A DNA stretch of 64,000 bases from Phycisphaerales bacterium (GTDB lineage Bacteria > Planctomycetota > Phycisphaerae > Phycisphaerales > UBA5793), in the NCBI GenBank assembly GCA_020852515.1, contig JADZAS010000016.1:250155-314154 (forward strand), in the 5' to 3' direction. The first letter of the stretch is position 1. Every line of letters starts with the position of its first letter. A program made the translations under genes and the position numbers. The notes beneath the pieces were generated by a model that searched no databases, was not told where the DNA came from, and was given only the letters and a program-made list of their open reading frames with translations. Below are positions 1 through 64,000 of the stretch, piece after piece.

Positions 1-616
1 GATCTGCGGCCTTCGCTCGGAAGCGGATGTGTTCGCCGCCGTCGATGCCGGCGCCGATGCCGTGGGATTCGTCTTCGTGCGTTCTTCACCACGATACATC
101 GAACCGGAGGCGGCCGCGGACCTGGTTTGCCTCTTGCCGCCGCTCGTGCACGCCGTGGGCGTGTTCGCCGATGAAAAGGCCGCCGTCGTCTGCGAAATCG
201 CTGGCGAAGCGTGCATCAATCTCGTGCAACTGCACGGCTCAGAGGACGCCGCGTGCGTTGAGATGGTGCGCGAGGCATTCCCGGTTATCAAAGGCATCCG
301 CTACGGCGAGGAGGCGATGCGCCGCTGGTCGGGTGTGGAGAGTATCGACATGCTGCTCGTGGACGGGTCCGACGGCGGGGGCGGCGCCACTCTGGACTGG
401 CGGGCCCTGGCGGGGCAGCGCGACTCGATCCGCGCGCCGCTCATGCTTGCGGGCGGGCTCACGCGTGAAAACGTGGGAGAGGCCATCGCGGCTGTCCGCC
501 CGTACGCCGTGGACGTCTCGAGCGGCGTGGAGGCCGAGCGCGGGATCAAGAACCCCGACGCCATCCGGCGCTTCTGCGATGCGGTGCGCTCGGCCGATGC
601 GACCCTGGCTGGATAG
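1..616 (+). CDS. trpF: Phosphoribosylanthranilate isomerase, 5' end outside window
   Basis: The reading frame is open from base 2 and begins ICGLRSEADVFAAVDAGADA, the classic TrpF N-terminus, so only about seven residues and the start codon are missing. TrpF isomerises N-(5-phosphoribosyl)anthranilate in tryptophan synthesis in the cytoplasm. The catalytic Cys of the KICG motif is visible at the window edge, and the catalytic Asp lies in LLVDGSDGGGGATLDW. The phosphate-binding glycine loops (MLAGGLTRENV, VDVSSGVEAERG) close the TIM barrel. The TAG stop at 614-616 is 13 bp from the end of a convergent glycosyltransferase gene. I am confident of the family; other trp genes would lie to the left. 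Confidence 0.95.
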   Translation, partial: ICGLRSEADVFAAVDAGADAVGFVFVRSSPRYIEPEAAADLVCLLPPLVHAVGVFADEKAAVVCEIAGEACINLVQLHGSEDAACVEMVREAFPVIKGIRYGEEAMRRWSGVESIDMLLVDGSDGGGGATLDWRALAGQRDSIRAPLMLAGGLTRENVGEAIAAVRPYAVDVSSGVEAERGIKNPDAIRRFCDAVRSADATLAG

Positions 617-629
617 GCTCGCGGGCCGC

Positions 630-1862
630 CTACTGCACGATTCGCTGGAAGGTCTCTTCGAGCTGGCGCTGATTGGCCTTCCAGGAGAATTCGCCGAGGC
701 TGGCTTCGAAGCCGGCGCGCGCTTCACGCTCGATGTCTTCAGGATGCTCAAGGTAGTGCGTCATCGCCTCGACGATTGTGTCGATGCGCTCGGGGTCGAT
801 GGTGCGGCCGCAGTGCACGCGGGCCAGGATCTCACCCATGTCGCCGATAGGCGTCATGACCACGACGCAGGCGTTGGCGATCGAGTCATAGAACTTGCTC
901 GGATTGATGTAGCGGAAGTTGGCGTCATTGAGATACGGCAGCACGGAGACGTGCATCTGCGCGTACAACTCCGGCATATCCGTGGTCGAGTACGCGCCGC
1001 TGAGGACGATTCCATCGCGGTACGGCTCAATGGTGCGGGCGAATTCATCCTCGTAGTACTCGGCGACTTTGCCGGCAAGGCGCAGCCGGGCCCGATCGGA
1101 GTACTTGGCAAACACGGCGGCAAAGGCCTGGAGCAACTCGTGCAGGCCGGTCCCCTTGTACACCGTGCCCAGCCGGCCGAACATGACCGGCCCGCCGGCC
1201 TTGACGGCGTCGAACTTGCCTTCGGGCCACGCGTCGATGCGCTCGTCCCAGAGAGGCTGGTTGCCGACGATGGTCACGTCGCGGCAACCCCACTGCTCGT
1301 ACTTGTTCTTCTGCCAGTTGCTGGTGATCTGCACGGCCTGTGCCATGCGGCTGTAGCGGCGCTCGAGGCCGTAGATGATGGGCAGCAGCATGCGGCGGGG
1401 GCCGGTCCAGAAGCCGTAGATCTCCGGCTCGTGCGCATCGAAGATGACGGGCAGATTGAGCCGGCGCTGAATCATGGGGATCATTGGGCTCAGGTCCTGG
1501 CCGATGATCTTGACCGCGTCAAATCTGCCGCTCGCGAGGCAGTCGAAAATCGCCCGATGCATCTTTCGGAAACTGAGAAAGTTCTTCGGCCCGCCCCAGC
1601 TCTGCGACCGCACCGGCACGCGGTGCACCCGCACGCCGAAGTGATCCTCGTCAGGCGGGAGTTTCATCTCGCGATTGACGGCAAAGACGGTCACGTCATG
1701 GCCGGCGTCGCGCAGCAGTCGCGCCTGGCCGCAGTAGCGGCCGTAGGTGCCCTGGAAGCGTTCAAACGTGCGACTGATGCAGTAGGCGATGCGCAGGGGG
1801 CGCCCGGTGCGCAAGCCGCCCAGGCCGGGCTGGGGCGCTTGGCCAATGCTGGGAATCGTCAT
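630..1862 (-). CDS. GT4-type glycosyltransferase (410 aa)
   Basis: This is a cytoplasmic glycosyltransferase of the GT-B fold. The N-terminal half has the acceptor-domain pattern RIAYCISRTFERFQGTYG, then LLRDAGHDVTVFAV and FDAHEPEIYGFW. The C-terminal half has MFGRLGTVYKGTGLHELLQA and a late sugar-nucleotide site, YLNDANFRYINPSKFYDSI, where related enzymes have an E-x7-E motif. It is the most downstream gene of a minus-strand pair with the polysaccharide export lipoprotein, 20 bp apart, so it probably acts in capsule or exopolysaccharide assembly. Donor and acceptor sugars cannot be told from sequence. Confidence 0.85.
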   Translation of the reverse strand: MTIPSIGQAPQPGLGGLRTGRPLRIAYCISRTFERFQGTYGRYCGQARLLRDAGHDVTVFAVNREMKLPPDEDHFGVRVHRVPVRSQSWGGPKNFLSFRKMHRAIFDCLASGRFDAVKIIGQDLSPMIPMIQRRLNLPVIFDAHEPEIYGFWTGPRRMLLPIIYGLERRYSRMAQAVQITSNWQKNKYEQWGCRDVTIVGNQPLWDERIDAWPEGKFDAVKAGGPVMFGRLGTVYKGTGLHELLQAFAAVFAKYSDRARLRLAGKVAEYYEDEFARTIEPYRDGIVLSGAYSTTDMPELYAQMHVSVLPYLNDANFRYINPSKFYDSIANACVVVMTPIGDMGEILARVHCGRTIDPERIDTIVEAMTHYLEHPEDIEREARAGFEASLGEFSWKANQRQLEETFQRIVQ

Positions 1863-1882
1863 GGGACTCGATCCGCCCGAAC

Positions 1883-2725
1883 TCAGCGAACGATAACCGT
1901 GGTCCGCGTCGAACTGTCACCGGTCTGAAGGATTTCGCGCACGTCCGGGTAGAGCACGATGCCGCGCTCGACGTCAACTGCAGCGCCGAACATGGTGCTG
2001 ATGAACTGGAAGGCCGATTCCCACTGGGCGCGCTCGTTGGTTGGAACGAAGATGATGTCGCCGCGCTCGAGCGGGATGTTGGCCGAGAGCGATTCGATCG
2101 ACGGATTGAGCATCATCTCGCGGTAGTCGAACAGGCCAGCCGCGACGAACTCATCGGACATGCGGCGGATGAGAACCATCTTGCGCAGCGAGGCGTCGCG
2201 CGTCGGGCCGCCGGCGTCGGCCAGGGCGTCGAGGATCGTCATGCCGCGCTGATACGCGACGCGTCCCTGCTTGGGCACCTGACCCATGACGCGCACGTAC
2301 TGCTGCATCTGGCTGATGAGATTCACCGTCACCGAGGGATCGACATAATTGCCCTGCAGGCCGCTCGCGATCTTGCGCCGCGCATCGGCGGTCGTCAGAC
2401 CTTCCAGCCGCATGGGGCCGACGAGCGGGTACTGGATGCCGCCGTCAGAGTCGATCGTGTATTCGCCGTCGAGATTGGGATCCTGGTAGACCCGGATGGC
2501 GATGCGGTCTCCGGGCACGAGCGTGTAGGGAAGTGAACTGGCGCTGATGGGACGCTGCGGCTCGGCCCCCTCCACTGCGGGCGGGGCGCCGAAGTCCGAG
2601 CCGGTTGGCTGCATGTCTGTAGGCATGTTGCAGCCGCCGACCATCACGCACCAGGCGACGAATGCCGCCAAGGCCGGCAGACGAACGATTCCAGTCCGGA
2701 AGTATCCATCCACGCGTGAGTTCAC
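1883..2725 (-). CDS. Wza-like polysaccharide export lipoprotein
   Basis: This is an outer-membrane polysaccharide export protein of the Wza/Poly_export-SLBB family. The N-terminus is a lipoprotein signal ending VMVGGC. It is followed by the Poly_export motif YTLVPGDRIAIRVYQDPNLD, the ligand-like stretch GGIQYPLVGPMRLEGLT, and an SLBB segment VRVMGQVPKQGRVAYQRGMT with ILDALADAGG. I chose the GTG at 2723-2725 because GGAGAG lies 6 bases upstream. The in-frame ATG at 2776 has no ribosome site and would put 17 charged residues before the signal. It pairs with the glycosyltransferase downstream. No Wzc-like kinase is seen here. Confidence 0.88.
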   Translation of the reverse strand: MNSRVDGYFRTGIVRLPALAAFVAWCVMVGGCNMPTDMQPTGSDFGAPPAVEGAEPQRPISASSLPYTLVPGDRIAIRVYQDPNLDGEYTIDSDGGIQYPLVGPMRLEGLTTADARRKIASGLQGNYVDPSVTVNLISQMQQYVRVMGQVPKQGRVAYQRGMTILDALADAGGPTRDASLRKMVLIRRMSDEFVAAGLFDYREMMLNPSIESLSANIPLERGDIIFVPTNERAQWESAFQFISTMFGAAVDVERGIVLYPDVREILQTGDSSTRTTVIVR

Positions 2726-2934
2726 TCTCGTCTCTCCGGTTGCGAGCCGCCGATCGAACCGACGGCGGTCCAGCATTATTGCAGTCCACAGGCCCCGTGC
2801 AAGCCAGCCGCCGGGGCCGGAGAATCTTGGTCACCCGCTCGACGGCCGATCATCCGGATGCGCCACCGGGCCATACAGAGTATCATCCCGCCCACACGCG
2901 GCAAACTTCGTCTTCATTTCCCGTTGAGCCAGTT

Positions 2935-3747
2935 GTGCACCCCGCAGCGGTCCTGCCCATCCTCGCCTACCACAGTATCGACGAATTCGGCACGTCGATC
3001 TCAGTCTCGCCCGAGGTTTTCCAGCGGCAAATGCAGTGGTTCGCCGCGCACGGCTGGAAGACCCTGGCGCTGAGCGAGGCGGCGGCCCTCGTCAGGGCCG
3101 GCCGCCCCATCGAGCCCCGCAGTTTCGTCCTGACATTCGACGACGGCATGCAGTCGCTGCTCACGCACGCGGCTCCGGTGCTGGCCGAGCACGGCTTTTG
3201 CGCCGCGACGTTCGTAGTCACCGGCCTCGTCGGCAGGTCGCCGGAGTGGTACCGCATGCCCGGCCCCTATCGAACAATTCCGCTGCTCGACCGAGCCGGG
3301 CTCGAGCGACTGGTCGGCCTCGGATGGGAACTCCATCCGCACACGCACGATCACCCCGTGCTGCCCCACCTGCCCCCGGATGTGCAGGCGGACCAGATCG
3401 GCCGCAGCCAGTCGCTCGTCAAGGAGTGGTTCGGCCAAGGCGGCGGCGTGCTCGCCTACCCGTTCGGGCAGTTCAACGCCGACACGAAACGAGCGATGGA
3501 GCAGTGCGGGCTTGTCGCGGGCGTCACGCTTTCCTTTGGCAGTCGCCTGAACCCGGCCCGACCTTACGAGTGGCCGCGTGTCGGCTCGGCGTGGCTGAAG
3601 GGATCGAACCTGCGCCAGGCACTGGCGGTGACGGGCTGGCTCGAACGCTACGTCGCGCTGCGCTCGCTGGTGAAGAAGGGCCGCGAGCGGCACTTTCGCC
3701 AGCCGACGACTGAGACCACGCGCGGGCTCATCGCGCTGGAGGGGTGA
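2935..3747 (+). CDS. Polysaccharide deacetylase (NodB/CE4 type)
   Basis: A CE4 carbohydrate esterase removes N- or O-acetyl groups from polysaccharides. PILAYHSI opens the barrel. The metal and catalytic motif is FVLTFDDGMQSLLTHA (the TFDD pair), and the second metal motif is ELHPHTHDHPVL (HxxxH-like). YPFGQFNADTKRAMEQCGLV matches the motif 3-4 region. The frame is open well upstream of 2935. I chose GTG at 2935 because homology begins right after it, but no Shine-Dalgarno supports any start, so the first 30-90 residues are uncertain. It diverges from the export lipoprotein gene and ends with its stop directly abutting the plsY stop. No signal peptide is visible with this start. Confidence 0.82.
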   Translation: MHPAAVLPILAYHSIDEFGTSISVSPEVFQRQMQWFAAHGWKTLALSEAAALVRAGRPIEPRSFVLTFDDGMQSLLTHAAPVLAEHGFCAATFVVTGLVGRSPEWYRMPGPYRTIPLLDRAGLERLVGLGWELHPHTHDHPVLPHLPPDVQADQIGRSQSLVKEWFGQGGGVLAYPFGQFNADTKRAMEQCGLVAGVTLSFGSRLNPARPYEWPRVGSAWLKGSNLRQALAVTGWLERYVALRSLVKKGRERHFRQPTTETTRGLIALEG

Positions 3748-4467
3748 TCACTTTTTTTCGCCCGGCGCGGGTTCGCCGACGCGCGTCTCGGTGCCCGCGC
3801 GGATGCGGGCGATGTTGCTGCGGTGCTTCCAGAGCACGAGCAGCGCCAGCAGCGCCGTAACCAGCAGGAATGGCCAGCGGTCGCTTGCACGACCGACAAA
3901 GCCCCCGGCAGAGCCTCCGGTCGTTGACGCGATGCTCAGCAGATACCACAGCGGCAGACTCAGCGCGGCGAGCATCGAAGCGACGCTGATCATCCGCCAG
4001 AGTTTGACCGCCGCCAGCCAGACCACCAGGGCGCCGAGGATCGGCCAGGTGAGATGCGGGTAGATGCCCAGCAACGAGCCAAAGCCGGTCGCGACTCCCT
4101 TGCCGCCTTTGAAGCCGAGGAAGATCGAATTGGTGTGTCCGACGATCGCGGCGAAGGCCACCCCGATCCACAGCAGCATCTGGGTTTGCGTGATGTCCTT
4201 TTCGACGTCGCGCATGTCGGCCGCAAACAGGCCGCACCACACCCCCGCCACAACCGTCGGGCCGAGCCCCTTGCAGACATCCAGGGCGAAACAGAGCATG
4301 CCATACTTGCGCCCGAGCGTGCGGCCGACGTTGGAGGCGCCGACGTTACCCGAGCCGTGCAGGCGGATGTCGATGCCGCGGGCGCGGCCGATGATCAGTG
4401 CAAATGGGATTGAACCGACCCCGTAGGCGGCGACGAGCAGAATGGACCATTTGACGGGATCGGTCAC
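3748..4467 (-). CDS. plsY: Glycerol-3-phosphate acyltransferase PlsY
   Basis: PlsY is an integral membrane enzyme that moves an acyl group from acyl-phosphate to glycerol-3-phosphate, starting phospholipid synthesis. All three family motifs are visible: SGNVGASNVGRTLG in the first cytoplasmic loop, the glycine-rich GGKGVATGFG, and a later hydrophobic segment. About seven membrane helices are apparent. I chose the GTG at 4465-4467 (239 aa) because the membrane domain starts immediately after it (TDPVKWSILLVAAYGVGSIP); an ATG farther upstream would add 35 unlike residues. It is convergent with the deacetylase, with no bases between the stops. Confidence 0.93.
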   Translation of the reverse strand: MTDPVKWSILLVAAYGVGSIPFALIIGRARGIDIRLHGSGNVGASNVGRTLGRKYGMLCFALDVCKGLGPTVVAGVWCGLFAADMRDVEKDITQTQMLLWIGVAFAAIVGHTNSIFLGFKGGKGVATGFGSLLGIYPHLTWPILGALVVWLAAVKLWRMISVASMLAALSLPLWYLLSIASTTGGSAGGFVGRASDRWPFLLVTALLALLVLWKHRSNIARIRAGTETRVGEPAPGEKK

Positions 4468-4519
4468 GCAGCGGCTCCCAGCGGGGGCGCGATCATAGCG
4501 CAGCGGCTGCGCCGGCCGA

Positions 4520-5662
4520 TCAACAGGCGTACTCGCGCGCGAGCGCTTCCATTCGATCGACGAAAAGATCAAAGCGCATGCTCGGCGCGATGGCCTGCGC
4601 GGTGCGCCTCGCGGCCTGGTGGTGCGATTCCTCGAGCAGGCCGATCATGGCGTCGCGCAGCGCCTGGGCGCGCGCCGTCGAGACAATGCGGCCGGCCAGG
4701 CGCTGGTCGGGGCCTCGCATCCGCTCGGCCCCGGCCGTCGCCGTCGTGGTGATCACGGGCAGACCGAACGCGAGGCACTCCCAGATGAAACGGCCGAACA
4801 TGGATCTCGCCGCGGGGATGATCCCGACGTCTGCCGCGGCGAGCAGGTGCTCCATCTCGCGCGTGCGCGAGACGAGCCGGATGTGCTCGTCGCAGCGGAG
4901 ATCGACGGCCAGATCGTGCAGGGGCCAAGGATCCTCGCACGCCATGACGAGCCGCGCCTGGGGGTGGCCGCTGTCGACGGTCTCGGCAAACGCCCGCAGC
5001 GCCGCCGAACCGCCCTTGCGCGCCGGCGACTTGGCCGCCCAGAGGAAAACGACCTGCCCGGGATCGATGTCGAGAATCTCTCTCGCTTCCTGGCGCTGCT
5101 GCAGCGCTTTGGTTTGCTCCATGGGCGGCTCGATGGGAGAAGCGCCTGGGATTCGCCGCAACAGGCGCTCGATTCCCGGCGCTTCGTCGAGCAGAGCCTC
5201 GGCCATGGCGTCGCTCAGCGCCACCACGCATCCCAGCCGCCGGTCCCGCCGTGTGCGCAGGCCGACGGTCAGGGAGACGAGTTTCCGCGGATCGATCAGA
5301 TTGAGCAGGCGCCGCGCGCCGCGGCCGGGCTGGCGGTCGGGTCCGGGAGCGAAGCCAAACGTGGGGATCAGGATGTCCGCCGGGATCGCCGCATGGAACG
5401 AGATCGAGGCATCGCACGGCAGATCGCGCATCACCTGCCCGGCCCAGCGGTGCAGCATCAGCGGCCGGTGCGATGCGCCCGACTGATAGAGCCGCCGGGC
5501 GATAATGCGCAAATCGGGATAGAGCTCGGGATCAGTCACCGTATCGCAGACGATGGTGACTTCATGGCCGCGCTGGACGAAGCGCCGGCCGAGTTCGGTC
5601 ACCACCTGCGCGTGAGCGCCGACGAAACGCCGCACATGTTCGTAGGCAATCACGATGCGCAT
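4520..5662 (-). CDS. GT4-type glycosyltransferase (380 aa)
   Basis: This is a second GT-B glycosyltransferase. It starts MRIVIAYEHVRRFVGAHAQV with ELGRRFVQRGHEVTIVCDTV, the usual N-terminal Rossmann strand and helix. The C-terminal donor domain has VFLWAAKSPARKGGSAALRA, HIRLVSRTREMEHLLAAADV and FIWECLAFGLPVITTTATAG, the last being the region of the E-x7-E nucleotide-sugar motif. The ATG at 5660-5662 is chosen because homology starts there; it overlaps the upstream ligase-like gene by 13 bp, implying co-translation. It is distantly like LPS-core glycosyltransferases. Substrate unknown. Confidence 0.84.
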   Translation of the reverse strand: MRIVIAYEHVRRFVGAHAQVVTELGRRFVQRGHEVTIVCDTVTDPELYPDLRIIARRLYQSGASHRPLMLHRWAGQVMRDLPCDASISFHAAIPADILIPTFGFAPGPDRQPGRGARRLLNLIDPRKLVSLTVGLRTRRDRRLGCVVALSDAMAEALLDEAPGIERLLRRIPGASPIEPPMEQTKALQQRQEAREILDIDPGQVVFLWAAKSPARKGGSAALRAFAETVDSGHPQARLVMACEDPWPLHDLAVDLRCDEHIRLVSRTREMEHLLAAADVGIIPAARSMFGRFIWECLAFGLPVITTTATAGAERMRGPDQRLAGRIVSTARAQALRDAMIGLLEESHHQAARRTAQAIAPSMRFDLFVDRMEALAREYAC

Positions 5663-7032
5663 GGTTGCTCCGTCGAAGCAGGTGGCGCGGATGGCCGGCT
5701 TTCGGATGGCTTCCAGCGGGCGGGCTCGCGCGACTCGTAGGCACCGATCGCCACGAGCAGCATGAGGATCATCATTCCCGGGGCGCTCATGTGGTGGCTG
5801 TCGAATGCAAACGCGACAAAGAGCGCGGCCCAAGGCGGCCACCATTGGAGCGGCACTCTTCGGCCAGCCGCGCGCGGCGTCCACGCGAGCGCCGCCCAGA
5901 AGGCGAGATAGAGCGCCAGCCCCGGCGCGCCAAGCACTGCTGCATGGTAGAGCAGCGCGCTATGCGGATGGGTGAGCAACCCGGTCGATGCGTGCACCGA
6001 TGGATCGGCCAACGGCTCCGGAACTGCGGGCCGGTGCGATTGAACATACTGACGCGCCGCGCCCACATAGCCGCCAGCGCCCACCCCCAGAAGCGGGTGA
6101 TGCTTCAGCAGGTGCAGCGTGATGTCCTTCTGGCGCCACCGAGCCGCGACGTCGCCGGAGTAGTCGCCGCGACCAATGGCCGCGCGCAGATCAGTTGCCG
6201 CGCCGCGAACCCGACTGAGCATCTGCGGGCCGAGCACGAGGCCAATGGCGAGAATGCCCAGGAGCAGAGTCGCCGCCGCGGCCCGCGTGCGGCGGCTGGC
6301 GCCGGAGCACTGTCTTGCCAGCGCGGGGAGCGCCGCTGCTAGGCCAGCGAGCGCGGCAATCCACCCGCCGCGACTGCCCGTCAGCGCCAGGCCGACTGCA
6401 GCGGCGAGCGCGAGCAGCACGGCACCGGCGGCGCCTCGCGCGCCGCCCGGCCGGATGAGCCACAGCAGCCAGATGGCGGAGACGGCGACGAGGGCCGTCG
6501 AGTTGGGATGCACGAGGCCGGGGTAACGGCCGGCAATGCGCTCGGCGTGCCACCACAGGAACATGGGCCAATGCTCCGGAAGCATCCATTGGCCGATCTG
6601 GACCACCGCGGCCGCCGCCGCGCCTGCGGCCAGCGCCCACACAAGCAGTCGCCAGCGATGCGCGATGGGCCAGACGGCGATCAGAAACGGCGCCTGAAAG
6701 CGAAGGATGATCGCCTCGTCCCATCCCTCGGGCCGGTCCTCCGACCAGAGCAGCGAGAGTAGCGTCCACGCCAGCAGGCCCAGCAGGACCCACACGATGG
6801 GCAGACGAATGAGATAGCCGACAGCTGGCCCCGTCGCCCAGAGGCGCAGCAGCGAGTAGCCGATGGCGATGCCGGCCATGATCGCCAGCGGCGCCGTGCC
6901 CAGCGGGAGCACAAACAGCGTGGCCATGATCAGCCCCGTGTGCACGCGATCGCCGATCGGATCGCGCTGGCGGGCGCGCGCCATCATGCCCAGCGCATCA
7001 TCGGGCGCCGGCCTGGCGGGATGGACATTCAC
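5650..7032 (-). CDS. O-antigen ligase / Wzy-like membrane protein (460 aa)
   Basis: A polytopic inner-membrane protein of about eleven to twelve helices with the Wzy_C/WaaL signature. The large periplasmic loop reads LLKHHPLLGVGAGGYVGAA and then LLTHPHSALLYHAAVLGAPG, the His-rich motif of ligases and polymerases. Such proteins join undecaprenyl-linked polysaccharide to an acceptor or polymerise it. The GTG at 7030-7032 overlaps the TGA of the upstream GT2 gene as GTGA; the downstream glycosyltransferase also overlaps. The run 7820 to 4520 therefore reads as one transcription unit. Ligase and polymerase cannot be separated by sequence alone. Confidence 0.85.
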   Translation of the reverse strand: MNVHPARPAPDDALGMMARARQRDPIGDRVHTGLIMATLFVLPLGTAPLAIMAGIAIGYSLLRLWATGPAVGYLIRLPIVWVLLGLLAWTLLSLLWSEDRPEGWDEAIILRFQAPFLIAVWPIAHRWRLLVWALAAGAAAAAVVQIGQWMLPEHWPMFLWWHAERIAGRYPGLVHPNSTALVAVSAIWLLWLIRPGGARGAAGAVLLALAAAVGLALTGSRGGWIAALAGLAAALPALARQCSGASRRTRAAAATLLLGILAIGLVLGPQMLSRVRGAATDLRAAIGRGDYSGDVAARWRQKDITLHLLKHHPLLGVGAGGYVGAARQYVQSHRPAVPEPLADPSVHASTGLLTHPHSALLYHAAVLGAPGLALYLAFWAALAWTPRAAGRRVPLQWWPPWAALFVAFAFDSHHMSAPGMMILMLLVAIGAYESREPARWKPSESRPSAPPASTEQPCAS

Positions 7033-7820
7033 GGCTGACGGTCCGCGGGCGCGGCGCCCGAGGCCAGTTCGAGCAGGCGCATGTGCTTGGCGGCGGCGCT
7101 GATGCCCGCGCCCATGGCGCACGCCCAGCCGGGCCAGCCGTCGAGCCACGCGGATTTGAGGACGATCTGCTTGAGGATCGCCGCCGTCGGCGAGATGGCA
7201 AGGTGGAGCACTGAAGCGCGGCGGCCGAGCTGGTGGTAACTCTCACCGGCGTGCACGCCATGGTTGATCTGCTTGCGGAGCAGTTCGGCGACACTGGCAA
7301 ACGCATCGTGCCGCAGCACGCCGCGCAGCCGCCGCGACGGCCCCGACACATCGAGCCGGTCGTGTGGGTCGTAGCCCGCCCAGCGCGCCGACTGTGGCCG
7401 CACGAGGCGCATCCGCCACTCCGGCTGCCAGGTGTAGCGCAACTCTCGACCCGCAAACCACACGCGGCGGTTCACTTCGCACCCGGCCACGTGCGGATCG
7501 TCGCTGCTCACCACCGAGCCGATCTCGCCCGCCAGTTGTGCATCGACCGACTCATCGCTGTCAAGGCTGAGCACCCACGGCGTGTCGCACTGATCCAGCG
7601 CGAACTGCTTCTGGCGCACGTGCCCCTCCCAGTCGTGATGAATCACCTCGGCGCCCAGGCGGAGCGCCAGTTCGACGGTGCGGTCTTTCGAGCCGGAATC
7701 GACGACGACCACGCGGCCGGCGAGCGAGCGAACGCTCTCGATGGTGCGGCCGATCGTCGCTTCATTGTCGCAGGCGATGATGGCCACGCTGAGCACGGAG
7801 GGGTCGTATCGCTTGAACAT
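7029..7820 (-). CDS. GT2 glycosyltransferase, WaaE/LPS-core-like (263 aa)
   Basis: A family 2 (GT-A fold) glycosyltransferase. SVAIIACDNEATIGRTIESV is the N-terminal nucleotide-binding strand. VVVVDSGSKDRTVELA is the first acidic motif. WVLSLDSDESVDAQLAGEI carries the DxD metal site. The later RRVWFAGRELRYTWQPEWRM region is typical of the WaaE/KdtX group that adds heptose or glucose to LPS inner core. It is first in the minus-strand unit with the ligase-like protein and a GT4 enzyme. Substrate is inferred only by resemblance. Confidence 0.86.
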   Translation of the reverse strand: MFKRYDPSVLSVAIIACDNEATIGRTIESVRSLAGRVVVVDSGSKDRTVELALRLGAEVIHHDWEGHVRQKQFALDQCDTPWVLSLDSDESVDAQLAGEIGSVVSSDDPHVAGCEVNRRVWFAGRELRYTWQPEWRMRLVRPQSARWAGYDPHDRLDVSGPSRRLRGVLRHDAFASVAELLRKQINHGVHAGESYHQLGRRASVLHLAISPTAAILKQIVLKSAWLDGWPGWACAMGAGISAAAKHMRLLELASGAAPADRQP

Positions 7821-7891
7821 GTCTGATCATCATGGCGGCGGAGAGCGGCCCGTCAAACGGGGCTGCGGGCGATTGAGCGGCCCCGGCCCGC

Positions 7892-8908
7892 TCACACGCG
7901 GTCGTCAGGACGGATCGGCCGGACGATCTTGAGCGCCCGGTTGCCGCGGTGCTGGCCGATGTGCGCGAGCATCTTCTTTTCGCCCTCGACGGTAAGCACG
8001 ACCGGCCGCGTGGCGGGCTTGTCGGTGACGATCAGATCGCCCACGGAGAGGTTCATCAGGTCGTCGAGGGTGAGCGTGGTCTCGGCCAGCGTGCCGCCCA
8101 CGCTCAGCACCGCGCCGGCGAGCGAATGCGTGATGCGTTTGGCGAACTCGATGTCATCGTCATCGCGCTGCACGTTGAACCACGACTGGGCGCTGAGTTC
8201 GGGCATGAGCGGCTCAATGACGTTGAAGGGAATGCACAGGTTCATCGTGCCCGCGCGCGCGCCCATCTTGATCTCAAAGCCGATGACGACGACGACTTCG
8301 TTGGGCGGGACGATCTGCACGAGGTGCGGATTGCTCTCGGTCTCGACCAGCGTGAAGTCCAGCCGGCGAATGCCCTCCCACGCCTCGCTCAGCGCCTTGA
8401 GGGCCCGGCCGAGCACGACGCTGAGGAGTTTGATCTCGATGACCGTGAGCGCGCGCTGGGGAATGAACAGTTCGTTGCTCGCCCCGCCGAGCATCCGATC
8501 AACAAGCGGGTAGACGATCAGCGGACTCAGTTCGAGGCAGATCATCCCTTCGAGCTGCTCGGCGCGGATGAGATTGAACGCCGTCGGATTGGGCAGGCTG
8601 GAGATGAACTCCGAGTACGTCATCTGCTCGGTCGTCGCGACTTTGACCTCGACGATGGTGCGGATGAAGCCGGAGATCGCAGCGCCGAAGATGCGGCCGA
8701 ACGACTCGTGCAGCGTCTCGAGGGAGCGCATCTGCTCCTTGGAGACGCGCTCGGGCCGCTTGAAGTCGTACGCCCGGATCTCGACCTGATCCAGATCGCG
8801 GCGATGGCGCGAAAAGAGTTGGCCGGCGGTGGTCTCTTCCTCAATGGCGCCTGAATCGACCGCGGCGAGCAGGGCGTCAATGTCGGATTGATCGAGTATG
8901 TCGTTCAT
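7892..8908 (-). CDS. fliM: Flagellar motor switch protein FliM
   Basis: FliM sits in the C-ring of the flagellar switch and binds CheY-phosphate. The N-terminal peptide LDQSDIDALLAAV matches the CheY-binding EIDALL motif. The middle CheC-like domain holds EFISSLPNPTAFNLIRAEQ and LVDRMLGGASNELF. The C-terminal SpoA/FliN-like domain has LMNLSVGDLIVTDKPATRPV. I chose the ATG at 8906-8908 because upstream in-frame codons give no FliM-like sequence. It stands alone, without fliL, fliN, fliP or other flagellar genes next to it, which is unusual for fliM. Confidence 0.95.
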   Translation of the reverse strand: MNDILDQSDIDALLAAVDSGAIEEETTAGQLFSRHRRDLDQVEIRAYDFKRPERVSKEQMRSLETLHESFGRIFGAAISGFIRTIVEVKVATTEQMTYSEFISSLPNPTAFNLIRAEQLEGMICLELSPLIVYPLVDRMLGGASNELFIPQRALTVIEIKLLSVVLGRALKALSEAWEGIRRLDFTLVETESNPHLVQIVPPNEVVVVIGFEIKMGARAGTMNLCIPFNVIEPLMPELSAQSWFNVQRDDDDIEFAKRITHSLAGAVLSVGGTLAETTLTLDDLMNLSVGDLIVTDKPATRPVVLTVEGEKKMLAHIGQHRGNRALKIVRPIRPDDRV

Positions 8909-9039
8909 GCACCCTGCCGCCAGCCATCGCGCGCAGCCCGACCCGGGGCCGCACGCCGGACCCATCCGCTTTATCGGACACCGCCGAGGGGCCACTTGAA
9001 CCCCGGCCGTCGCGGTTCGTAGAGAGTAAACCTCGTCGC

Positions 9040-9045
9040 TATACT
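9040..9045 (+). promoter_or_regulatory. Possible -10 element (TATACT) for the DsbD gene
   Basis: TATACT is a five-of-six match to a housekeeping -10 box and lies 39 bp before the dsbD-like ATG in the fliM/dsbD divergent gap. The -35 region at the expected spacing is poor. A purine-rich GGGAGA ribosome site follows at about 9074-9079. Start mapping has not been done, so this is tentative. Confidence 0.3.
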
Positions 9046-9084
9046 CGCCTGATTCGGCTGGCTGCTTTCCCGGGAGACCCTAAA

Positions 9085-11460
9085 ATGCTTCGATGGCGGT
9101 TGCTGCCCCTGCTGCTCGTGCTGCTTGCCGCATTCCAGCCGGCCGCCGCCCAGCCTCCGGGCACCGAACCTCGCGTCAAAGCAACGGTCGAGTGGTCGCA
9201 CAACGCGTACCTGCCCGGCTCGCAGGGAGCGATGGCGGTCATCCTGCAGATCGAGCCCGGCTGGCACATCTACCCCGGGATCGGCTCGCCCGATGCGCCC
9301 GAACTGTACATTCCCACCTCGATCGAACTCGCGCTGCCGGATGGCTGGACGCGAGGCGAAATCCAGTGGCCCGCCGCACACGAGGTAACTTTCGGTCCCG
9401 AAGGCGCACAGGAACAAGTCAAGGTCTACGAGGGCCGGGCGGTCGCTTACATTCCGTTCCTTGTTCCAACCGACGCCGCGGGGGGACCCGCGAGCGGGAG
9501 CGTCACCGTCGCCTACCAGGCGTGCGATGACATAACCTGCGAGCCCCCCACGGACACGCGCGCTGCACTCTCGACAACCGTGGTGAGCGACGCGACAGCT
9601 GTCGAAGCCAGCGACGATCCAGCGCTGGCCGAGACGTTTGCCCAACTGCTCGCCAAACCCGTCGTCGCCGCCAGCGAACCCGTTCAAGCCGAACCCGCGC
9701 CGGCGGCGGGCGCGGCCGACCCATCGACTCAGACCCCGGCGGCGCTCCCAAACACACACACGTTTTTCGGCATCGAGATTCCCCGGCAGGATGGTCTCGT
9801 CGGGCTGCTGCTTCTAATCGGCATCTCGGCGCTGGGCGGATTTCTGCTCAACCTCACGCCGTGCGTGCTGCCGGTCATTCCCATCAAAATCATGACGATC
9901 ATGCAGCACGCGAACCACCCCGGCCGGGGGCTGGTGCTGGGCCTGTGGATGGCGCTGGGCGTCGTCGCCTTCTGGGCCGCGATCGGCGTGCCTGTAGCGC
10001 TCGTGAGCGTTACGGGCATCAGCGATCCTTCGCGGCTGTTTGGCATCTGGTGGCTCACGCTGGGCATCGGCGCCGTGATCGCGCTGATGGGCGTGGGCAT
10101 CATGGGCCTGTTCACAATCCAGCTGCCGCAGGCGGTGTACGCTGTGAACCCCAGGGCCGATTCAGCGTGGGGTTCGTTCGTGTTCGGCATCATGACGGCG
10201 GTGCTCGGCCTGCCGTGCTTCGGCTTCGTCGCCGGGGCGCTACTGGCGGGCGTGGCGGCGATGCCTCCGTTGAAGATCATGGTGATCTTCATCTCGCTGG
10301 GTGTCGGAATGGGCGGGCCGTACATCGTGCTTTCCGCCAACCCGAAGTGGCTCGACCGCCTGCCGCGCACCGGACCGGCGAGCGAACTGGTCAAGCAGGT
10401 CATGGGCCTGCTGCTGCTTGCCGCGGCGGCGTTCTTCATCGGAGCCGGGCTCATCGCGCTGGTGCGTGAGAAGCCCTACCTGTCGCACCAGTTGCACTGG
10501 TGGGCGGTGGCGTTGTTTGCGGCGCTGGCCGGGTTGTGGCTGATCGTGCGGACGTACCAGATCACGGCGCGCCTCAAGCCGCGCATCGTTTTTTCGATTG
10601 TCGGCTTGTTCCTGGGGGCGATCGCCGTGCTCTACGCCGCCGGCCAGACCGCCAGATCGCGCGCGGACTGGCTCGTGCACCAGGAAGCGCTGGCCAAGGC
10701 CGGCGGCGGCGCCGTCTACATCCACGGCGCGTGGAACGAGTACACGCCGGCGGCGTTTGAAAAGGCCCGCGCCGACGGACACATCGTCGTGGCCGACTTC
10801 ACCGCCGAGTGGTGCCTGAATTGCAAGATCATCAAGGCGGCCGTGCTCAACAAGGAGCCGGTCCTGAGCACCCTCAACAGCGACGACGTCGTGAAGTTCG
10901 TTGTCGATCTCACGAGCAACAGCGCGCCGGGCTGGACGTACATCAAGGAACTCGGCCAGACGGGCATTCCCTTGCTGGCGATCTACACGCCCGGCAGCGA
11001 TGATCCGTGGTTGAGCAACGCTTACACATCCCAGCAGGTGCTTGATGCGATCGCGGCAGCTCGCTCAAGTCGAGACCAGGCTGCGCGCTCTCCGGTGATG
11101 CGTGAATACTCCGCAGAAGCATTCGAGGAGGCACTCGATTCTGGTGCGGTTGTCTTCCTCGTTTTCTACGCGGAGTGGGACCTGACCAACGTGTTGCTCC
11201 ACCGTCAAATCGTTGAAAGTGAGGCCGTGCGCAGCGAACTGTTGAAGCCCGGCACGATCGGATTCGAGGTCGACGTGACGTCGAATCAGGCGCCAGGATG
11301 GGACCTGCTCAAACAGCTGGACTCGCCTGGCCCTCCCAGCGTCGCGATATATGGGCCGGAACGTGACTCGCCGCGGATCGACACTTTGGGTCCGCTGGCG
11401 CTGGCTGAAGCAATTGCGGCGGCCCGATCATCGGATGGAACGGCGAAGGCTGATCCATAA
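9085..11460 (+). CDS. dsbD: DsbD-type thiol:disulfide interchange protein with two C-terminal thioredoxin domains
   Basis: This 791-residue inner-membrane protein passes electrons from the cytoplasm to periplasmic thiols. It has a signal peptide and then a DsbD alpha domain, residues about 25-170, with the CDDITC Cys pair (C147, C152). The membrane domain, about 238-525, has eight-odd helices with one Cys each in LNLTPCVLPVIPIK (C260) and VLGLPCFGFVAG (C378). A first thioredoxin domain follows with active site EWCLNC (C577, C580). A second copy, about 673-785, matches it along its length (VDVTSNQAPGWDLL versus VDLTSNSAPGWTYI), but its active site reads EWDLTN, so both cysteines are gone. The last domain cannot do redox chemistry and may bind a partner. 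Confidence 0.93.
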   Translation: MLRWRLLPLLLVLLAAFQPAAAQPPGTEPRVKATVEWSHNAYLPGSQGAMAVILQIEPGWHIYPGIGSPDAPELYIPTSIELALPDGWTRGEIQWPAAHEVTFGPEGAQEQVKVYEGRAVAYIPFLVPTDAAGGPASGSVTVAYQACDDITCEPPTDTRAALSTTVVSDATAVEASDDPALAETFAQLLAKPVVAASEPVQAEPAPAAGAADPSTQTPAALPNTHTFFGIEIPRQDGLVGLLLLIGISALGGFLLNLTPCVLPVIPIKIMTIMQHANHPGRGLVLGLWMALGVVAFWAAIGVPVALVSVTGISDPSRLFGIWWLTLGIGAVIALMGVGIMGLFTIQLPQAVYAVNPRADSAWGSFVFGIMTAVLGLPCFGFVAGALLAGVAAMPPLKIMVIFISLGVGMGGPYIVLSANPKWLDRLPRTGPASELVKQVMGLLLLAAAAFFIGAGLIALVREKPYLSHQLHWWAVALFAALAGLWLIVRTYQITARLKPRIVFSIVGLFLGAIAVLYAAGQTARSRADWLVHQEALAKAGGGAVYIHGAWNEYTPAAFEKARADGHIVVADFTAEWCLNCKIIKAAVLNKEPVLSTLNSDDVVKFVVDLTSNSAPGWTYIKELGQTGIPLLAIYTPGSDDPWLSNAYTSQQVLDAIAAARSSRDQAARSPVMREYSAEAFEEALDSGAVVFLVFYAEWDLTNVLLHRQIVESEAVRSELLKPGTIGFEVDVTSNQAPGWDLLKQLDSPGPPSVAIYGPERDSPRIDTLGPLALAEAIAAARSSDGTAKADP

Positions 11461-11469
11461 AGGGTTCGC

Positions 11470-12027
11470 TCACGCCGACGCTCGCTGCCCCCACTCCTGC
11501 CGCAGCAGGCCATACACCCACTGGTCCACGAACCGCCCTCCGATGAGGTGATGCCCTCGAAGCGTGCCTTCGTGCACGAAGCCGAGACGCTCGATCAGGC
11601 GGCGCGAGGCCTCATTGCCAACGCTGATGGTTGCAAAGAGCCGAACGAGATCGGACGTGGTGAACGCGAGTTCGATGAGCGCGTTCACCGCGGCAAGTCC
11701 CAGGCCCCGGCCCTGACACGCGCGGTCGATCTGGTAGCCCAGTTCGCCGTGAAGCATGCGCCAGTTGACGCGAAGGCTTACCGTGCCGACCAGACCCGCG
11801 CCAGGCGCGTGAACCATCCAGCGATAGGCCTTGAATGCGCGGTTACGCAGGTCCCCGCCGACGGCGCCGAAGCGCATGGTCAACTCATCGAGCGTGAGAT
11901 CGTCGTAGGGGTTGAACTGTTTCGCGACCGCATCGTGTCTCCACTTCCAGCACAACTCGGCGTGCTCGGGCCGGGCGGGCACGAGAGCCACCTGCGAGAT
12001 GCCGGGGGTTGGCGGCGCCGAATCCAT
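11470..12027 (-). CDS. GNAT-family N-acetyltransferase (RimJ/RimL-like)
   Basis: A 185-residue acetyl-CoA-dependent N-acetyltransferase. The acetyl-CoA loop is seen as QIDRACQGRGLGLAAVNALI (Q/R-x-x-G-x-G), preceded by the strand GLVGTVSLRV. It is followed by VRLFATISVGNEASRRLIER and GFVHEGTLRGHHLIGG, characteristic of the RimJ/RimL/SpeG group that acetylates protein N-termini or polyamines. I chose ATG 12025-12027 because GGGAGGAGG lies just upstream, a near-perfect Shine-Dalgarno. It begins 1 bp after the stop of the ligase-like gene. Acceptor unknown. Confidence 0.88.
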   Translation of the reverse strand: MDSAPPTPGISQVALVPARPEHAELCWKWRHDAVAKQFNPYDDLTLDELTMRFGAVGGDLRNRAFKAYRWMVHAPGAGLVGTVSLRVNWRMLHGELGYQIDRACQGRGLGLAAVNALIELAFTTSDLVRLFATISVGNEASRRLIERLGFVHEGTLRGHHLIGGRFVDQWVYGLLRQEWGQRASA

Positions 12028-12028
12028 C

Positions 12029-14506
12029 TCATCCTCCTCCCAGCGCTTCGATACGCCCGCGCACATCGTCGAATTGCTGAGGGTTCAGTTGCTTGAGCGG
12101 GTCCAGGCGCATGTTCTCGTTGATTTCGAGCGTGCGCTCATAGGCCGACAGCGCCTCGCGGCCCCGGCCGGCTTCGTCGAGCATCTGCGCGAATGTGCGC
12201 TGCGCTTCGAGCCCGTTGGGATCGAGTCGGACGACCTTTTTCTGCCACTCGATGGCGCGAGCGAGCATCTCGGCATCGCCGGTGAACTGCTGCTGCTCAT
12301 ACCATCGCCGCGCGGCCATGGCGGCGGCATTAGCGTCGAGCGGCCGCCTGTTCGCAAGCTCCTCGGCCAATTGAATCGCAACCTGCGCGGCCTCATCGCG
12401 CATGGCCGGATCGCCGCGCTGCTCGTGCAGCGTCGCCAGGTGCATCCACAGGCGCGATGATTCGCGCCAGGCAATCGCATCCAGCGGCCGCAACGGCCGC
12501 GCTGCTTCGAGTTCGCGCAGTGCAGCCGTGACGCTCTCGACTTCGAGTCGCCGCAGCGCGTCGCTGATGGCGGCGCCTCCAGTGGCCAGCAGTCGCTGCA
12601 CGCGCTGGCCGTCGTTGAGTTGTATCGCCGATCTGATTTCGCGCCAGGCTCCGGCCAGGTCGATCTCGATCCCCTGCTGCTGGAGTTGCATTTCCGCCTC
12701 CTGAAGCAGCGCGATGCGCTCATCGGCGCTGCGCGTGCGGCCGGCCTGATCGAGCGTCGAACGGACCCGCCCGATGCTCTCGAGCGATGCATGCGCCGTG
12801 CGCAGGTGATTCTGGATGCGCCCGATGGGCACGGCCACCAGGGCGCCGTGCGCGACGATCAGAGCCGCAAAGACCACAATCGCAGCGAAGGACGCGCTTC
12901 GAAGCGCCGGGCGAGGCGGCGCTCCCTGCGGCGCTCGCGCTGCGGCGGCGCCCAGCAGCAGCATGACGATGGCCGCCGAGCCGGGCTGCGTGAGCGTCAT
13001 TTCGATCTGCGAATGCAGCAGCACGACCGTCAGCGCCGCCCAGACGGCCCATCGCAGCATGCCGAGCGAAACGGAGCGCACCAGCAGCGCGACCAGCGGC
13101 ACCGTCGCCCCCAGGCCGATGAGCGACAGCGGCATGAGCAGCAGGTGGTAGTCGATGAGCAGCGCCCGCCGGTTGAGAACCCAGGCGCTGACTCCCGCGG
13201 CAACGGCGACCGCGAGGCCACACAGCGCCGCGAATTTGAGCCACGATTCGCGCGGCGCGGGCTGCACGTCGGCGCCCGGGGCCGGCTGCGCAGATTCCTC
13301 GGCTGCGGGTGGCGCGGTGGCGCCTGATGGCGCGGAGCGAGCGAGCAGGATCAGCACCAGCGCGATCCACGCCGCGGCCCAGATACCGATCCCGGCGAGC
13401 CAGTCGATGAAGACGCTGTGCGGGCTCATGACCTCTTCGGGGCTCAGCGCCGGCCGAACGAGCAGGTACGCATCCTGAAAGCCCGCCGGGCCGACGCCCG
13501 CCAGCGGGTGCGCCGAGAACATGCGGACGGCGCCGGACCAGTAGTGCCAGCGGAACAGGAGGCTGTACCCATCGACCTGCTGGAGGCCTTCGGGGAAGAG
13601 CATCCCGCGCAGCGCCGTCACGACCAGCGCCGCGGCAAGCAGGGCGAAGGTCACGGTTGCCGCGTGGGGCCGCACGTGCTGCTTCCAGCGCCGCGGCAAC
13701 AGGCACATGGCGGCGAGGATGAGGCCGATCGCCGCCGCGCCTGCCGCGCCTTTGGAGAACGAGGCCGTCAGTCCCGCGAGCGCGGCCGCGGCCAGGAGGA
13801 TCGCCACGCCGAGCCAGCCGCTTTGCAGTTTCGAGCGGGCCACAGCCAGAGCAGCGCCGACCCAGAATGCCGCGAGCATCGCCATCAGCGAGCCGTAGAC
13901 GTTTGAAAGCGAAAGCCAGCCGGTGGCTTCGCGCTGGGTGAGGCGGCGCAGGTAGATTCCCGCCGCGCTCGATCCTGGTTCCCAGCCTTGAGATTCGAGC
14001 AGCGCTTCCCTGTTGTTCGCGAAGGAGGAGAGCGTGTCGTGGTATTCGATGGTGACCTGATACAGACCCTTGATCGCCAGCGGAATGGTGATGGCGACGG
14101 CAGCGCCGAGCAGCACGATGCGCCAGCGCACTTCGCGCGCCAGATGCATCGCGCCGACAGCCGTGCTCATGGCGCCGAACCATTGCGAGCCGGCGCGACA
14201 CTGCTCGGCGTCACTCCACCCATGCCACGCCAGCACGGGTACAGGCGTGAGCAGCAGCACGAGCAGTTTGAAGTCGATGCTTCGACCATCGAGCGTCTCC
14301 GCCAGCAGCGCGCACAGGCAGCCGAGCAGCGCCAGCAGATCGAGCGTGACGGATCCCGCCGGCCCGAGCCCTTCGAGCGGCACGGGCAGTACGCGAGAAT
14401 CGATCGCGAAAAACGGATCGACGGCGATGACCAGCAGCGTCCGCAGCACCGCCGGCGCGGCGAGCAGCACAAAGCCGCACCAGCGAAGCAAACCCGCCGC
14501 CTTCAC
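12029..14506 (-). CDS. O-antigen ligase/polymerase-like membrane protein with C-terminal helical repeats (825 aa)
   Basis: The N-terminal 520 or so residues form about twelve membrane helices with the Wzy_C signature: the loop has MFSAHPLAGVGPAGFQDAYL and then MSPHSVFIDWLAGIGIWAAA. The last 230 residues after the final helix are soluble and helical, with TPR-like features (AIEWQKKVVRLDPNGLEAQR, REALSAYERTLEINENMRL). The GTG at 14504-14506 overlaps the stop of the WecA-like gene as GTGA. Being next to a polyprenyl-phosphate phosphosugar transferase fits a role as polymerase or ligase for the glycan started by that enzyme. TPR-tailed ligase relatives include PglL-type protein glycosylating enzymes, so that is an alternative. 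Confidence 0.82.
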   Translation of the reverse strand: MKAAGLLRWCGFVLLAAPAVLRTLLVIAVDPFFAIDSRVLPVPLEGLGPAGSVTLDLLALLGCLCALLAETLDGRSIDFKLLVLLLTPVPVLAWHGWSDAEQCRAGSQWFGAMSTAVGAMHLAREVRWRIVLLGAAVAITIPLAIKGLYQVTIEYHDTLSSFANNREALLESQGWEPGSSAAGIYLRRLTQREATGWLSLSNVYGSLMAMLAAFWVGAALAVARSKLQSGWLGVAILLAAAALAGLTASFSKGAAGAAAIGLILAAMCLLPRRWKQHVRPHAATVTFALLAAALVVTALRGMLFPEGLQQVDGYSLLFRWHYWSGAVRMFSAHPLAGVGPAGFQDAYLLVRPALSPEEVMSPHSVFIDWLAGIGIWAAAWIALVLILLARSAPSGATAPPAAEESAQPAPGADVQPAPRESWLKFAALCGLAVAVAAGVSAWVLNRRALLIDYHLLLMPLSLIGLGATVPLVALLVRSVSLGMLRWAVWAALTVVLLHSQIEMTLTQPGSAAIVMLLLGAAAARAPQGAPPRPALRSASFAAIVVFAALIVAHGALVAVPIGRIQNHLRTAHASLESIGRVRSTLDQAGRTRSADERIALLQEAEMQLQQQGIEIDLAGAWREIRSAIQLNDGQRVQRLLATGGAAISDALRRLEVESVTAALRELEAARPLRPLDAIAWRESSRLWMHLATLHEQRGDPAMRDEAAQVAIQLAEELANRRPLDANAAAMAARRWYEQQQFTGDAEMLARAIEWQKKVVRLDPNGLEAQRTFAQMLDEAGRGREALSAYERTLEINENMRLDPLKQLNPQQFDDVRGRIEALGGG

Positions 14507-15669
14507 GACCGCACTCCGCCGGCCGCCGCGGCGATCGACCGTTCGTACACCGCCAGAACGATGAGCAGGATGATGACCTGGGCCCCGGCGAGCGCGGCGA
14601 CCCAGCCGTGTTCGAGATGCCCGAGGTAGATGCCGGTCAACCCGGTCGTGAGCGTGACGCCGTAGATCACCGCGAGCATCCGCCGCACGCTCAGGCCGCG
14701 CTTGACCAACCGGTGAGAGAAGTGCTGCTGATCGCCGACAAACGGGCTGCGTCCCTGGCTGAGCCGGATTGTAACGACCGCCAGCAGGTCGTAGATCGGC
14801 ACGGCGAGGACGATAAGGGGCATGAAGACGCCGTACCACGCCGTCGCCGCATCGCCTTCAAAGTACGTCGTGCGGACCGTGAGGAAGCCGAGCAGGAAGC
14901 CGACGACGAGCGACCCGCCGTCTCCCATGAAGATGCTCGCCGGCGGAAAGTTGAACCAGAGAAACCCGAGAAGCGCGCCCACGAGCAGCGCGAGCATGGC
15001 GGCGATGAACCACTGGCCGTTAATCAACGCAGCGGCCAGAAACAGCGCCGCTGCGATGCACGACACCCCGCCGGCCAGCCCGTCCATGTTGTCCATGAAG
15101 TTGATCGCGTTCGTTACGACCACCAGCCAGAGTACCGTAAGCGCGATCGACGGCCAAGGGGCGAGTCCCGCCAGGCCCGGCGCCGTGTCGAGCAGCGTGA
15201 GCAGCCGGCTGGATGACGCGAGACCATCGGCAAAGTCGAACGGAATGAGCACCATAAACGTCGCCAGCGCGCACTGCGCTGCGAGTTTGGCCCACGGCCC
15301 CAGCGGGCGGCGATCATCGATGAGGCCCAGCACGTGCATGCCCACGAGCGCCAGCGCCAACGCGATCGCCATCGGCGTGCGCTCGATGATGCCCGGCAGG
15401 TGGGGCTGAAGGGATGGAGCGAGATCAACGATCGCGGACTCCGGCGCCAACCGAAGCGCGATCAGGCCGACGATCAGCGGCGCAAGTATCGCGATGGTGA
15501 TCGCTACGCCGCCGATGTTGGGTATCGCCCGGATCTCCGCTTTGTGGTGTCCGGCGGCGCCGGGCGAATCGAGCCGGCCCAGGCGCGCCCCGACGGCCCT
15601 CAACCACCACGTGAGCGGCCAGGAAAGCGCGAGTGCGGCGGGAATCAGGCAGAGGACCGCGGCGATCAC
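14503..15669 (-). CDS. WecA/MraY-family undecaprenyl-phosphate phosphosugar transferase
   Basis: A polytopic inner-membrane enzyme (about eleven helices, 388 aa) that moves a sugar-1-phosphate from UDP-sugar to undecaprenyl phosphate. Family motifs: GLIDDRRPLGPWAKL (DD, Mg2+ site), NAINFMDNMDGLAGGV, FLWFNFPPASIFMGDGGSLV, and the cytoplasmic QQHFSHRLVKRGLS loop (HxxH-like). The absence of MraY-specific loops and the polysaccharide neighbours favour the WecA/TagO side of the family over MraY. The only suitable start is GTG at 15667-15669. It is first in a three-gene overlapping set with the Wzy-TPR protein and the GNAT enzyme. Confidence 0.88.
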   Translation of the reverse strand: MIAAVLCLIPAALALSWPLTWWLRAVGARLGRLDSPGAAGHHKAEIRAIPNIGGVAITIAILAPLIVGLIALRLAPESAIVDLAPSLQPHLPGIIERTPMAIALALALVGMHVLGLIDDRRPLGPWAKLAAQCALATFMVLIPFDFADGLASSSRLLTLLDTAPGLAGLAPWPSIALTVLWLVVVTNAINFMDNMDGLAGGVSCIAAALFLAAALINGQWFIAAMLALLVGALLGFLWFNFPPASIFMGDGGSLVVGFLLGFLTVRTTYFEGDAATAWYGVFMPLIVLAVPIYDLLAVVTIRLSQGRSPFVGDQQHFSHRLVKRGLSVRRMLAVIYGVTLTTGLTGIYLGHLEHGWVAALAGAQVIILLIVLAVYERSIAAAAGGVRS

Positions 15670-15712
15670 GGCCGCATTGTAGCCGCATCGGCCTTTGCTT
15701 CGGCTTGGCGTT

Positions 15713-17452
15713 TCACCAGCCCGCGGGAGCGCCGCCCTTGCGCGGGTCGCTTGCAGCGCTCCAGCCGACGCCGCTGCGCCGGATCAACTGGACGACGCCG
15801 ACATCTTCGCGGCGGCCGATCTCGTGGCCGAACTCGCGCATGGCGTCCATCGTCGCCGAATCCGTCCAGCAGTCTTCGAACTGCAGTACGTCGGGCATCC
15901 ACTGGTGGTGGAAGCGCGGCGCGCTGACGGCTTCGGGCGCCGACGAGTCGTGTAGAACGACGTCGAGCAGCGTCTGCAGCGTCGCGGAAATGATGCGCGG
16001 CCCGCCCGAGGCGCCGACGACAATTTCAACGCCGCCGTCCTCGCCGAGCACGATGGTCGGGGACATGCTCGACAGCGGCCACTTGCCGCCTTCGGGGAGG
16101 TTGCGCTGCGATTGCTGCAGGCCGAAGGCGTTGCGCTCACCGGGGATGGTGAGGAAGTCATCCATCTCGTTGTTGAGCATGAAGCCGTACTCCGGCACCG
16201 GCAGCAGCGAGCCGAACGAGAGGTTGATCGTCTCCGTACACGCAACGGCGTTGCCCCACTGATCGACCACGCCGAAGTGGCTGGTGCCTGTGTCGATGGG
16301 CAACTGCTCCCTGCTGCCGTAACTCCCGGGCGGCTGGGTGCGGCGCGGATCGATGCGCCTCGCGAGCACGTCGAGATAGGTATCGCTGATCAGGCTCGTG
16401 GCGGGTACGTTGGCGAAGCGCTCATCACCAAGCCACTCCGCCCGATCGGCAAAGGCGTGTTTCATGGCTTCGACGACGAGATGGATGTAGGGCGGCGACC
16501 CTGGCGCTGTCTCCTGGAGATCCGTCCAGCGCCGGTCGAGAATGCCCAGCGTCTCCAGCGTCGCGATCCCGCCGCTCGACGGCAGCGGCATCGCCAGCAC
16601 GGTTCGGCCGCGGAACGTGCCGCGCAACGGCTGCGAGAGGCGCGGCTCGTATTGCGCAAGGTCTTCCGCCGACATCTGCGGGCACGTCGACGCGACGGCC
16701 TGACCGATCTCGCCTGCGTAGAAAACGGGAGCGCCGTCGCGCGCTATCAGCCGCAGCGTCCGCGCCAGTTCCGGCTGGCGCAGCGTCTGGCCGACCTTCG
16801 GCTCGCCGTCGAAGAGAAAGCGGTGGTAGAACCACTCGAATCGATCGGCCCCGACGAGATCGATCCACTCGGGGTGCTCGCGGATCTCGTCGATCACTTC
16901 CTGCGCGCTGGCAACGTAGTCGGCGTCGATGGCGAAGCCGTGTTCGGCAGCCTCGATGGCCGGCTTGAGCACGGTGGCGCGATCGAGCGTGCCGTAATTC
17001 TCGAGCGCGGTCATCAGCCCGGCGACAGTGCCGGGGACACCCACGGCGTGCGGGCCGTAGCGCGAAGCGCCGGGTGCATCGAGTTGCACGTAGTAGTCAG
17101 GTCCGACGGCGGCGGGCGCCGTTTCGCGATAGGTAATCGCCACGCTCTGCGAAGGCATCGGCGCATCGGAGGCGATGTGAACGAGCATGAATCCGCCGCC
17201 GCCGAGGCCGCAACTGTACGGCCGCACGACCGCCAGGCAGAAACTGGTGGCGACGGCGGCATCCACCGCATTGCCCCCGCGCCTGAGCATGTCGAGCCCC
17301 GCCTGCGAAGCAATGGCGTGATCGGCGGCGACGACGGCATGGGGGTAGACGCCGTCGGTAACAGTTGGAAACGGACGCAAGTTCGTCCCGCATCCGCCGA
17401 GCAGAAACATCACCACTGCCAACAGAAGGGGACTTGTCTTGGCGTGGCGCAT
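15713..17452 (-). CDS. ggt: Gamma-glutamyltransferase (lipoprotein-anchored)
   Basis: This secreted Ntn-hydrolase (579 aa) cleaves glutathione and other gamma-glutamyl compounds. The first residues form a lipoprotein signal ending FLLGGCG. The large-subunit motifs are ASQAGLDMLRRGGNAVDAAV and YSCGLGGGGFMLVH. Autocleavage and catalysis use the Thr of TSHFGVVDQWGNAVACTETI, matching the family signature T-x-H-x-x-V-x5-G-x-x-V-x-x-T. The small subunit has GFMLNNEMDDF and SPTIVLGEDGG. I chose the ATG at 17450-17452, which gives the lipobox. It stands alone on the minus strand, 248 bp from accC, and may have its own promoter there. Confidence 0.95.
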   Translation of the reverse strand: MRHAKTSPLLLAVVMFLLGGCGTNLRPFPTVTDGVYPHAVVAADHAIASQAGLDMLRRGGNAVDAAVATSFCLAVVRPYSCGLGGGGFMLVHIASDAPMPSQSVAITYRETAPAAVGPDYYVQLDAPGASRYGPHAVGVPGTVAGLMTALENYGTLDRATVLKPAIEAAEHGFAIDADYVASAQEVIDEIREHPEWIDLVGADRFEWFYHRFLFDGEPKVGQTLRQPELARTLRLIARDGAPVFYAGEIGQAVASTCPQMSAEDLAQYEPRLSQPLRGTFRGRTVLAMPLPSSGGIATLETLGILDRRWTDLQETAPGSPPYIHLVVEAMKHAFADRAEWLGDERFANVPATSLISDTYLDVLARRIDPRRTQPPGSYGSREQLPIDTGTSHFGVVDQWGNAVACTETINLSFGSLLPVPEYGFMLNNEMDDFLTIPGERNAFGLQQSQRNLPEGGKWPLSSMSPTIVLGEDGGVEIVVGASGGPRIISATLQTLLDVVLHDSSAPEAVSAPRFHHQWMPDVLQFEDCWTDSATMDAMREFGHEIGRREDVGVVQLIRRSGVGWSAASDPRKGGAPAGW

Positions 17453-17500
17453 GACGGGGCTCCGAGAGTATGTGGGGCACCCAAGTTGTACGGGGTGCGG

Positions 17501-17526
17501 GTGAGCGATGCCAGTGCCACGCTCAC
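17501..17526. promoter_or_regulatory. Inverted repeat upstream of ggt
   Basis: GTGAGCG and CGCTCAC form a perfect 7-bp inverted repeat around a 12-base spacer, about 50 bp before the ggt start codon and 175 bp after the accC stop. No T-run follows on either strand, so it is more likely a protein-binding site or an RNA hairpin than a classic terminator. Nothing else is evident in this 248-bp gap. Confidence 0.3.
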
Positions 17527-17700
17527 GCCAGTTGAGCGGACTCGATCTCCGAGAAATGGCGCAATAGCTCAAATCGAGCAGCTGAAGGCACACACCCGCG
17601 ACGCCGCCCGGCTCGCTCAGCAACCGGTGCTACTCCGAACCGCCCACCAGGTGACGCCGCACAGGAGCCGAATTTCGGTTGCGAGCAGAGCTGCTGAACT

Positions 17701-19044
17701 CTACTTCCGCAACAGCCGCTCGAGGTAGTGGATGTCCAAATCGGCTTTGATGAAGCCTGAAAAGGCCATCAGGCGGCGGTGCAGGTCGATCGTCGTTGCG
17801 ATGCCTTCCACACGAAACTCCCGCAACGCGCGGCTCATGCGCGCCAGCGCCGCCTTGCGGTCGTCGGCGTGCACAATCAGTTTGGCAATCAGCGAGTCGT
17901 AGTTCGGCGGCACGCGATAGCCGGCCACGCAATGCGTGTCCACGCGCACGCCCGGACCGCCCGGCACGTCGAATCGACGAATGTCGCCGGGGCTGGGCGC
18001 GAAGTTACGATCAGGATCCTCGGCATTGATGCGGCACTCGATCGAATGTCCGTTGATGGAAATGTGCTTCTGCTGGTACGGCAGTTTTTCCCCGGCGGCG
18101 ACGAGGATGCCGGTCTTGACGATGTCCACGCCCGTGATCATCTCACTGATGGGATGCTCGACCTGCACGCGCGTGTTGACTTCGAGCATGTAGAAGTTCT
18201 GCTGCTCATCCATGAGGAATTCGACGGTGGCCGCGCCGGCGTACCGGGCCGACTGGATGAGCCTCGCCGCCGACTTGCACAGCGCTTCGCGCTTCGAGTT
18301 GTCCACGCCGGGCGCAGGCGCTTCTTCGATCAGCTTCTGATGGCGCCGCTGGGTGGAGCAGTCGCGGTCGTAGAGGTGGATCGCGTTGCCGTGCTTGTCG
18401 CCGATGACCTGCACTTCGACGTGGCGGGCTTTCTCCAGGAACTTCTCGATGTAGACGGTGCCGTCGCCGAATGCCGCCTGGGCTTCCTGCTGGGCGGCGT
18501 CGATGCCGGACTCAAGCGCCACGCGGTTGTGGGCGATGCGCATGCCGCGCCCGCCGCCGCCCGCGGAGGCCTTGATGATGACCGGGTAGCCGATCTCCTC
18601 GGCGAGTTTGACGGCTTCTTCCTTGCTCTCGATACCGCCGGGCGAACCGGGGAAAATCGGCACCTTGTTCGCCTTGGCGAGCTTCTTGCAGTTGATCTTG
18701 TCGCCGAGCTGGTTCATCGCCTCAGGCGAGGGGCCGATGAACTCGATCTGGCACGAACGGCAGACCTCCGCGAAATGCGAGTTCTCCGCGAGAAAGCCGT
18801 AGCCGGGATGGATCGCATCCACGTTGGCGACTTCGGCGGCCGAGATGATGCGCGGGATGTTGAGGTAGCTCTGCTTCGACGGCGGCGGGCCGATGCACAC
18901 CGCGTCGTCGGCCAGCTCGAGATACGGCGCACCGCGGTCCGCCTCCGAAAACACGCACACCGACTGGATCCCCAATTCGCGCGCAGCGCGGATGATGCGG
19001 ACGGCAATCTCACCTCGGTTGGCAATCAGGATGCGACTGAACAT
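17701..19044 (-). CDS. accC: Acetyl-CoA carboxylase, biotin carboxylase subunit
   Basis: AccC (447 aa) carboxylates biotin on AccB with ATP and bicarbonate, the first half-reaction of acetyl-CoA carboxylase. It has the N-terminal FSRILIANRGEIAVRIIRAA, the ATP-grasp glycine loop KASAGGGGRGMRIAHN, FLEKARHVEVQVIGDKHGNA, the catalytic-region RDCSTQRRHQKLIEEAPAP, and EVNTRVQVEHPISEMITGVD. Start ATG 19042-19044 gives the canonical N-terminus. It follows accB by 100 bp on the same strand. Confidence 0.97.
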   Translation of the reverse strand: MFSRILIANRGEIAVRIIRAARELGIQSVCVFSEADRGAPYLELADDAVCIGPPPSKQSYLNIPRIISAAEVANVDAIHPGYGFLAENSHFAEVCRSCQIEFIGPSPEAMNQLGDKINCKKLAKANKVPIFPGSPGGIESKEEAVKLAEEIGYPVIIKASAGGGGRGMRIAHNRVALESGIDAAQQEAQAAFGDGTVYIEKFLEKARHVEVQVIGDKHGNAIHLYDRDCSTQRRHQKLIEEAPAPGVDNSKREALCKSAARLIQSARYAGAATVEFLMDEQQNFYMLEVNTRVQVEHPISEMITGVDIVKTGILVAAGEKLPYQQKHISINGHSIECRINAEDPDRNFAPSPGDIRRFDVPGGPGVRVDTHCVAGYRVPPNYDSLIAKLIVHADDRKAALARMSRALREFRVEGIATTIDLHRRLMAFSGFIKADLDIHYLERLLRK

Positions 19045-19144
19045 TGAACGGGACGCCTGGAAGTTGAGATTTGCGGAGTCGCCCACGAGCGGCGAGCACT
19101 CGACCGAATCGCGGGACGTAGACTGGGCGGTTGCGCGACGACGG

Positions 19145-19615
19145 CTATTTCATCCGGAAGAGCGGCTGACCGTATTCGACCGCGTCGCCGTCATTGACGA
19201 GCACTTCGGCAATCGTACCCCTGCACTCGGCCTTGATTTCGTTGAACACCTTCATCGCTTCGATGAGGCACACGACCGTCGAGTCGGAGACCTTGGCGCC
19301 GGCGCTGATGAACGGCTCAGCGTCGGGATTGGGCCTCGAATAGAACGTGCCGACCATCGGGCTCTTGATGACGTGTCCCTCGCCTCCGCCGGCGGCGTGT
19401 CGCGCAGACTCGGCCGCCGGTGCGGCGGGAGCGCCCTGCGGCTGCAGCGGCGCCGGCGCGGCGGCAAGCGGTGCGCTCGGCGTCACCTGCGGCACGGCGA
19501 ATGCCCCGGCGCGGCGGATCGTCACACTCTGATCGCCGTCGGCGACATCGAGTTCGACGATCTCGTGGTCCACCATCATCTTGATCAGGTCTTCGATGGT
19601 CTTTCGGTCGATCAT
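19145..19615 (-). CDS. accB: Biotin carboxyl carrier protein of acetyl-CoA carboxylase
   Basis: AccB (156 aa) carries the biotin that shuttles carboxyl groups. The C-terminal biotinyl domain has the EAMKVFNEIKAE motif, whose Lys is biotinylated, and MVGTFYSRPNPDAEPFISAG, the protruding-thumb region typical of AccB. The N-terminal segment IEDLIKMMVDHEIVELDVAD is the usual helical part, joined by an Ala/Pro-rich linker. It sits between the PepP-like peptidase and accC on one strand, an order common in bacteria. Confidence 0.97.
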   Translation of the reverse strand: MIDRKTIEDLIKMMVDHEIVELDVADGDQSVTIRRAGAFAVPQVTPSAPLAAAPAPLQPQGAPAAPAAESARHAAGGGEGHVIKSPMVGTFYSRPNPDAEPFISAGAKVSDSTVVCLIEAMKVFNEIKAECRGTIAEVLVNDGDAVEYGQPLFRMK

Positions 19616-19683
19616 GGCTCTCGCTTACACCCCTGGTTGCAGATTCTCGTGCAGGCGACCATCCACCGATGACCGCCAACCCG

Positions 19684-20811
19684 CTAAAGAACTTTTGCAC
19701 TCTCCGGCGACTTGGGCCAGTCGGACAGAACGCGGCAGCCTTTGTCTGTCACCAGCACGTCATCTTCGATGCGCACACCGCCGACGCCGGGCAGGTAGAT
19801 GCCCGGCTCCACGGTCACGACCATGCCGGGCTCGAGCCGATCCTTGGCTCCGCTGCGAGGCGACATGCTCGGCGCTTCGTGAACATCCAGGCCGATGCCG
19901 TGTCCGAGGCCGTGGCCGTAGTAGTCGCCATATCCAGCGCCGTCGATGATCCGCCTCGCCGCGGCATCGACTTCCCGGCAGAGCGCGCCGCCGCGAATGG
20001 CGTCGATCGCCGCCAGTTGCGCTTCAAGCACGATTGGGTAGATCGCCTGGATCTTTTTCGGCATCGCACCCACGCCCCAGGCGCGCGTCATGTCCGAACA
20101 GTAGCCCTCCACCTTGGCGCCCCAGTCGATAAGCAGTGTACTGCCTCGCGTGAGTTTGGCCCGGCTGGATGGACGGTAGTGCGGCTTGGAACTGTTGGCC
20201 TTCGCGGACACGTTGGTGCCAAACGCCGAGCCTTCCGCGCCGCGCTGCTTCATCTCGTATTCGAGGCGTGCGGCGATCTCGGCCTCACTCTGGCCGATCT
20301 TCAAACTCGCAAGGGTCGCTTCCAGAGCCTGCTGCTGGCAACGAATGGCTTTTCGGATCAGCCCCAGTTCGACTTCATCCTTGATGACGCGCAGCTGACT
20401 GAACAGGCCGCTGGTCTCGACGATCTTGCGCGCCCCCACCGCTTTGGCCAGCGCGCGGCGGGTAGCCAGCGTTACGTGCTCGGACTGCACGCCGAGGCGA
20501 TCAATTTTCAGATCGCCCGCGACCTCGCCGACCTTGTCGGCAATCGGCCCCTTGCGCAGCGCGATGTCCAGCCAGGCGCCCAGCGGCTCGATCTCCTCGG
20601 CAAACCGGCTGTCGCTGATGAGCACGAATTGGCGAGCCGTGACGATCGCGTAACTGTCTTCGCCGCTGAACGGCGTGAGGTAGCGGATGTCATGGGCGTT
20701 GGTGACCAGCAGCGCGTCGACGCCCGCCTTCTCGATGGCCCGCCGCAGCCGGGCGAGCCGGTCGGCGTAGTGGCGCGGCATGGAGGTTGGGCGGCTCGAG
20801 CGGGACGTCAT
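19684..20811 (-). CDS. M24-family Xaa-Pro aminopeptidase
   Basis: A metallopeptidase of the pita-bread fold that removes N-terminal residues before proline. The C-terminal domain has the dimetal ligands in order: Asp in TLLIDWGAKVEGYCSDMTRA (two Asp), His in GHGLGHGIGLDVHEAPSM, Glu in VVTVEPGIYLPGVGGVRIED, and a final Glu in that last stretch. The N-terminal creatinase-like domain has LLVTNAHDIRYLTPFSGEDS. I chose ATG 20809-20811 because TATACT lies 9 bases upstream; a second ATG at 20779-20781 is possible. In many genomes this peptidase precedes efp-accB-accC; here efp is absent. Confidence 0.92.
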   Translation of the reverse strand: MTSRSSRPTSMPRHYADRLARLRRAIEKAGVDALLVTNAHDIRYLTPFSGEDSYAIVTARQFVLISDSRFAEEIEPLGAWLDIALRKGPIADKVGEVAGDLKIDRLGVQSEHVTLATRRALAKAVGARKIVETSGLFSQLRVIKDEVELGLIRKAIRCQQQALEATLASLKIGQSEAEIAARLEYEMKQRGAEGSAFGTNVSAKANSSKPHYRPSSRAKLTRGSTLLIDWGAKVEGYCSDMTRAWGVGAMPKKIQAIYPIVLEAQLAAIDAIRGGALCREVDAAARRIIDGAGYGDYYGHGLGHGIGLDVHEAPSMSPRSGAKDRLEPGMVVTVEPGIYLPGVGGVRIEDDVLVTDKGCRVLSDWPKSPESAKVL

Positions 20812-20820
20812 TGAAGGGCG

Positions 20821-20826
20821 AGTATA
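20821..20826 (-). promoter_or_regulatory. Possible -10 box for a leaderless pepP-type transcript
   Basis: Read on the minus strand this is TATACT, ending 9 bases before the chosen ATG. There is no Shine-Dalgarno sequence between it and the start codon, so transcription may begin at or next to the ATG. No convincing -35 element is seen. Confidence 0.35.
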
Positions 20827-20921
20827 TCGAACGCCGTCGCCCGAGCCAATGTGGACATCCTGCGCCAACCACCACCACGACCGGGCGGGAGCGCCATGTT
20901 CCTGTGGCCCATTTCCGCCGT

Positions 20922-23900
20922 TCAGGACTTCTGATCGCCGGGCCGCACGTCGCGGCCGCCAAACAGTGAGTACAGCGCGGGCAAAATGAACAGCGTGAGC
21001 AGGTTGTCCGAGAGGATGCCGCCGATGACGACCGTGGCCAGCGGCCGCTGCACCTCCGCGCCGACGCCGGTGTTCAGAGCCATCGGCAGAAATCCGAGTG
21101 CGGCCACCAGCCCCGTCATGAGAATCGGCCGGAGGCGGATGAGGCGCGTTTGTTCGATTGCGTCGTCAATGGCCGCCCCGGCCGCGATGCGCTGGCGGAT
21201 CGTGGACACGAGCACGAGTCCCGAGAGCATCGACACGCCTGAGACGGCAACAAATCCCACCGCCGCGGAGATCGTGAAGTCGAGGTCGCGCAGGAGCAGT
21301 GCCGCCACCCCGCCGAACGCCGCGAAAGGCGCGCCGGTGAGTACCAGCAGCGAATCGACCACGCTGCCGATGCTGAAGTAGAGCAGCAGCGCGATTGACG
21401 CGATGACGATTGGGATGATGATGAACAGGCGGCGGGTGGCACGATCGTAGTGCTCGAACTGTCCGCCAAAGGCGACGTAGTAGCCCGGCGGCATCGGCAC
21501 GTCGGCGGTAATGCGCTCGCGCGCTTCGGCGACGAATCCGCCCAGGTCGCGACCGCGCACGTTGGTCTGGACGATGGTGCGGCGCTTGCCCCACTCGCGG
21601 TTGATCACGGTCGGACCGTCCACGATAGATACGCGCGCCAGACGGGCAAGCGGAAGCCGCCCGCCATCGGCCGTCGGCACGAGGATCTCGCCTACGGCGT
21701 CCGGGTCACCGCGATATCGATCCGGCAGTTCGAGGGTGAGATCAAAGCGGCGCTGGCCGTCACGGACGTGTCCAATGCGCACCTCGCCGAGCGCTTCGAC
21801 GATTTCCAGCACGTGCCGCGCCGGAATGCCGTAACGGGCGATGGCGTCCTGATCGACGCGCACTTCGAGCACCGGCGCGCCGGTCACCTGCTCGACGGTG
21901 ACGGAGTCGGCGCCTGGAATGGAGTCGACGATCGACTGCACCTGCGAAGCGACCGTCGCCAACTGTTCGATCTCATCCCCGAAGATCATGATTCCGACGT
22001 CGGCGCGAACGCCGGCGACCATCTCGTTCATGCGCATCTCGATGGGCTGGGTCATGATCGCCTTGATGCCCGGCAGCGACTGGAGATCCGCGAGGATCAT
22101 CGCTGAGAGTTCGGCCTGCGATGTGGCGCGCGTCCAGCCTTCGCGCGGCCGGAGCGTGATGTAGACGTCGTTCTGCTCCAATCCCATCGGGTCGGTGGCG
22201 ACGGCCGGCGTTCCCAGGCGGGTCCAGATGCGATCGATCTCGTCGGGATAGCGGTCAAGCAAAAACTGTTCGATGCCCGTGTTGTACTCGACGGACTGGT
22301 CGATCGAGACGCCGGCGAGCCGCACGATGTTGGCGGCGATGGCCTCCTCGTAGAGCCGCGGAATAAAAGCCGTGCCGAGGCGCCCCGCCAGCATCACGCC
22401 CAGCGCGACGACCAGCACACCGAAGGCGGCGACGAGCAAGCGAAACCGGAGCGCCACGTGGATGAATGGCCGGTACACCCACTGCATGGCGCGAACGAGC
22501 CAGTTCTCGCGCTCATGCATGCGCCGGCTGATGAGGAGACTGCACAGGACCGGCGTCAGCGTTAGCGAGAAGATGAGCGAACTGAGAAGCGCGAACACGA
22601 CGGTGAGCGCCATGGGGCGGAACATCTTGCCCTCGACGCCTTCGAGCAGCAGGATGGGCAGGAAGACGACCATGATGATCAGTTCGCCGAACATCGTCGG
22701 TTTGCGCACTTCAATCGAAGCGTCGCGCACGATATCGAGTATCGGGGTCTTCGCACCCGCGTCGTTGTCGTGCCCGATGCGCCGGACGCAGTTCTCCACG
22801 ATGATGACCGAACTGTCCACGACGAGGCCGAAGTCAATGGCGCCAAGGCTGAGCAGGCTGGCGGCAATGCCGAACTGCATCATCATCGAGAACGAGAAGA
22901 GCATGGCCAGCGGAATCGCCAGCGCGACGATCAGCCCTGCGCGAAGATTGCCCAGAAACATGAACAGCACGGCGACGACGAAGAGCGCGCCCAGAAGCAG
23001 GTTCTCGGTCACGGTGTGAATGACGTGATCGACGAGGTACGTCCGCCGGTAGACCACCTCCACACCCACGTTGTCCGGCAGGATCGAGCGGATCTCTTCG
23101 AGTCGCTCCTCCAGCCGGCTCGTGACTTCATGGCTGTTCTCATCCATGAGCATGAAACCCAGCCCGAGAACGACTTCGCCGCTGCCCTGAGCCGTGACGG
23201 CGCCGCGCCGGATCTCATGGCCCTCGCGCACCTCGGCCACGTCGCGCACGCGCACCGGCGTGCCGCCTTCGGCCTTGATGACCGCATTGGCGATCTGATC
23301 CAGCGTCGTGGTCAGCGCCAGCCCGTGCACCATCATCGACTCGCCGCCGCGCGTGACCTGCCCGCCGCCGACGCTGGCGTTATTCACTTCGAGCGCCGCG
23401 GCGATTTCGTCGAGCGTGAGTTTGAACTTGATCAGTTGCGCCGGCTCGACGACGACCTCGAACTGCTTGACCAGGCCTCCCCATGTGTTCACTTCGGCAA
23501 CGCCGGGCACCTGCCTCAGTTGCGGCGCGATGATCCAATCCTGCGCCGTCGTCAGTTCGGTGAGGCTTGCCGGGCTCTCGCCCTTGCCGACGACGAGGTA
23601 GTGGAAGACCTCTCCCAACCCGGTCGCCACCGGGCCCATTTCGGGTCGCTCGATCCCCTCAGGCAATTGAATGCCGCTGAGCCGCTCGTTGATCAACTGT
23701 CGCGCAAAATAGATGTCTACTCCGTCGTCAAACGTGACGGTGACCTGCGACAAGCCGAACTTTGATATCGATCGGACACCGGAGAGGCCGGGAAGGCCGG
23801 AGATGGCGACTTCGACCGGAAACGTGATCTGCTGCTCGATCTCTTCGGGCGAGAGCGCCGGCGCCACGGTGTTGATCTGCACCTGCACCGGCGTGGTGTC

Positions 23901-24020
23901 AGGGAACGCATCGATGGGCAGATGCGCCATCGAGTACACCCCCCATGCGACGAACACCAGCGTGCCGAGGATGACGAGCAGCCGGTGGCGCAGCGACCAG
24001 TCGATGATCCAGTTCAACAT
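20922..24020 (-). CDS. Heavy-metal efflux RND transporter (CzcA/CusA family)
   Basis: A 1032-residue inner-membrane proton/metal antiporter of the HME-RND family, one part of a tripartite pump. The N-terminus DWSLRHRLLVILGTLVFVAW and the first porter domain PDTTPVQVQINTVAPALSPE match CzcA/CusA. The proton-relay helix reads AIDFGLVVDSSVIIVENCVR, retaining both Asp and the Glu. RMNEMVAGVRADVGIMIFGD is closer to CzcA/NccA than to CusA, so the metal (Zn/Co/Cd/Ni versus Cu/Ag) is undecided. It is followed by FFxxPxxY-like C-terminal helices. It lies 49 bp after the adaptor gene in a five-gene minus-strand cluster. Confidence 0.93.
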   Translation of the reverse strand: MLNWIIDWSLRHRLLVILGTLVFVAWGVYSMAHLPIDAFPDTTPVQVQINTVAPALSPEEIEQQITFPVEVAISGLPGLSGVRSISKFGLSQVTVTFDDGVDIYFARQLINERLSGIQLPEGIERPEMGPVATGLGEVFHYLVVGKGESPASLTELTTAQDWIIAPQLRQVPGVAEVNTWGGLVKQFEVVVEPAQLIKFKLTLDEIAAALEVNNASVGGGQVTRGGESMMVHGLALTTTLDQIANAVIKAEGGTPVRVRDVAEVREGHEIRRGAVTAQGSGEVVLGLGFMLMDENSHEVTSRLEERLEEIRSILPDNVGVEVVYRRTYLVDHVIHTVTENLLLGALFVVAVLFMFLGNLRAGLIVALAIPLAMLFSFSMMMQFGIAASLLSLGAIDFGLVVDSSVIIVENCVRRIGHDNDAGAKTPILDIVRDASIEVRKPTMFGELIIMVVFLPILLLEGVEGKMFRPMALTVVFALLSSLIFSLTLTPVLCSLLISRRMHERENWLVRAMQWVYRPFIHVALRFRLLVAAFGVLVVALGVMLAGRLGTAFIPRLYEEAIAANIVRLAGVSIDQSVEYNTGIEQFLLDRYPDEIDRIWTRLGTPAVATDPMGLEQNDVYITLRPREGWTRATSQAELSAMILADLQSLPGIKAIMTQPIEMRMNEMVAGVRADVGIMIFGDEIEQLATVASQVQSIVDSIPGADSVTVEQVTGAPVLEVRVDQDAIARYGIPARHVLEIVEALGEVRIGHVRDGQRRFDLTLELPDRYRGDPDAVGEILVPTADGGRLPLARLARVSIVDGPTVINREWGKRRTIVQTNVRGRDLGGFVAEARERITADVPMPPGYYVAFGGQFEHYDRATRRLFIIIPIVIASIALLLYFSIGSVVDSLLVLTGAPFAAFGGVAALLLRDLDFTISAAVGFVAVSGVSMLSGLVLVSTIRQRIAAGAAIDDAIEQTRLIRLRPILMTGLVAALGFLPMALNTGVGAEVQRPLATVVIGGILSDNLLTLFILPALYSLFGGRDVRPGDQKS

Positions 24021-24069
24021 GCACAGGCTCCGCGCGGCTTCACGCCGGCCTCACGTCACCGCATCGGCG

Positions 24070-25572
24070 CTACTTCTTGAGGTGGTCTACTTCACAGCAG
24101 CCCGCGCCGACGGAGTTCTTGAGGATTTCGTTCTTGAGAATGAAACTGCCTCGGGAAACGACGACGTCGCCGGCGTCAAGGCCGTCGAGCACTTCGTAGT
24201 GGTTCCCCGCGTCAAAGCCCAGCACGAGGCGGACCGGCTGGAACGTCAGCGGATCGGAGGCCGACCGACGGAAGGCCACGTTGCAGCAGCCCTCCCACTG
24301 AACCGCCTCCTTGGGCAGCATCAGCGAAGCCTCGCTCCCGCCGGTGTTGATCCGCACTCGCCCGAACATGTTGGCGCGCAGGACGCCTTGGGCGTTGTCG
24401 AATTCGACGCGGGCGCGCAGCGTGCGCGTCTCCGGATCGAGCGCTGTGCTGATCCAGGTGAGCCTTCCGGGAAAGATCAGGCCACGGAGACCGTCGAGCA
24501 TCAGCGTTGCCGTCTGGCTGACGCGCACCGTCGCGAGATCCGATTCAGCCAGATCGGCCATCGCCCACATGACGCGCGTATCCGCAATCGCCATCACCGG
24601 CTGCCCCGGCTCGACCACGTCGCCGGCAACCGCGGTGCGATCGATGACGATGCCTTCGAATGAAGCCTCGACCTGCAGCAGTGGCGAGGTGTCTCCGTCC
24701 GATTCAACCCCGTCGATCACCTCGTCGGAAAGGCCGAGATTGCGCAGCCGCTGCCGGGCCCGGCTGACCGTGATGCGGGCCTCGGCCAGGCGCGTACCGG
24801 CTTCGAGCACTTCCCGTTCGATGCCCACGCCTCGCGCAAGCAGGTCTTCTTCGCGCTTCGCGTTGGCTTCCCAGAGCCTCATCAACTCGATCGCCTGCAG
24901 AAGATCGGCTTTGGCCGAGCCGAGCTCGGTGGACTTCACGATCGCGACGGTTTCGCCGGCGCGAACGCGATCGCCAAAGTCCTTGAGCACCTCGGTTACC
25001 ACGCCAGACGCTCGCGGAGACAGCCGGGCATAGCGGTTTGTGTTGTAAGCGACCTGGGCATTGCGCTCGATGACGCGCGCGAGCGGCCGAGGCGATATCT
25101 GGGTGTACTCAAAGCCGGCGGCGCTCAGCGCTTCGCTTGAAGTCAGCGTTACCGGCGTCGATGACGTGACGCACCCCGGCGAGGGCTCGCGCTGCCATCG
25201 CAGTTCAGCCCCGGCCGCCGCAGCGCGGCGCGAGAGTTCTTCGCCTGCTCGCGGGTTGCACACCTTGCACTGGGATTCGGGCACTGCGTGCTCGGCGCAC
25301 CAGTCGCCGGCCGCGATGAACGCCGCTTTCAACAGCGGCCTGCACTCCACGCAGAGGGCTTCAGGCACGCCGTGTTCGTTGCACATCCCGAGCCGATCGA
25401 TCCGCGTCGGGTCGCAGAACGGGCACTTTGCCTGGTCGATGTCGTGGGGGCATGTCTGTCCATTGATCACGGGCTGCTGCGCTGACGCTGCGGCCGTGAC
25501 GCCGAGCAGGATCGCCCAAGTCAACGCGCAGCCGATCGCGATGAGTACATATTGACGAAGCATCGCCATCAT
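24070..25572 (-). CDS. RND periplasmic adaptor with N-terminal Cys/His metal module
   Basis: A CusB/CzcB-type membrane-fusion protein (500 aa) linking the RND pump to its outer-membrane channel. After a signal peptide, residues 41-107 form a Cys/His module of three C-x(1-2)-H-x6-C-x2-C units (C41/H43/C50/C53, C64/H67/C74/C77, C92/H95/C102/C105). The standard adaptor follows: lipoyl halves with SPRASGVVTEVLKDFGDRVR, a helical hairpin, beta-barrel, and membrane-proximal domain with EGCCNVAF. The C-terminus ends GAGCCEVDHLKK, another likely metal site. Its ATG overlaps the stop of the Cys-rich lipoprotein as ATGA, so the two are probably made together. Confidence 0.92.
   Translation of the reverse strand: MMAMLRQYVLIAIGCALTWAILLGVTAAASAQQPVINGQTCPHDIDQAKCPFCDPTRIDRLGMCNEHGVPEALCVECRPLLKAAFIAAGDWCAEHAVPESQCKVCNPRAGEELSRRAAAAGAELRWQREPSPGCVTSSTPVTLTSSEALSAAGFEYTQISPRPLARVIERNAQVAYNTNRYARLSPRASGVVTEVLKDFGDRVRAGETVAIVKSTELGSAKADLLQAIELMRLWEANAKREEDLLARGVGIEREVLEAGTRLAEARITVSRARQRLRNLGLSDEVIDGVESDGDTSPLLQVEASFEGIVIDRTAVAGDVVEPGQPVMAIADTRVMWAMADLAESDLATVRVSQTATLMLDGLRGLIFPGRLTWISTALDPETRTLRARVEFDNAQGVLRANMFGRVRINTGGSEASLMLPKEAVQWEGCCNVAFRRSASDPLTFQPVRLVLGFDAGNHYEVLDGLDAGDVVVSRGSFILKNEILKNSVGAGCCEVDHLKK
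25252..25452 (-). repeat. Cys/His module copy 3 (in adaptor)
   Basis: Encodes adaptor residues 41-107: CPH-x6-CPFCDP, then CNEHGVPEALCVECRP, then WCAEHAVPESQCKVCNP. It is a close copy of the two modules in the adjacent lipoprotein gene. Nine Cys and three ligand-spaced His form three CHCC units. Confidence 0.9.
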
Positions 25573-26195
25573 CCGCCTCCTTCATTCGAGGATCGCTCCA
25601 GATCGGGATTGCATTGCAGGCACTGCGACTCCGGCGTCTCGTGCTCGGCGCACCAGTCCCCCTTGGCGACGAACGCCGTCTTGAGGTAGGGCCGGCACTG
25701 CACGCACAGGGCCTCGGCGATCTCATGCTCCTTGCAGAAGCCCGCCGACTCGATCAGGCTCGGTGTGCAGAATGGACACTTGGCAGATGCAATGCCGTGT
25801 TCGCAATTGACCGGGTCCGATCCACTTGGCACACCGGCGGACACCGCTCCGCCGTGCACACCGGGTTGCACCTTCGCCGCAAGGGCCGGGTTGCAGTCGA
25901 TGCACTGCGACTCGGGCGTGTTGTGCTCGGCGCACCAGTCACTGTTGGCGCGAAAGGCGGCGCTGAGGTACGGCCGGCACTTGGCGCAGAGCGCTTCGGC
26001 GACGCCGTGCTCACCGCAGAAGCCGTCCGCCGCAACCATTTCCGGGTTGCAGAACGGGCACTTCTCCTGCTTGATCTCGTGCGGGCAGCGGCCGTCGGCT
26101 GACTGGTCGCTGGAATCGCCTGATTTGCCGCAGCCGGCCAGCGCGATGCAGACGCCGGCCACCAATACGAATGCAACATGAGTAAGTCTTTGCAT
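25569..26195 (-). CDS. Cys-rich periplasmic lipoprotein with two CHCC modules
   Basis: This 208-residue protein has a lipoprotein signal ending ALAGCG (C22) and is otherwise two copies of the module also found in the neighbouring adaptor. Copy 1 has C37/H39/C46/C49, C60/H63/C70/C73 and C88/H91/C98/C101. Copy 2 has C131/H133/C140/C143, C154/H157/C164/C167 and C182/H185/C192/C195. A Gly/Val/Ser-rich linker of about 27 residues separates them. GGAGG upstream of the ATG is a good ribosome site. I do not know a named family. Placement between the outer-membrane channel and adaptor genes suggests a metal-binding buffer or chaperone that hands ions to the pump. Confidence 0.85.
   Translation of the reverse strand: MQRLTHVAFVLVAGVCIALAGCGKSGDSSDQSADGRCPHEIKQEKCPFCNPEMVAADGFCGEHGVAEALCAKCRPYLSAAFRANSDWCAEHNTPESQCIDCNPALAAKVQPGVHGGAVSAGVPSGSDPVNCEHGIASAKCPFCTPSLIESAGFCKEHEIAEALCVQCRPYLKTAFVAKGDWCAEHETPESQCLQCNPDLERSSNEGGG
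25605..25805 (-). repeat. Cys/His module copy 2 (in lipoprotein)
   Basis: Encodes lipoprotein residues 131-197, starting CEHGIASAKCPFCTP and ending WCAEHETPESQCLQCNP. Same Cys/His spacing as the other two copies. Confidence 0.9.
25887..26087 (-). repeat. Cys/His module copy 1 (in lipoprotein)
   Basis: Encodes lipoprotein residues 37-103, starting CPHEIKQEKCPFCNP and ending WCAEHNTPESQCIDCNP. Same Cys/His spacing as the other two copies. Confidence 0.9.
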
Positions 26196-26197
26196 GA

Positions 26198-27655
26198 TCA
26201 GTCCTCCGCCCCGTGCCGGGGCTCTGTGGGTAATGACTCTTGTCTTTCGGGCGATGGCGCATCGACTGCGGGAATCAGCAGGTCGGCAGCGCCGACAATT
26301 TGAAACAAACGCGCCCGCACTGCGGCGACTTCGCCGCTGAACTCGATCGCCGTCGTGCGCGCTTCAGTGAGCGTTCGCTGAGCATCGAGGACATCGAGAA
26401 ACGACGCATGTCCGCCGCGGTACGCTTCGGTGGTCTGCTCGAATGCCTGTTCGGCTGCGGGCAGGATCTGCATTCGCACCGCCTCCAATTGGACGCGCGA
26501 TGCTTCGTACTCGCCGTGCGTCGCCGCAAGCCGGCTGAGCAATTCGGTCTCCAGCGCCTTGCGGTGCTGCCTCGCCTGCATGAGTCCGTAGCGACCTGCG
26601 AGAATCTCGCCTCGCCGATCGTCCCAGAGGGGCAGCGTCATCCCGACCCCCAGTTCATAGATCGGCTCGTTGCTCTCGCCGCGGTAGCCCACGCCGGCAT
26701 GCACATCCAGATCGGGAGTGCGCTCCGCCTTCATGGCCTGCAGGCGCGCGTCGGCTGCGTCGATCTCGCGATCAGCCGCCCGGAGCGCGGGATGGTCGCG
26801 CCGCAGCTGAGATTCGAATTCACGGAGATTGATCGCTCGTGGCGAGGTGTCAAGGGATCCTTCGAGCCGCGCCACGTCGACCGCCGCCCCGCCGATGGCC
26901 AGCGACAGCTGCACCGCTGCTGCGGACTGCTCCTTGTCCAGCCGGGTGCGAAGCAGCCGAATGCGGTATACCTCGATCTCCGCCTTCGTCACTTCCGTGC
27001 GCGGCGCTGCGCGCGCTTCAAAGCGAGCCTGGGCCGACGCAAGCGTCTGCTCGGCCAGGTCGGCAAGGCTCGCATACAAGCGGCTCGTCTCGCGGATCGT
27101 CACCAGACGATTGTGCAGCAGGGCCACTTCGCCCAGCACCTCCCGTTCGACGACTTCCACCTCAGCCTCGGTCACGGCCTGCTCGGCGCGCGCCGCCTCG
27201 CGCCCGGCATCGAGGCGGCTGCCGATCACGATCGGCTGCGTGATGCTCAGGACGCTGGACCCTTCGTTGAGCACGCCCGGCCCGAAGGGAACTTCTTCTG
27301 ACGAAACCTCGACCGTGGGGTTGGGATAGAGCGAAGATTGCAGCGCTCGACCCGCCGCGACTCCGACACCGCTTCGGGCTGCGGCCAGGCGCGGATTGAA
27401 TCGCCGGGCCAGGTCCCACAGATCAGCCAGGCCGACAGGTCCCTCGACGGGGAGTGCTGGCGAAGTGGCATCGATCGCCGTCGAAGCAACGTCTGCGTGT
27501 TCCAGCGGCGCCGGCACTCCGCGGCTCACGAGTTCCGCGATCGCCTCCCGCTCAGACGGCGGAAAATGGAGGCCGCGCGATACGCATGACATCGAGCACA
27601 ACGCCAGGATGACTGCCGCACCGCACTGCAGCGGATGCGCACGCGAGACCGACAT
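26198..27655 (-). CDS. TolC-family outer-membrane efflux protein (CusC/CzcC type)
   Basis: The outer-membrane channel of the tripartite metal pump (485 aa). After a signal with a possible lipobox (ALCSMSC), the protein has the two OEP repeats: the first around LARRFNPRLAAARSGVGVAA and NPTVEVSSEEVPFG, the second around LRRDHPALRAADREIDAADA and LGVGMTLPLWDDRRGEILAG. AYRGGHASFLDVLDAQRTLT is the conserved C-terminal TolC motif. I chose ATG 27653-27655, which has TGGAGG just upstream. It lies 2 bp before the Cys-rich lipoprotein gene, so the order is channel, lipoprotein, adaptor, pump. Confidence 0.92.
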   Translation of the reverse strand: MSVSRAHPLQCGAAVILALCSMSCVSRGLHFPPSEREAIAELVSRGVPAPLEHADVASTAIDATSPALPVEGPVGLADLWDLARRFNPRLAAARSGVGVAAGRALQSSLYPNPTVEVSSEEVPFGPGVLNEGSSVLSITQPIVIGSRLDAGREAARAEQAVTEAEVEVVEREVLGEVALLHNRLVTIRETSRLYASLADLAEQTLASAQARFEARAAPRTEVTKAEIEVYRIRLLRTRLDKEQSAAAVQLSLAIGGAAVDVARLEGSLDTSPRAINLREFESQLRRDHPALRAADREIDAADARLQAMKAERTPDLDVHAGVGYRGESNEPIYELGVGMTLPLWDDRRGEILAGRYGLMQARQHRKALETELLSRLAATHGEYEASRVQLEAVRMQILPAAEQAFEQTTEAYRGGHASFLDVLDAQRTLTEARTTAIEFSGEVAAVRARLFQIVGAADLLIPAVDAPSPERQESLPTEPRHGAED

Positions 27656-27775
27656 ACACAACCTCCAGAATTCGTTCGGCGGTTCGCGCCGCCGCGCAGG
27701 GCAGCGAGACACCGCAACGGTTCGTTCGCATCGAGCAAACGAACGATCACGAAGCACTCAGGGAGGATGTGCGGT

Positions 27776-28240
27776 TCAGATGCGCAGCACCGTGCGCAAA
27801 CTGAGAGGCGATCGCTTATGGGCATCCGCATGATGCGGGCGCGGCCCCACCGAACAGCCACCGGTGGGCCAGAGCGCTGCTGGCGTGCTCACGTGCGGCA
27901 GGTCCCCTACGCCGTGGGCTTCAGCGGGATGGTGCTTGGCGCACTTGTGGGAGTGGATGGCGATCTGTTCGCCGTATGGAGCAAGATTCACGTCGACGCA
28001 ACCGCAGTCAGCGGGAGAATGAATCGAACCGCACTCCGGCGCGGATGCGTCGTCTGCTGAAAGTTCGGTGTGCTCGCGGCAAGATGACATCTCCGGAGCG
28101 CACACGGCGGCCGCGATTCGGACGCCGGAATCAACCTCAGCACAGCCGATGCACAGCACGCCGCCGGCTGACGCGGCCACCGCCTGCACAAGCAGGCAAA
28201 GTGACATGATCCAGGATGCAAGTCGGAAGACTCGATGCAT
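27776..28240 (-). CDS. Secreted Cys/His-rich small protein at head of metal-efflux cluster
   Basis: A 154-residue protein with a clear signal peptide (residues 1-26, ending AVAASAG) and no recognised family. The mature part has ten Cys and about twelve His, including CIGC (C30, C33), CREH (C54), ECGSIH, DCGC (C79, C81), and HSHKCAKHH (H96, H98, C100, H103, H104), then a His-rich tail with PRPHHADAH. It is first on the minus strand, 120 bp before the channel gene. Signal plus Cys/His density plus context suggest a periplasmic metal-binding accessory, a role like CusF though not homologous. The function is inference. Confidence 0.7.
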   Translation of the reverse strand: MHRVFRLASWIMSLCLLVQAVAASAGGVLCIGCAEVDSGVRIAAAVCAPEMSSCREHTELSADDASAPECGSIHSPADCGCVDVNLAPYGEQIAIHSHKCAKHHPAEAHGVGDLPHVSTPAALWPTGGCSVGPRPHHADAHKRSPLSLRTVLRI

Positions 28241-28409
28241 CTGCGCTTGTTCCCGTGGCCAATATCCAGACGGAAGACTGTAGGGGCGACACACCCATCC
28301 GACCACGGCAATTCCGCATCCCGGTCCCAAGCGCCTGTGCGAGGCACGCGGCGGGGTGCGGGTACACGGCAGCCTGGTGCAAACAGCAACGACGCTCTAA
28401 TTGTCGGAA

Positions 28410-28482
28410 TGGCCAGAGCCGGACTTGAACCGGCGACCCCAGCATTTTCAGTGCTGTGCTCTACCAACTGAGCTATCTGGCC
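28410..28482 (-). tRNA. tRNA-Phe (GAA)
   Basis: Read on the minus strand it folds as a complete cloverleaf of 73 bases: acceptor GGCCAGA/TCTGGCC, D-arm GCTC...GAGC, anticodon stem CAGCA/TGCTG with loop CTGAAAA (anticodon GAA), variable GGGTC, T-arm GCCGG-TTCAAGT-CCGGC, discriminator A. The 3' CCA is not encoded; the next bases are TTC. Confidence 0.97.
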
Positions 28483-28491
28483 GCAGAGGAA

Positions 28492-28519
28492 ACAGTACGC
28501 GCCGTCCGGAATGGGTCAA
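28492..28519 (-). promoter_or_regulatory. Putative promoter of tRNA-Phe
   Basis: On the minus strand TTGACC (five of six to -35) is followed after 16 bases by TACTGT (weak -10), ending 9 bases before the first base of the tRNA. Position is right for a stable-RNA promoter; the -10 match is modest. Confidence 0.45.
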
Positions 28520-28560
28520 GCGTGCGCAGCCTCGCGGGCCGGGCTCGCGCCGGCTGCCGC

Positions 28561-28566
28561 TATGAT
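28561..28566 (+). promoter_or_regulatory. Possible -10 box for leaderless ketoacyl synthase transcript
   Basis: TATGAT lies 8 bases before the ATG at 28575, and there is no Shine-Dalgarno sequence. Either the transcript starts at the ATG or this is coincidence. Confidence 0.3.
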
Positions 28567-28574
28567 CCGGGCCC

Positions 28575-29759
28575 ATGTCCGCACGAGACGCATGGATCAC
28601 CGGAGTCGGACTGCTCACGCCGCTTGGAACGTCGGCCTGGTCGACGATGCGCGCGCTGCTCAAGGGCCGCGCCATCACCGACCGTCTGGGGCAGATCGCC
28701 GAGTCCATTGACGCGGAAACCATCATCCGCGGCACCGGCCGCATCTTCGACTCGCAATTGGGCCACGGCGACCCGACGGCGACGCTGGCCATTCGGGCGC
28801 TGAACGAAGCGGCCGCCAACGCTGGCCTGATGCCTGGTGAACTCTCGCGCACGCCGATTGTCGTTGCGTCGAGCAAGGGCGCTATCGGCGCGCTGTTCGA
28901 TCCGACGATGAGCCTGCACGCCGCGACGCAGGGCCCGCACGGGCTGCTCTGCTCGCTGATCCGGACATCGACGCGCGCCCCTTCCTGCCGTGCGGTCGTG
29001 GCGGCATGCGCGTCGGGCCTGCTGGCGCTGGAGGCGGGCGCGCGGATGGTTCATCGGGGCGAGGCGCAGCGCGTGGCGGTGGTTGCGGTCGAGGCCTCGC
29101 TGGTGCCGCTGCTGATGAGCAGTTACCGCCGGCTGGGCGTGCTGCCGCCGGTGACCAACGCGGGATATCGCTGCCTGCCGCTCGACCGGCAGCGCTGCGG
29201 GTTCACGCTGACGGAACTGGCCGCGGCGATCATTCTCGAAGCCCAGCCGCGTCGAACACGCTCCACGGCGGCGGCGGCGATCACGCCCATGCGCGTGCTC
29301 GGAGTGCGCACAGCTGACGAGGCGCACCACGTCATCAAGTCTTCTCCGCAAGGCGAAGTGCTCGCGCGCCTCTCGCACTGGGCTCTGCGCGAACTGGGGG
29401 CGATCGATCTCCTGCACCCCCACGCCACCGGGACGCGCGAGAACGACGAGGCGGAGATGGTGGTGCACGCGGCGGCGCTGGGCGCGGCCGCGGAAGCAAC
29501 ACCCGCCTACGCCGTGAAGGGTGCGATCGGGCACGGCCTGGGGGCGGCGGGGCTGGCGAGTCTTGTGGTGGCGTGCCTGATCGCGCGCTGCGGGCGCGTG
29601 CCGCCGATGCCGTGGCTGCGCGAGCCCATCGAGACGAAGATCCGCCTTTCGAGCGCGGGTGAGCGCGGCACGTTCCGCCGCCATGCTATTTTCGCCAGTG
29701 GCTTTGGCGGGCACACTGCGGCGGCGGTCATCGAAGCGCAGCCGTCGGGCGCGCGTTGA
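28575..29759 (+). CDS. Beta-ketoacyl-ACP synthase (KAS II-like, divergent)
   Basis: A 394-residue condensing enzyme of the thiolase fold, extending acyl chains in fatty acid or polyketide synthesis. The N-terminus AWITGVGLLTPLGTSAWSTM is KAS II-like. The full catalytic set is present: Cys in CRAVVAACASGLLALEAGAR, the first His in LHPHATGTRENDEAEMVV, the Lys/His pair in AVKGAIGHGLGAAGLASLVV, and the glycine-rich end IFASGFGGHTAAAVIEA. It is shorter and more divergent than FabF, and no acyl carrier protein gene is adjacent. It may serve a specialised lipid rather than bulk fatty acid synthesis. Confidence 0.85.
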   Translation: MSARDAWITGVGLLTPLGTSAWSTMRALLKGRAITDRLGQIAESIDAETIIRGTGRIFDSQLGHGDPTATLAIRALNEAAANAGLMPGELSRTPIVVASSKGAIGALFDPTMSLHAATQGPHGLLCSLIRTSTRAPSCRAVVAACASGLLALEAGARMVHRGEAQRVAVVAVEASLVPLLMSSYRRLGVLPPVTNAGYRCLPLDRQRCGFTLTELAAAIILEAQPRRTRSTAAAAITPMRVLGVRTADEAHHVIKSSPQGEVLARLSHWALRELGAIDLLHPHATGTRENDEAEMVVHAAALGAAAEATPAYAVKGAIGHGLGAAGLASLVVACLIARCGRVPPMPWLREPIETKIRLSSAGERGTFRRHAIFASGFGGHTAAAVIEAQPSGAR

Positions 29760-29765
29760 CGCCGT

Positions 29766-30962
29766 CTACCAGTTGATTGCCTTCAGCCGCTCGATGGTCT
29801 CGGCGATTCGCTCGACTTCGACGGTGAGCGCTGCGCGGAACCAGTTTTTGGCGCTGGCGCCGAAGCCGCCGCCGGGCACGAACACCACGTTCGCCTCTTC
29901 CAGGCAGCGCGAGCAGAACTGGAACGAGTCGTAGCCCCTGGGACACGGCGCCCACACGAAGAACGAGGCGCTGGGCGGCGTGACATCGACGCCGATCTCG
30001 CGCAGGCCTCTGCACAGCACGTCGCGGCGCTCCCGATACGTCTCGCGCATGGCGACGACCTGCGGATGCTCGCTGTTGTCGAGCGCGACGGCCCCGGCCT
30101 GCTGAATCGCGTTGAACTGGCCCGAGTCGCAGTTGCCCTTGACCGCTCCCAGCGCTGCGACCACTTCCGGATGCCCCACGGCGAACGCGATGCGCCAGCC
30201 GGTCATGTTGAATGTCTTGCTCAGCGAGTGGAACTCGATGGCGGGAAGTTTGTCAATGTCAGCTCCGGGCGCCTGCCACATCGAGGGCGGCTGCTTCTCG
30301 AAGAAAACCTCGCTGTAGGCGTTGTCGCTGGCGAGGATGATGTCGTTGTCCCGGCAGATCTGCACGGCCTGCTCGTAGAAGTCCAGATCGGCAACCGCCG
30401 CTGTCGGATTACCGGGGTGGTTCACCCACATGAGCCGGGCGCGATCGAGCGCTTCGGCGTCGATCGCGCCGAGGTCCGGCAGCCAGCCTCGCTCGGCCTT
30501 GAGCGGCATTTCGATGTACTCGGCGGCCGCGAAGATGGCGCCGCTGCGATAGACGGGATAGCCGATGTCAGCACCAAGCACGGCGTCGCCGGGGTTGAGC
30601 ACCGCCAGCGGCAGGTGCGCGATGCCGTCCTTGCTGCCGATGCAGGTGAGGATGTGCGCCGCGGGGTCGACGTCGATGTCGAATCGGCGCTTGAGGAACC
30701 GGGCCGCCGCCTTTCGGAAATCAGGGTGGCCTGCGTCGAACGGATACGGATGGTTGCGAGGATCGCGAATCGCTTCGGCCATCGCATCGATGATGAACGC
30801 AGGCGTCGGTCGATCGGGATCACCGACCCCGAGGTTGATCACGTCGGCGCCGGCGGCAATCTTGGCGCGGCGCTTGCGATCGATTTCGATGAAGAGGTAA
30901 GGCGGCAGATCGAGCAGGCGCTGAGAACGGATCGGGCGCTTCTGCGCAGCGGTCAGAGGCAT
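29766..30962 (-). CDS. dapL: LL-diaminopimelate aminotransferase
   Basis: A fold-type I PLP enzyme (398 aa) converting tetrahydrodipicolinate straight to LL-diaminopimelate for lysine and cell-wall synthesis. The N-terminus LDLPPYLFIEIDRKRRAKIA and INLGVGDPDRPTPAFIIDAM are the hallmark of the DapL group. HPGNPTAAVADLDFYEQAV gives the substrate/PLP-binding Asn, ILASDNAYSEVFF the Asp and Tyr, and FHSLSKTFNMTGWRIAFAVG the Schiff-base Lys. I chose ATG 30960-30962, with GGAG upstream; an ATG at 31007 would add 15 residues. It is convergent with the ketoacyl synthase and 83 bp after the small CPLC protein. Confidence 0.9.
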   Translation of the reverse strand: MPLTAAQKRPIRSQRLLDLPPYLFIEIDRKRRAKIAAGADVINLGVGDPDRPTPAFIIDAMAEAIRDPRNHPYPFDAGHPDFRKAAARFLKRRFDIDVDPAAHILTCIGSKDGIAHLPLAVLNPGDAVLGADIGYPVYRSGAIFAAAEYIEMPLKAERGWLPDLGAIDAEALDRARLMWVNHPGNPTAAVADLDFYEQAVQICRDNDIILASDNAYSEVFFEKQPPSMWQAPGADIDKLPAIEFHSLSKTFNMTGWRIAFAVGHPEVVAALGAVKGNCDSGQFNAIQQAGAVALDNSEHPQVVAMRETYRERRDVLCRGLREIGVDVTPPSASFFVWAPCPRGYDSFQFCSRCLEEANVVFVPGGGFGASAKNWFRAALTVEVERIAETIERLKAINW

Positions 30963-31045
30963 GACTTCGACACTCCGGCTGAGGTTGGGAAACTGAGCGC
31001 GCAGCATGATAGCCGCGGAGCCGCTGCGGCTCGTTCCGGTGGCGG

Positions 31046-31327
31046 TCAGTCCTTTGCGTCAGCGCGTGTCATGTCGCTCGCGGCGCCCATCTGCTGCTGG
31101 TTGCGGTAGAGGGCATAGCCCAGGCCGCCGACCATCGACATCGGCACGGCGATCATGAGCAGCACCGAGACGGAATAGCCCATCGCCACGTTCACGCCCG
31201 TTTCCTTCTGCTGCTGCTCGGTTTCCTCGCTGCACAGCGGGCAGGCCAGCGCCGGGACGGTGGCCAGCGCGGCCAGCGTGGCGGCGGCGACGAGGAGCGG
31301 GATCCGGCGCGTGCGTGATCTGAACAT
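31046..31327 (-). CDS. Small exported protein with CPLC motif, cytochrome oxidase cluster
   Basis: A 93-residue protein: a signal peptide ending VPALA, then CPLCSEETEQQQ at the mature N-terminus, one membrane helix (YSVSVLLMIAVPMSMVGGLG) and a short charged tail. The CxxC could bind copper or heme, or act as a thiol pair. It is last in the run of oxidase assembly genes. An ATG at 31366 overlaps the SCO-DUF420 stop as ATGA and would add 13 residues, so the start is open. No named family is recognised. Confidence 0.65.
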   Translation of the reverse strand: MFRSRTRRIPLLVAAATLAALATVPALACPLCSEETEQQQKETGVNVAMGYSVSVLLMIAVPMSMVGGLGYALYRNQQQMGAASDMTRADAKD

Positions 31328-31362
31328 CGTGGCCAATCCTAGGCGGCCTTGAGCCGCAGAAG

Positions 31363-32538
31363 TCATGCTGCCGCCAGCAGCGGCTGAAGGTGATAGAGCA
31401 TGAGGTAGACGAGCACGCCCGTGACCGACACGTACATCCAGATCGGCCACGTGACGACCGCCAGGCGGCGGTGCTGAGCAAACCGCCCCGACGAGGCCAG
31501 CCAGAGCGTTCGCACGGCCAGGAACGGGACGGCCGCCGCGAGCACGACGTGCGAGAGCAGGATCGCGTAATAGACCCAGCGCAGAAGGCCATCGACCTCC
31601 CACTTCGTGTGGCCGAGGCCCTGCTCCATCTGCCGCAAGGTGTGGTAGGTGACGTAGCTGACGAGGAAGACGACCGAGACGAGAAACGCGCCGATCATGC
31701 AGCGCATGTGGGCGGCCTTGCGGCCTTGGCGGATGAGCACCCGGCCGATGAGCAGCAGCACTGCCGCCAGAGCGTTGAGAGAGGCGTTCACCGTTGGCAG
31801 GGCTTTGAGCAGACCGCCGTAGCGTCCCTGCGAAGCACCGGCGGCGGCGAGGATCCGCATGTCTCCGATCAGCCGCTGCATGTCCTGAGCATCGGTGCCG
31901 AGATACCAGTCGTACACCTCGCCCTGACGATTGACCAGAACGATGCGACTGCTGTGCACGATGGGTCCGGAGTGGTAGCCGGGCGCGGTTGAATCCGCGT
32001 GATCGTCGCCGGCGCTCTGGAGCGACTCAGCCGCTTGCCGCGGATTCTCAGCCGTGAGCAGAAACGCAGCAGCGTACTTCTGGACGTCTGCGAATTCGCC
32101 TGTGAGAAACGTCCACTGATCGAGATCGGCGCCGTACGACTCGGCATAGCGCTTAAGCGTGGCGGGGTCATCGCGCCATGGATCGCAAGTGATCGAGACG
32201 AGGTGCACGTTCGGATTCGGGCCGATGGCATCCTGCAGCGCGCTGAGGTTGCCGGTCATGATCGGACACGGCCCGGGGCAGTTCGTGAAGATGAAATCGA
32301 TCGCCCACACCTTGCCTCGCAGCGACTGCGAGTCGAAAGGCTGACCTTCCTGGTCGGTCATCCGGATTTGCGGCGCCTGGACTTTTGCAGACGGCCGAGT
32401 GGGCGTGGGGCCGGGACCGGCGTCGGGAGCAAAGCGGATCCACGACCAGATGATCATGCCGGCACACGCCGCGACCATGAGCACCCAGATCAGCAGATCG
32501 AGCCGGGTCATCGCACGCCGTGATCGCCGCTGATTCAT
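31363..32538 (-). CDS. SCO1/SenC-DUF420 fusion protein
   Basis: A 391-residue fusion. Residues about 13-33 are a membrane anchor. Residues about 55-230 are a thioredoxin-fold SCO domain that delivers copper to CuA of cytochrome oxidase: the Cys pair is in FIFTNCPGPCPIM (C87, C91), with a His at GPIVHSSRIVLVN (H195). Residues about 245-390 are a four-helix DUF420 (YozB/CtaM-like) domain with MRCMIGAFLVSVVFLVSYVT and YYAILLSHVVLAAAVPFLAV. DUF420 proteins are linked to oxidase maturation, and are usually separate genes. It is 4 bp after the ABC permease in the oxidase assembly operon. Confidence 0.92.
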   Translation of the reverse strand: MNQRRSRRAMTRLDLLIWVLMVAACAGMIIWSWIRFAPDAGPGPTPTRPSAKVQAPQIRMTDQEGQPFDSQSLRGKVWAIDFIFTNCPGPCPIMTGNLSALQDAIGPNPNVHLVSITCDPWRDDPATLKRYAESYGADLDQWTFLTGEFADVQKYAAAFLLTAENPRQAAESLQSAGDDHADSTAPGYHSGPIVHSSRIVLVNRQGEVYDWYLGTDAQDMQRLIGDMRILAAAGASQGRYGGLLKALPTVNASLNALAAVLLLIGRVLIRQGRKAAHMRCMIGAFLVSVVFLVSYVTYHTLRQMEQGLGHTKWEVDGLLRWVYYAILLSHVVLAAAVPFLAVRTLWLASSGRFAQHRRLAVVTWPIWMYVSVTGVLVYLMLYHLQPLLAAA

Positions 32539-32542
32539 GAAC

Positions 32543-33379
32543 TCAGTGTCCTCGATGATCGGGCGAAGCCACGACCCACGTCGCCAATGAGAGCGCCACG
32601 ACGGCGAACGCGGCTGAGAGCGCCAGCGGGAGCCACGGCGAGCGGCCGTGGAGCGGCGCGGAGATCGCCAGCGAGCACCACGTGAGCGGATTGGCGAGCA
32701 TGAGCCACTTGAGCAGCGCGTGCTGGTTGGCGACGGGGAAGATCGCGCCGGACAAGGCCCACATCGGCATGAGCACGAGGTTCATCACCGCGTGGAAGCC
32801 TTGCGTGGTCTCGCTCTTCCAGGCAAAGGCGACGCCGATACCCGTCATCATCAGTGCCGTAAGCGCCAGCGCGAGCAGGATCAGACCAAGATTGGCGATG
32901 GTCGGAAAGTGCGACCAGACCGGCGGGGCCGCGAGCAGCACCGCGGCCTGGAGAAAGGCGATGATCGCTCCGCCGAGTACCTTGCCCATGGCGATCGACC
33001 AGCGCGAAGCCGGCGAGACGAGCACCGACTGCAGCCAGCCTTCATTGCGGTCTTCAATGACGGAGATGCTAGAAAAGATCGCCGTGAACAGCGCGACCAT
33101 GGTCATCATGCCCGGCAAAAGGAACAGGCCGTAGCCGCCCTTGCTCTCATCTGCAGGGTGTGCAAAATAGTTCGAGAACCCGATGCCAAGAAATGCCCAG
33201 AACATGAGCGGTGTGCCGATGGCGGCGGCGATTCGGGTCGGCTGACGCCGGAAGCGGACGAGTTCGCGCCACAGAATCGTCCACATGACCGCTGCGCTCG
33301 ACACGTGCCGCTCCAGATCGGTCGGCATCCCTGGAGAAACAACGGCGGCGGCGGGGGATGTTGTCGCGGTGCGGCTCAT
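32543..33379 (-). CDS. ABC-2 type transporter permease
   Basis: A 278-residue permease with about six membrane helices (FLGIGFSNYFAHP, FLLPGMMTMVALFTAIFSSI, LLAAPPVWSHFP, LGLILLALALTALMMTGIGV, PMWALSGAIFPVANQHALLK). EDRNEGWLQSVLVSPASRWS is the coupling region of the NodJ/DrrB-like ABC-2 family. Four bases separate it from the ATPase gene upstream. The pair lies between heme O synthase and SCO genes, so an oxidase-assembly role is likely, but the cargo is unknown. Confidence 0.88.
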   Translation of the reverse strand: MSRTATTSPAAAVVSPGMPTDLERHVSSAAVMWTILWRELVRFRRQPTRIAAAIGTPLMFWAFLGIGFSNYFAHPADESKGGYGLFLLPGMMTMVALFTAIFSSISVIEDRNEGWLQSVLVSPASRWSIAMGKVLGGAIIAFLQAAVLLAAPPVWSHFPTIANLGLILLALALTALMMTGIGVAFAWKSETTQGFHAVMNLVLMPMWALSGAIFPVANQHALLKWLMLANPLTWCSLAISAPLHGRSPWLPLALSAAFAVVALSLATWVVASPDHRGH

Positions 33380-33383
33380 AGCC

Positions 33384-34340
33384 TCACAACTCCTGAATCG
33401 GAGTGTAGGATTCCGAAGCGTGGTCGATCAGTGCCGCGCCGGTGAGGCTGGCGAACACATCCGCAAGCGTGGGCGGCGCCACGGTAAAGGGCGTGCCGAG
33501 CTTCGCGAGCGCGGCAGCCGCCTCGACCCGCTGGCGTTCATCGAGCGCCGCCACCCACTGAGAGCCCGACGGCTTCCAGGGCGAACCGAAATTCATGTCG
33601 GGCTTCTGCGTGTCGTGTACCGTCACGAACGCTTCACCGACGCTGTGGCGCAGGTCAGCCGGCGGACCGTCGGCAACAATCTGCCCCTGGTGTACAAACA
33701 CGGCCCGGTCGCAGCGATCGGCTTCATCAATGAGATGCGTGCTCATGAGCAGCGTCATGCCCGCCTCGCGCTGCCGCTCTTCGATCGCGTCGAGGAACGT
33801 CTGGCGCGCGGCGGGATCGAGACCGACGGTCGGCTCATCGAGCAGCAGCAGGCGCGGGTGGTGCAGCATGGCGCGGGCGAGATCGACGCGTCGCTTGAGC
33901 CCGCCCGAGAGTGTCTTGACGAGATCGCGGCGGCGGTCGGCAAGGGCGCCTCGCTCCAGTTCCTCGTCAATGCGCCGCTGCGCCAGTTTGCCGCTCAGCC
34001 CATAAAGGCTCGCCTGGCACTGCAGGTTTTCTTCGACGGATAGGTGCGGGTCGAGCCCGTTGGACTGGAACACCACGCTCAGGTGCGTCCGGTACTGCTG
34101 CGGATCGCTGAGGCCATCGACGCGGAGCGATCCGTGCGTCGGCGGCATCATGCCGCAGATGAGGCGCATGAGCGTGGACTTGCCGCTGCCGTTGGGCCCG
34201 AGCAGCGCCACCGACTCACCCGGCTGGATGCGCAGCGAGACGCCCTTGAGCGCTTCGTGGGCTTCCTGCCCACGGCGGCGCGGATAGACGAAGCGAAGTC
34301 CTTCGATGTCGAGAATCGCGTTCTCGTTTGGATGGATCAT
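33384..34340 (-). CDS. ABC transporter ATP-binding protein
   Basis: A 318-residue ATPase of the DrrA/NodI-like group. Walker A is LLGPNGSGKST, the signature is LSGGLKRRVDLARAML, Walker B is RLLLLDEPTVGLDP, and the switch His is in MSTHLIDEADRCD. The C-terminal 80 residues form the domain usual in this group. Its ATG overlaps the ctaB stop as ATGA. It works with the permease directly downstream. Confidence 0.93.
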   Translation of the reverse strand: MIHPNENAILDIEGLRFVYPRRRGQEAHEALKGVSLRIQPGESVALLGPNGSGKSTLMRLICGMMPPTHGSLRVDGLSDPQQYRTHLSVVFQSNGLDPHLSVEENLQCQASLYGLSGKLAQRRIDEELERGALADRRRDLVKTLSGGLKRRVDLARAMLHHPRLLLLDEPTVGLDPAARQTFLDAIEERQREAGMTLLMSTHLIDEADRCDRAVFVHQGQIVADGPPADLRHSVGEAFVTVHDTQKPDMNFGSPWKPSGSQWVAALDERQRVEAAAALAKLGTPFTVAPPTLADVFASLTGAALIDHASESYTPIQEL

Positions 34341-35308
34341 GACGCAAGCCAGCGCGGCAGGATCGCCGCATCCACCACCATCACGCCCAGCAGAATCGGC
34401 AGCGAGATGATCGTGAAGAAGAACAGCCGCCGGGCCGCGCGGTCGGTGCGGCGCAGCGCGGCCTGAGCCGCAAAGACGATCTGTACAATCCCGAGAACCA
34501 AGGCGACGAGCAGATAGATCGGCCCCACCATACCCAGCATGCCCGGCAGCAGCGTCGTGGGCAGGAGAATCATGCTCCAGCTCAACATCGCGGCGCCGGT
34601 CCGAGCCCCGGTCTGATCACCGACCGACATGACCGGAATGCCCGCCAGGGCGTACTCGTCGCGGTAGAACCATGCGATGGCGAGGAAGTGCGGCATCTGC
34701 CAGACAAACATGAGCAGAAACAGGGTGAATCCGCGCGCGTCGAGTGACCCCGTGGCCGCGGCCCAGCCGATGAGCGGCGGCAGCGCGCCGGGGACGGCGC
34801 CGATGAGAGTCGCCGTCGAACTGATGCGCTTCATCGGCGTGTAGACGAGGGCGTAGGTGATGAGCGTGGCAAAGGCGATGAGCGCCGCGAGTGGGCTGGC
34901 CGCGAGCCAGGTCAGCTGCGCCACGCCGAGAATCGCCAGAACCGCTCCGAACAGCAGGGCCGCGCTGGGCGCGAGGCGGCGATCGGGCAGCGGGCGATTG
35001 GCCGTTCGGGCCATGAGTCGATCGGTGTCGCGCTCGAACCACTGGTTGAGCACCGAACCGGCGCCGGCACAGAGCGCGGTGCCGACGAGCGTGTGCACCG
35101 CCGTTATTGGCGCGTCGAACGGTCGCGGGCCGACTCCCATCGCGTAGCCCACGGCCGTGGTCACCAGCACGAGCGAATTCAGCCGCGGCTTGGTCAGTTC
35201 GATGTAATCGCGCATGGTCGCCACGGCGGCCGAAGGCGCGCCGCGTGCGGGCGCTGTCTGTGCCGCGATCCGCTCATGAACCCGAGTTCCGGCGTCAACT
35301 CGCGTCAT
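34337..35308 (-). CDS. ctaB: Protoheme IX farnesyltransferase (heme O synthase)
   Basis: CtaB (323 aa) adds a farnesyl group to heme B, giving heme O on the way to heme A. It is a UbiA-family membrane enzyme: YIELTKPRLNSLVLVTTAVG, the first Asp-rich motif NQWFERDTDRLMARTANRPL, YTPMKRISSTATLIGAVPGA, and the second motif FYRDEYALAGIPVMS. Nine or so helices are apparent. ATG 35306-35308 overlaps the ctaA stop (ATGA) and has GGGGGAT upstream. Confidence 0.95.
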   Translation of the reverse strand: MTRVDAGTRVHERIAAQTAPARGAPSAAVATMRDYIELTKPRLNSLVLVTTAVGYAMGVGPRPFDAPITAVHTLVGTALCAGAGSVLNQWFERDTDRLMARTANRPLPDRRLAPSAALLFGAVLAILGVAQLTWLAASPLAALIAFATLITYALVYTPMKRISSTATLIGAVPGALPPLIGWAAATGSLDARGFTLFLLMFVWQMPHFLAIAWFYRDEYALAGIPVMSVGDQTGARTGAAMLSWSMILLPTTLLPGMLGMVGPIYLLVALVLGIVQIVFAAQAALRRTDRAARRLFFFTIISLPILLGVMVVDAAILPRWLAS

Positions 35309-36942
35309 GCGATCCCCCGTTGGATCCGAGCCGCATTGCCGCGCGCAACCGGCTGGCCGGAGGGCTCGGCCGTTGCCGGATCGCCCGCCGGATCGTGGCC
35401 GGCGATCATCAGCGTGAGCACCCACGCCTCGAGCAACACCAGCGCGCCGATGATGACGTGCGCGGATGCGGGCAGCGTATAGGCGGCGCTCATCGGCCGC
35501 TCGAAGGGATCAATGCGCATCTTGAGCCACCAGGTCGTCGCTCCAAGCAGCACCTGCACAATAACGGTGCCGATCAGCAGGCCCGCGCCCAGCCGCAGGC
35601 GGCGCGAGGCGCTGTTCATGATGATAATCGATCCCAGCGTCAGGGCGCACAGAACCACGGCCAGCGCCCCGAGTACATGCAGCAGCAGCGCCCAGTCGTA
35701 GTGAAATTGCCGGGTGATGGCGCCCAGTGCGGTCTGCGCGAGCGCCAGCACCACGAGCGCGCCGCCGACGCGCCAGCCGAGAATCTGGGCCGCCGCATTG
35801 GCGATCAGCGGGCCGCCGTCTTTTTCACTGCCGCGCCGAGCGATGCGCCATAACACGATGGCCAGGAGCGCCTGGCTGATGAGGAAGATCTGAGCCGAGC
35901 AGGCGTGGACCACGGCCAGCACGTTGGTGCCGGCCTCGCCGAAGCGGTTGAACAGCGTCACCCGCAGGCCGCCCAGTACGCCCTGGGCGATGACGAGAAT
36001 GAGAACCGCGGTGGCAAGCCACGGGACAGGACGCTCTTGAACAGACATGGGCAGGCGCCTCAGAAACCGAGCGCCGCGGCCGACGCGTTCGTCGCGCGCC
36101 GTCCACGCCTCGCCGCACTCCGGACACATTCGCTTCTCAAGCCCCTGAATCGAATACCCGCAGCGCGGACAGCGCCCCGCCGACAGCGGCAGGCTCCGCC
36201 CGGCGATGGGCCGCCGGCCCCAAAGCCAGAAGCACAGCGTAAGCACCTGCATGCCCACCAGGGTGCCGATGAGGCGATGCGAGTGTTCGTAGAAGGCCCC
36301 CGCCACCATCTTCGTGAAGGGGAACAGAAACATGTTGTAGCCGAAACTCGTCGGCCAGTCGTCCACCGCGAGGCCGGCCTCCATCGACGTCACCAGGCTT
36401 CCGACCGCGATAAGACACAGCGTCGTGATGATGCACAGACCCGCGAGCGTTGCCTGCGAGCGCGTCGACGATTCCGTTCGCTGTCGACGCGCGCCGGGCA
36501 CGAGCGTGCCGGCAAAGCCAAGCGTGGCGCCGATCACAGCCGATGCGATGAGGTTACCGGGTATCCACGCCCAGTCGCTCAGCGTAACGCGAGCGACCTC
36601 TGACGGTGCGGGCTGATCTGAATGGACGGCGGACGAAACGAGCAGACAGTTGACCAGTCCTGCGACGAGCAGCGACGACGCGGCAAGGGCGACCGAGCCC
36701 GTCCGCCAACCGATGAGCATCGCCCCCAGCACAAGCGCGCCCAGGAGCACGGCCAGCAGCAACGGCCCGTCGAGCAGCACCGCAGGCAGACGGGCGACAA
36801 AGGCCAGCAACCACACGCACGTGGCGATCGCCATGCCGCGCGGAATGGCGCGCTCGATGAGCGTGGCGCGATCCATCACCGCCGCCTCGCTCAATGACGC
36901 GACCGGCTCCGGACTGAGACTGGCAGCAGCCGAATTCAACAC
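35305..36942 (-). CDS. ctaA: Heme A synthase with extra N-terminal helices and inserted zinc ribbon
   Basis: CtaA/COX15 oxidises heme O to heme A in the membrane. The family core begins near residue 165: IAVGSLVTSMEAGLAVDDWP, the EHSHRLIGTLVG heme-ligand motif (E219, H220, H222), later AVVHACSAQIFLISQALLA, and the second-half His motifs LLLHVLGALAVVL and ASAHVIIGALVLLE. The protein is 545 aa, larger than the usual 300-350. About 160 residues with four helices precede the core. In a cytoplasmic loop, residues 258-276 form a zinc ribbon, CPRCGYSIQGLEKRMCPEC. The start is GTG at 36940-36942. It leads the ctaA-ctaB-ABC-SCO run. Confidence 0.92.
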   Translation of the reverse strand: MLNSAAASLSPEPVASLSEAAVMDRATLIERAIPRGMAIATCVWLLAFVARLPAVLLDGPLLLAVLLGALVLGAMLIGWRTGSVALAASSLLVAGLVNCLLVSSAVHSDQPAPSEVARVTLSDWAWIPGNLIASAVIGATLGFAGTLVPGARRQRTESSTRSQATLAGLCIITTLCLIAVGSLVTSMEAGLAVDDWPTSFGYNMFLFPFTKMVAGAFYEHSHRLIGTLVGMQVLTLCFWLWGRRPIAGRSLPLSAGRCPRCGYSIQGLEKRMCPECGEAWTARDERVGRGARFLRRLPMSVQERPVPWLATAVLILVIAQGVLGGLRVTLFNRFGEAGTNVLAVVHACSAQIFLISQALLAIVLWRIARRGSEKDGGPLIANAAAQILGWRVGGALVVLALAQTALGAITRQFHYDWALLLHVLGALAVVLCALTLGSIIIMNSASRRLRLGAGLLIGTVIVQVLLGATTWWLKMRIDPFERPMSAAYTLPASAHVIIGALVLLEAWVLTLMIAGHDPAGDPATAEPSGQPVARGNAARIQRGIA

Positions 36943-37006
36943 ACCGACACCTGCTTACCCGCGGCGCTCGCCGGCCTGCGAAGTTCGCGCCCCGCAGGCG
37001 CGGCAA

Positions 37007-39658
37007 TCAGTGACCGCTTGGCTCCGATACCCCGTCAGGCAATTCGTCCCACTGCGGCAGGTAATCGTCGCGGCCGCAGTGATGAGCCACCGGGGAGGAG
37101 AATTCATACGGACCCCGGTGCACGACCGGCGTCTCGTGGAAGTTTTCATGCCACGGCGGACTCGTCGCGTACCACTCGAGCGAATTTGCCCGCCACGGAT
37201 TGGATCCGACAACGCGGCCAAACGCCATCTCCTTACGGCCCCACGCCGCAAACCAGAGCAGGCCGAGAACGCCGGTCAGCCCGGCGCAGATCCAACCGAG
37301 CGCCACATTCGACCAAACCACGATGCGGAACTCGCCCGTGCCCGGGCTCTTCCACGTACGCGAGACGAGTTGGTTGCTCGCGTGATCCAGCCGCGCCACT
37401 TCGGCCGTCGAGGCGGTCACCATCAGGCGATTGGCCTCGACGAGCGAGCGCACGTCCTCGGGCAGGGACGCGATCAACTCCGTGCTCACTTCAACCTGGT
37501 TGTAGGTCTTGGGCGAGTCCTTGACGACCTGCGCCAGCGGCGTGGTGCTCCAGTCGACGTTGGCGCTCTGGGCCGCGTTGTAGAACTTATCGAAATTCAG
37601 GATGTAGGCTGTGGCGACGGGCAGTTGAGCCGGCTCACCGGTTTCGGCGTGCTTGAACACTGCGGAAGGTTCGGTGCGCGAGGCGTCCACCCGCCGGGCA
37701 TAGGGCTGCATTGGAGAGCGGATGAAATCATCGCTCGACATCGCGTAGGTCGCGCTGTTCACGCCGATCCACTCCCAGAAGTCGCCCTTGCCGAACACCG
37801 GGAACATGAACAGCGGCACGGCGATGACCCACGTCGCAACGACCAGCGCCTTGTTGACCGGCTGGCCCCAGTCGATGCGGGCGACGTTGACGATCAGCGC
37901 ATCGATCAGCGCCATGAGCACGAACAGCAGGCCGAAAGCGACGATGGGGATGAGCAGCGAGCGCGAGTCCCCGCCCAGGTTCCACAGCAGCGACGCCAGG
38001 TGCAGCGGCGTGTACTGCAAGACGACGACGATGAGCGGGTAGATGATAAACCGGTTGCCGAACTTGCCCAGCGAGCAGAAGAAGTTGATGACGAACGGGA
38101 TCTGCCCCATGCCCAGCATGAGCGCGCCGATGGTCATGAAGATATTGAGCGGCTGAAGGTGTTCGAGCGACGGGTACTCGAGGATCGTCGCGTAACGGCG
38201 CGGGTGGGCGCCGATGCCGACGATGTGCATGGTGAAGAAGGTCAGGTTGAACCCGATGATGGTCAGCCAGAAGTGCAGCACTCCCAGGCGCTGGTTGAGC
38301 ATCTTGCCGAACATCTTGGGATACCAGTAGTAGATGCCCGCGAAGATCCCCAGCAGCGACCCGCCGAAGAGCACGTAGTGGATGTGTCCGACGATGAAGT
38401 AGGTGTCGTGGAAATAGATGTCCACAGGCGCGGCCGCCATGAAGATGCCCGACAAGCCACCGATGACGAACATGGAGACGAATCCGAGCGAGAACAGCAT
38501 CGCCGGGGTGTAGTGGATCTGCCCGCCCCAGAGCGTGCCGAGCCAGTTGAAAGTCTTGATGGCCGAAGGCACGGCGATGAGAATCGTCGAGGCCATGAAC
38601 GCCGTGCCGAGGATCGGGTTCATGCCCGACGCGAACATGTGGTGGCCCCACACGATGTAGCCGAGGAACGCGATGCCGCCGATGGCAAACACCATGGGCT
38701 TGTAGCCGAAGATCGGCTTGCGGGCGAAGGTGGCAAGGATGTCGGAGGTCATGCCCATGGAGGGCAGGATCATGATGTACACCGCCGGGTGGCTGTAGAA
38801 CCAGAACAGGTGCTGCCACATGAGCGGCTGGCCCGAGTCGAGCGTGGTCTGCTCAGCCCCGGCGCGGACCGCCGACGAAATGGTGAAGAACGTCGTGCCC
38901 AGGTGCCGGTCGAAGAGCAGCATGAGGAACGCGGCCGTGAGAACCGGCGTGCTCATGAGAATGAGAATCGACGTGATGAACAGCGACCAGACCGTCAGAG
39001 GCATGCGGAACAGCGACATGCCCGGGCAGCGCAGGTTCAGGATCGTAGTCATGTAGTTGATCGCGCCCATGAGGCTGCTCGAGCCCACGAGCAGCAGCGA
39101 TATCAACCACAGCGTCTGCGCCTGGCCCGAGAAGGTCGCCAGAGAGAGCGGCGGGTAACTCGTCCAGCCGCCCTGCGCGCCGCCGTAGTAGAACGCGGCG
39201 ATCATCACTGCGCCGCCGCTGAGCGCCAGCCAGTACGAGAGCATGTTGAGCAGCGGGAAGGCCATGTCCCGCGCGCCGATCTGCAGCGGGATGAGCACGT
39301 TGCCGAACGCGCCCACGAGCAGCGGGATGATCACGAAGAAGATCATGAACGTCGCGTGCATCGTGAAGAGCATGTTGTAGAAGTCGCCGGTGATCGGCGC
39401 CGACTGCGTCGTCGGCTGGAAGAACTTGCCGGCCAGCCCGGGGATCGGATTCACCGCGTCGAACGGCCAGGCGATCTGCCACCGCACCGCCAGCGCCAGC
39501 AGCCCTCCCACCACCATCAGCAGCAGCGAGGTGAACAGGAACTGGATCCCGATGACCTTGTGGTCCATCGAGAACACGTACTTGCGGATGAACCCGATCT
39601 CGTGATGGTGCGCGTGATCGTGTGCGTGCGATGCGTGATCAACCGGAAGCGTGGTCAT
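37007..39658 (-). CDS. coxA: Cytochrome c oxidase subunit I, A2 type, with long C-terminal extension
   Basis: The catalytic subunit (883 aa) holding heme a, heme a3 and CuB. Ligands visible: heme a H101 (FTMHATFMIFF) and H427; heme a3 H425 (VGHIHYVLFGG); CuB H290, H339, H340 (YIVWGHHMFASG); cross-linked Tyr Y294. The motif is FYSHPAVYIMILP: Ala replaces the D-channel Glu of HPEVY, while Y288-S289 give the YSHPxVY motif of A2-family oxidases. K368 (K channel) and D131 are kept. After the usual core, two further helices, a soluble domain of about 155 residues (622-778), another helix and the typical SLEWYATSPPWHENF tail follow. His-rich N-terminus. Confidence 0.96.
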   Translation of the reverse strand: MTTLPVDHASHAHDHAHHHEIGFIRKYVFSMDHKVIGIQFLFTSLLLMVVGGLLALAVRWQIAWPFDAVNPIPGLAGKFFQPTTQSAPITGDFYNMLFTMHATFMIFFVIIPLLVGAFGNVLIPLQIGARDMAFPLLNMLSYWLALSGGAVMIAAFYYGGAQGGWTSYPPLSLATFSGQAQTLWLISLLLVGSSSLMGAINYMTTILNLRCPGMSLFRMPLTVWSLFITSILILMSTPVLTAAFLMLLFDRHLGTTFFTISSAVRAGAEQTTLDSGQPLMWQHLFWFYSHPAVYIMILPSMGMTSDILATFARKPIFGYKPMVFAIGGIAFLGYIVWGHHMFASGMNPILGTAFMASTILIAVPSAIKTFNWLGTLWGGQIHYTPAMLFSLGFVSMFVIGGLSGIFMAAAPVDIYFHDTYFIVGHIHYVLFGGSLLGIFAGIYYWYPKMFGKMLNQRLGVLHFWLTIIGFNLTFFTMHIVGIGAHPRRYATILEYPSLEHLQPLNIFMTIGALMLGMGQIPFVINFFCSLGKFGNRFIIYPLIVVVLQYTPLHLASLLWNLGGDSRSLLIPIVAFGLLFVLMALIDALIVNVARIDWGQPVNKALVVATWVIAVPLFMFPVFGKGDFWEWIGVNSATYAMSSDDFIRSPMQPYARRVDASRTEPSAVFKHAETGEPAQLPVATAYILNFDKFYNAAQSANVDWSTTPLAQVVKDSPKTYNQVEVSTELIASLPEDVRSLVEANRLMVTASTAEVARLDHASNQLVSRTWKSPGTGEFRIVVWSNVALGWICAGLTGVLGLLWFAAWGRKEMAFGRVVGSNPWRANSLEWYATSPPWHENFHETPVVHRGPYEFSSPVAHHCGRDDYLPQWDELPDGVSEPSGH

Positions 39659-39763
39659 GATGCGTGCTCGTGCCTCTGCTGAAAGTGCCGCGACGCGTCG
39701 CCCGTCGCGATCGATTGGTTCTTCGGACCGCCGCGGCTCGCCACTGCCGCGCCGGCTGGTCCG

Positions 39764-40786
39764 TCAATACCCGTATCCCTCGTCTTCGGCCTGGGTCTGC
39801 TGCGCCAGGGTGATCTTGGACATGACGTGGATGTAGGTTTCCCACGTCTGCTTGTCGAGCCAGTCGCGCACGGCGAACTCGTCTTCGTCGAATTCCGCCA
39901 GCCACGTGGCCGCGTCCTTCTCCTGCGCCTCGGCCGCCACGGGGCCGGTGGGCATGACGATGATGCGGCCGCGCATCGAGTAGTGCTGCAGGCCGCACAG
40001 TTCAGCGCACACGAGATCGAAGTAGTCGTATCCCTTGGCCTCGTCCCACGGGATTTCGAACCACAGCCGCCCGCCGTTCATGCCCGGCACGGCGTCGTGC
40101 TTGACGCGGAACTCGGGCACGAAGAAGGAGTGCAGCACGTCGTTGCTCGTGAGCAGAATGCGCACGGGGCGGTCGGCCGGAATGCGCAGTTCGGCCTGGT
40201 TGGTGTAGTCGTCAGCGCCTGGAGGGAACTCGCCCTGCCAGTTCGCCGGCACGGCTTCACGATCAACCATGATCGGATCAGAGAGGTCGTTGTTGGCCCG
40301 CGCTTCGGCGAGAGCGATCGCGTCGCGCGGCCCGAACGCGCCATCGTTGCCGGGGTAGCGGAAAAACCACGCGAACTGCTGCGCCACGCACTCGATCTGC
40401 ACGGTGTCTTCAGACGTGGGCGCGTCGTAGCGGATCTCGTTCCATGTGCTCTTGCTCAGCGCCGCGATGAGCACGAGGATGGCCGACGGGATGATCGTCC
40501 ACGTCGCTTCGAGCTTGTTATTGCCGTGAATGAACTTCGCCTTGCCGCCGGGCACGGCGCGGTAGCGGAAGGTGAAATAGAGCAGCACGAGCTGGACGGC
40601 AATGAAGACGCCGCCGGTGAGCAGCAGGATGCCCCAGTAGAGCCGGTCGATGTCGAAGCCGACCTCCGTCACCGCCCGGCGCAGCGGATGCCAAAGCGAC
40701 GGGTCGCCGGTGCCGTAGGTCGCCCATGCCGGCGCGGCAGCGAGAACGATGGCCAGGCATCCGAGGAGGGGAACACGTCGCTTCAT
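39764..40786 (-). CDS. coxB: Cytochrome c oxidase subunit II (CuA)
   Basis: Subunit II (340 aa) takes electrons into the oxidase through CuA. It has a signal peptide, two transmembrane helices (residues about 50-75 and 95-112), and a cupredoxin domain with the full CuA site: H219 in VLHSFFVPEFRVKHD, then C260, E262, C264, H268 and M271 in DLVCAELCGLQHYSMRG. No CxxCH heme motif is present, so there is no fused cytochrome c domain, unlike many A2 (caa3) oxidases. The C-terminus is acidic and Gln-rich. It lies 105 bp upstream of coxI. Confidence 0.95.
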   Translation of the reverse strand: MKRRVPLLGCLAIVLAAAPAWATYGTGDPSLWHPLRRAVTEVGFDIDRLYWGILLLTGGVFIAVQLVLLYFTFRYRAVPGGKAKFIHGNNKLEATWTIIPSAILVLIAALSKSTWNEIRYDAPTSEDTVQIECVAQQFAWFFRYPGNDGAFGPRDAIALAEARANNDLSDPIMVDREAVPANWQGEFPPGADDYTNQAELRIPADRPVRILLTSNDVLHSFFVPEFRVKHDAVPGMNGGRLWFEIPWDEAKGYDYFDLVCAELCGLQHYSMRGRIIVMPTGPVAAEAQEKDAATWLAEFDEDEFAVRDWLDKQTWETYIHVMSKITLAQQTQAEDEGYGY

Positions 40787-40893
40787 AGTCGCAGCAATCC
40801 TCGCGCTGAAATGATCAAAGCCGCAGACGCCCGCGACAGGTCTGCTGCCGCGGGCGCCGGGTTATCCACATCTGTTTCGCCGCAGCAGAACTG

Positions 40894-41628
40894 CTACTGG
40901 GGCGGCTTGTAGGTGAAGTCGACTTCAGCCGTCTCGCCATCCTTGACTTCGACTTCGATCTCTTTCTCGACCGGGCTGAATTTGTCGAACTCGTGCCACA
41001 CGGTCAACGTGTACTTGCCCGCGGGCAAGCCCTTGATTTCGTACTCGCCGTTCTCGTCGCTGACGGCAAAGAACGGATGATCGAACGCGAAGATGTAGGC
41101 GTTCATCCATGCATGGACGTTGCACGCGAGGTGCATGCCTTCTTCGGCATTGTTGAACTTGACGTCCTTGACCATGCCGGCCACGGGCTGGCCTTCGTTG
41201 AACTGGCCATTCTTCTCGCTCGTGAACTTCAGGTTGTGCGCCGTGTTGTCGGAATTGTGCATCTCAACGGTCTGGCCGACCATCGCGGCGGCCACGTGCG
41301 GGATGTACTGGCAGCCGACCTGGTCGATGACCACCGGCTTGCTGGGCACTTCGAAGTTTCCGGAGACCGGTCCCTTCACCCAGACCACCACGTTGCACAG
41401 CGTGGACTTCTCAATATTGAAGACATAGGTCTCCGCGAGCAGCGGCTCGCTCTGGTGCGCCTGAACGCAGAAAGCGTCGGCGTTCACTCGAACCACTTTG
41501 GGCTTGGCCATCTTGCCGTCGAAGTTGATTTTGCCCTTAACGGTGCCATCCGCCAGAGCGGCGCCGGCGCCAAGGCCGACGGCTCCAACCGTGGCCGCCA
41601 ATTTCATCCAACCAGTCAACCGTGTCAT
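40894..41628 (-). CDS. Secreted cupredoxin with C-terminal carboxypeptidase-regulatory-like domain
   Basis: A 244-residue periplasmic blue-copper-like protein. After a signal peptide, the type 1 copper ligands are H131 (NTAHNLKF), C169, H172 and M175 in HLACNVHAWMNAYIFAFDHP. The C-terminal part, AVSDENGEYEIKGLPAGKYT and LTVWHEF, is a small beta-sandwich of the carboxypeptidase-regulatory type. Extra cysteines at C54, C78 and C106 may form a disulfide. It is first in the run leading into coxII and coxI, so it may donate electrons to CuA, since no cytochrome c is encoded nearby. Partnership is inferred. AAGGGAAG before the ATG is a fair ribosome site. Confidence 0.85.
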   Translation of the reverse strand: MTRLTGWMKLAATVGAVGLGAGAALADGTVKGKINFDGKMAKPKVVRVNADAFCVQAHQSEPLLAETYVFNIEKSTLCNVVVWVKGPVSGNFEVPSKPVVIDQVGCQYIPHVAAAMVGQTVEMHNSDNTAHNLKFTSEKNGQFNEGQPVAGMVKDVKFNNAEEGMHLACNVHAWMNAYIFAFDHPFFAVSDENGEYEIKGLPAGKYTLTVWHEFDKFSPVEKEIEVEVKDGETAEVDFTYKPPQ

Positions 41629-41896
41629 TCGACTTCCCTTTCAGATCGTGTATGGCCGGCGGGCGGAGCCGCCGGGCTGGAATCTACAGGGTCTGTGCAT
41701 TTCTTCACAAGCCCGATGGAGCCAGATGATACGCGCTTCGTCTCTCAGGGGAACAAGCCGGCGCGCACTTTTGAATGCCGCCCCGCCGAGCCGCGGCGAA
41801 GGACAAGCCGATCCTCAAGTCACGCGTCGCCGACCGCGCCGCCGATGTTGAATTGCAGAGGTCACTCGCTTGGCGGAGCCGCGCAGCACCGATACC

Positions 41897-42880
41897 ATGT
41901 CGCCCTCTATGAGCACAGCGATCTCCCATCACGGCGTCTCGGGTCACCAGCACAGCCACGACCACGGCCACGGCGCGACCATGCCGCCGGCCATCGGCCT
42001 GCCCAACACCAAACTGTGCATGTGGCTGTTTCTGGTCAGCGAGGTCATGTTCTTTGCCGGCCTGATCGGGGCGTACATCGTCATCCGCTTCGGCACGGCC
42101 GGCTGGCCCAACCCGTACGACATCCTGGCGGTTCGCATCACCGCCTTCAACACCTTCCTGCTCATCTGCTCGTCGGTGACCATGGTCAAGGCGTTCCAGT
42201 GGTCCGATGCGGGCGATCGCGGCAAGGCGATGAAGTTCCTGCTCGCCACGATCGTTGGCGGGGCCATTTTCGTCGGCATCCAGGTGTATGAGTACCGCCA
42301 CCTGCTCCACGAGCCTTCGCACGTGCTGCTCGAGCAGGTCGAGCACATGATGGCCGAGCGCGGCATGGCCGTTGAAAGCCACGGCGAACACGCCGCGGCC
42401 CCCGCAAGCATCGTTCTCGCCTCGATGGGTCGATCAGACGAGCAGGCGATCAAGGACCAACTTGAGAAGCTGCATAGCCTGCTCGCGCAGGGCCGGCCGG
42501 ACATCAAGAAGACGGCCGCGCCGTCCGAACTCGAAGAACTCCGCGAGTGGGACCGCAACGTCCTGCAGGAGACCATCGCGCTGGCGGCCCTGATTCCCGC
42601 CGACTCGAAGGAAGGCAAAGCCCTCCGCAAGGTCGGCCGGCATCAGAACCTCTATCCCGAGGGCTTCGTGCCCAGCCGCGACAACTTCACCAGCACGTTC
42701 TACATCATGACCGGGTTCCACGGATTCCACGTGTTCGGCGGCGTGGTGGCGCTGATCGCCATTCTCGCCCTCTACGCGGTGCGCAAAGCCGGGACGATGG
42801 CGATCGAAGTCGTCGGCCTGTACTGGCACTTCGTTGACCTGGTGTGGATCATTCTGTTCACCATCGTCTATCTCATGTAA
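41897..42880 (+). CDS. coxC: Cytochrome c oxidase subunit III with large inserted loop
   Basis: Subunit III (327 aa), a helix bundle supporting subunit I. The His-rich N-terminus (HQHSHDHGHGA) leads into LCMWLFLVSEVMFFAGLIGA, AFNTFLLICSSVTMVKAFQW and FLLATIVGGAIFVGIQVYEY. The family motif FTSTFYIMTGFHGFHVFGGV and VGLYWHFVDLVWIILFTIVY close it. Between YEYRHLLHE and RDNFTSTF lies a charged helical insert of about 120 residues (139-261); the usual loop there is 10-25. Start choice between ATG 41897 and 41909 is uncertain. It diverges from the cupredoxin/CoxII/CoxI genes across a 268-bp gap. Confidence 0.93.
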   Translation: MSPSMSTAISHHGVSGHQHSHDHGHGATMPPAIGLPNTKLCMWLFLVSEVMFFAGLIGAYIVIRFGTAGWPNPYDILAVRITAFNTFLLICSSVTMVKAFQWSDAGDRGKAMKFLLATIVGGAIFVGIQVYEYRHLLHEPSHVLLEQVEHMMAERGMAVESHGEHAAAPASIVLASMGRSDEQAIKDQLEKLHSLLAQGRPDIKKTAAPSELEELREWDRNVLQETIALAALIPADSKEGKALRKVGRHQNLYPEGFVPSRDNFTSTFYIMTGFHGFHVFGGVVALIAILALYAVRKAGTMAIEVVGLYWHFVDLVWIILFTIVYLM

Positions 42881-42932
42881 CACGCCGGGCCGCACGTCCC
42901 GCCGAACTCTTCGCAACGGCTGAACGAACACC

Positions 42933-43391
42933 ATGACGACCGCCACTGCCGCATCCATCCCGAGCCACGCCGCCGGGCACAGCCATCACCCGAACTACGT
43001 CGCCATCTTCATCTGGCTGGTGATTCTCACCTTCATCGAGGTGAGCATCCCGGAACTGGTGCACATCAAGGGAGTGGGCCACGATCGCCTCACGCCGTCG
43101 GTGCTGGCGCCGGATGCGTACCAGGAAGAGGGCGTGGACGAGGCCGTGAAAGACGCGGCGGCCGCCATGGCGCCGAGCGAGCGATTCCAGACCGCCGGCT
43201 GGGCGATGCGCATCGGCGTGCTTGCCGTGCTCGCTCTCATCAAAGCAGCGCTCGTCGGCGCGTACTTTATGCACCTGCGCTTCGATGGCTGGAAGTTGAA
43301 CGCGATCCTCGCGGTCCCGACGGCCCTGTTCGTGTTCATCATCATTATGCTCACGCCGGATGTCGCGTGGCAGTGGCCGAAACTCTACTGA
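42933..43391 (+). CDS. Cytochrome c oxidase subunit IV (CtaF-like)
   Basis: A 152-residue membrane protein with three helices: YVAIFIWLVILTFIEVSIPE, GVLAVLALIKAALVGAYFMH and LNAILAVPTALFVFIIIMLT. LIKAALVGAYFMHLRFDGWK is the bacterial COX4/CyoD-like signature. The loop between helices 1 and 2 has about 40 extra residues, as in the other subunits here. It is 52 bp after coxIII on the same strand. Confidence 0.9.
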   Translation: MTTATAASIPSHAAGHSHHPNYVAIFIWLVILTFIEVSIPELVHIKGVGHDRLTPSVLAPDAYQEEGVDEAVKDAAAAMAPSERFQTAGWAMRIGVLAVLALIKAALVGAYFMHLRFDGWKLNAILAVPTALFVFIIIMLTPDVAWQWPKLY

Positions 43392-43412
43392 CGCTTTTTC
43401 CAATGGTCTGAT

Positions 43413-43919
43413 GTGTACTGGCTGCTCGCCATCTGCCTGAGCCTGATCGGCCTGCTCGGCCCGGCGCTCACCGTGATCGGCCTGCCCGGCACATGGTTGC
43501 TCATTGCCCTGGCCCTCATCGCGCAGTGGATCCGGCCTGACACATTCAACTGGTGGACGCTCGGGGCCTGCCTCGTGCTGGCGATCGTGGGCGAGATAGT
43601 CGAGTTCGCCGCCGGCGCCGTCGGAACCCGAACCGGGGGCGGCACGCGCACCGCGAGCCTGGGCGCACTCATCGGCGGCATCGTGGGCGCCATTGCCGGC
43701 GCCGCATTCCCGCCGGTCATCGGCGCCATCATCTGGGGCGTGGTCGGTGCGGGCGTCGGCGCGGTGATCGGCGAGTTCACCTCCGGCAACAGACACTGGC
43801 GATCCCATCTGGCCATCGGCAGCGCCGCGGCAACGGGCAAAGCCGTCGGCACGGTCATCAAGTCTGCCCTGGCGCTGCTCATCTACCTCGTCCTCGTGAT
43901 CGCAGCATTCGCGCCGTGA
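43413..43919 (+). CDS. DUF456 membrane protein
   Basis: A 168-residue inner-membrane protein of the DUF456 family: GPALTVIGLPGTWLLIALAL, VGEIVEFAAGAVGTRTGGGT and GALIGGIVGAIAGAAFPPVI are characteristic, followed by a glycine-zipper-like stretch and a last helix. Function unknown. The start is GTG at 43413, 21 bp after the CoxIV gene, so it may be read from the same promoter. Confidence 0.85.
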   Translation: MYWLLAICLSLIGLLGPALTVIGLPGTWLLIALALIAQWIRPDTFNWWTLGACLVLAIVGEIVEFAAGAVGTRTGGGTRTASLGALIGGIVGAIAGAAFPPVIGAIIWGVVGAGVGAVIGEFTSGNRHWRSHLAIGSAAATGKAVGTVIKSALALLIYLVLVIAAFAP

Positions 43920-43935
43920 AGTTCCGGGAGAAATC

Positions 43936-44331
43936 ATGACCGCCGATCGTCAACTCATTTCATCCGGCACGCCGTGGGAGCGCCGCGTCGGTTACAGCCG
44001 GGCCGTCCGCGTGGGTCAACTGGTCTTCGTTTCGGGCACGATTGCTTCTGATGAATCGGGCCGGATTCACGCTCCCGGAGACGCCGGCGAGCAGACGCGG
44101 TACGTGCTGGCCAAAATTGGCCTCGCGCTGGCGCAGGCCGGCGCCTCACTGGCCGACGTGGTGCGCGTGCGCGTGTTCCTCGTCGATATGGCGGATCTCG
44201 AAGCAGTCGGCCGGGCCCACCAGGACGTGTTCGCCGAGATCCGGCCCGCGAACACAACTGTGGCGGTCAGCGCCCTGGCCTCATCCGACTGCCGCGTTGA
44301 AATCGAAGTCGATGCGGTCATCGGCGCCTGA
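43936..44331 (+). CDS. RidA/YjgF/UK114-family protein
   Basis: A 131-residue cytosolic trimeric protein of the RidA family, many of which hydrolyse reactive enamine/imine intermediates made by PLP enzymes. GTPWERRVGYSRAVRVGQLV, VSGTIASDESGRIHAPGDAG and SALASSDCRVEIEVDAVIG follow the family pattern; the Arg of canonical RidA (CRVEIE) is present. GGGAG precedes the ATG. It is convergent with a class V aminotransferase whose stop lies 8 bp away. Confidence 0.92.
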   Translation: MTADRQLISSGTPWERRVGYSRAVRVGQLVFVSGTIASDESGRIHAPGDAGEQTRYVLAKIGLALAQAGASLADVVRVRVFLVDMADLEAVGRAHQDVFAEIRPANTTVAVSALASSDCRVEIEVDAVIGA

Positions 44332-44339
44332 CGCACCGC

Positions 44340-45515
44340 TTAGCCAATCATCGCGCGGAGCGCCTCGCCGAGCCGTTCATATTCGCGCGGCGCGTTGTAG
44401 GCCTGGGCGGAGATGCGGATGAACGAGCGGTTGTCGATGACCATCATCGGTACTTCAATGCGATACTCCGCGTAAAGGCGATTCTGGAAGTCGCGGGCCT
44501 GTTCGATGTCGGCGAAGCTGATCTTCGCCGGGAATTCGATAACCGCCATCGCCGCGTAGAACTCCGGCGAATCCGGCACGGGCAGGCCTCCGCCGATCAT
44601 CTCCGCCACGATGCGCCGGCCGTAGCGCGCCAGCGCGTGATTGTGGGCGCGCACGCGCGGCCAGCCGAGTGAGGCCATGAACTCGATCGCGGCTCCGGCG
44701 CAAATCCACGCCGTGGGGTCATCCGTGCCGGTCCAGAAGAACTCCTCGGGAAACTTCATGCCAAAGTTGTGCGAAGTGACGACCGGCTCGACCCGGTTGC
44801 GCAGTTCGGGCCGGACATAGAGCACCGCCGCGCCCTTGGGCGCGCAGACCCACTTGTGAAGATTGCCCGTCCAGAAGTCGGGCGCCATTGAATCGAGATC
44901 GATCGGCAGCATGCCCGGCGCGTGCGCGCCATCCACCATGCACAGGATGCCTCGCGCGCGGCATGCATCCACGATCGACTTCACCGGCATGATCATCGCC
45001 GTAGGCGAGGTGATCTGATCAATGACAGCAAACCGCGTGCGTTCGGTCAGAGCGGCGATCACCGGCGCTGCGAGCTCATCGGGCGATTCGACCGGAAAGT
45101 GAGTCGGCACGCGAACCAGCCTTGCCCCGCTCCGATCGGCGACGCATTGCAGCGTCTTGATGATGGCGCCGTAGCCGTGCCCGAGGATGAGCAGTTCATC
45201 GCCGGTTTGAAAGTCAAGCGACTTGACGACGGAGTTGATCGCGTACGTCGCGTTGGGCACAAAGGCGAGGTTCCTGGCATCGGTTCCCAGCAGGGGGCCC
45301 ACGAGCGCGAGCGACGCGTCGAGCCGGACCCGCAGCGCGCGATCGAGAAAAAGCACCGGCTGGCGCTCCATCTCCGCGCGCAGGGCCGACTGCACTTCGA
45401 GCACGCAGCGCGGCGTCGCGCCGAACGAGCCGTGGTTCAGAAACGTCACCTCGGGATCGAGCGTCCAGTTCGCGCGGACCTGCGGCCAGTCGCTTCCCCA
45501 GATCGGATTGTCCAT
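44340..45515 (-). CDS. Class V aminotransferase (isopenicillin-N-epimerase-like)
   Basis: A PLP enzyme of about 391 residues. TFLNHGSFGATPRCVLEVQ and FVPNATYAINSVVKSLDF are the typical N-terminal motifs of the isopenicillin N epimerase/cysteine desulfurase-like group. VDGAHAPGMLPIDLDSM carries the Asp-x-x-His that contacts PLP, and DFWTGNLHKWVCAPKGAAVL has the Schiff-base Lys. I chose ATG 45513-45515, which has GAGGA upstream. Reaction unknown; family members do racemisation, desulfuration or amine transfer. Confidence 0.87.
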   Translation of the reverse strand: MDNPIWGSDWPQVRANWTLDPEVTFLNHGSFGATPRCVLEVQSALRAEMERQPVLFLDRALRVRLDASLALVGPLLGTDARNLAFVPNATYAINSVVKSLDFQTGDELLILGHGYGAIIKTLQCVADRSGARLVRVPTHFPVESPDELAAPVIAALTERTRFAVIDQITSPTAMIMPVKSIVDACRARGILCMVDGAHAPGMLPIDLDSMAPDFWTGNLHKWVCAPKGAAVLYVRPELRNRVEPVVTSHNFGMKFPEEFFWTGTDDPTAWICAGAAIEFMASLGWPRVRAHNHALARYGRRIVAEMIGGGLPVPDSPEFYAAMAVIEFPAKISFADIEQARDFQNRLYAEYRIEVPMMVIDNRSFIRISAQAYNAPREYERLGEALRAMIG

Positions 45516-45551
45516 GGAGATCTTCCTCGCGTCGAGCGGCAATGGTATCGC

Positions 45552-46691
45552 TCAGGACGACGCTTCCGCAGCCGCCGACTCGCCCGCCGCCGCAGTCGCG
45601 TCGCGCCGGAACGCGACGTTGGGCCGGCGCAGGGGCTGCCCGGCAATCGCCTCCGTGTTCCAGCAGCCGACCCAGTGCTCCGGCGCGATTTCGTGCAGCC
45701 GAAATGGGTCGTGACCGGGCCGGCGCACCATGTCGTCGGGCGGATCGTGCTCAGGCCACCACGGCCGCACGCCCTGGCCCAGCCGCTTGAACTGCTCGGG
45801 GTCGTCGATGACTTCGCGAATGGTCACGAGCGTCTCGTGGCGCTCGCCGAGCCTTGGGATCGATCGCAGCAGCCCGCGCGTATACGGATGGAGCGGATTG
45901 GCGAAGAGTTCATTCACACTCGCGTACTCCACGACGCGGCCGGCGTACATGACGCAGACGACGTCACTGTTTTCCGCCACCACGCCCAGATTGTGGCTGA
46001 TGAGCATCATGGCCATGTGGCGCGAGCGCTTGAGGTCGTCGAGCAGATCGAGAATCTGTGCCTGAATCGTCACGTCGAGCGCCGTGGTCGGCTCATCGGC
46101 AAGGAGCAGCCTGGGCTGACACGCCAGCGCCATGGCGATCATGACGCGCTGGCGCATTCCGCCCGAGAACTGGTGCGGATACTGCCGCAGCCGCCGCGCG
46201 GCATCCTTCATCCCCACGTCGGTCAGGGCTCGAGCCGCGATGTCGCGCGCCTCGGCTCGGCCCACCCGCTGGTGCAGCAGCACCGCCTCGATGATCTGAT
46301 CGCCGATCGTATAGACGGGATTGAGGCTCGTCATCGGCTCCTGGAAAATCATCGCAATCTGCGCCCCGCGCACTTCGCGCATCTCGCGCGGCGTGAGGCT
46401 CAGCAGGTCGCGACCGCCGAACAGGATCGCTCCGCGATCGATGCGGCCGGGCGGAGACGGGATCAGCTGCAGCGTGGTCATGGCCGTCACCGATTTACCG
46501 CAGCCCGACTCCCCCACCACCGCCAGCGTCTGGTTCCCATAGATGCTCAGATGCACGCCGTTGACCGCCTGCACGCGCGGCGCCTGACCATTGTCGAAAG
46601 AGACCGCCAGGTCGGCCACTTCCAGCAGCGGCTGCTCCATCTCATCCACCGCAGCGTCGGTCGAGTTGTCCGGATGCGTCGGGTGGGTCAC
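45552..46691 (-). CDS. Oligopeptide/dipeptide ABC transporter ATPase (OppD/DppD)
   Basis: A 379-residue ATPase. Walker A is [12 protein letters not shown], the signature [20 protein letters not shown], Walker [21 protein letters not shown], and the C-terminal oligopeptide-type domain has [19 protein letters not shown]. The start is GTG at 46689-46691, 2 bp after the OppC-like stop. It supplies energy for that permease. No OppF, OppB or substrate-binding protein lies next to it. Confidence 0.92.
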
Positions 46692-46693
46692 GG

Positions 46694-47833
46694 TCAGGCC
46701 TGGGGCAGGGTTCGTTGTTTCGGGTCAAACGCTTCGCGCAACCCTTCGCCGATGAAGTTCAGCGCCAGCAGCGTCAACGCAAGCAGCAGGCAGGGAAACA
46801 GCAGCAGCCACCAGCGCGATTCGACCGGGTTGAGTTGCGTGAGGCCTTCGGCCGCGAGATTGCCCCAACTCGGCAGCGGCGCCTGGATGCCGATGCCCAG
46901 GAACGAGAGGAACGATTCCTGCAATATCGCCTGCGGCACGGTGAGCGTCGCGTACACGATGATTGGGCCGAGCAGGTTGGGCAGCAGATGGCGCGTGAAC
47001 TGAACGCGCGTCGGCACGCCGATGGCGCGGCACGCTTCCATGAAGGGCTGCGCCTTGAGGCTGAGCACCTGGCCGCGAATGACTCGGGCCATGGTAAGCC
47101 AACTGACGCCGCCGATGGCAATGAGCAGCGTGATAACGTTGATGAGCGCGCCGTGCTCCTGGATGAAGTCGAGCCATACCGACTCGCCAAGCGGCCGGCC
47201 CGCAGCCGCAGCCTCCGCCTGCTGCTCGATGATGCGCATCTGCACCTTCTCGACGAGTCCATCCACGCCCACCGCCAGCAGAACAACGAGCAGCACGTAC
47301 GGCAGGCCATAGAGCACATCAACGATGCGCATCATGACGGCGTCGGTCTTGCCTCCGACGTAGCCGGCGATCATCCCCCAGAGCGTGCCGATGAAGACGG
47401 AGATGGCCGCGGCCGCCACGCCGATGCCCAGGCTCACCGCGCCGCCGAGCAGCAAACGCGTGAGAAAATCGCGCCCGAGCATGTCCGAGCCCAGCCAGAA
47501 TCGAGGCACGCGGACCGGCGCGTCAGCGGCCTGCGCCGCGGCCTGTGCGCGCTGCGCGTACGCCTCGTACTTCGCCTGGTCCTCGTCGTCAAGGCCGCTC
47601 CAGCCGGGCGGCAGGAGGTTCACATCCAGCGACTGCACGTCGTATCGCGGGCGCGATCGCCCTGCCGGGTCCAGTGGGTCGCTGCCGGCGCCGAGCGTGT
47701 ATGGGAGTGAGCCGATGCACGCGCCGGCGATGACCGTCAACACCAGTGCGCCGACGATCCACAGGCGCAATCCCGTGCGCCGCGCCACGCCGCCGACAAC
47801 TGCTGATCGGTTCAGACCCATTGCGGCCATCAT
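46694..47833 (-). CDS. Oligopeptide/dipeptide ABC transporter permease (OppC/DppC) with extra loops
   Basis: A 379-residue inner-membrane permease. It has [20 protein letters not shown] (OppC N-terminal motif), then [40 protein letters not shown], and the coupling loop [20 protein letters not shown]. Two segments are longer than usual: an Ala/Gln-rich loop (residues about 65-110) and an insert after the third helix (about 205-245, with [16 protein letters not shown]). The partner OppB must be coded elsewhere. Substrate unknown. Confidence 0.9.
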
Positions 47834-47885
47834 AGCCGATCAGCAGCCGCAACTGCCGCCGATCAGACGCAACGGCCCCGATGGA

Positions 47886-48827
47886 TCAAAAGTCACCCGT
47901 CGGACCGCCGAGCAGTTCCTCGAGATGCGCCGCGATAATCTCCTCCCGCCGCTCGCGCCGCTGCTGCACCTGCGTGCGCAGGAACTCGAGCCGCTGCTCG
48001 AGTTGAGCGAGATCGCGCTCGCGCAACTTCTGGCGGACGTCAAAATGCTCGCCGACAAGTTCCTGCAACTGGCCGCGGATCGACTCCATTTTCGCGGTGT
48101 CGCTCTGACGCCGGGCGGCGGCGAATTCGCCGGCGAGGCGGCTGGTCTCGTGCGCGAAATGCCGGTCCTTGATGTTCAGTTCGTACAGCTCGGGATCGCT
48201 GCGCTTGAGTTCGACGGCACCCATCCAGCGCCGCAGGTCGCTTCGGATGCGGCCGCGCACGACGTCCGGATTGGCCTGCATGGCGGTTGAGAGGCGGGCG
48301 TGCAGCGCCTCGTCAAAGTCCTTGATGACTTCCATGACTTCGCTGAGCAGTTCATCCGTCAGTTCCGGAACCTCGCCGTCGTAGTACTGGCCGACCCGCT
48401 GGCGGAACGGGGGCATCTCATCGGGCGGGCGCTCGTCCATTCCCGGCGGGCCGGGCGGTCGATCGCCGGTTGGCGCATCCCCCTGCAGCGCGCGGCCCTG
48501 ACGCATGGGACGGTTGCCGGCCGCGCCCTCGCCGGGCGCGCTTCGCCGCATCCCCTCGCCGCGCTGGTCGCCGAGGGCACGAGCGAGGCGTTCGCCGATG
48601 CGCCCCTCGACGCGGCTGCCGTCGATAAAGACTTCGTATCGGCCGTCGCCGGTCGGACGGAGGGTGATCTGCACTTCGCCCGCCTCGCCGCCGCGCCGGG
48701 TTTCGACCGGCTGTTCGGTCTGACCTTGGGCAGCCGGCCGGTCCTGGGCCGCTGCACTGAGCGCCAGCATCGTCGCTCCGACGCCGATCAACCCGATGCA
48801 CATTGTTCGCTTGGTTGGCACGTGCAT
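47886..48827 (-). CDS. Secreted helical protein, third gene of ECF-sigma operon
   Basis: A 313-residue protein with a signal peptide (MCIGLIGVGATMLALSAAAQ), a Gly/Pro/Arg-rich low-complexity part to about residue 150, and a long Arg/Glu-rich helical C-terminal half (LAQLEQRLEFLRTQVQQRRE is strongly coiled-coil). No known family is recognised; the helical half recalls periplasmic Spy/CpxP-type sensors but lacks the LTxxQ motifs. It lies 60 bp after the membrane partner of the ECF sigma factor, so a role in sensing or as target of that system is plausible. Confidence 0.65.
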   Translation of the reverse strand: MHVPTKRTMCIGLIGVGATMLALSAAAQDRPAAQGQTEQPVETRRGGEAGEVQITLRPTGDGRYEVFIDGSRVEGRIGERLARALGDQRGEGMRRSAPGEGAAGNRPMRQGRALQGDAPTGDRPPGPPGMDERPPDEMPPFRQRVGQYYDGEVPELTDELLSEVMEVIKDFDEALHARLSTAMQANPDVVRGRIRSDLRRWMGAVELKRSDPELYELNIKDRHFAHETSRLAGEFAAARRQSDTAKMESIRGQLQELVGEHFDVRQKLRERDLAQLEQRLEFLRTQVQQRRERREEIIAAHLEELLGGPTGDF

Positions 48828-48887
48828 GCTCCCGGCCGTATCAGGCCTCTTGCAGCCGTCGGCGCTCGCCGTCGGCCCCCACTTGAA

Positions 48888-49424
48888 TCAAAACGAGTCG
48901 AGATCTTCCCAAAGACTCGATGTCGCCGTCTGCAAATCGCTCGCGAGCGATCCGTACGCCCACTCATCGCCCTGGCTGACCAGTGAATCCACCGAAGCGG
49001 TGATGTCGCTCATCAGCGTGCTCGTGGCCACGTTGAATTCGCTCTCGAACTGCTCATCGATCGGCGCCAGTTCGGTGTTCTCTCCGACATCCGTCACCAG
49101 CGGCTGCTGTTCATTGTTCCGCTGAGCCTGCACGCTGAACAACATTGCGATGGTGATCGACAGCACGACCACGGCGGCGAGCGACGCCATGATCGGCCAG
49201 GCGGACCAGGCGCGAGCCGGCAGCATCGACGGGCCGTCTTCATCGACGAGCCTCAGCGCCGGCTGATCGCGAACCTCGGCCCGCGACAGGTGCCGGCGGC
49301 TGGCCTCGAAGATGCGCCCCGCCACGAGCGATTCTTCGTTGCCGGGCGCGTGCATCCGGATCAATCGCTGGTCGATCTGCTCGATCCGGACGTCCGGCTT
49401 TTCGGGAATGTATCGTTCAGTCAT
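48888..49424 (-). CDS. Single-pass membrane protein, likely anti-sigma partner
   Basis: A 178-residue protein: cytoplasmic N-terminal part of about 75 residues (PDVRIEQIDQRLIRMHAP, EASRRHLSRAEVRDQPA), one membrane helix (IMASLAAVVVLSITIAMLFS) and an acidic extracytoplasmic part. Its ATG overlaps the sigma-factor stop as ATGA, a typical anti-sigma arrangement. No zinc-binding HxxxCxxC motif is visible, so it is not a ZAS-type anti-sigma. Role inferred from position and topology. Confidence 0.65.
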   Translation of the reverse strand: MTERYIPEKPDVRIEQIDQRLIRMHAPGNEESLVAGRIFEASRRHLSRAEVRDQPALRLVDEDGPSMLPARAWSAWPIMASLAAVVVLSITIAMLFSVQAQRNNEQQPLVTDVGENTELAPIDEQFESEFNVATSTLMSDITASVDSLVSQGDEWAYGSLASDLQTATSSLWEDLDSF

Positions 49425-50017
49425 GATGTTCCCGCCTTTCGGGCAGGTCGGGGTGTAGTCTGATCTTCCGGCGAGTGTTCGAGCAGATCGCGGAGCTTTC
49501 GCAACGCGCGGTGCTGACGGGCGAGCACGGTGCCCAGCGGCTCGTCGAGCAGTTCGGCCATCTGCTTGAAACTGAGCCCGCCGATGTAGCGGTACTCGAT
49601 GATCTGCCGGTCAGCCGCCGAGAGTCGCTCGATGGCCCCTCGCAGGGCGACGTGCTCGTCGTCGTCGCGCGGAACAAAGCCGTTGCGCGAGGGCGCGGCC
49701 CGCTCGTCAAGGGCGGACTGCTCGACCGCGGTCGCCTGCCTGCGGCGCCGGCGGATGTCATCGCGCAGCCGATTGACCGCGATGCGGAAGATCCATGCTT
49801 CAAACTTGCCCTGCTCGACATAGCCGGTGTTTCCCGTCAACTTCGCCGCCACGGTGCAGAAGACGCTCTGGGCGATTTCCTCCGCCAGTTCCGCGTCGCC
49901 GCACTGCGACTTGAGAAGGCCGTAGACGCGAGGCGCGTACCGGTCAACGATTGCCCGCCAGGCGCTCTGGTCACCGCGCGAGGCCAAGTCCAGGGTGGTG
50001 TCCAGCGCCTCGTCCAT
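49421..50017 (-). CDS. ECF-family RNA polymerase sigma factor
   Basis: A 198-residue alternative sigma factor. The sigma-2 region is WRAIVDRYAPRVYGLLKSQC with AEEIAQSVFCTVAAKL and KFEAWIFRIAVNRLRDDIRR (the usual W-I-xx-N-xxxD-xxR). The sigma-4 region is IERLSAADRQIIEYRYIGGL and FKQMAELLDEPLGTVLARQH. I chose ATG 50015-50017; upstream in-frame codons are unlike sigma factors. It heads the operon with the membrane protein and the secreted helical protein and diverges from a lipoprotein gene. Confidence 0.92.
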   Translation of the reverse strand: MDEALDTTLDLASRGDQSAWRAIVDRYAPRVYGLLKSQCGDAELAEEIAQSVFCTVAAKLTGNTGYVEQGKFEAWIFRIAVNRLRDDIRRRRRQATAVEQSALDERAAPSRNGFVPRDDDEHVALRGAIERLSAADRQIIEYRYIGGLSFKQMAELLDEPLGTVLARQHRALRKLRDLLEHSPEDQTTPRPARKAGTS

Positions 50018-50135
50018 GCCTTTTCCAGTGGGTTCAACGCCGCGCCCGGCCGAATATTGCCCGATTCCGCTCTTCCAGCCGCCGCCGGGGGCCGGATAAC
50101 GGCTGCACAACGATAGTCTTCGCAAGGTCCGACCA

Positions 50136-50816
50136 ATGCTCCACCGCGTCCACATCCTCCGCCTGCTGCCGGCCTGCCTGCTGTCGCTCTGGATAGGCTC
50201 GCTCGCCGCCTGTTCGTCGAGCGGTCCGCAGGCTCCCGCCGACTGGATCGACCGCCAGAGCGCCGCAGTGGATGCTGCGGCGTTCGACGAGCCGCAGCCG
50301 GCGATGCAGGTGCTCATCTGCCAGGGGCAGGTGCATGGCACGCACACGGGGTTGCGCATCCTCCAGGCGGACGAGGCCGCGGTGTTCTGGGATCCCGCCG
50401 GGCAGTACGGCATCAATCGCAGCGAGGTCCGCCGCAGTCGCGACGTCATCGTCGAGGGCGCCCCGAGCGTGGCTGAATACGTGCGCTGGCGTCTGGAGGG
50501 CGCGGAAGATTCAGCCGTGGCGCTGTATGAATGGCAATTGCCCGCCCAGCGCGCCGCCGAACTGGCCGCGATCCTCACCCACGAAGCCTCGGTTCCCGAG
50601 GGCGAAGAGGAGTTTGAAACGACGACGATCGGACTCTTCTGCTGCCAGGCAGTCTGCAGGTTTCTCGATCGCTATGCGCGCGATGAAATGTCCATTCCAG
50701 AATTCTGGTTTCGCCCGGAGCATCTCGGCAAGCACCTGTGGTCGCAACATCCCGACCGCGTGGGCATCTTCCACGAAGACGGCCGGATCGAAGTGTTCGT
50801 CTCGCCGACGCGTTGA
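50136..50816 (+). CDS. Predicted lipoprotein of unknown function
   Basis: A 226-residue protein with a lipoprotein signal ending GSLAACSS (C26). The mature part has mixed alpha/beta character, with LRILQADEAAVFWDPAGQYG and IGLFCCQAVCRFLDRYARDE, and ends HPDRVGIFHEDGRIEVF. No known family is recognised. It starts 118 bp from the divergent ECF sigma gene, so it could be part of that regulon. Confidence 0.7.
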   Translation: MLHRVHILRLLPACLLSLWIGSLAACSSSGPQAPADWIDRQSAAVDAAAFDEPQPAMQVLICQGQVHGTHTGLRILQADEAAVFWDPAGQYGINRSEVRRSRDVIVEGAPSVAEYVRWRLEGAEDSAVALYEWQLPAQRAAELAAILTHEASVPEGEEEFETTTIGLFCCQAVCRFLDRYARDEMSIPEFWFRPEHLGKHLWSQHPDRVGIFHEDGRIEVFVSPTR

Positions 50817-51233
50817 GCGAAGTTCTTGAGCGCGCCTGAAAAAGTGCAGGCTCCCGTTCAGCCTCGACTGGCGTGAGTCGCGCTTGGCGCTGCGCGCCCA
50901 AGATGCTGTGCTGGAAGATGTTGCGCGCTGCGGTTTCGCCAATTCCCGGGAAAACAGCAGACCGGCCCTTACCGGACGTTTTTCACAACTTTTGCAAGTT
51001 CAGTTATTTCCCCGGCTTTCGCTGTCGATATGCACTGGCATTGCGGGAAATCCGCAACCGACTGGTGGATTCACTGGCGTCAGGAGCAGACTGGACCGCG
51101 GGGTGGATGGATCGATCAAGGCGATTGCGATGCAGTGTGCTTCGCTCAGCGCCACAGACTGATCCGACCCGACAGTCCTCCGGACATTCGCAAACCAGGC
51201 ACAGCAAGGTCGAGAACGAATGACCGGTGCCGC
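50817..51233. other. Gene-free stretch before the basic-protein gene
   Basis: No convincing gene. A small hairpin, GCCTG (50834-50838) with CAGGC (50847-50851), follows the lipoprotein gene and may help end its transcript, though it has no T-run. An AT-rich island near 50978-51013 stands out in this GC-rich region and contains the palindrome listed separately. No convincing -35/-10 pair was found. The longest open frames here have neither ribosome sites nor coding-like composition. Confidence 0.5.
50987..51000. promoter_or_regulatory. Palindrome AACTTTTGCAAGTT in AT-rich island
   Basis: AACTT and AAGTT flank TTGC, a 5-bp inverted repeat inside the only AT-rich patch of the 435-bp gap, about 250 bp upstream of the basic-protein gene. 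It may be an operator or part of a promoter. Only symmetry and base composition support it. Confidence 0.3.
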
Positions 51234-51250
51234 ATGACTTGAGGAGTCAT
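51234..51250 (+). promoter_or_regulatory. Hairpin presenting the Shine-Dalgarno of the basic protein
   Basis: ATGACT (51234-51239) and AGTCAT (51245-51250) pair perfectly around the loop TGAGG, which holds GAGG of the ribosome site, 7 bases before the ATG at 51252. The loop display could favour or gate ribosome access. Confidence 0.5.
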
Positions 51251-51251
51251 C

Positions 51252-51917
51252 ATGAGCAAGACGTACAACTTTGGCCGCACCTTCAAGACGAGCGTTCAGA
51301 ACGGCAAGACGCCCTACAGCGTCGTCGAGAACATCGCCAGCAAGTATCGCAAGACCCCCGCTTTCGTGTGGGCCAACCTGAAGAAGAACGGCTACGCGTT
51401 CTGCACGAAGTTCAACGGCAAGTCCTTCTGGTTCCCCACCTTCTCCTGCAAGACCAACAGCAAGAACTGGAAGAAGACCGAAGCGACCATCTGGCCGCAG
51501 TTCATCCAGTACGCGCTCCAGCAGGGCTGGATCACCCCCGCCCAGTGCTACAACTGGACGACGAACCAGATCTGCTACCACATCAGCAACTGCTTCAGCA
51601 AGTGCTACAGCAAGCCGGGCAACTTCAATCCCAACAGCCGGAACTACAAGAACAACGTCCCCGGCCAGAACGGCAACTGGACGACCAATGGCACGTGGAA
51701 CAACACCACCAAGTCGAACACGGGCACGAAGAAGAACCGCAAGACCCGCAAGGCGACCGGCAAGACCACGCGCACCTACAAGAGCAAGACCCGCAAGACC
51801 AACAAGACCCGCCGCACCAACACCGGGCTGCGTCTCGTCGGCGCCACGGGTCGCACCCGCCGCTACGGCAGCACGCGTCGCTACGGCACCCGCCGCTACG
51901 CTCGCCGCGCCGCCTGA
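51252..51917 (+). CDS. Highly basic Asn/Lys/Arg/Thr-rich protein, no recognised family
   Basis: A 221-residue protein with 26 Lys and 19 Arg against two Glu and no Asp. Residues 1-118 look folded: FGRTFKTSVQNGKTPYSVVE, RKTPAFVWANLKKNGYAFCT, FWFPTFSCKTNSKNWKKTEA and PQFIQYALQQGWITPAQCYN, with C51, C66, and a cluster C99, C108, H110, C114, C118 that could bind metal. Residues about 119-155 are an Asn/Thr/Gly-rich linker. The tail is Lys/Thr/Arg-rich (KKNRKTRKATGKTTRTYKSK) and ends in TRRYG-like repeats. Asn and Lys are nearly always AAC and AAG, suggesting high expression. It resembles histone-tail or nucleic-acid-condensing proteins in composition only. GAGGAG precedes the ATG and a strong terminator follows. 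Confidence 0.85.
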   Translation: MSKTYNFGRTFKTSVQNGKTPYSVVENIASKYRKTPAFVWANLKKNGYAFCTKFNGKSFWFPTFSCKTNSKNWKKTEATIWPQFIQYALQQGWITPAQCYNWTTNQICYHISNCFSKCYSKPGNFNPNSRNYKNNVPGQNGNWTTNGTWNNTTKSNTGTKKNRKTRKATGKTTRTYKSKTRKTNKTRRTNTGLRLVGATGRTRRYGSTRRYGTRRYARRAA

Positions 51918-51950
51918 GACTCTCGCGTCTCAATCAGGTCAAGGATGACC
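51915..51950 (+). other. Two small hairpins at and after the stop codon
   Basis: TGAGAC (51915-51920, including the stop) pairs with GTCTCA (51927-51932), and GGTCA (51937-51941) pairs with TGACC (51946-51950). With the terminator stem that follows, the 3' end of the transcript carries three stems in a row. They may protect the mRNA. Confidence 0.45.
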
Positions 51951-51962
51951 TGTCGAATCTCG

Positions 51963-52001
51963 GACAGCCGCGTTCATGATGAACGCGGCTGTCTGGTTTT
52001 T
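51963..52001 (+). terminator. Rho-independent terminator of the basic-protein gene
   Basis: GACAGCCGCGTTC (51963-51975) pairs perfectly with GAACGCGGCTGTC (51981-51993) around a 5-base loop, followed by TGG and TTTTT. This is the clearest intrinsic terminator in the window. Confidence 0.9.
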
Positions 52002-52031
52002 GGGCGCCTCTGCACGGCGGCAGCCAACCCG

Positions 52032-52463
52032 CTAGCGGTCGCGCTCCGGGATGGGGATCAAGCCGACCAGCCCCTCTGCGGTCTGGACCTCCGCCTTGAC
52101 GACCGGCTCGGGCAGGTTCGTGCTCCAGATGCCCCCGCCGCGGAACGGCTCGCCGAACTCGTCGAGAAACTCGTAGAGCGAGAGCTTCAACGAGCCGCCG
52201 GGCGGCAGATGGTCGATGTGCCGCAGGTACCGCTCGTTGAGCCAGAGGTCGAAATCATCGAGGCTCTGCGTGGTGTGGCTGACCAGTTCGATGTGCGAGC
52301 CGTCACGGAAGATCTGGACGTCCAGCGTACGAAGGATCTCCGCGTCGTACGGGTACGGCCGCGGCTCGGTGCCCTCGGTGAGCCGGCCCCCGCTCATGCA
52401 CGAAGCCTGAAAGAGCACTGCTGCGCTCATCGCCGCTGCCGCCGCCATCCTGCCGATGTTCAT
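52032..52463 (-). CDS. Small predicted lipoprotein
   Basis: A 143-residue protein with a lipoprotein signal ending VLFQASCMSG (C22), then a compact beta-rich part (TLDVQIFRDGSHIELVSHTT, DFDLWLNERYLRHIDHLPPG, SLKLSLYEFLDEFGEPFRGG). No known family is recognised. Its end faces the terminator of the basic-protein gene. The zinc-ribbon membrane protein gene lies 90 bp upstream on the same strand. Confidence 0.7.
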   Translation of the reverse strand: MNIGRMAAAAAMSAAVLFQASCMSGGRLTEGTEPRPYPYDAEILRTLDVQIFRDGSHIELVSHTTQSLDDFDLWLNERYLRHIDHLPPGGSLKLSLYEFLDEFGEPFRGGGIWSTNLPEPVVKAEVQTAEGLVGLIPIPERDR

Positions 52464-52553
52464 CCCGACTCCTTTTCCGCGTGCTCAATGCCGTGAAGTC
52501 GAATCATTGCGCGCCGCGATGCGGGAACAAGCCCGCCCGCGCAGCCGGTCGCA

Positions 52554-53570
52554 TCACCACTCGAATCGCCGCTCAATGGCGATCTCCCAGATTGGCGTGC
52601 ATTCGGAGAATTCCACGAGGGTTCGCGGCGGACGCGGCTCGGCCAGCTGAACGCGCAGGCGCAGCACGCCATCTGCGGGAACGGCGATGCGAAGCGGCGT
52701 CGCCGCAGTGCGCCCGCCGCCCGCGGGAATGAGCAGGCGGCCTTTGACGGGCTCCGTCTGGCCTTCCACGAACAGCAGCAGGCAACGCCAGCGCTCGGAT
52801 CGGAACCATGGAGAACCGGACAGCGTGACCGACACCGTGCCATCCGGCGCCACGCTCGGCGCGGTGATGACGACCTCGTCGAGCGCCCGATTCCAAAGCC
52901 GGCGAAGGTGTGCCGATTGCGTCGGATCGGCGATGTGCGCGCTCAGTTCGCTCTCCATCACTCGACCGGGCAATGCCGAAGACCCCGAAGCGGCAGTATA
53001 CAAAACCTGGCCGGAGGACGTGTCGGCAGGGACGAGGCGCGAGCAGCGATAGAGCAGGATCCATCTCTGCCAGCCCCACATCGAGCCGCAGAAGCGCTCG
53101 TTGAAGAGTTCATCTCCCGCGTCCGAGCGCCACGTCGACGTCGCCACTGGAGCCAGCATGGCGGTGCTGGAAAATGCTGGTCCCGACGGCAAGAACTGGC
53201 TTGCGGCGGATACTTCCAGATGCTCGCAGAAAAGCAGGAAAGCGGTGGTCGGCACGGCGGCCCACCAGCCGCGCTGCTTGATCGCCGGTCCACGGATCGC
53301 CACGTGCCCGGTCAGCAGCGCCGTGATCGCCAGCGCCAAGTGCCCACGACACCGCCTGACGCGATGGAGTTGGCGCTCGCGCTGCGCCACGTAGCCGCAC
53401 TCGCTGCAGGTGAGGCCGGGCGAATGGGAGAGGTCGTACCAGCACTTCGGGCATCGCCGCGCCTTCACGCCCCGGCGCAGCAGTCGATCGCCAAGCGCAA
53501 AGTGGATCGCCAGGCCGGCTCCGACGGCCGCCAGCACCCATCCCGCCGTAATGAGCAGCACGTCGGCCAC
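52554..53570 (-). CDS. Membrane protein with N-terminal zinc ribbon
   Basis: A 338-residue protein: a first membrane helix (LLITAGWVLAAVGAGLAIHF), a cytoplasmic zinc ribbon RRCPKCWYDLSHSPGLTCSEC (CPxC-x12-CxxC), a second hydrophobic stretch (LALAITALLTGHVAIRG), and a beta-rich C-terminal half that may lie outside the membrane. Function unknown. The ribbon is the same type as the one inserted in heme A synthase in this window. Confidence 0.7.
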   Translation of the reverse strand: MADVLLITAGWVLAAVGAGLAIHFALGDRLLRRGVKARRCPKCWYDLSHSPGLTCSECGYVAQRERQLHRVRRCRGHLALAITALLTGHVAIRGPAIKQRGWWAAVPTTAFLLFCEHLEVSAASQFLPSGPAFSSTAMLAPVATSTWRSDAGDELFNERFCGSMWGWQRWILLYRCSRLVPADTSSGQVLYTAASGSSALPGRVMESELSAHIADPTQSAHLRRLWNRALDEVVITAPSVAPDGTVSVTLSGSPWFRSERWRCLLLFVEGQTEPVKGRLLIPAGGGRTAATPLRIAVPADGVLRLRVQLAEPRPPRTLVEFSECTPIWEIAIERRFEW

Positions 53571-53681
53571 GCTCTCAAGGTTATGACGGACGGAGGCGCC
53601 CGGGGCGGGCAGAAAGCGACGGAATCGTGCAGTGTCTCAAGCGCCGGCAAACGGCCGCGCGTCGCAGGCGCTTGCCGCATA

Positions 53682-53687
53682 TAAGAT
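53682..53687 (+). promoter_or_regulatory. Possible -10 box for a leaderless dus transcript
   Basis: TAAGAT ends 6 bases before the ATG at 53694, inside the A/T-rich CATATAAGATT, and no Shine-Dalgarno is present. This is the expected spacing if the transcript starts at the ATG. Confidence 0.4.
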
Positions 53688-53693
53688 TCGCCG

Positions 53694-54737
53694 ATGACCG
53701 AGGCCTTCAAAGTCGATTCTCGCATTCGCGCCGTGCTGCCCACGATGGATGCACCGTTCTTCCAGGCGGGCCTGGCGGGGTATTCCGACGCGGCGATGCG
53801 CATCATCGCCCGCCGCCACGGCGCCCCCTACTGCATCACCGAGGCCCTTCTTGATCGCATCCTGCTCGCTGGCGGCAAGGGACTGGCCAAGGCCGATCTT
53901 GATGTGCTCGCCGATAACGTGCCGGGCAGCGCCGAGGATCACCCGCTGGCGGGCCAGATCATCGGCACCGAGCCCGGCGAGATGGCCGCGGCGGGCGCGC
54001 TGCTGGCGGGCATGGGTTACGAAGTCATCGACGTCAACCTGGCCTGCCCGGTGCGCAAGATTGCGCGCAAGTGCCGAGGCGGCCACTTTCTTGCCCATCC
54101 TGAAGATGCCATCGACGTGCTCAAGGCGGTGCGCGATGCGGTCCCGAGCCACATCCCGACCACTGTCAAACTCCGGCGCGGTTCAGATGATTCAACCGAA
54201 GCGGCCGCCAATTTCGAGCGCATCTTCAATGCGCTCTACGAACTCGGCTATTCATGGGCCACCGTGCACGGCCGCACCGTCGTGCAGAAGTACAACGGCC
54301 CGAGCCGCTGGGCGTTCCTGCGCGATCTCACGGCTCGCCATCCCGACAAGGTTATCTTCGGCTCGGGCGACATATGGACCGCCGCCGACATCTTCCGCAT
54401 GATCGAGGAGACGGGCATCAAGGCCGTGAGCGTCGCGCGCGGGTGCATCGGCAACCCGTGGATCTTCCGTCAGGCGCGCCAGATCATGGGCGGGCAGGAG
54501 CCGACGGAGCCCACGCTCGACGAGCAGCGCGAAGTCCTGCTTGAACATTTCTCGCTGTCGGTGGCCGAACACGGCGAGGCCATGGCGGGCAAACTCATGC
54601 GCAAGTTCGGCATCAAGTTCAGCGACCACCACCCGCAACCCGAGGCAGTGAAGAACGAGTTCATCAAGGTGCACACAATCGCCGACTGGCGGGCGGTGCT
54701 GGACCGGTGGTATGCGCCGATCGCCGTCGAGGTATGA
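53694..54737 (+). CDS. tRNA-dihydrouridine synthase family protein
   Basis: A 347-residue FMN-dependent TIM-barrel enzyme that reduces uridines in the tRNA D-loop. APFFQAGLAGYSDAAMRIIA is the N-terminal active-site strand, IIGTEPGEMAAAGALLAGMG the FMN-region, and VIDVNLACPVRKIARKCRGG holds the catalytic Cys, with Ala where Gly is usual in NxGCP. TVKLRRGSDD, TVHGRTVVQKYNG and VSVARGCIGNPWIFRQA complete the flavin-phosphate site. The C-terminal helical domain is present. Which uridine it reduces cannot be told. Confidence 0.92.
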   Translation: MTEAFKVDSRIRAVLPTMDAPFFQAGLAGYSDAAMRIIARRHGAPYCITEALLDRILLAGGKGLAKADLDVLADNVPGSAEDHPLAGQIIGTEPGEMAAAGALLAGMGYEVIDVNLACPVRKIARKCRGGHFLAHPEDAIDVLKAVRDAVPSHIPTTVKLRRGSDDSTEAAANFERIFNALYELGYSWATVHGRTVVQKYNGPSRWAFLRDLTARHPDKVIFGSGDIWTAADIFRMIEETGIKAVSVARGCIGNPWIFRQARQIMGGQEPTEPTLDEQREVLLEHFSLSVAEHGEAMAGKLMRKFGIKFSDHHPQPEAVKNEFIKVHTIADWRAVLDRWYAPIAVEV

Positions 54738-54793
54738 GCGCTCGTTCGCGCTGCGTTTTGTCTTGCGGGCGAGTTTCAGTCCCTGAAATCCCC

Positions 54794-54799
54794 TAACCT
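54794..54799 (+). promoter_or_regulatory. Possible -10 box before the GT2 gene
   Basis: TAACCT ends 8 bases before the TTG start at 54808; no Shine-Dalgarno is visible. Weak evidence on its own. Confidence 0.25.
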
Positions 54800-54807
54800 C
54801 ACGCGAC

Positions 54808-55542
54808 TTGCCCCGGCTGTACATCGTCATTCCGGTCTACAACGAACAAGCGACGCTGCTGGAGTGCGTGAGCCGCGTGGAAGCCGCTGCGCTTCGGCCA
54901 GAATGGGAGCGGCGACTCGTATTCATTGATGACGCTTCGACGGATGACACACCGGCCCTGCTGCGATCATTCGCCGAGCGCCACACGATCCGCACGCAGC
55001 CGCGCAATCGCGGCAAGGGCGCGGCCATCCGCACCGGCTTTGCCGCGGTGCTCGGAGAGTCCGCCGAAGCTGATGCCGTCATCGTTCAGGACGCCGATCT
55101 GGAATACAACCCGGCCGACTACGAGCGCCTGCTCGAACCGATCGTCCAGGGCCGCAGCCGAATCGTCTTCGGCACGCGCTTCGGCCCCCACTACGAACCC
55201 GCGACCTTTCGCCTGCGGCTGCACGCGCTGGGCAATCGACTGCTGACCGAACTCTCCAACTGGCGCACGGGTCTGCACCTGACCGACATGGAGTGCGGTT
55301 ATAAAGTCTTCGCCGCTCCCGTGCTTGCCCACATTTTGCCGATGCTCAGGGAGGACCGCTTCGGCATCGAGCCGGAGATCACGGCGGCCGCAGCGGCCAT
55401 CAACGAACGCATCGAGGAGGTGCCGGTGTCGTACCACCCACGAAGCGTCGGAGAGGGCAAGAAGATCAAATGGTCCGATGGCATGGCCGCGCTGCGCGTC
55501 ATCCGCCGGGGCACACGACGTGATGCGGAACACGGCTCGTGA
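54808..55542 (+). CDS. GT2 glycosyltransferase, polyprenyl-phosphate-sugar synthase-like
   Basis: A 244-residue GT-A enzyme like dolichol-phosphate mannose synthase: LYIVIPVYNEQATLLECVSR, LVFIDDASTDDTPALLRSFA, QPRNRGKGAAIRTGFAAVLG, and AVIVQDADLEYNPADYERLL with the DAD metal site. GYKVFAAPVLAHILPML and FGIEPEITAAAAA follow. Such enzymes load a sugar onto undecaprenyl or similar phosphate. The start is probably TTG at 54808, since the family N-terminus follows at once. Its stop overlaps the GTG of the next gene as GTGA. Confidence 0.88.
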   Translation: MPRLYIVIPVYNEQATLLECVSRVEAAALRPEWERRLVFIDDASTDDTPALLRSFAERHTIRTQPRNRGKGAAIRTGFAAVLGESAEADAVIVQDADLEYNPADYERLLEPIVQGRSRIVFGTRFGPHYEPATFRLRLHALGNRLLTELSNWRTGLHLTDMECGYKVFAAPVLAHILPMLREDRFGIEPEITAAAAAINERIEEVPVSYHPRSVGEGKKIKWSDGMAALRVIRRGTRRDAEHGS

Positions 55543-56498
55543 CGCAATCGCCCTCGCAGCCTGAAGCGGCGGAGACCGAGCAGGCGCCCACTGCGGCATC
55601 GCGGCGGCGGACGGGGCTCAAGATCACCGGCTTTATCGTCGGCATCGGACTGCTCGCATGGATCATCTACGACGCCCTCCGCGAACAGCAGTTCGCCGGC
55701 CTGGCGAACGCGACTTGGCAGCAATACGCGGCTCTGGTCGGCTGCACGATTGTCAGCGTCGTGGCCAACGGCGGCATCTTCTGGGCCATCATCCACCCGG
55801 TCGCGCGCGTCCCGCTGTGGGACATCCAGGCGGTGAATGCGGGCGTGAACCTGCTCAACTATGCCCCGGTGCGCCTGGGCATGCCCGCCCGCCTGGCGCA
55901 CCATCGCCGGGTGGATGGATTGCCCTACTCAATACTGATCGGCTGGTACGCCGCCCTCGCCTGCCTCATGTTCATGACGCTCGGCTGCGTGCTCGTGGCA
56001 ACGCTGCTCCGGCCGCAGGTGGACGCGTGGTGGCTGGGGCTGCTGGCGGGGCTGCTCGCCACGGGTTGTGCCGCATGCGTGTACGTCGGCTCGCATCGAC
56101 TGCTGGCGGGGCGCTGGCAGGGCGCTTCGGGGATGATCGCTTCGCCGCGCTGGGTCGTGCTCGCCGTGCTGCTGCGCCTGGTGGACATGACGGCTTACGG
56201 CGGGCGGCTGTACGTCGCCGTGACGATTCTTGGCGTGGATCTGAGTCTGCGCGACGGCGTTTACCTCACTGTCATCAGCATGGTCTCGACGCTGGCGCCG
56301 ATCGGAAGCGTGGGTTTTCGTGAATTCGCGGTGGCCAAACTGGGCTCGATGCTGCTGGCCGATCCATCACTCACCGGCCATCTCGATGCGGCGGTGCTGC
56401 TCGATCGGGCCGGCGAGGTCGTGGTGTTCATTCCACTGGGCATCGCGGCGCTCGTGTGGATGGCGCGGCGCTGGCGACTGGCCGGCCGCGATTCCTGA
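55539..56498 (+). CDS. Lysylphosphatidylglycerol synthase TM-like (UPF0104) membrane protein
   Basis: A 319-residue protein with about eight membrane helices. ITGFIVGIGLLAWIIYDALR, NAGVNLLNYAPVRLGMPARL, GVYLTVISMVSTLAPIGSVG and EFAVAKLGSMLLADPSL match the AglD/MprF-flippase-like family. Members move lipids or lipid-linked sugars across the membrane. Co-translation with the polyprenyl-phosphate glycosyltransferase (GTGA overlap) suggests it flips or uses that lipid-linked sugar; this is inference. Confidence 0.85.
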   Translation: MTQSPSQPEAAETEQAPTAASRRRTGLKITGFIVGIGLLAWIIYDALREQQFAGLANATWQQYAALVGCTIVSVVANGGIFWAIIHPVARVPLWDIQAVNAGVNLLNYAPVRLGMPARLAHHRRVDGLPYSILIGWYAALACLMFMTLGCVLVATLLRPQVDAWWLGLLAGLLATGCAACVYVGSHRLLAGRWQGASGMIASPRWVVLAVLLRLVDMTAYGGRLYVAVTILGVDLSLRDGVYLTVISMVSTLAPIGSVGFREFAVAKLGSMLLADPSLTGHLDAAVLLDRAGEVVVFIPLGIAALVWMARRWRLAGRDS

Positions 56499-56566
56499 GC
56501 AATAACGCCGGTGCGCAATCCATGCCCCGCGCGAAGCGCAATACCTGCCTCAGGCGCGCGCGGACC

Positions 56567-56592
56567 ACCGGTTCTTTCCCATGAAAACCGGT
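56567..56592. promoter_or_regulatory. Inverted repeat just upstream of the sigma-54 promoter match
   Basis: ACCGGTT (56567-56573) and AACCGGT (56586-56592) form a perfect 7-bp inverted repeat with a 12-base spacer, ending 9 bases before the TGGC of the promoter. No T-run follows. It may be a regulator site or a weak terminator for the upstream gene. Confidence 0.4.
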
Positions 56593-56601
56593 AAGTCTTT
56601 C

Positions 56602-56617
56602 TGGCATGGCGGTTGCG
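56602..56617 (+). promoter_or_regulatory. Sigma-54 promoter match
   Basis: TGGCATGGCGGTTGCG fits the -24/-12 consensus TGGCACG-N4-TTGCA with exact spacing; only the sixth and the last bases differ. It points at the small coiled-coil protein gene, giving a leader of roughly 100 bases. An enhancer-binding activator would be required, and none is coded nearby. Confidence 0.65.
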
Positions 56618-56730
56618 AATGATCCGACGGTTCATATGTCCGCAGGCCATGGAGGGCCGCACCAGCGCCACGGAGCGACGGCGGAATGGATTCTTCCGTC
56701 ATCCACGATCGCCCCTGAAGGAGGCTTGCG

Positions 56731-57108
56731 ATGTCCAGCATCGGAATCGAAATCCAAGGCACCCAGCTCACCGGCAGCATTGACGTCGACTCCATGCGCG
56801 ACCGGCTCACGTCCATGCGCGACCGGCTTCAGCAGGAAATCGACGGCGGCAACAACAGCGAGCGCCTCGCTGACCGCCTCAACAAGGTCAACAGCCAGAT
56901 CGAGCGGCTCGAACGGCTCAGTGATCAGAACGTCACCGTCACCGCCGACCGCGCCCGCGCCGAACTGGAAAGCGGCATGCGTTACCTCTCCGAAGGCATG
57001 AAGTTCCTCGAGAACCAGGGCGAGGGCCAGTCGACGGCCGCGACCAAGGTCGGCCGCTGGTACGATCACCTCAACTCGGTGTACCGGACGATCGATCGTC
57101 ACGCCTGA
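56731..57108 (+). CDS. Small coiled-coil protein behind a sigma-54 promoter
   Basis: A 125-residue cytosolic protein with no signal or membrane segment. It is largely helical with a short internal repeat (SMRDRLTSMRDRLQQEI) and SERLADRLNKVNSQIERLER, then VTVTADRARAELESGMRYLS. AAGGAGG lies 6 bases before the ATG, an excellent ribosome site. No family is recognised. Size, helical heptads and sigma-54 control recall flagellar or secretion accessory proteins, but that is only a guess. Confidence 0.75.
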   Translation: MSSIGIEIQGTQLTGSIDVDSMRDRLTSMRDRLQQEIDGGNNSERLADRLNKVNSQIERLERLSDQNVTVTADRARAELESGMRYLSEGMKFLENQGEGQSTAATKVGRWYDHLNSVYRTIDRHA

Positions 57109-57141
57109 TCTCGAAGCGGCACGATGCGGGGCGGGCCCCAA

Positions 57142-57164
57142 GCCGCGCGGCCACGGCGCGCGGC
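57142..57164. terminator. GC-rich hairpin between convergent genes
   Basis: GCCGCGCG (57142-57149) and CGCGCGGC (57157-57164) pair perfectly around a 7-base loop, between the convergent stops at 57108 and 57171. No T-run is present on either strand, so it would be a weak or factor-assisted bidirectional terminator. Confidence 0.35.
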
Positions 57165-57170
57165 GGCGGC

Positions 57171-59153
57171 TTAACTCGCCCGGCCCGCGATGCGGTTGAA
57201 CCAGGTCGAGCCTGCATAAAGCAGGCCCAGCCCAGCTGCGCTCACAACCACCGAGACGAAGATCACCACGGCGGTGAAGTCCGCCAGCCGCAGGTGCGTG
57301 TCCCAGAACGGCAGTTCGTATGTCGCATCGCCGCCGTAGGACGACGAGACGAGATGGTCGGTGACGACCGCGAGCCAGTAGAACGGGTTGACGGTCATCA
57401 TCACGCCGAACATCTCTTCGAACTGATTCGAGCCGCCGCTCAGGCCGGCGAAGATTCCCACAATCGCCGGCAGGCCGCCCCAGAGCGTAATCGCCAGGGC
57501 GAGGTTGGTCGCCATGGCCGTCATGCTGCGCTTCATGAACATGCTCAGCAGCACGCCGGTGCAGGCCAGCAGGATCGAAAAGGCCGTGGCGATCAGCGCC
57601 ACGTGCAGCGCCACCGCGAGCAGCACCGAGTGCCGGGTCGAGTAGTAGAGCGATTCGAGCAGGAGCGCGGCGAGCGGCAGAAGCGCCAGTTTCAGCGCGC
57701 CTGCCGCCTTGCTCCAGAGGATGGTCATCGGCCGCACCGGCGCGCAAAGCAACACCTCCCACGAGCGCGCCTGCTTTTCTGAGGCGATCGTGGTGGGACT
57801 GACGACGCAGGCGATCACGAGTTGGGCGATGACGGCGATCCACAGCAGTGGCAGCACCATGTCCGCTTCCATGTGCATGTACGCCTTGACGTTGTACCAG
57901 AAAAGCAGCCCCAGCAGCAGCAGCGCCACGCAGGCGCTCACGATCGGCCGGCGCAGCACTGCAAAGCGCATCTCGCGCCACAGGACCGGATTCTCCCAGA
58001 CGCGCGGCACGTCGAGATTCGCCTCCGCGGCGTGTGCGGGGTGGGCGGCCGCCTGGGCCGTCGCCGGCTCGTCAGCGGCGATCGACGGCCCGACGGCCGC
58101 CACGGGCGCTTTGCGCCGTGGCCGCAGCAATCGAACGAACCACGATCGGCCGAGCGATTCCGTGGCGGCGATGCGCTTCCTGGCCGTGCGCCGCAGCAGC
58201 GGCACGGCCAGCGACACCAGCGCTGCCGACGTCATGACGTTGATCGCGTTGGTCGTGATAAACGCCAGATCGGTGGGCCAGGGGACGACGGGGCCGGCCA
58301 TGGCTTCAAAGGTGAGCAGCCACATCACCATGAACGGGTTGTTGTGCAGCATCAGGAAGGGGTAAGCCTCCCAGTCGAAGATCCACAGGCCCAGGGGCAT
58401 CCATGGCGCGATGCGCTGAATCAGGGAGATTACGATGAACCACACGCCGACGATCAGCAGCGGCAGCGCCAGCCACCACAGCGCCATCCAGAAGTAGGCC
58501 ATCGCCACCGCACGCCAGCCGCGCGCTTCCCAGCACGAGAGCAGAATGGCCAGCGATGAGCCGAGCAGCGCGGTCGTCAGCGAGAGTGATTCGAGTTTGA
58601 TCAGTTGTTCGAGCGTGAAGCCGCCGTAGGTGCGCATCGCCAGCAGCAGCGGCGCCGACAGCAGCACGAGCAGGCAGACGTAGGCGAACCGGCTGAGCAG
58701 TTTGCCCACGATGATCTGCCCCGCGCTCAGCGGCGTGATGAGCAGCACGTCGATCGACCGGTCTTCGATCTCATCGCTTACGCACGAGCCGGTGAGCATG
58801 GGCGCGATGAGCACGAGCGCGATCAATTGGATCCAGCCGAGGGTGAGCGAGAGCGCCTGGCCGGTCTGCCCCTGGCGCTGGAGCAGTTCCGCCGTCGCGC
58901 CGGTCATCGACTCCTGAATCACGATCCACCAGGTGAGCAGCAGGGCCGCGACGAGCACCAGCAAATAGGCCGCCCTTAGGAAGTACGTCCGTTTGCGCCG
59001 CGAGGAGACCTTGAGTTCCTTGAGCAGCATGGGATTGAGCACGAGGCCGATGCTGCCGCGAACTAGCCAAAACGGCCATGCGATCAGCCAGATCGCCCAC
59101 CGCCAGCGCGAGCGGTTGAGCGGTGCATCCGGTATGGCCGTGGCGCCGGTCAA
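57171..59153 (-). CDS. ABC transporter permease with internal duplication (660 aa)
   Basis: A large ABC-2-type membrane protein made of two similar halves of about six helices each. The first half opens LNPMLLKELKVSSRRKRTYF and the second ENPVLWREMRFAVLRRPIVS, the same N-P-x-L-x-x-E start. Each half goes on with DEIEDRSIDVLLITPLSAGQ or SEKQARSWEVLLCAPVRPMT, the coupling motif. An Ala/Pro-rich linker joins the halves. The start is TTG at 59151-59153, overlapping the ATPase stop as TTGA. Cargo unknown. Confidence 0.85.
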   Translation of the reverse strand: MTGATAIPDAPLNRSRWRWAIWLIAWPFWLVRGSIGLVLNPMLLKELKVSSRRKRTYFLRAAYLLVLVAALLLTWWIVIQESMTGATAELLQRQGQTGQALSLTLGWIQLIALVLIAPMLTGSCVSDEIEDRSIDVLLITPLSAGQIIVGKLLSRFAYVCLLVLLSAPLLLAMRTYGGFTLEQLIKLESLSLTTALLGSSLAILLSCWEARGWRAVAMAYFWMALWWLALPLLIVGVWFIVISLIQRIAPWMPLGLWIFDWEAYPFLMLHNNPFMVMWLLTFEAMAGPVVPWPTDLAFITTNAINVMTSAALVSLAVPLLRRTARKRIAATESLGRSWFVRLLRPRRKAPVAAVGPSIAADEPATAQAAAHPAHAAEANLDVPRVWENPVLWREMRFAVLRRPIVSACVALLLLGLLFWYNVKAYMHMEADMVLPLLWIAVIAQLVIACVVSPTTIASEKQARSWEVLLCAPVRPMTILWSKAAGALKLALLPLAALLLESLYYSTRHSVLLAVALHVALIATAFSILLACTGVLLSMFMKRSMTAMATNLALAITLWGGLPAIVGIFAGLSGGSNQFEEMFGVMMTVNPFYWLAVVTDHLVSSSYGGDATYELPFWDTHLRLADFTAVVIFVSVVVSAAGLGLLYAGSTWFNRIAGRAS

Positions 59154-60073
59154 CTGACTTCGCCCTTGGTGAGCACGAGAAAGACGTCTTCGAGTTTGAC
59201 GGTGCGCGGCTGCATCGCTTCGAGTCCGATGCCGGCGGCGACGAGCGCCGCGGGCACGGCGCGCGACGCCTCACGCTCGCCTTCGATCATGATGACGAGC
59301 CGATCCTGCTCGATCTCGACGGAGGTGACGACATCCAGGCCGCGCAGCACGATCGCCGCCTTGTGGTGATCGTCCACGCGGAGTTCGATGCCCTGGTGGA
59401 GCCCGCTGCGCCGAATGGCCTCGTCGATCGAACCGCTGAAGAGCAATTTGCCCCTCTCGATGATGCCGATGGTGTTGCACATCTCGTGCAGTTCGGAGAG
59501 GATGTGCGACGAGATCATGATCGTCTTGCCCATGCGGCGGAGTTCGAGCAGCAGGCTGCGGATTTCGATGCGCGCCCGCGGGTCGAGGCCCGACGCGGGC
59601 TCGTCGAGCAGCAGCACGTCCGGATCGTGCACGAGGACGCGCGCCACGCCCAGGCGCTGCTGCATGCCGCGCGAGAGGCTGTCCACCATCGCATCGCGCT
59701 TCGAAGTCAGATCGGTGAGATCGAGCACGTCTCCGACGATCTTCTTGCGATCGCGCCGCGGCATGCCGTAGGCGGAGGCAAAGAAGTCCAGATACTCATG
59801 CACGCGCAGGTCGGCATACACGCCCAGGAAATCGGGCATGTAGCCGATGACGCGGCGGATATTCGCGCCATGCGTCGCGCATGGCATGCCGCAGACGGTG
59901 GCGTACCCGGCGTCGGGCTTGAGCAGGCACGCGAGGATCTTCATCGTCGTGCTCTTGCCGGCGCCGTTGGGGCCGATGAAGCCGAACACGTCGCCGCGCT
60001 CCAGCCCGAGCGAGAGGTCGTCCAGCGCCGTGAGCGAGCCGAACCGCTTGGTGACGTGGCGCAATTCGATCAC
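59150..60073 (-). CDS. ABC transporter ATP-binding protein
   Basis: A 307-residue ATPase. Walker A is FIGPNGAGKSTTMKIL, the signature LSRGMQQRLGVARVLV (LSRGM instead of LSGGQ, common in this group), Walker B VLLLDEPASGLDP, and the switch His is in ISSHILSELHEMCN. It starts at GTG 60071-60073, overlapping the upstream stop (GTGA). It pairs with the duplicated permease and resembles the ATPases of the GldA/CcmA-like group. Confidence 0.92.
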   Translation of the reverse strand: MIELRHVTKRFGSLTALDDLSLGLERGDVFGFIGPNGAGKSTTMKILACLLKPDAGYATVCGMPCATHGANIRRVIGYMPDFLGVYADLRVHEYLDFFASAYGMPRRDRKKIVGDVLDLTDLTSKRDAMVDSLSRGMQQRLGVARVLVHDPDVLLLDEPASGLDPRARIEIRSLLLELRRMGKTIMISSHILSELHEMCNTIGIIERGKLLFSGSIDEAIRRSGLHQGIELRVDDHHKAAIVLRGLDVVTSVEIEQDRLVIMIEGEREASRAVPAALVAAGIGLEAMQPRTVKLEDVFLVLTKGEVS

Positions 60074-62400
60074 GGCTCAGGCTCCTCGTTCGCCGCCGCC
60101 GCGCGCTGGGCCGGCGCGAGCAGCCGCACGTGTATGACCTCGCTCCACTCGGCGTCCACTGTCGCGCCGTTTCGCGTCAATTCGAGTTCGCTGCGGTGGT
60201 CGAAGTCGATGAGCACCGCGGCGACGGAGGGCCCGAGCCCGGCGATCTGCTGCGCGATTTCGCGGTGGCCGGGCAATTGGTACGACGAGTCGTGGACCCA
60301 CCCGCTGAGCAGGTCGTTCGAGTAGTACCCCCACGGCTCGGCCATGCTGCTGCGCTGCCGCTGTTTGGCCGCCTCTTCATCTCCGGGATCGCGCTTGAAC
60401 TCCACCCGCTGCAATTTGCCCTGCAGGAGCGTGCCGGAAGCCGGTGAAGGCACATACCACCCCTCGTTCCACTGCACCGCGGCCACTCGTCCTTCCCAGC
60501 CCGGCGGGGCCGACACATCTACGAACAGCCGGTCGCGGGCCCGGTCGAAATGAACGAGCGCACTCATCTCCGGAACGCTCGCGGGGCCGCGCTCCATCAG
60601 CCAGCGGACATTCTCGAGCGGAACATTGATCGATTCAACCAGCGAGCCTCGCGAACCCTGCGCGATGGGCACCAGCGTTCCGCCCGCGTTGCCGCCCGAG
60701 TAGTAGCCCCAGGGCGAATTCCAACTGGCCGGAGTTTGATACACGCCGTCTTCGGAGCCTTGAAGAGCGTAACGACCGCCTTGGTTGGAGAAGATGGCGG
60801 TGAGTGACGTCGTCACGCCGCGCGTCGCGCCGGATGCTGCGTCGATGAGCGTGGCGCGGCACACGCGGGCCCGGCCGTAACTGACGGCTTCCTGCGCCAG
60901 ATAGATGGCGCCGCAGGCGAGCAGCACGAGCAGCGGGCAGGTGATCCACGTCAGCGGCTCGCGCCGGATCCATCGCAGCAGGAAGAAATCAACGGGCCCG
61001 ATGAGCACCACGAGCAGAAGCAAGGCCACCGCAATGGCGCCGAACAGGCCCCGGCTCACCCCGAACGGCGCGCTGAGCGTGTCGAGCATCTCATTGACGG
61101 CGGTCGTGGACATCGCGGAGTTGACCGAGCCCTGAACATCCCGGTAGTAGCCGGACGATTCCCGCAGACTCACCGGCACGGCGGAGCGAAGAGGCGCAAT
61201 GTGCAGCAGGCAGTGCCACCAGCCCACGCCGCGCAGTTCGTTCGCGTCCGCCCCAGCGAGCGAAGCCGGATCAACTCCCAGCAGCGTCACTTCCCCCAGA
61301 CCCAGCGGACCCCACGCAACGTGCCCGCTCGTGGGCGCGCTTTCGGCCGGCACAGCTCGCTCCGGGTCAAACGCGAGCCTCGCATCACGGATGCGCCATC
61401 CCTTCGCCTGGGCCGACTCGTCGAGAGCGATCTGCCGGCCGTAGAAGGTGCGGCCGCCATAGGAGGCCAGTTCGTTGATCAGTGTCGAGAGATACTGGCT
61501 GTACCACGCCAAAGGGGAACTGCTGTCGAGAGTGAGCGTCGGCCCGTATTCATCCGGATGCATGGTTCGCGCCACTGCCCGTCTGAGCACGTCGCCGACG
61601 GTTTGGTCGAACGGGTTCGCCTCGTACGAGCCGAACGTGACGGGACAGTCCATGTCGCCGAGTACCTGCCTGAAGGTCTCAAGCTGATTGGTCACGGTGA
61701 CGGCCAGTCTTCCGCCGCCTTGCACCCACTCGAGCAGGGTCGCGAGCTGCGCCGCATCGAGGCGGTGCGCCTGCAGGTCTTCGAGCACCACCAGCGTAAC
61801 GCCGTCGTAGCCCGGCCACTCGCGCGGCAGATCGGCTGCTTCGAGTTCTTCTACTTTTACGGGACTGACGCTGCCGTGATCGAAGAGCCAGCCGCTGCGA
61901 GGGAGCGTCGATTTCCCGACGGCGATCACGATGGCGTCGCTGTCCTGAATGCGCCACCAGCCGCCGATGGCCGCCGAACTGGGGCGCGTGCGGGCCAGCA
62001 CTCTGCCACGATCATCGCGCAGTGTCGCCTCAAGTTCGCTGAAATCTTCAAGCGTGCGAGCGTAGACGACGACAGCTGACTTCTGCCCGGGCTGGATCGT
62101 GATTTCGCGCGTGATGACCTGGCTGTAGACCATGTCCTGGGGCACGCGGACCTGCACGTGCGCCCGCTGCGCGTCGCCGGTGATCGGCTCCCCCGGCGGG
62201 GAGACCCACGAAACCTCGACGTGGATCGGGAAGAAGTAGTGCGTCCGCACCGCGCCGCCGTGCCCGACGGACACGCTGAGCACCGGCTGGGGTTCGGCGC
62301 CCGCTGGTGCGGTCAGCGCCAGCACCGCCAGCAGCGCCGCGCACAGCGCCAGCAGGCGGGACCGGAGGGCGGCACGGTCGCGACGCGAACGGAACATCAC
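60070..62400 (-). CDS. Large secreted/membrane protein with amidotransferase-like domain, ABC/VWA operon
   Basis: A 776-residue protein with a signal peptide (LLALCAALLAVLALTAPAGA), a beta-rich part, a class I glutamine-amidotransferase-like fold around residues 175-410 (DGVTLVVLEDLQAHRLDAAQ, LLEWVQGGGRLAVTVTNQ) and two membrane helices (LFGAIAVALLLLVVLIGPVD, WITCPLLVLLACGAIYLAQE) before a second soluble part. No catalytic Cys triad is evident, so the domain is probably structural. The GTG at 62400 overlaps the upstream stop (GTGA). Function unknown. Confidence 0.75.
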   Translation of the reverse strand: MMFRSRRDRAALRSRLLALCAALLAVLALTAPAGAEPQPVLSVSVGHGGAVRTHYFFPIHVEVSWVSPPGEPITGDAQRAHVQVRVPQDMVYSQVITREITIQPGQKSAVVVYARTLEDFSELEATLRDDRGRVLARTRPSSAAIGGWWRIQDSDAIVIAVGKSTLPRSGWLFDHGSVSPVKVEELEAADLPREWPGYDGVTLVVLEDLQAHRLDAAQLATLLEWVQGGGRLAVTVTNQLETFRQVLGDMDCPVTFGSYEANPFDQTVGDVLRRAVARTMHPDEYGPTLTLDSSSPLAWYSQYLSTLINELASYGGRTFYGRQIALDESAQAKGWRIRDARLAFDPERAVPAESAPTSGHVAWGPLGLGEVTLLGVDPASLAGADANELRGVGWWHCLLHIAPLRSAVPVSLRESSGYYRDVQGSVNSAMSTTAVNEMLDTLSAPFGVSRGLFGAIAVALLLLVVLIGPVDFFLLRWIRREPLTWITCPLLVLLACGAIYLAQEAVSYGRARVCRATLIDAASGATRGVTTSLTAIFSNQGGRYALQGSEDGVYQTPASWNSPWGYYSGGNAGGTLVPIAQGSRGSLVESINVPLENVRWLMERGPASVPEMSALVHFDRARDRLFVDVSAPPGWEGRVAAVQWNEGWYVPSPASGTLLQGKLQRVEFKRDPGDEEAAKQRQRSSMAEPWGYYSNDLLSGWVHDSSYQLPGHREIAQQIAGLGPSVAAVLIDFDHRSELELTRNGATVDAEWSEVIHVRLLAPAQRAAAANEEPEP

Positions 62401-64000
62401 ACGTAGGCCTTGCGATTATACACGACCCATTCGACGCACAGAAACGCCAGCGCCGCCAGCAGCGCCCACGGCCACAGCGTTCGCTTGTGCACGCCGGATT
62501 CGGCATCCACCGTCTCCACCGCATCGCGCCCGAACCGCACGGATTCGGCCGCGGCGATGTCGCCCTCCGCCTCGTCGAAGAAATTCACGGCCACTGCGCG
62601 CGTCTGCTCATCGGCAGAATCCGGCGTTTTGTATTTGATGACGTAGAGCCCCGCGAGGTCGGACGTGTAACTCGTCATCGTCGGGTCAAGCGGATCGATC
62701 GGCGCCGAAACGCCGTCTGGCCGGAGGATCGATATCTCCGAAGCGTTGGAAGGCAGCCGCGCCACGATCGCCTGGCCCGGGCGCAGGGTCTCTTCGGTGA
62801 GCGCATCGCCGAGCCGGCCAAGGTAGTCCAGCGTGTTCTGCATGAACTTCACGAGGTTGACGTCAAATGGCCAGTTCGACGCCACCGGACGGAACTGAAC
62901 GGCGATAACCGAAACGCCGCGTTGAAACGCCTCAACCACCATCGGCCCATCCGAACCCTCCACGAGCACGCTCGCCTCGCGCGGCACATCGAGCGGCTCG
63001 GTCGGCGACACGAAGAGCGTGTGGTAGTTCATGTTCGCATTGATCGGATGATCTTCCTTCCACGACAGTGCGGTGTTGTTCGACTTCGACTCGCCCTTGG
63101 AGAAGCCCGGCAGTGGCGGCGCGATTCCAAAGGTCAGATACCTGCCGGGCCCGAGTTTCTCAACATTGACGCCATCGAGGATGATCAGGTCGTACTTTTC
63201 CGTGTCGCCCGTCGACGCCAGGTTGGCGAAATGCTCGGGCGAAAGATTTTCAATGCGCTGGAGGAACGGAATACCCGACATCGCCGACTCGATGATCCAG
63301 CCGTCCGGCGGGGCGACGAGCGCAACGGTAAGTTGCCGGGCTGGCGGAATGACCGTGTAGGCCACGTTGTCGATCGCCAGCCCGTCATCGGCGTGCAGCC
63401 GGATGCCGATCGTCAGACCGCGCGGATCGCTGAGTGCGAACGTGACCGAGTTGGAGCCCGGGAGAAGTTGGGGCCGCGAACCCTCTTCCGCGGACGGCTC
63501 GGTCGCCCCTTCGAGCGGCGTCGTCGACGCACCCTCGCCCGACTCCGCTGCGGCCTTGCGGGGGTCGGCCAGTGTGGCTCCCTCGATCGTCAGCGTGCGC
63601 GTATTGACCAGCAGGTCGCCCACCGACAAGTCCACATCGACGGTGCGCGGCTCGGTCGAGTAGTTCGCCACGCGCACGTAGATTTCGAGGTTCTCCGAAT
63701 CCTCAAGCGACCGCCGGGCGCCCAGGGCCGCGATGCCGACGTTCCAAATTCCCTCGGACTTGCCCACCGGACGGTAGACGACCGGCTCGTTCGCCCGCGC
63801 CACCTGATCGTCAAGATCGGAAATGCGCCCGTCGGAAAAAAGCAGCAGCGTCGCAGGCGGGCCGACGTCGCGCCCCGCCGTTTCGGGGTCGGTGTTGATG
63901 GTGTACGCGCGGGCGAGTTCGATCGCTTCGCCAAGGGCGGTGCGGCCGTGCGTGGGCGTGATGCTCTGGACTGCGGCGGTCAACTGGGCCTTGCTGGAGG
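62397..64000 (-). CDS. VWA/BatA-type membrane protein, 5' end outside window
   Basis: The frame is open through the window edge, so only the C-terminal 534 or so residues are seen. PTHGRTALGEAIELARAY and ATLLLFSDGRISDLDDQVAR are the second half of a von Willebrand factor A domain (MIDAS-type SDGR). A beta-rich part follows, then an amidotransferase-like stretch (YDLIILDGVNVEKLGPGRYL), and a single C-terminal helix, LWPWALLAALAFLCVEWVVY. This matches BatA-like proteins coded with MoxR ATPases and DUF58 proteins, which probably lie to the right. It is translationally coupled to the next three genes. Confidence 0.82.
   Translation of the reverse strand, partial: SSKAQLTAAVQSITPTHGRTALGEAIELARAYTINTDPETAGRDVGPPATLLLFSDGRISDLDDQVARANEPVVYRPVGKSEGIWNVGIAALGARRSLEDSENLEIYVRVANYSTEPRTVDVDLSVGDLLVNTRTLTIEGATLADPRKAAAESGEGASTTPLEGATEPSAEEGSRPQLLPGSNSVTFALSDPRGLTIGIRLHADDGLAIDNVAYTVIPPARQLTVALVAPPDGWIIESAMSGIPFLQRIENLSPEHFANLASTGDTEKYDLIILDGVNVEKLGPGRYLTFGIAPPLPGFSKGESKSNNTALSWKEDHPINANMNYHTLFVSPTEPLDVPREASVLVEGSDGPMVVEAFQRGVSVIAVQFRPVASNWPFDVNLVKFMQNTLDYLGRLGDALTEETLRPGQAIVARLPSNASEISILRPDGVSAPIDPLDPTMTSYTSDLAGLYVIKYKTPDSADEQTRAVAVNFFDEAEGDIAAAESVRFGRDAVETVDAESGVHKRTLWPWALLAALAFLCVEWVVYNRKAYV

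Follow-up and report, generated by a model that had tools for sequence, protein, structure and literature searches.

A predicted winged-helix protein with a long basic tail in Phycisphaerales planctomycetes: a candidate nucleoid protein of linker histone-like architecture

The window considered here is a 64,000-nucleotide stretch of DNA from a Phycisphaerales bacterium, and the gene of concern in it encodes a 221-residue product, P0001, which a sequence-only reading had described as extremely basic, with a folded head and a histone-like tail. The open reading frame proposed there is borne out from start to stop (Table 1). By eye the gene stands alone between two short lipoprotein-like genes, at 50136-50816 on the forward strand and 52032-52463 on the reverse strand, neither of which has a Pfam match, and it looks monocistronic. 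The strong ribosome site that had been reported is present as GAGGAG, and the gene does have its own intrinsic terminator; downstream of most homologues, again judged by eye, there are GC-rich hairpins followed by T-rich stretches. Upstream, on the reverse strand, is a sigma-70 gene (49421-50578) with regions 2 and 4 and, in the predicted reading frame, an N-terminal extension of about 200 amino acids, and after it comes a gene for a small membrane protein (48888-49424, also reverse) which by eye resembles an anti-sigma factor and has no Pfam match. Open reading frames related to this pair adjoin the homologous gene within the genus.

Table 1. Coordinates in the window of the P0001 gene, its predicted parts and its control elements
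Feature	Position	Strand	Basis or remark
Perfect 6-bp inverted repeat ATGACT-TGAGG-AGTCAT	51234-51250	+	Encloses the Shine-Dalgarno
Shine-Dalgarno GAGGAG	51241-51246	+	5 bases ahead of ATG
Gene for P0001 (winged-helix/basic-tail protein, 221 aa), stop included	51252-51917	+	Homologues, codon usage, dN/dS
Predicted winged helix-turn-helix, residues 8-62	51273-51437	+	AlphaFold2, Foldseek
Second helical unit, residues 70-118, with the Cys cluster inside	51459-51605	+	AlphaFold2
Asn/Thr linker and acid-free K/R/T-rich tail, predicted to be disordered	51606-51887	+	AlphaFold2, charge
Conserved C-terminus TRRYARRAA, family end R[RK][AV]A-COOH	51888-51914	+	29/30 homologues
Intrinsic terminator, 17-bp stem with TTTTT directly after it	51960-51996	+	

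P0001 is the product of a real gene under purifying selection: no pair tested has a whole-gene dN/dS as high as 1, and for the head alone the values are low (0-0.32). Evolution is faster in the tail, where dN/dS is 0.13-0.84 within the genus and 0.48-1.65 in three close pairs of other lineages; few changes are involved in these three, and in two very close pairs the tail exceeds 1. The composition is as had been described, with 45 Lys and Arg, two Glu and no Asp, giving a pI of 10.9 and a net charge of +0.195 per residue, the runner-up among 121 open reading frames having +0.087. The codon statistics cover part of the genome: the region of the ribosomal operon and, as the source of the 121 open reading frames, the window with five further stretches of 20 kb each (about 164 kb). 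With ribosomal proteins as reference the codon adaptation index of the gene is 0.829, the 17 ribosomal-protein genes themselves having a median of 0.70 and a maximum of 0.787, and the background of 121 open reading frames (P0001 included) a median of 0.586 with none above P0001. Amino acid composition could be a partial cause. The preference for AAC and AAG to which attention had been drawn is there in the counts (24 AAC to 2 AAT for Asn, and AAG for all 26 Lys), but by itself it says little, since the genome background already stands at 76% for both codons. Taken together, codon usage, Shine-Dalgarno and terminator look like those of a highly expressed gene, as had been suggested.

What might the head be? 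An AlphaFold2 model of the head, used in place of the full-length model in which the tail is unresolved, was built from 23 sequences and has a pLDDT of 87.6, rising to about 91-94 for residues 11-50. Helices at residues 8-16, 21-31 and 36-45 are followed by strands at 49-54 and 57-62, and then by helices at 70-91, 96-101 and 104-118; three helices leading into a two-stranded wing, here centred on the family's KFNGQW[IV]Y motif, is winged-helix topology. The sequence-only reading was right in that the head is modelled as folded and had overlooked that its topology is that of a winged-helix DNA-binding domain. Foldseek matches in the PDB are mainly to winged-helix proteins (the ArsR protein 6j05 with probability 0.80, and HlyU, BlaI, MecI and MarR types) with weak E-values, the best being 0.10, and profile searches yield weak winged-helix echoes (Mnd1 4y66 and a MecI model) with E of at least 0.01. 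Because the Foldseek E-values are weak, the assignment rests on topology and on AlphaFold2 confidence, and on that footing residues 8-62 are predicted to form a winged helix, with residues 70-118 being possibly a dimerisation or accessory part.

The remainder of the protein is of a different nature. In the full-length model the pLDDT is 59 overall and below 50 for residues 153-221, with no structure predicted for the tail, and residues 119-221 as a whole have a net charge of +0.28 per residue; model and composition together support the division into a folded head and a disordered basic tail. The TRRYG repeats that had been noticed in the tail were found as RRYGSTRRYGTRRY. Across 24 homologues the tails comprise 19% Thr, 17% Arg, 14% Ser and 14% Lys (63% for the four combined) and 0.2% Asp plus Glu; their length varies, and the net charge of the homologues ranges from +20 to +59. 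In one homologue (L038, 2453-3163; found a second time in L097) the winged helix is flanked by a basic tail at either end, and in another (L039, 1522-2307) the tail runs to about 130 residues and is built of KRSTSIKAKR-like repeats. Conservation within the tail is highest at its extreme C-terminus, which the sequence-only reading passed over: 29 of the 30 homologues end in [RK][RK][AV]A, often as RRYRRAA or RRYRKAA. The same ending occurs in 1 of 173 background open reading frames, a set in which the window, and so probably the P0001 gene itself, is included.

The gene is carried by all five genomes of the genus, at 72-100% identity, with more distant homologues in the same family and order, and profile searches of the order Phycisphaerales found carriers in 14 of 251 genomes. 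Scanning 84,980 species genomes brought up 17 named loci, all belonging to Phycisphaerales, Phycisphaeraceae or Planctomycetota MAGs and several of them overlapping with genomes already present in the other homologue searches; inspection of the conserved neighbourhood added six homologues. The set compared consists of 30 homologous proteins of 155-262 amino acids, all from Phycisphaerales-type planctomycetes. Class- and phylum-wide profile searches of samples gave no true member beyond the order, a weak match to a helix-turn-helix-like stretch in another planctomycete being judged due to chance. Searches of Pfam, NCBIfam, PADLOC and PDB sequences gave no significant match for P0001, the sole PHROGs match, at E 0.003, is to a family without assigned function and covers 31 residues within the region of the winged helix, and literature searches found no paper on these proteins. 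By sequence comparison, then, the family matches none that has been described, and we regard it as an undescribed family of Phycisphaerales planctomycetes. As the gene is conserved in relatives and its head matches no enzyme or cell-wall family, two of the three objections that the sequence-only reading had foreseen do not arise.

In another family of the order (f3) the homologue has a cyclophilin-TPR gene on one side and ACT-pair/menaquinone genes on the other, and 16 of the 30 ACT-gene loci fetched have a homologue within 1.5 kb; this shared locus argues for vertical inheritance with losses. With carriers amounting to 14 of 251 genomes in the order, P0001 is not a core organiser of the chromosome and its loss is tolerated in most lineages. 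The f3 carriers have bigger genomes than the non-carriers (median 3.95 versus 2.7 Mb; Mann-Whitney p ~8e-5, uncorrected for phylogeny), and p is 0.006 when the carriers are restricted to the four from the order sample; phylogenetic confounding may lie behind this link.

How does the protein stand among those that package bacterial DNA? All 21 genomes searched for HU have it, the window's genome in two copies (G000:C16:248155-248421 and G000:C16:53811-54095), one of which lies upstream of the window at a distance of ~1.7 kb; the second HU gene of the genome has basic extensions flanking the HU fold on both sides. Hc1 was found in 59 of 61 genomes searched, that of the window included, where the Hc1-type protein, nearly universal among the relatives searched, has ~62 amino acids (G000:C30:241788-241949). 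Because the HU and Hc1 genes coexist with it, P0001 is an addition to these proteins and not a replacement. That it belongs to neither of them, nor to H-NS, had been surmised and is upheld: it does not match the Hc1 profile (PF07432), the HU/IHF profile Bac_DNA_binding (PF00216) or the H-NS/Lsr2 family profiles in Pfam and NCBIfam, and HU and Hc1 are encoded by separate genes.

Eukaryotic chromatin offers an architectural parallel. Linker histone H1 has a GH1 winged helix and long disordered K-rich basic tails with very few acidic residues. P0001 resembles it, in architecture only, by its predicted winged helix and disordered, acid-poor basic tail (on both sides in L038/L097). Unlike H1, it has no detectable sequence relation to the linker histones, neither P0001 nor any of 13 members matching the Pfam linker_histone (GH1) profile and H1 being absent among the 50 PDB Foldseek matches listed; its family's tails are of T/R/S/K where those of H1 are of K/A/P; and it adds a three-helix unit and a conserved RRYRRAA-type C-terminal motif. 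The likeness to H1 is one of convergence, not of family membership. HU, and tailed HU such as mycobacterial HupB, are abundant basic nucleoid proteins, sometimes with an H1-like tail, but P0001 differs from them in fold. With the chlamydial and PVC-group Hc1 and Hc2 it shares an origin in PVC-group bacteria, basic character and, presumptively, DNA binding, but its tail, unlike theirs, is preceded by a predicted folded winged helix; the size of Hc2 is described as varying through lysine-rich pentamer repeats (PMC2848022). Bacillus Rok and archaeal Sso10a and Lrs14/AbfR1 are proteins with winged-helix domains that have a part in genome organisation or bind at many places in the genome (PMC2978689, PMC4941522, PMC12529230). 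A winged helix, in its case predicted, is what P0001 has in common with these three, but no sequence similarity to them was detected in the PDB search. To our knowledge none of these winged-helix nucleoid proteins has a long Arg/Lys tail. The predicted fold of residues 8-62 is likewise that of the MarR, ArsR and BlaI/MecI repressors, from which P0001 is set apart by the lack of any family match above threshold, by its basic tail and by codon usage typical of high expression. Nucleoid-associated proteins are found on the nucleoid and are commonly small, abundant and of low sequence specificity (Schwab and Dame 2024, PMC11894785), a description which the size and codon usage of P0001 fit.

The nucleic acid-binding, chromatin-like character envisaged in the sequence-only reading thus receives support from the predicted winged helix and the basic tail. 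We infer binding, low specificity, abundance and compaction, and consider, with moderate confidence, that P0001 is a nucleoid protein, abundant and binding DNA largely without specificity, which is H1-like by convergence. The winged-helix head would dock on double-stranded DNA, the three-helix part would probably support or pair the head, and the long K/R/S/T tail would neutralise and bridge neighbouring DNA, much like H1 with its globular domain and tail; H1-like compaction is proposed to follow from that combination. In this role P0001 would supplement HU and Hc1 as a further factor that compacts or coats the DNA.

RNA-binding and ribosomal proteins, however, can have basic tails too, and the main rivals to a nucleoid role are an RNA- or ribosome-associated protein and a specific transcription factor. 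As to the former, P0001 could be a lineage-specific ribosomal or RNA-condensing protein, possibly with feedback at its own Shine-Dalgarno hairpin: it is acid-poor and highly basic with codon usage like that of ribosomal proteins, an archaeal ribosome chain (9e71_BW) is among the Foldseek matches, and all five species of the genus retain the inverted repeat that holds the Shine-Dalgarno, its loop being 4 or 5 bases long. This repeat may tune translation of P0001. However, it is not evident in homologues outside the genus, and the predicted fold of the leader is no stabler than that of shuffled sequences (z 0.32), leaving a strong regulatory RNA fold unsupported; moreover the gene lies outside any ribosomal or translation operon and its patchiness within the order is unlike that of ribosomal proteins. 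We think this account unlikely.

A sequence-specific winged-helix transcription factor of MarR/ArsR/BlaI type, whose tail would only raise affinity or aid sliding, is rather improbable. The predicted head does resemble bacterial winged-helix repressors, and the palindrome ATGACT-N5-AGTCAT at the gene's own translation start is unique, but this very uniqueness tells against it: an exact palindrome occurring once in a genome of 4.7 Mb is not a DNA operator of a regulon. Neither do a codon bias beyond that of ribosomal proteins and an acid-free tail of ~100 residues befit a specific regulator, and the flanking genes of the families compared share no regulated pathway, the cyclophilin-TPR gene, ACT pair and menaquinone gene of one family having as their counterparts in the window a sigma factor and lipoprotein-like genes.

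The sequence-only reading also raised a possible metal site at C99, C108, H110, C114 and C118. The residues are where it placed them, but a conserved site they are not: C99, C108, C114 and C118 are present in 5 of the 30 homologues, all from the window's genus, their positions being mostly L, M, F or Q in the others, and a metal-binding site is rejected as a feature of the family. A genus-specific metal site is possible and would not define the protein. That P0001 is a zinc or redox switch acting through this cluster is very improbable, even with the cysteines kept among the five species and many homologues being Cys-rich; since the cluster is so restricted, and two homologues (L031 and L035) lack cysteine altogether, the fold and function of the family do not need it. 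Least probable of all is a domesticated phage or mobile-element product, associated with DNA packaging or a coat, for which patchy distribution and the placement of two members from another family (f6) inside the f3 part of the gene tree might speak, but the fixed locus in f3 and the lack of relatives of P0001 in IMG/VR and in phage and plasmid collections speak against it.

To return to the nucleoid reading, some Planctomycetes have nucleoids that are unusually condensed, through proteins that are not known; for Gemmata no histone homologue was found, only HU proteins (PMC3440768). P0001 is a concrete candidate condensing protein for its order, with a predicted H1-like architecture absent from Pfam and NCBIfam, and it would represent an independent evolutionary route to ‘winged helix plus basic tail’. 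That architecture, together with the confinement of similar proteins to some Phycisphaerales, makes an undescribed bacterial chromatin protein possible, and the patchy presence allows relatives with and without the gene to be compared. A bolder version, which we put forward tentatively and think somewhat doubtful, has P0001 as a bacterial counterpart of linker histone, present in high copy and compacting the chromosome of some planctomycetes in addition to HU and Hc1, while proteolysis by way of a built-in degron at the C-terminus sets its level.

The degron notion derives from the conserved end of the protein. ClpX C-motif-2 substrates have ends rich in basic residues, such as RRKKAI in MuA, RAKKVA in YbaQ and HARKVA in PaaA (PMC9775585), and the P0001 C-terminus resembles these in sequence. 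The conserved R[RK][AV]A-COOH may expose P0001 to ClpXP-type proteolysis, through which, it is proposed, its level could be reset; if so, chromatin composition would be coupled to regulated proteolysis. The tmRNA of the genome (L120:1504-1853, reverse strand) encodes a short, acid-free SsrA tag, ANTQFALAA, which ends in LAA.
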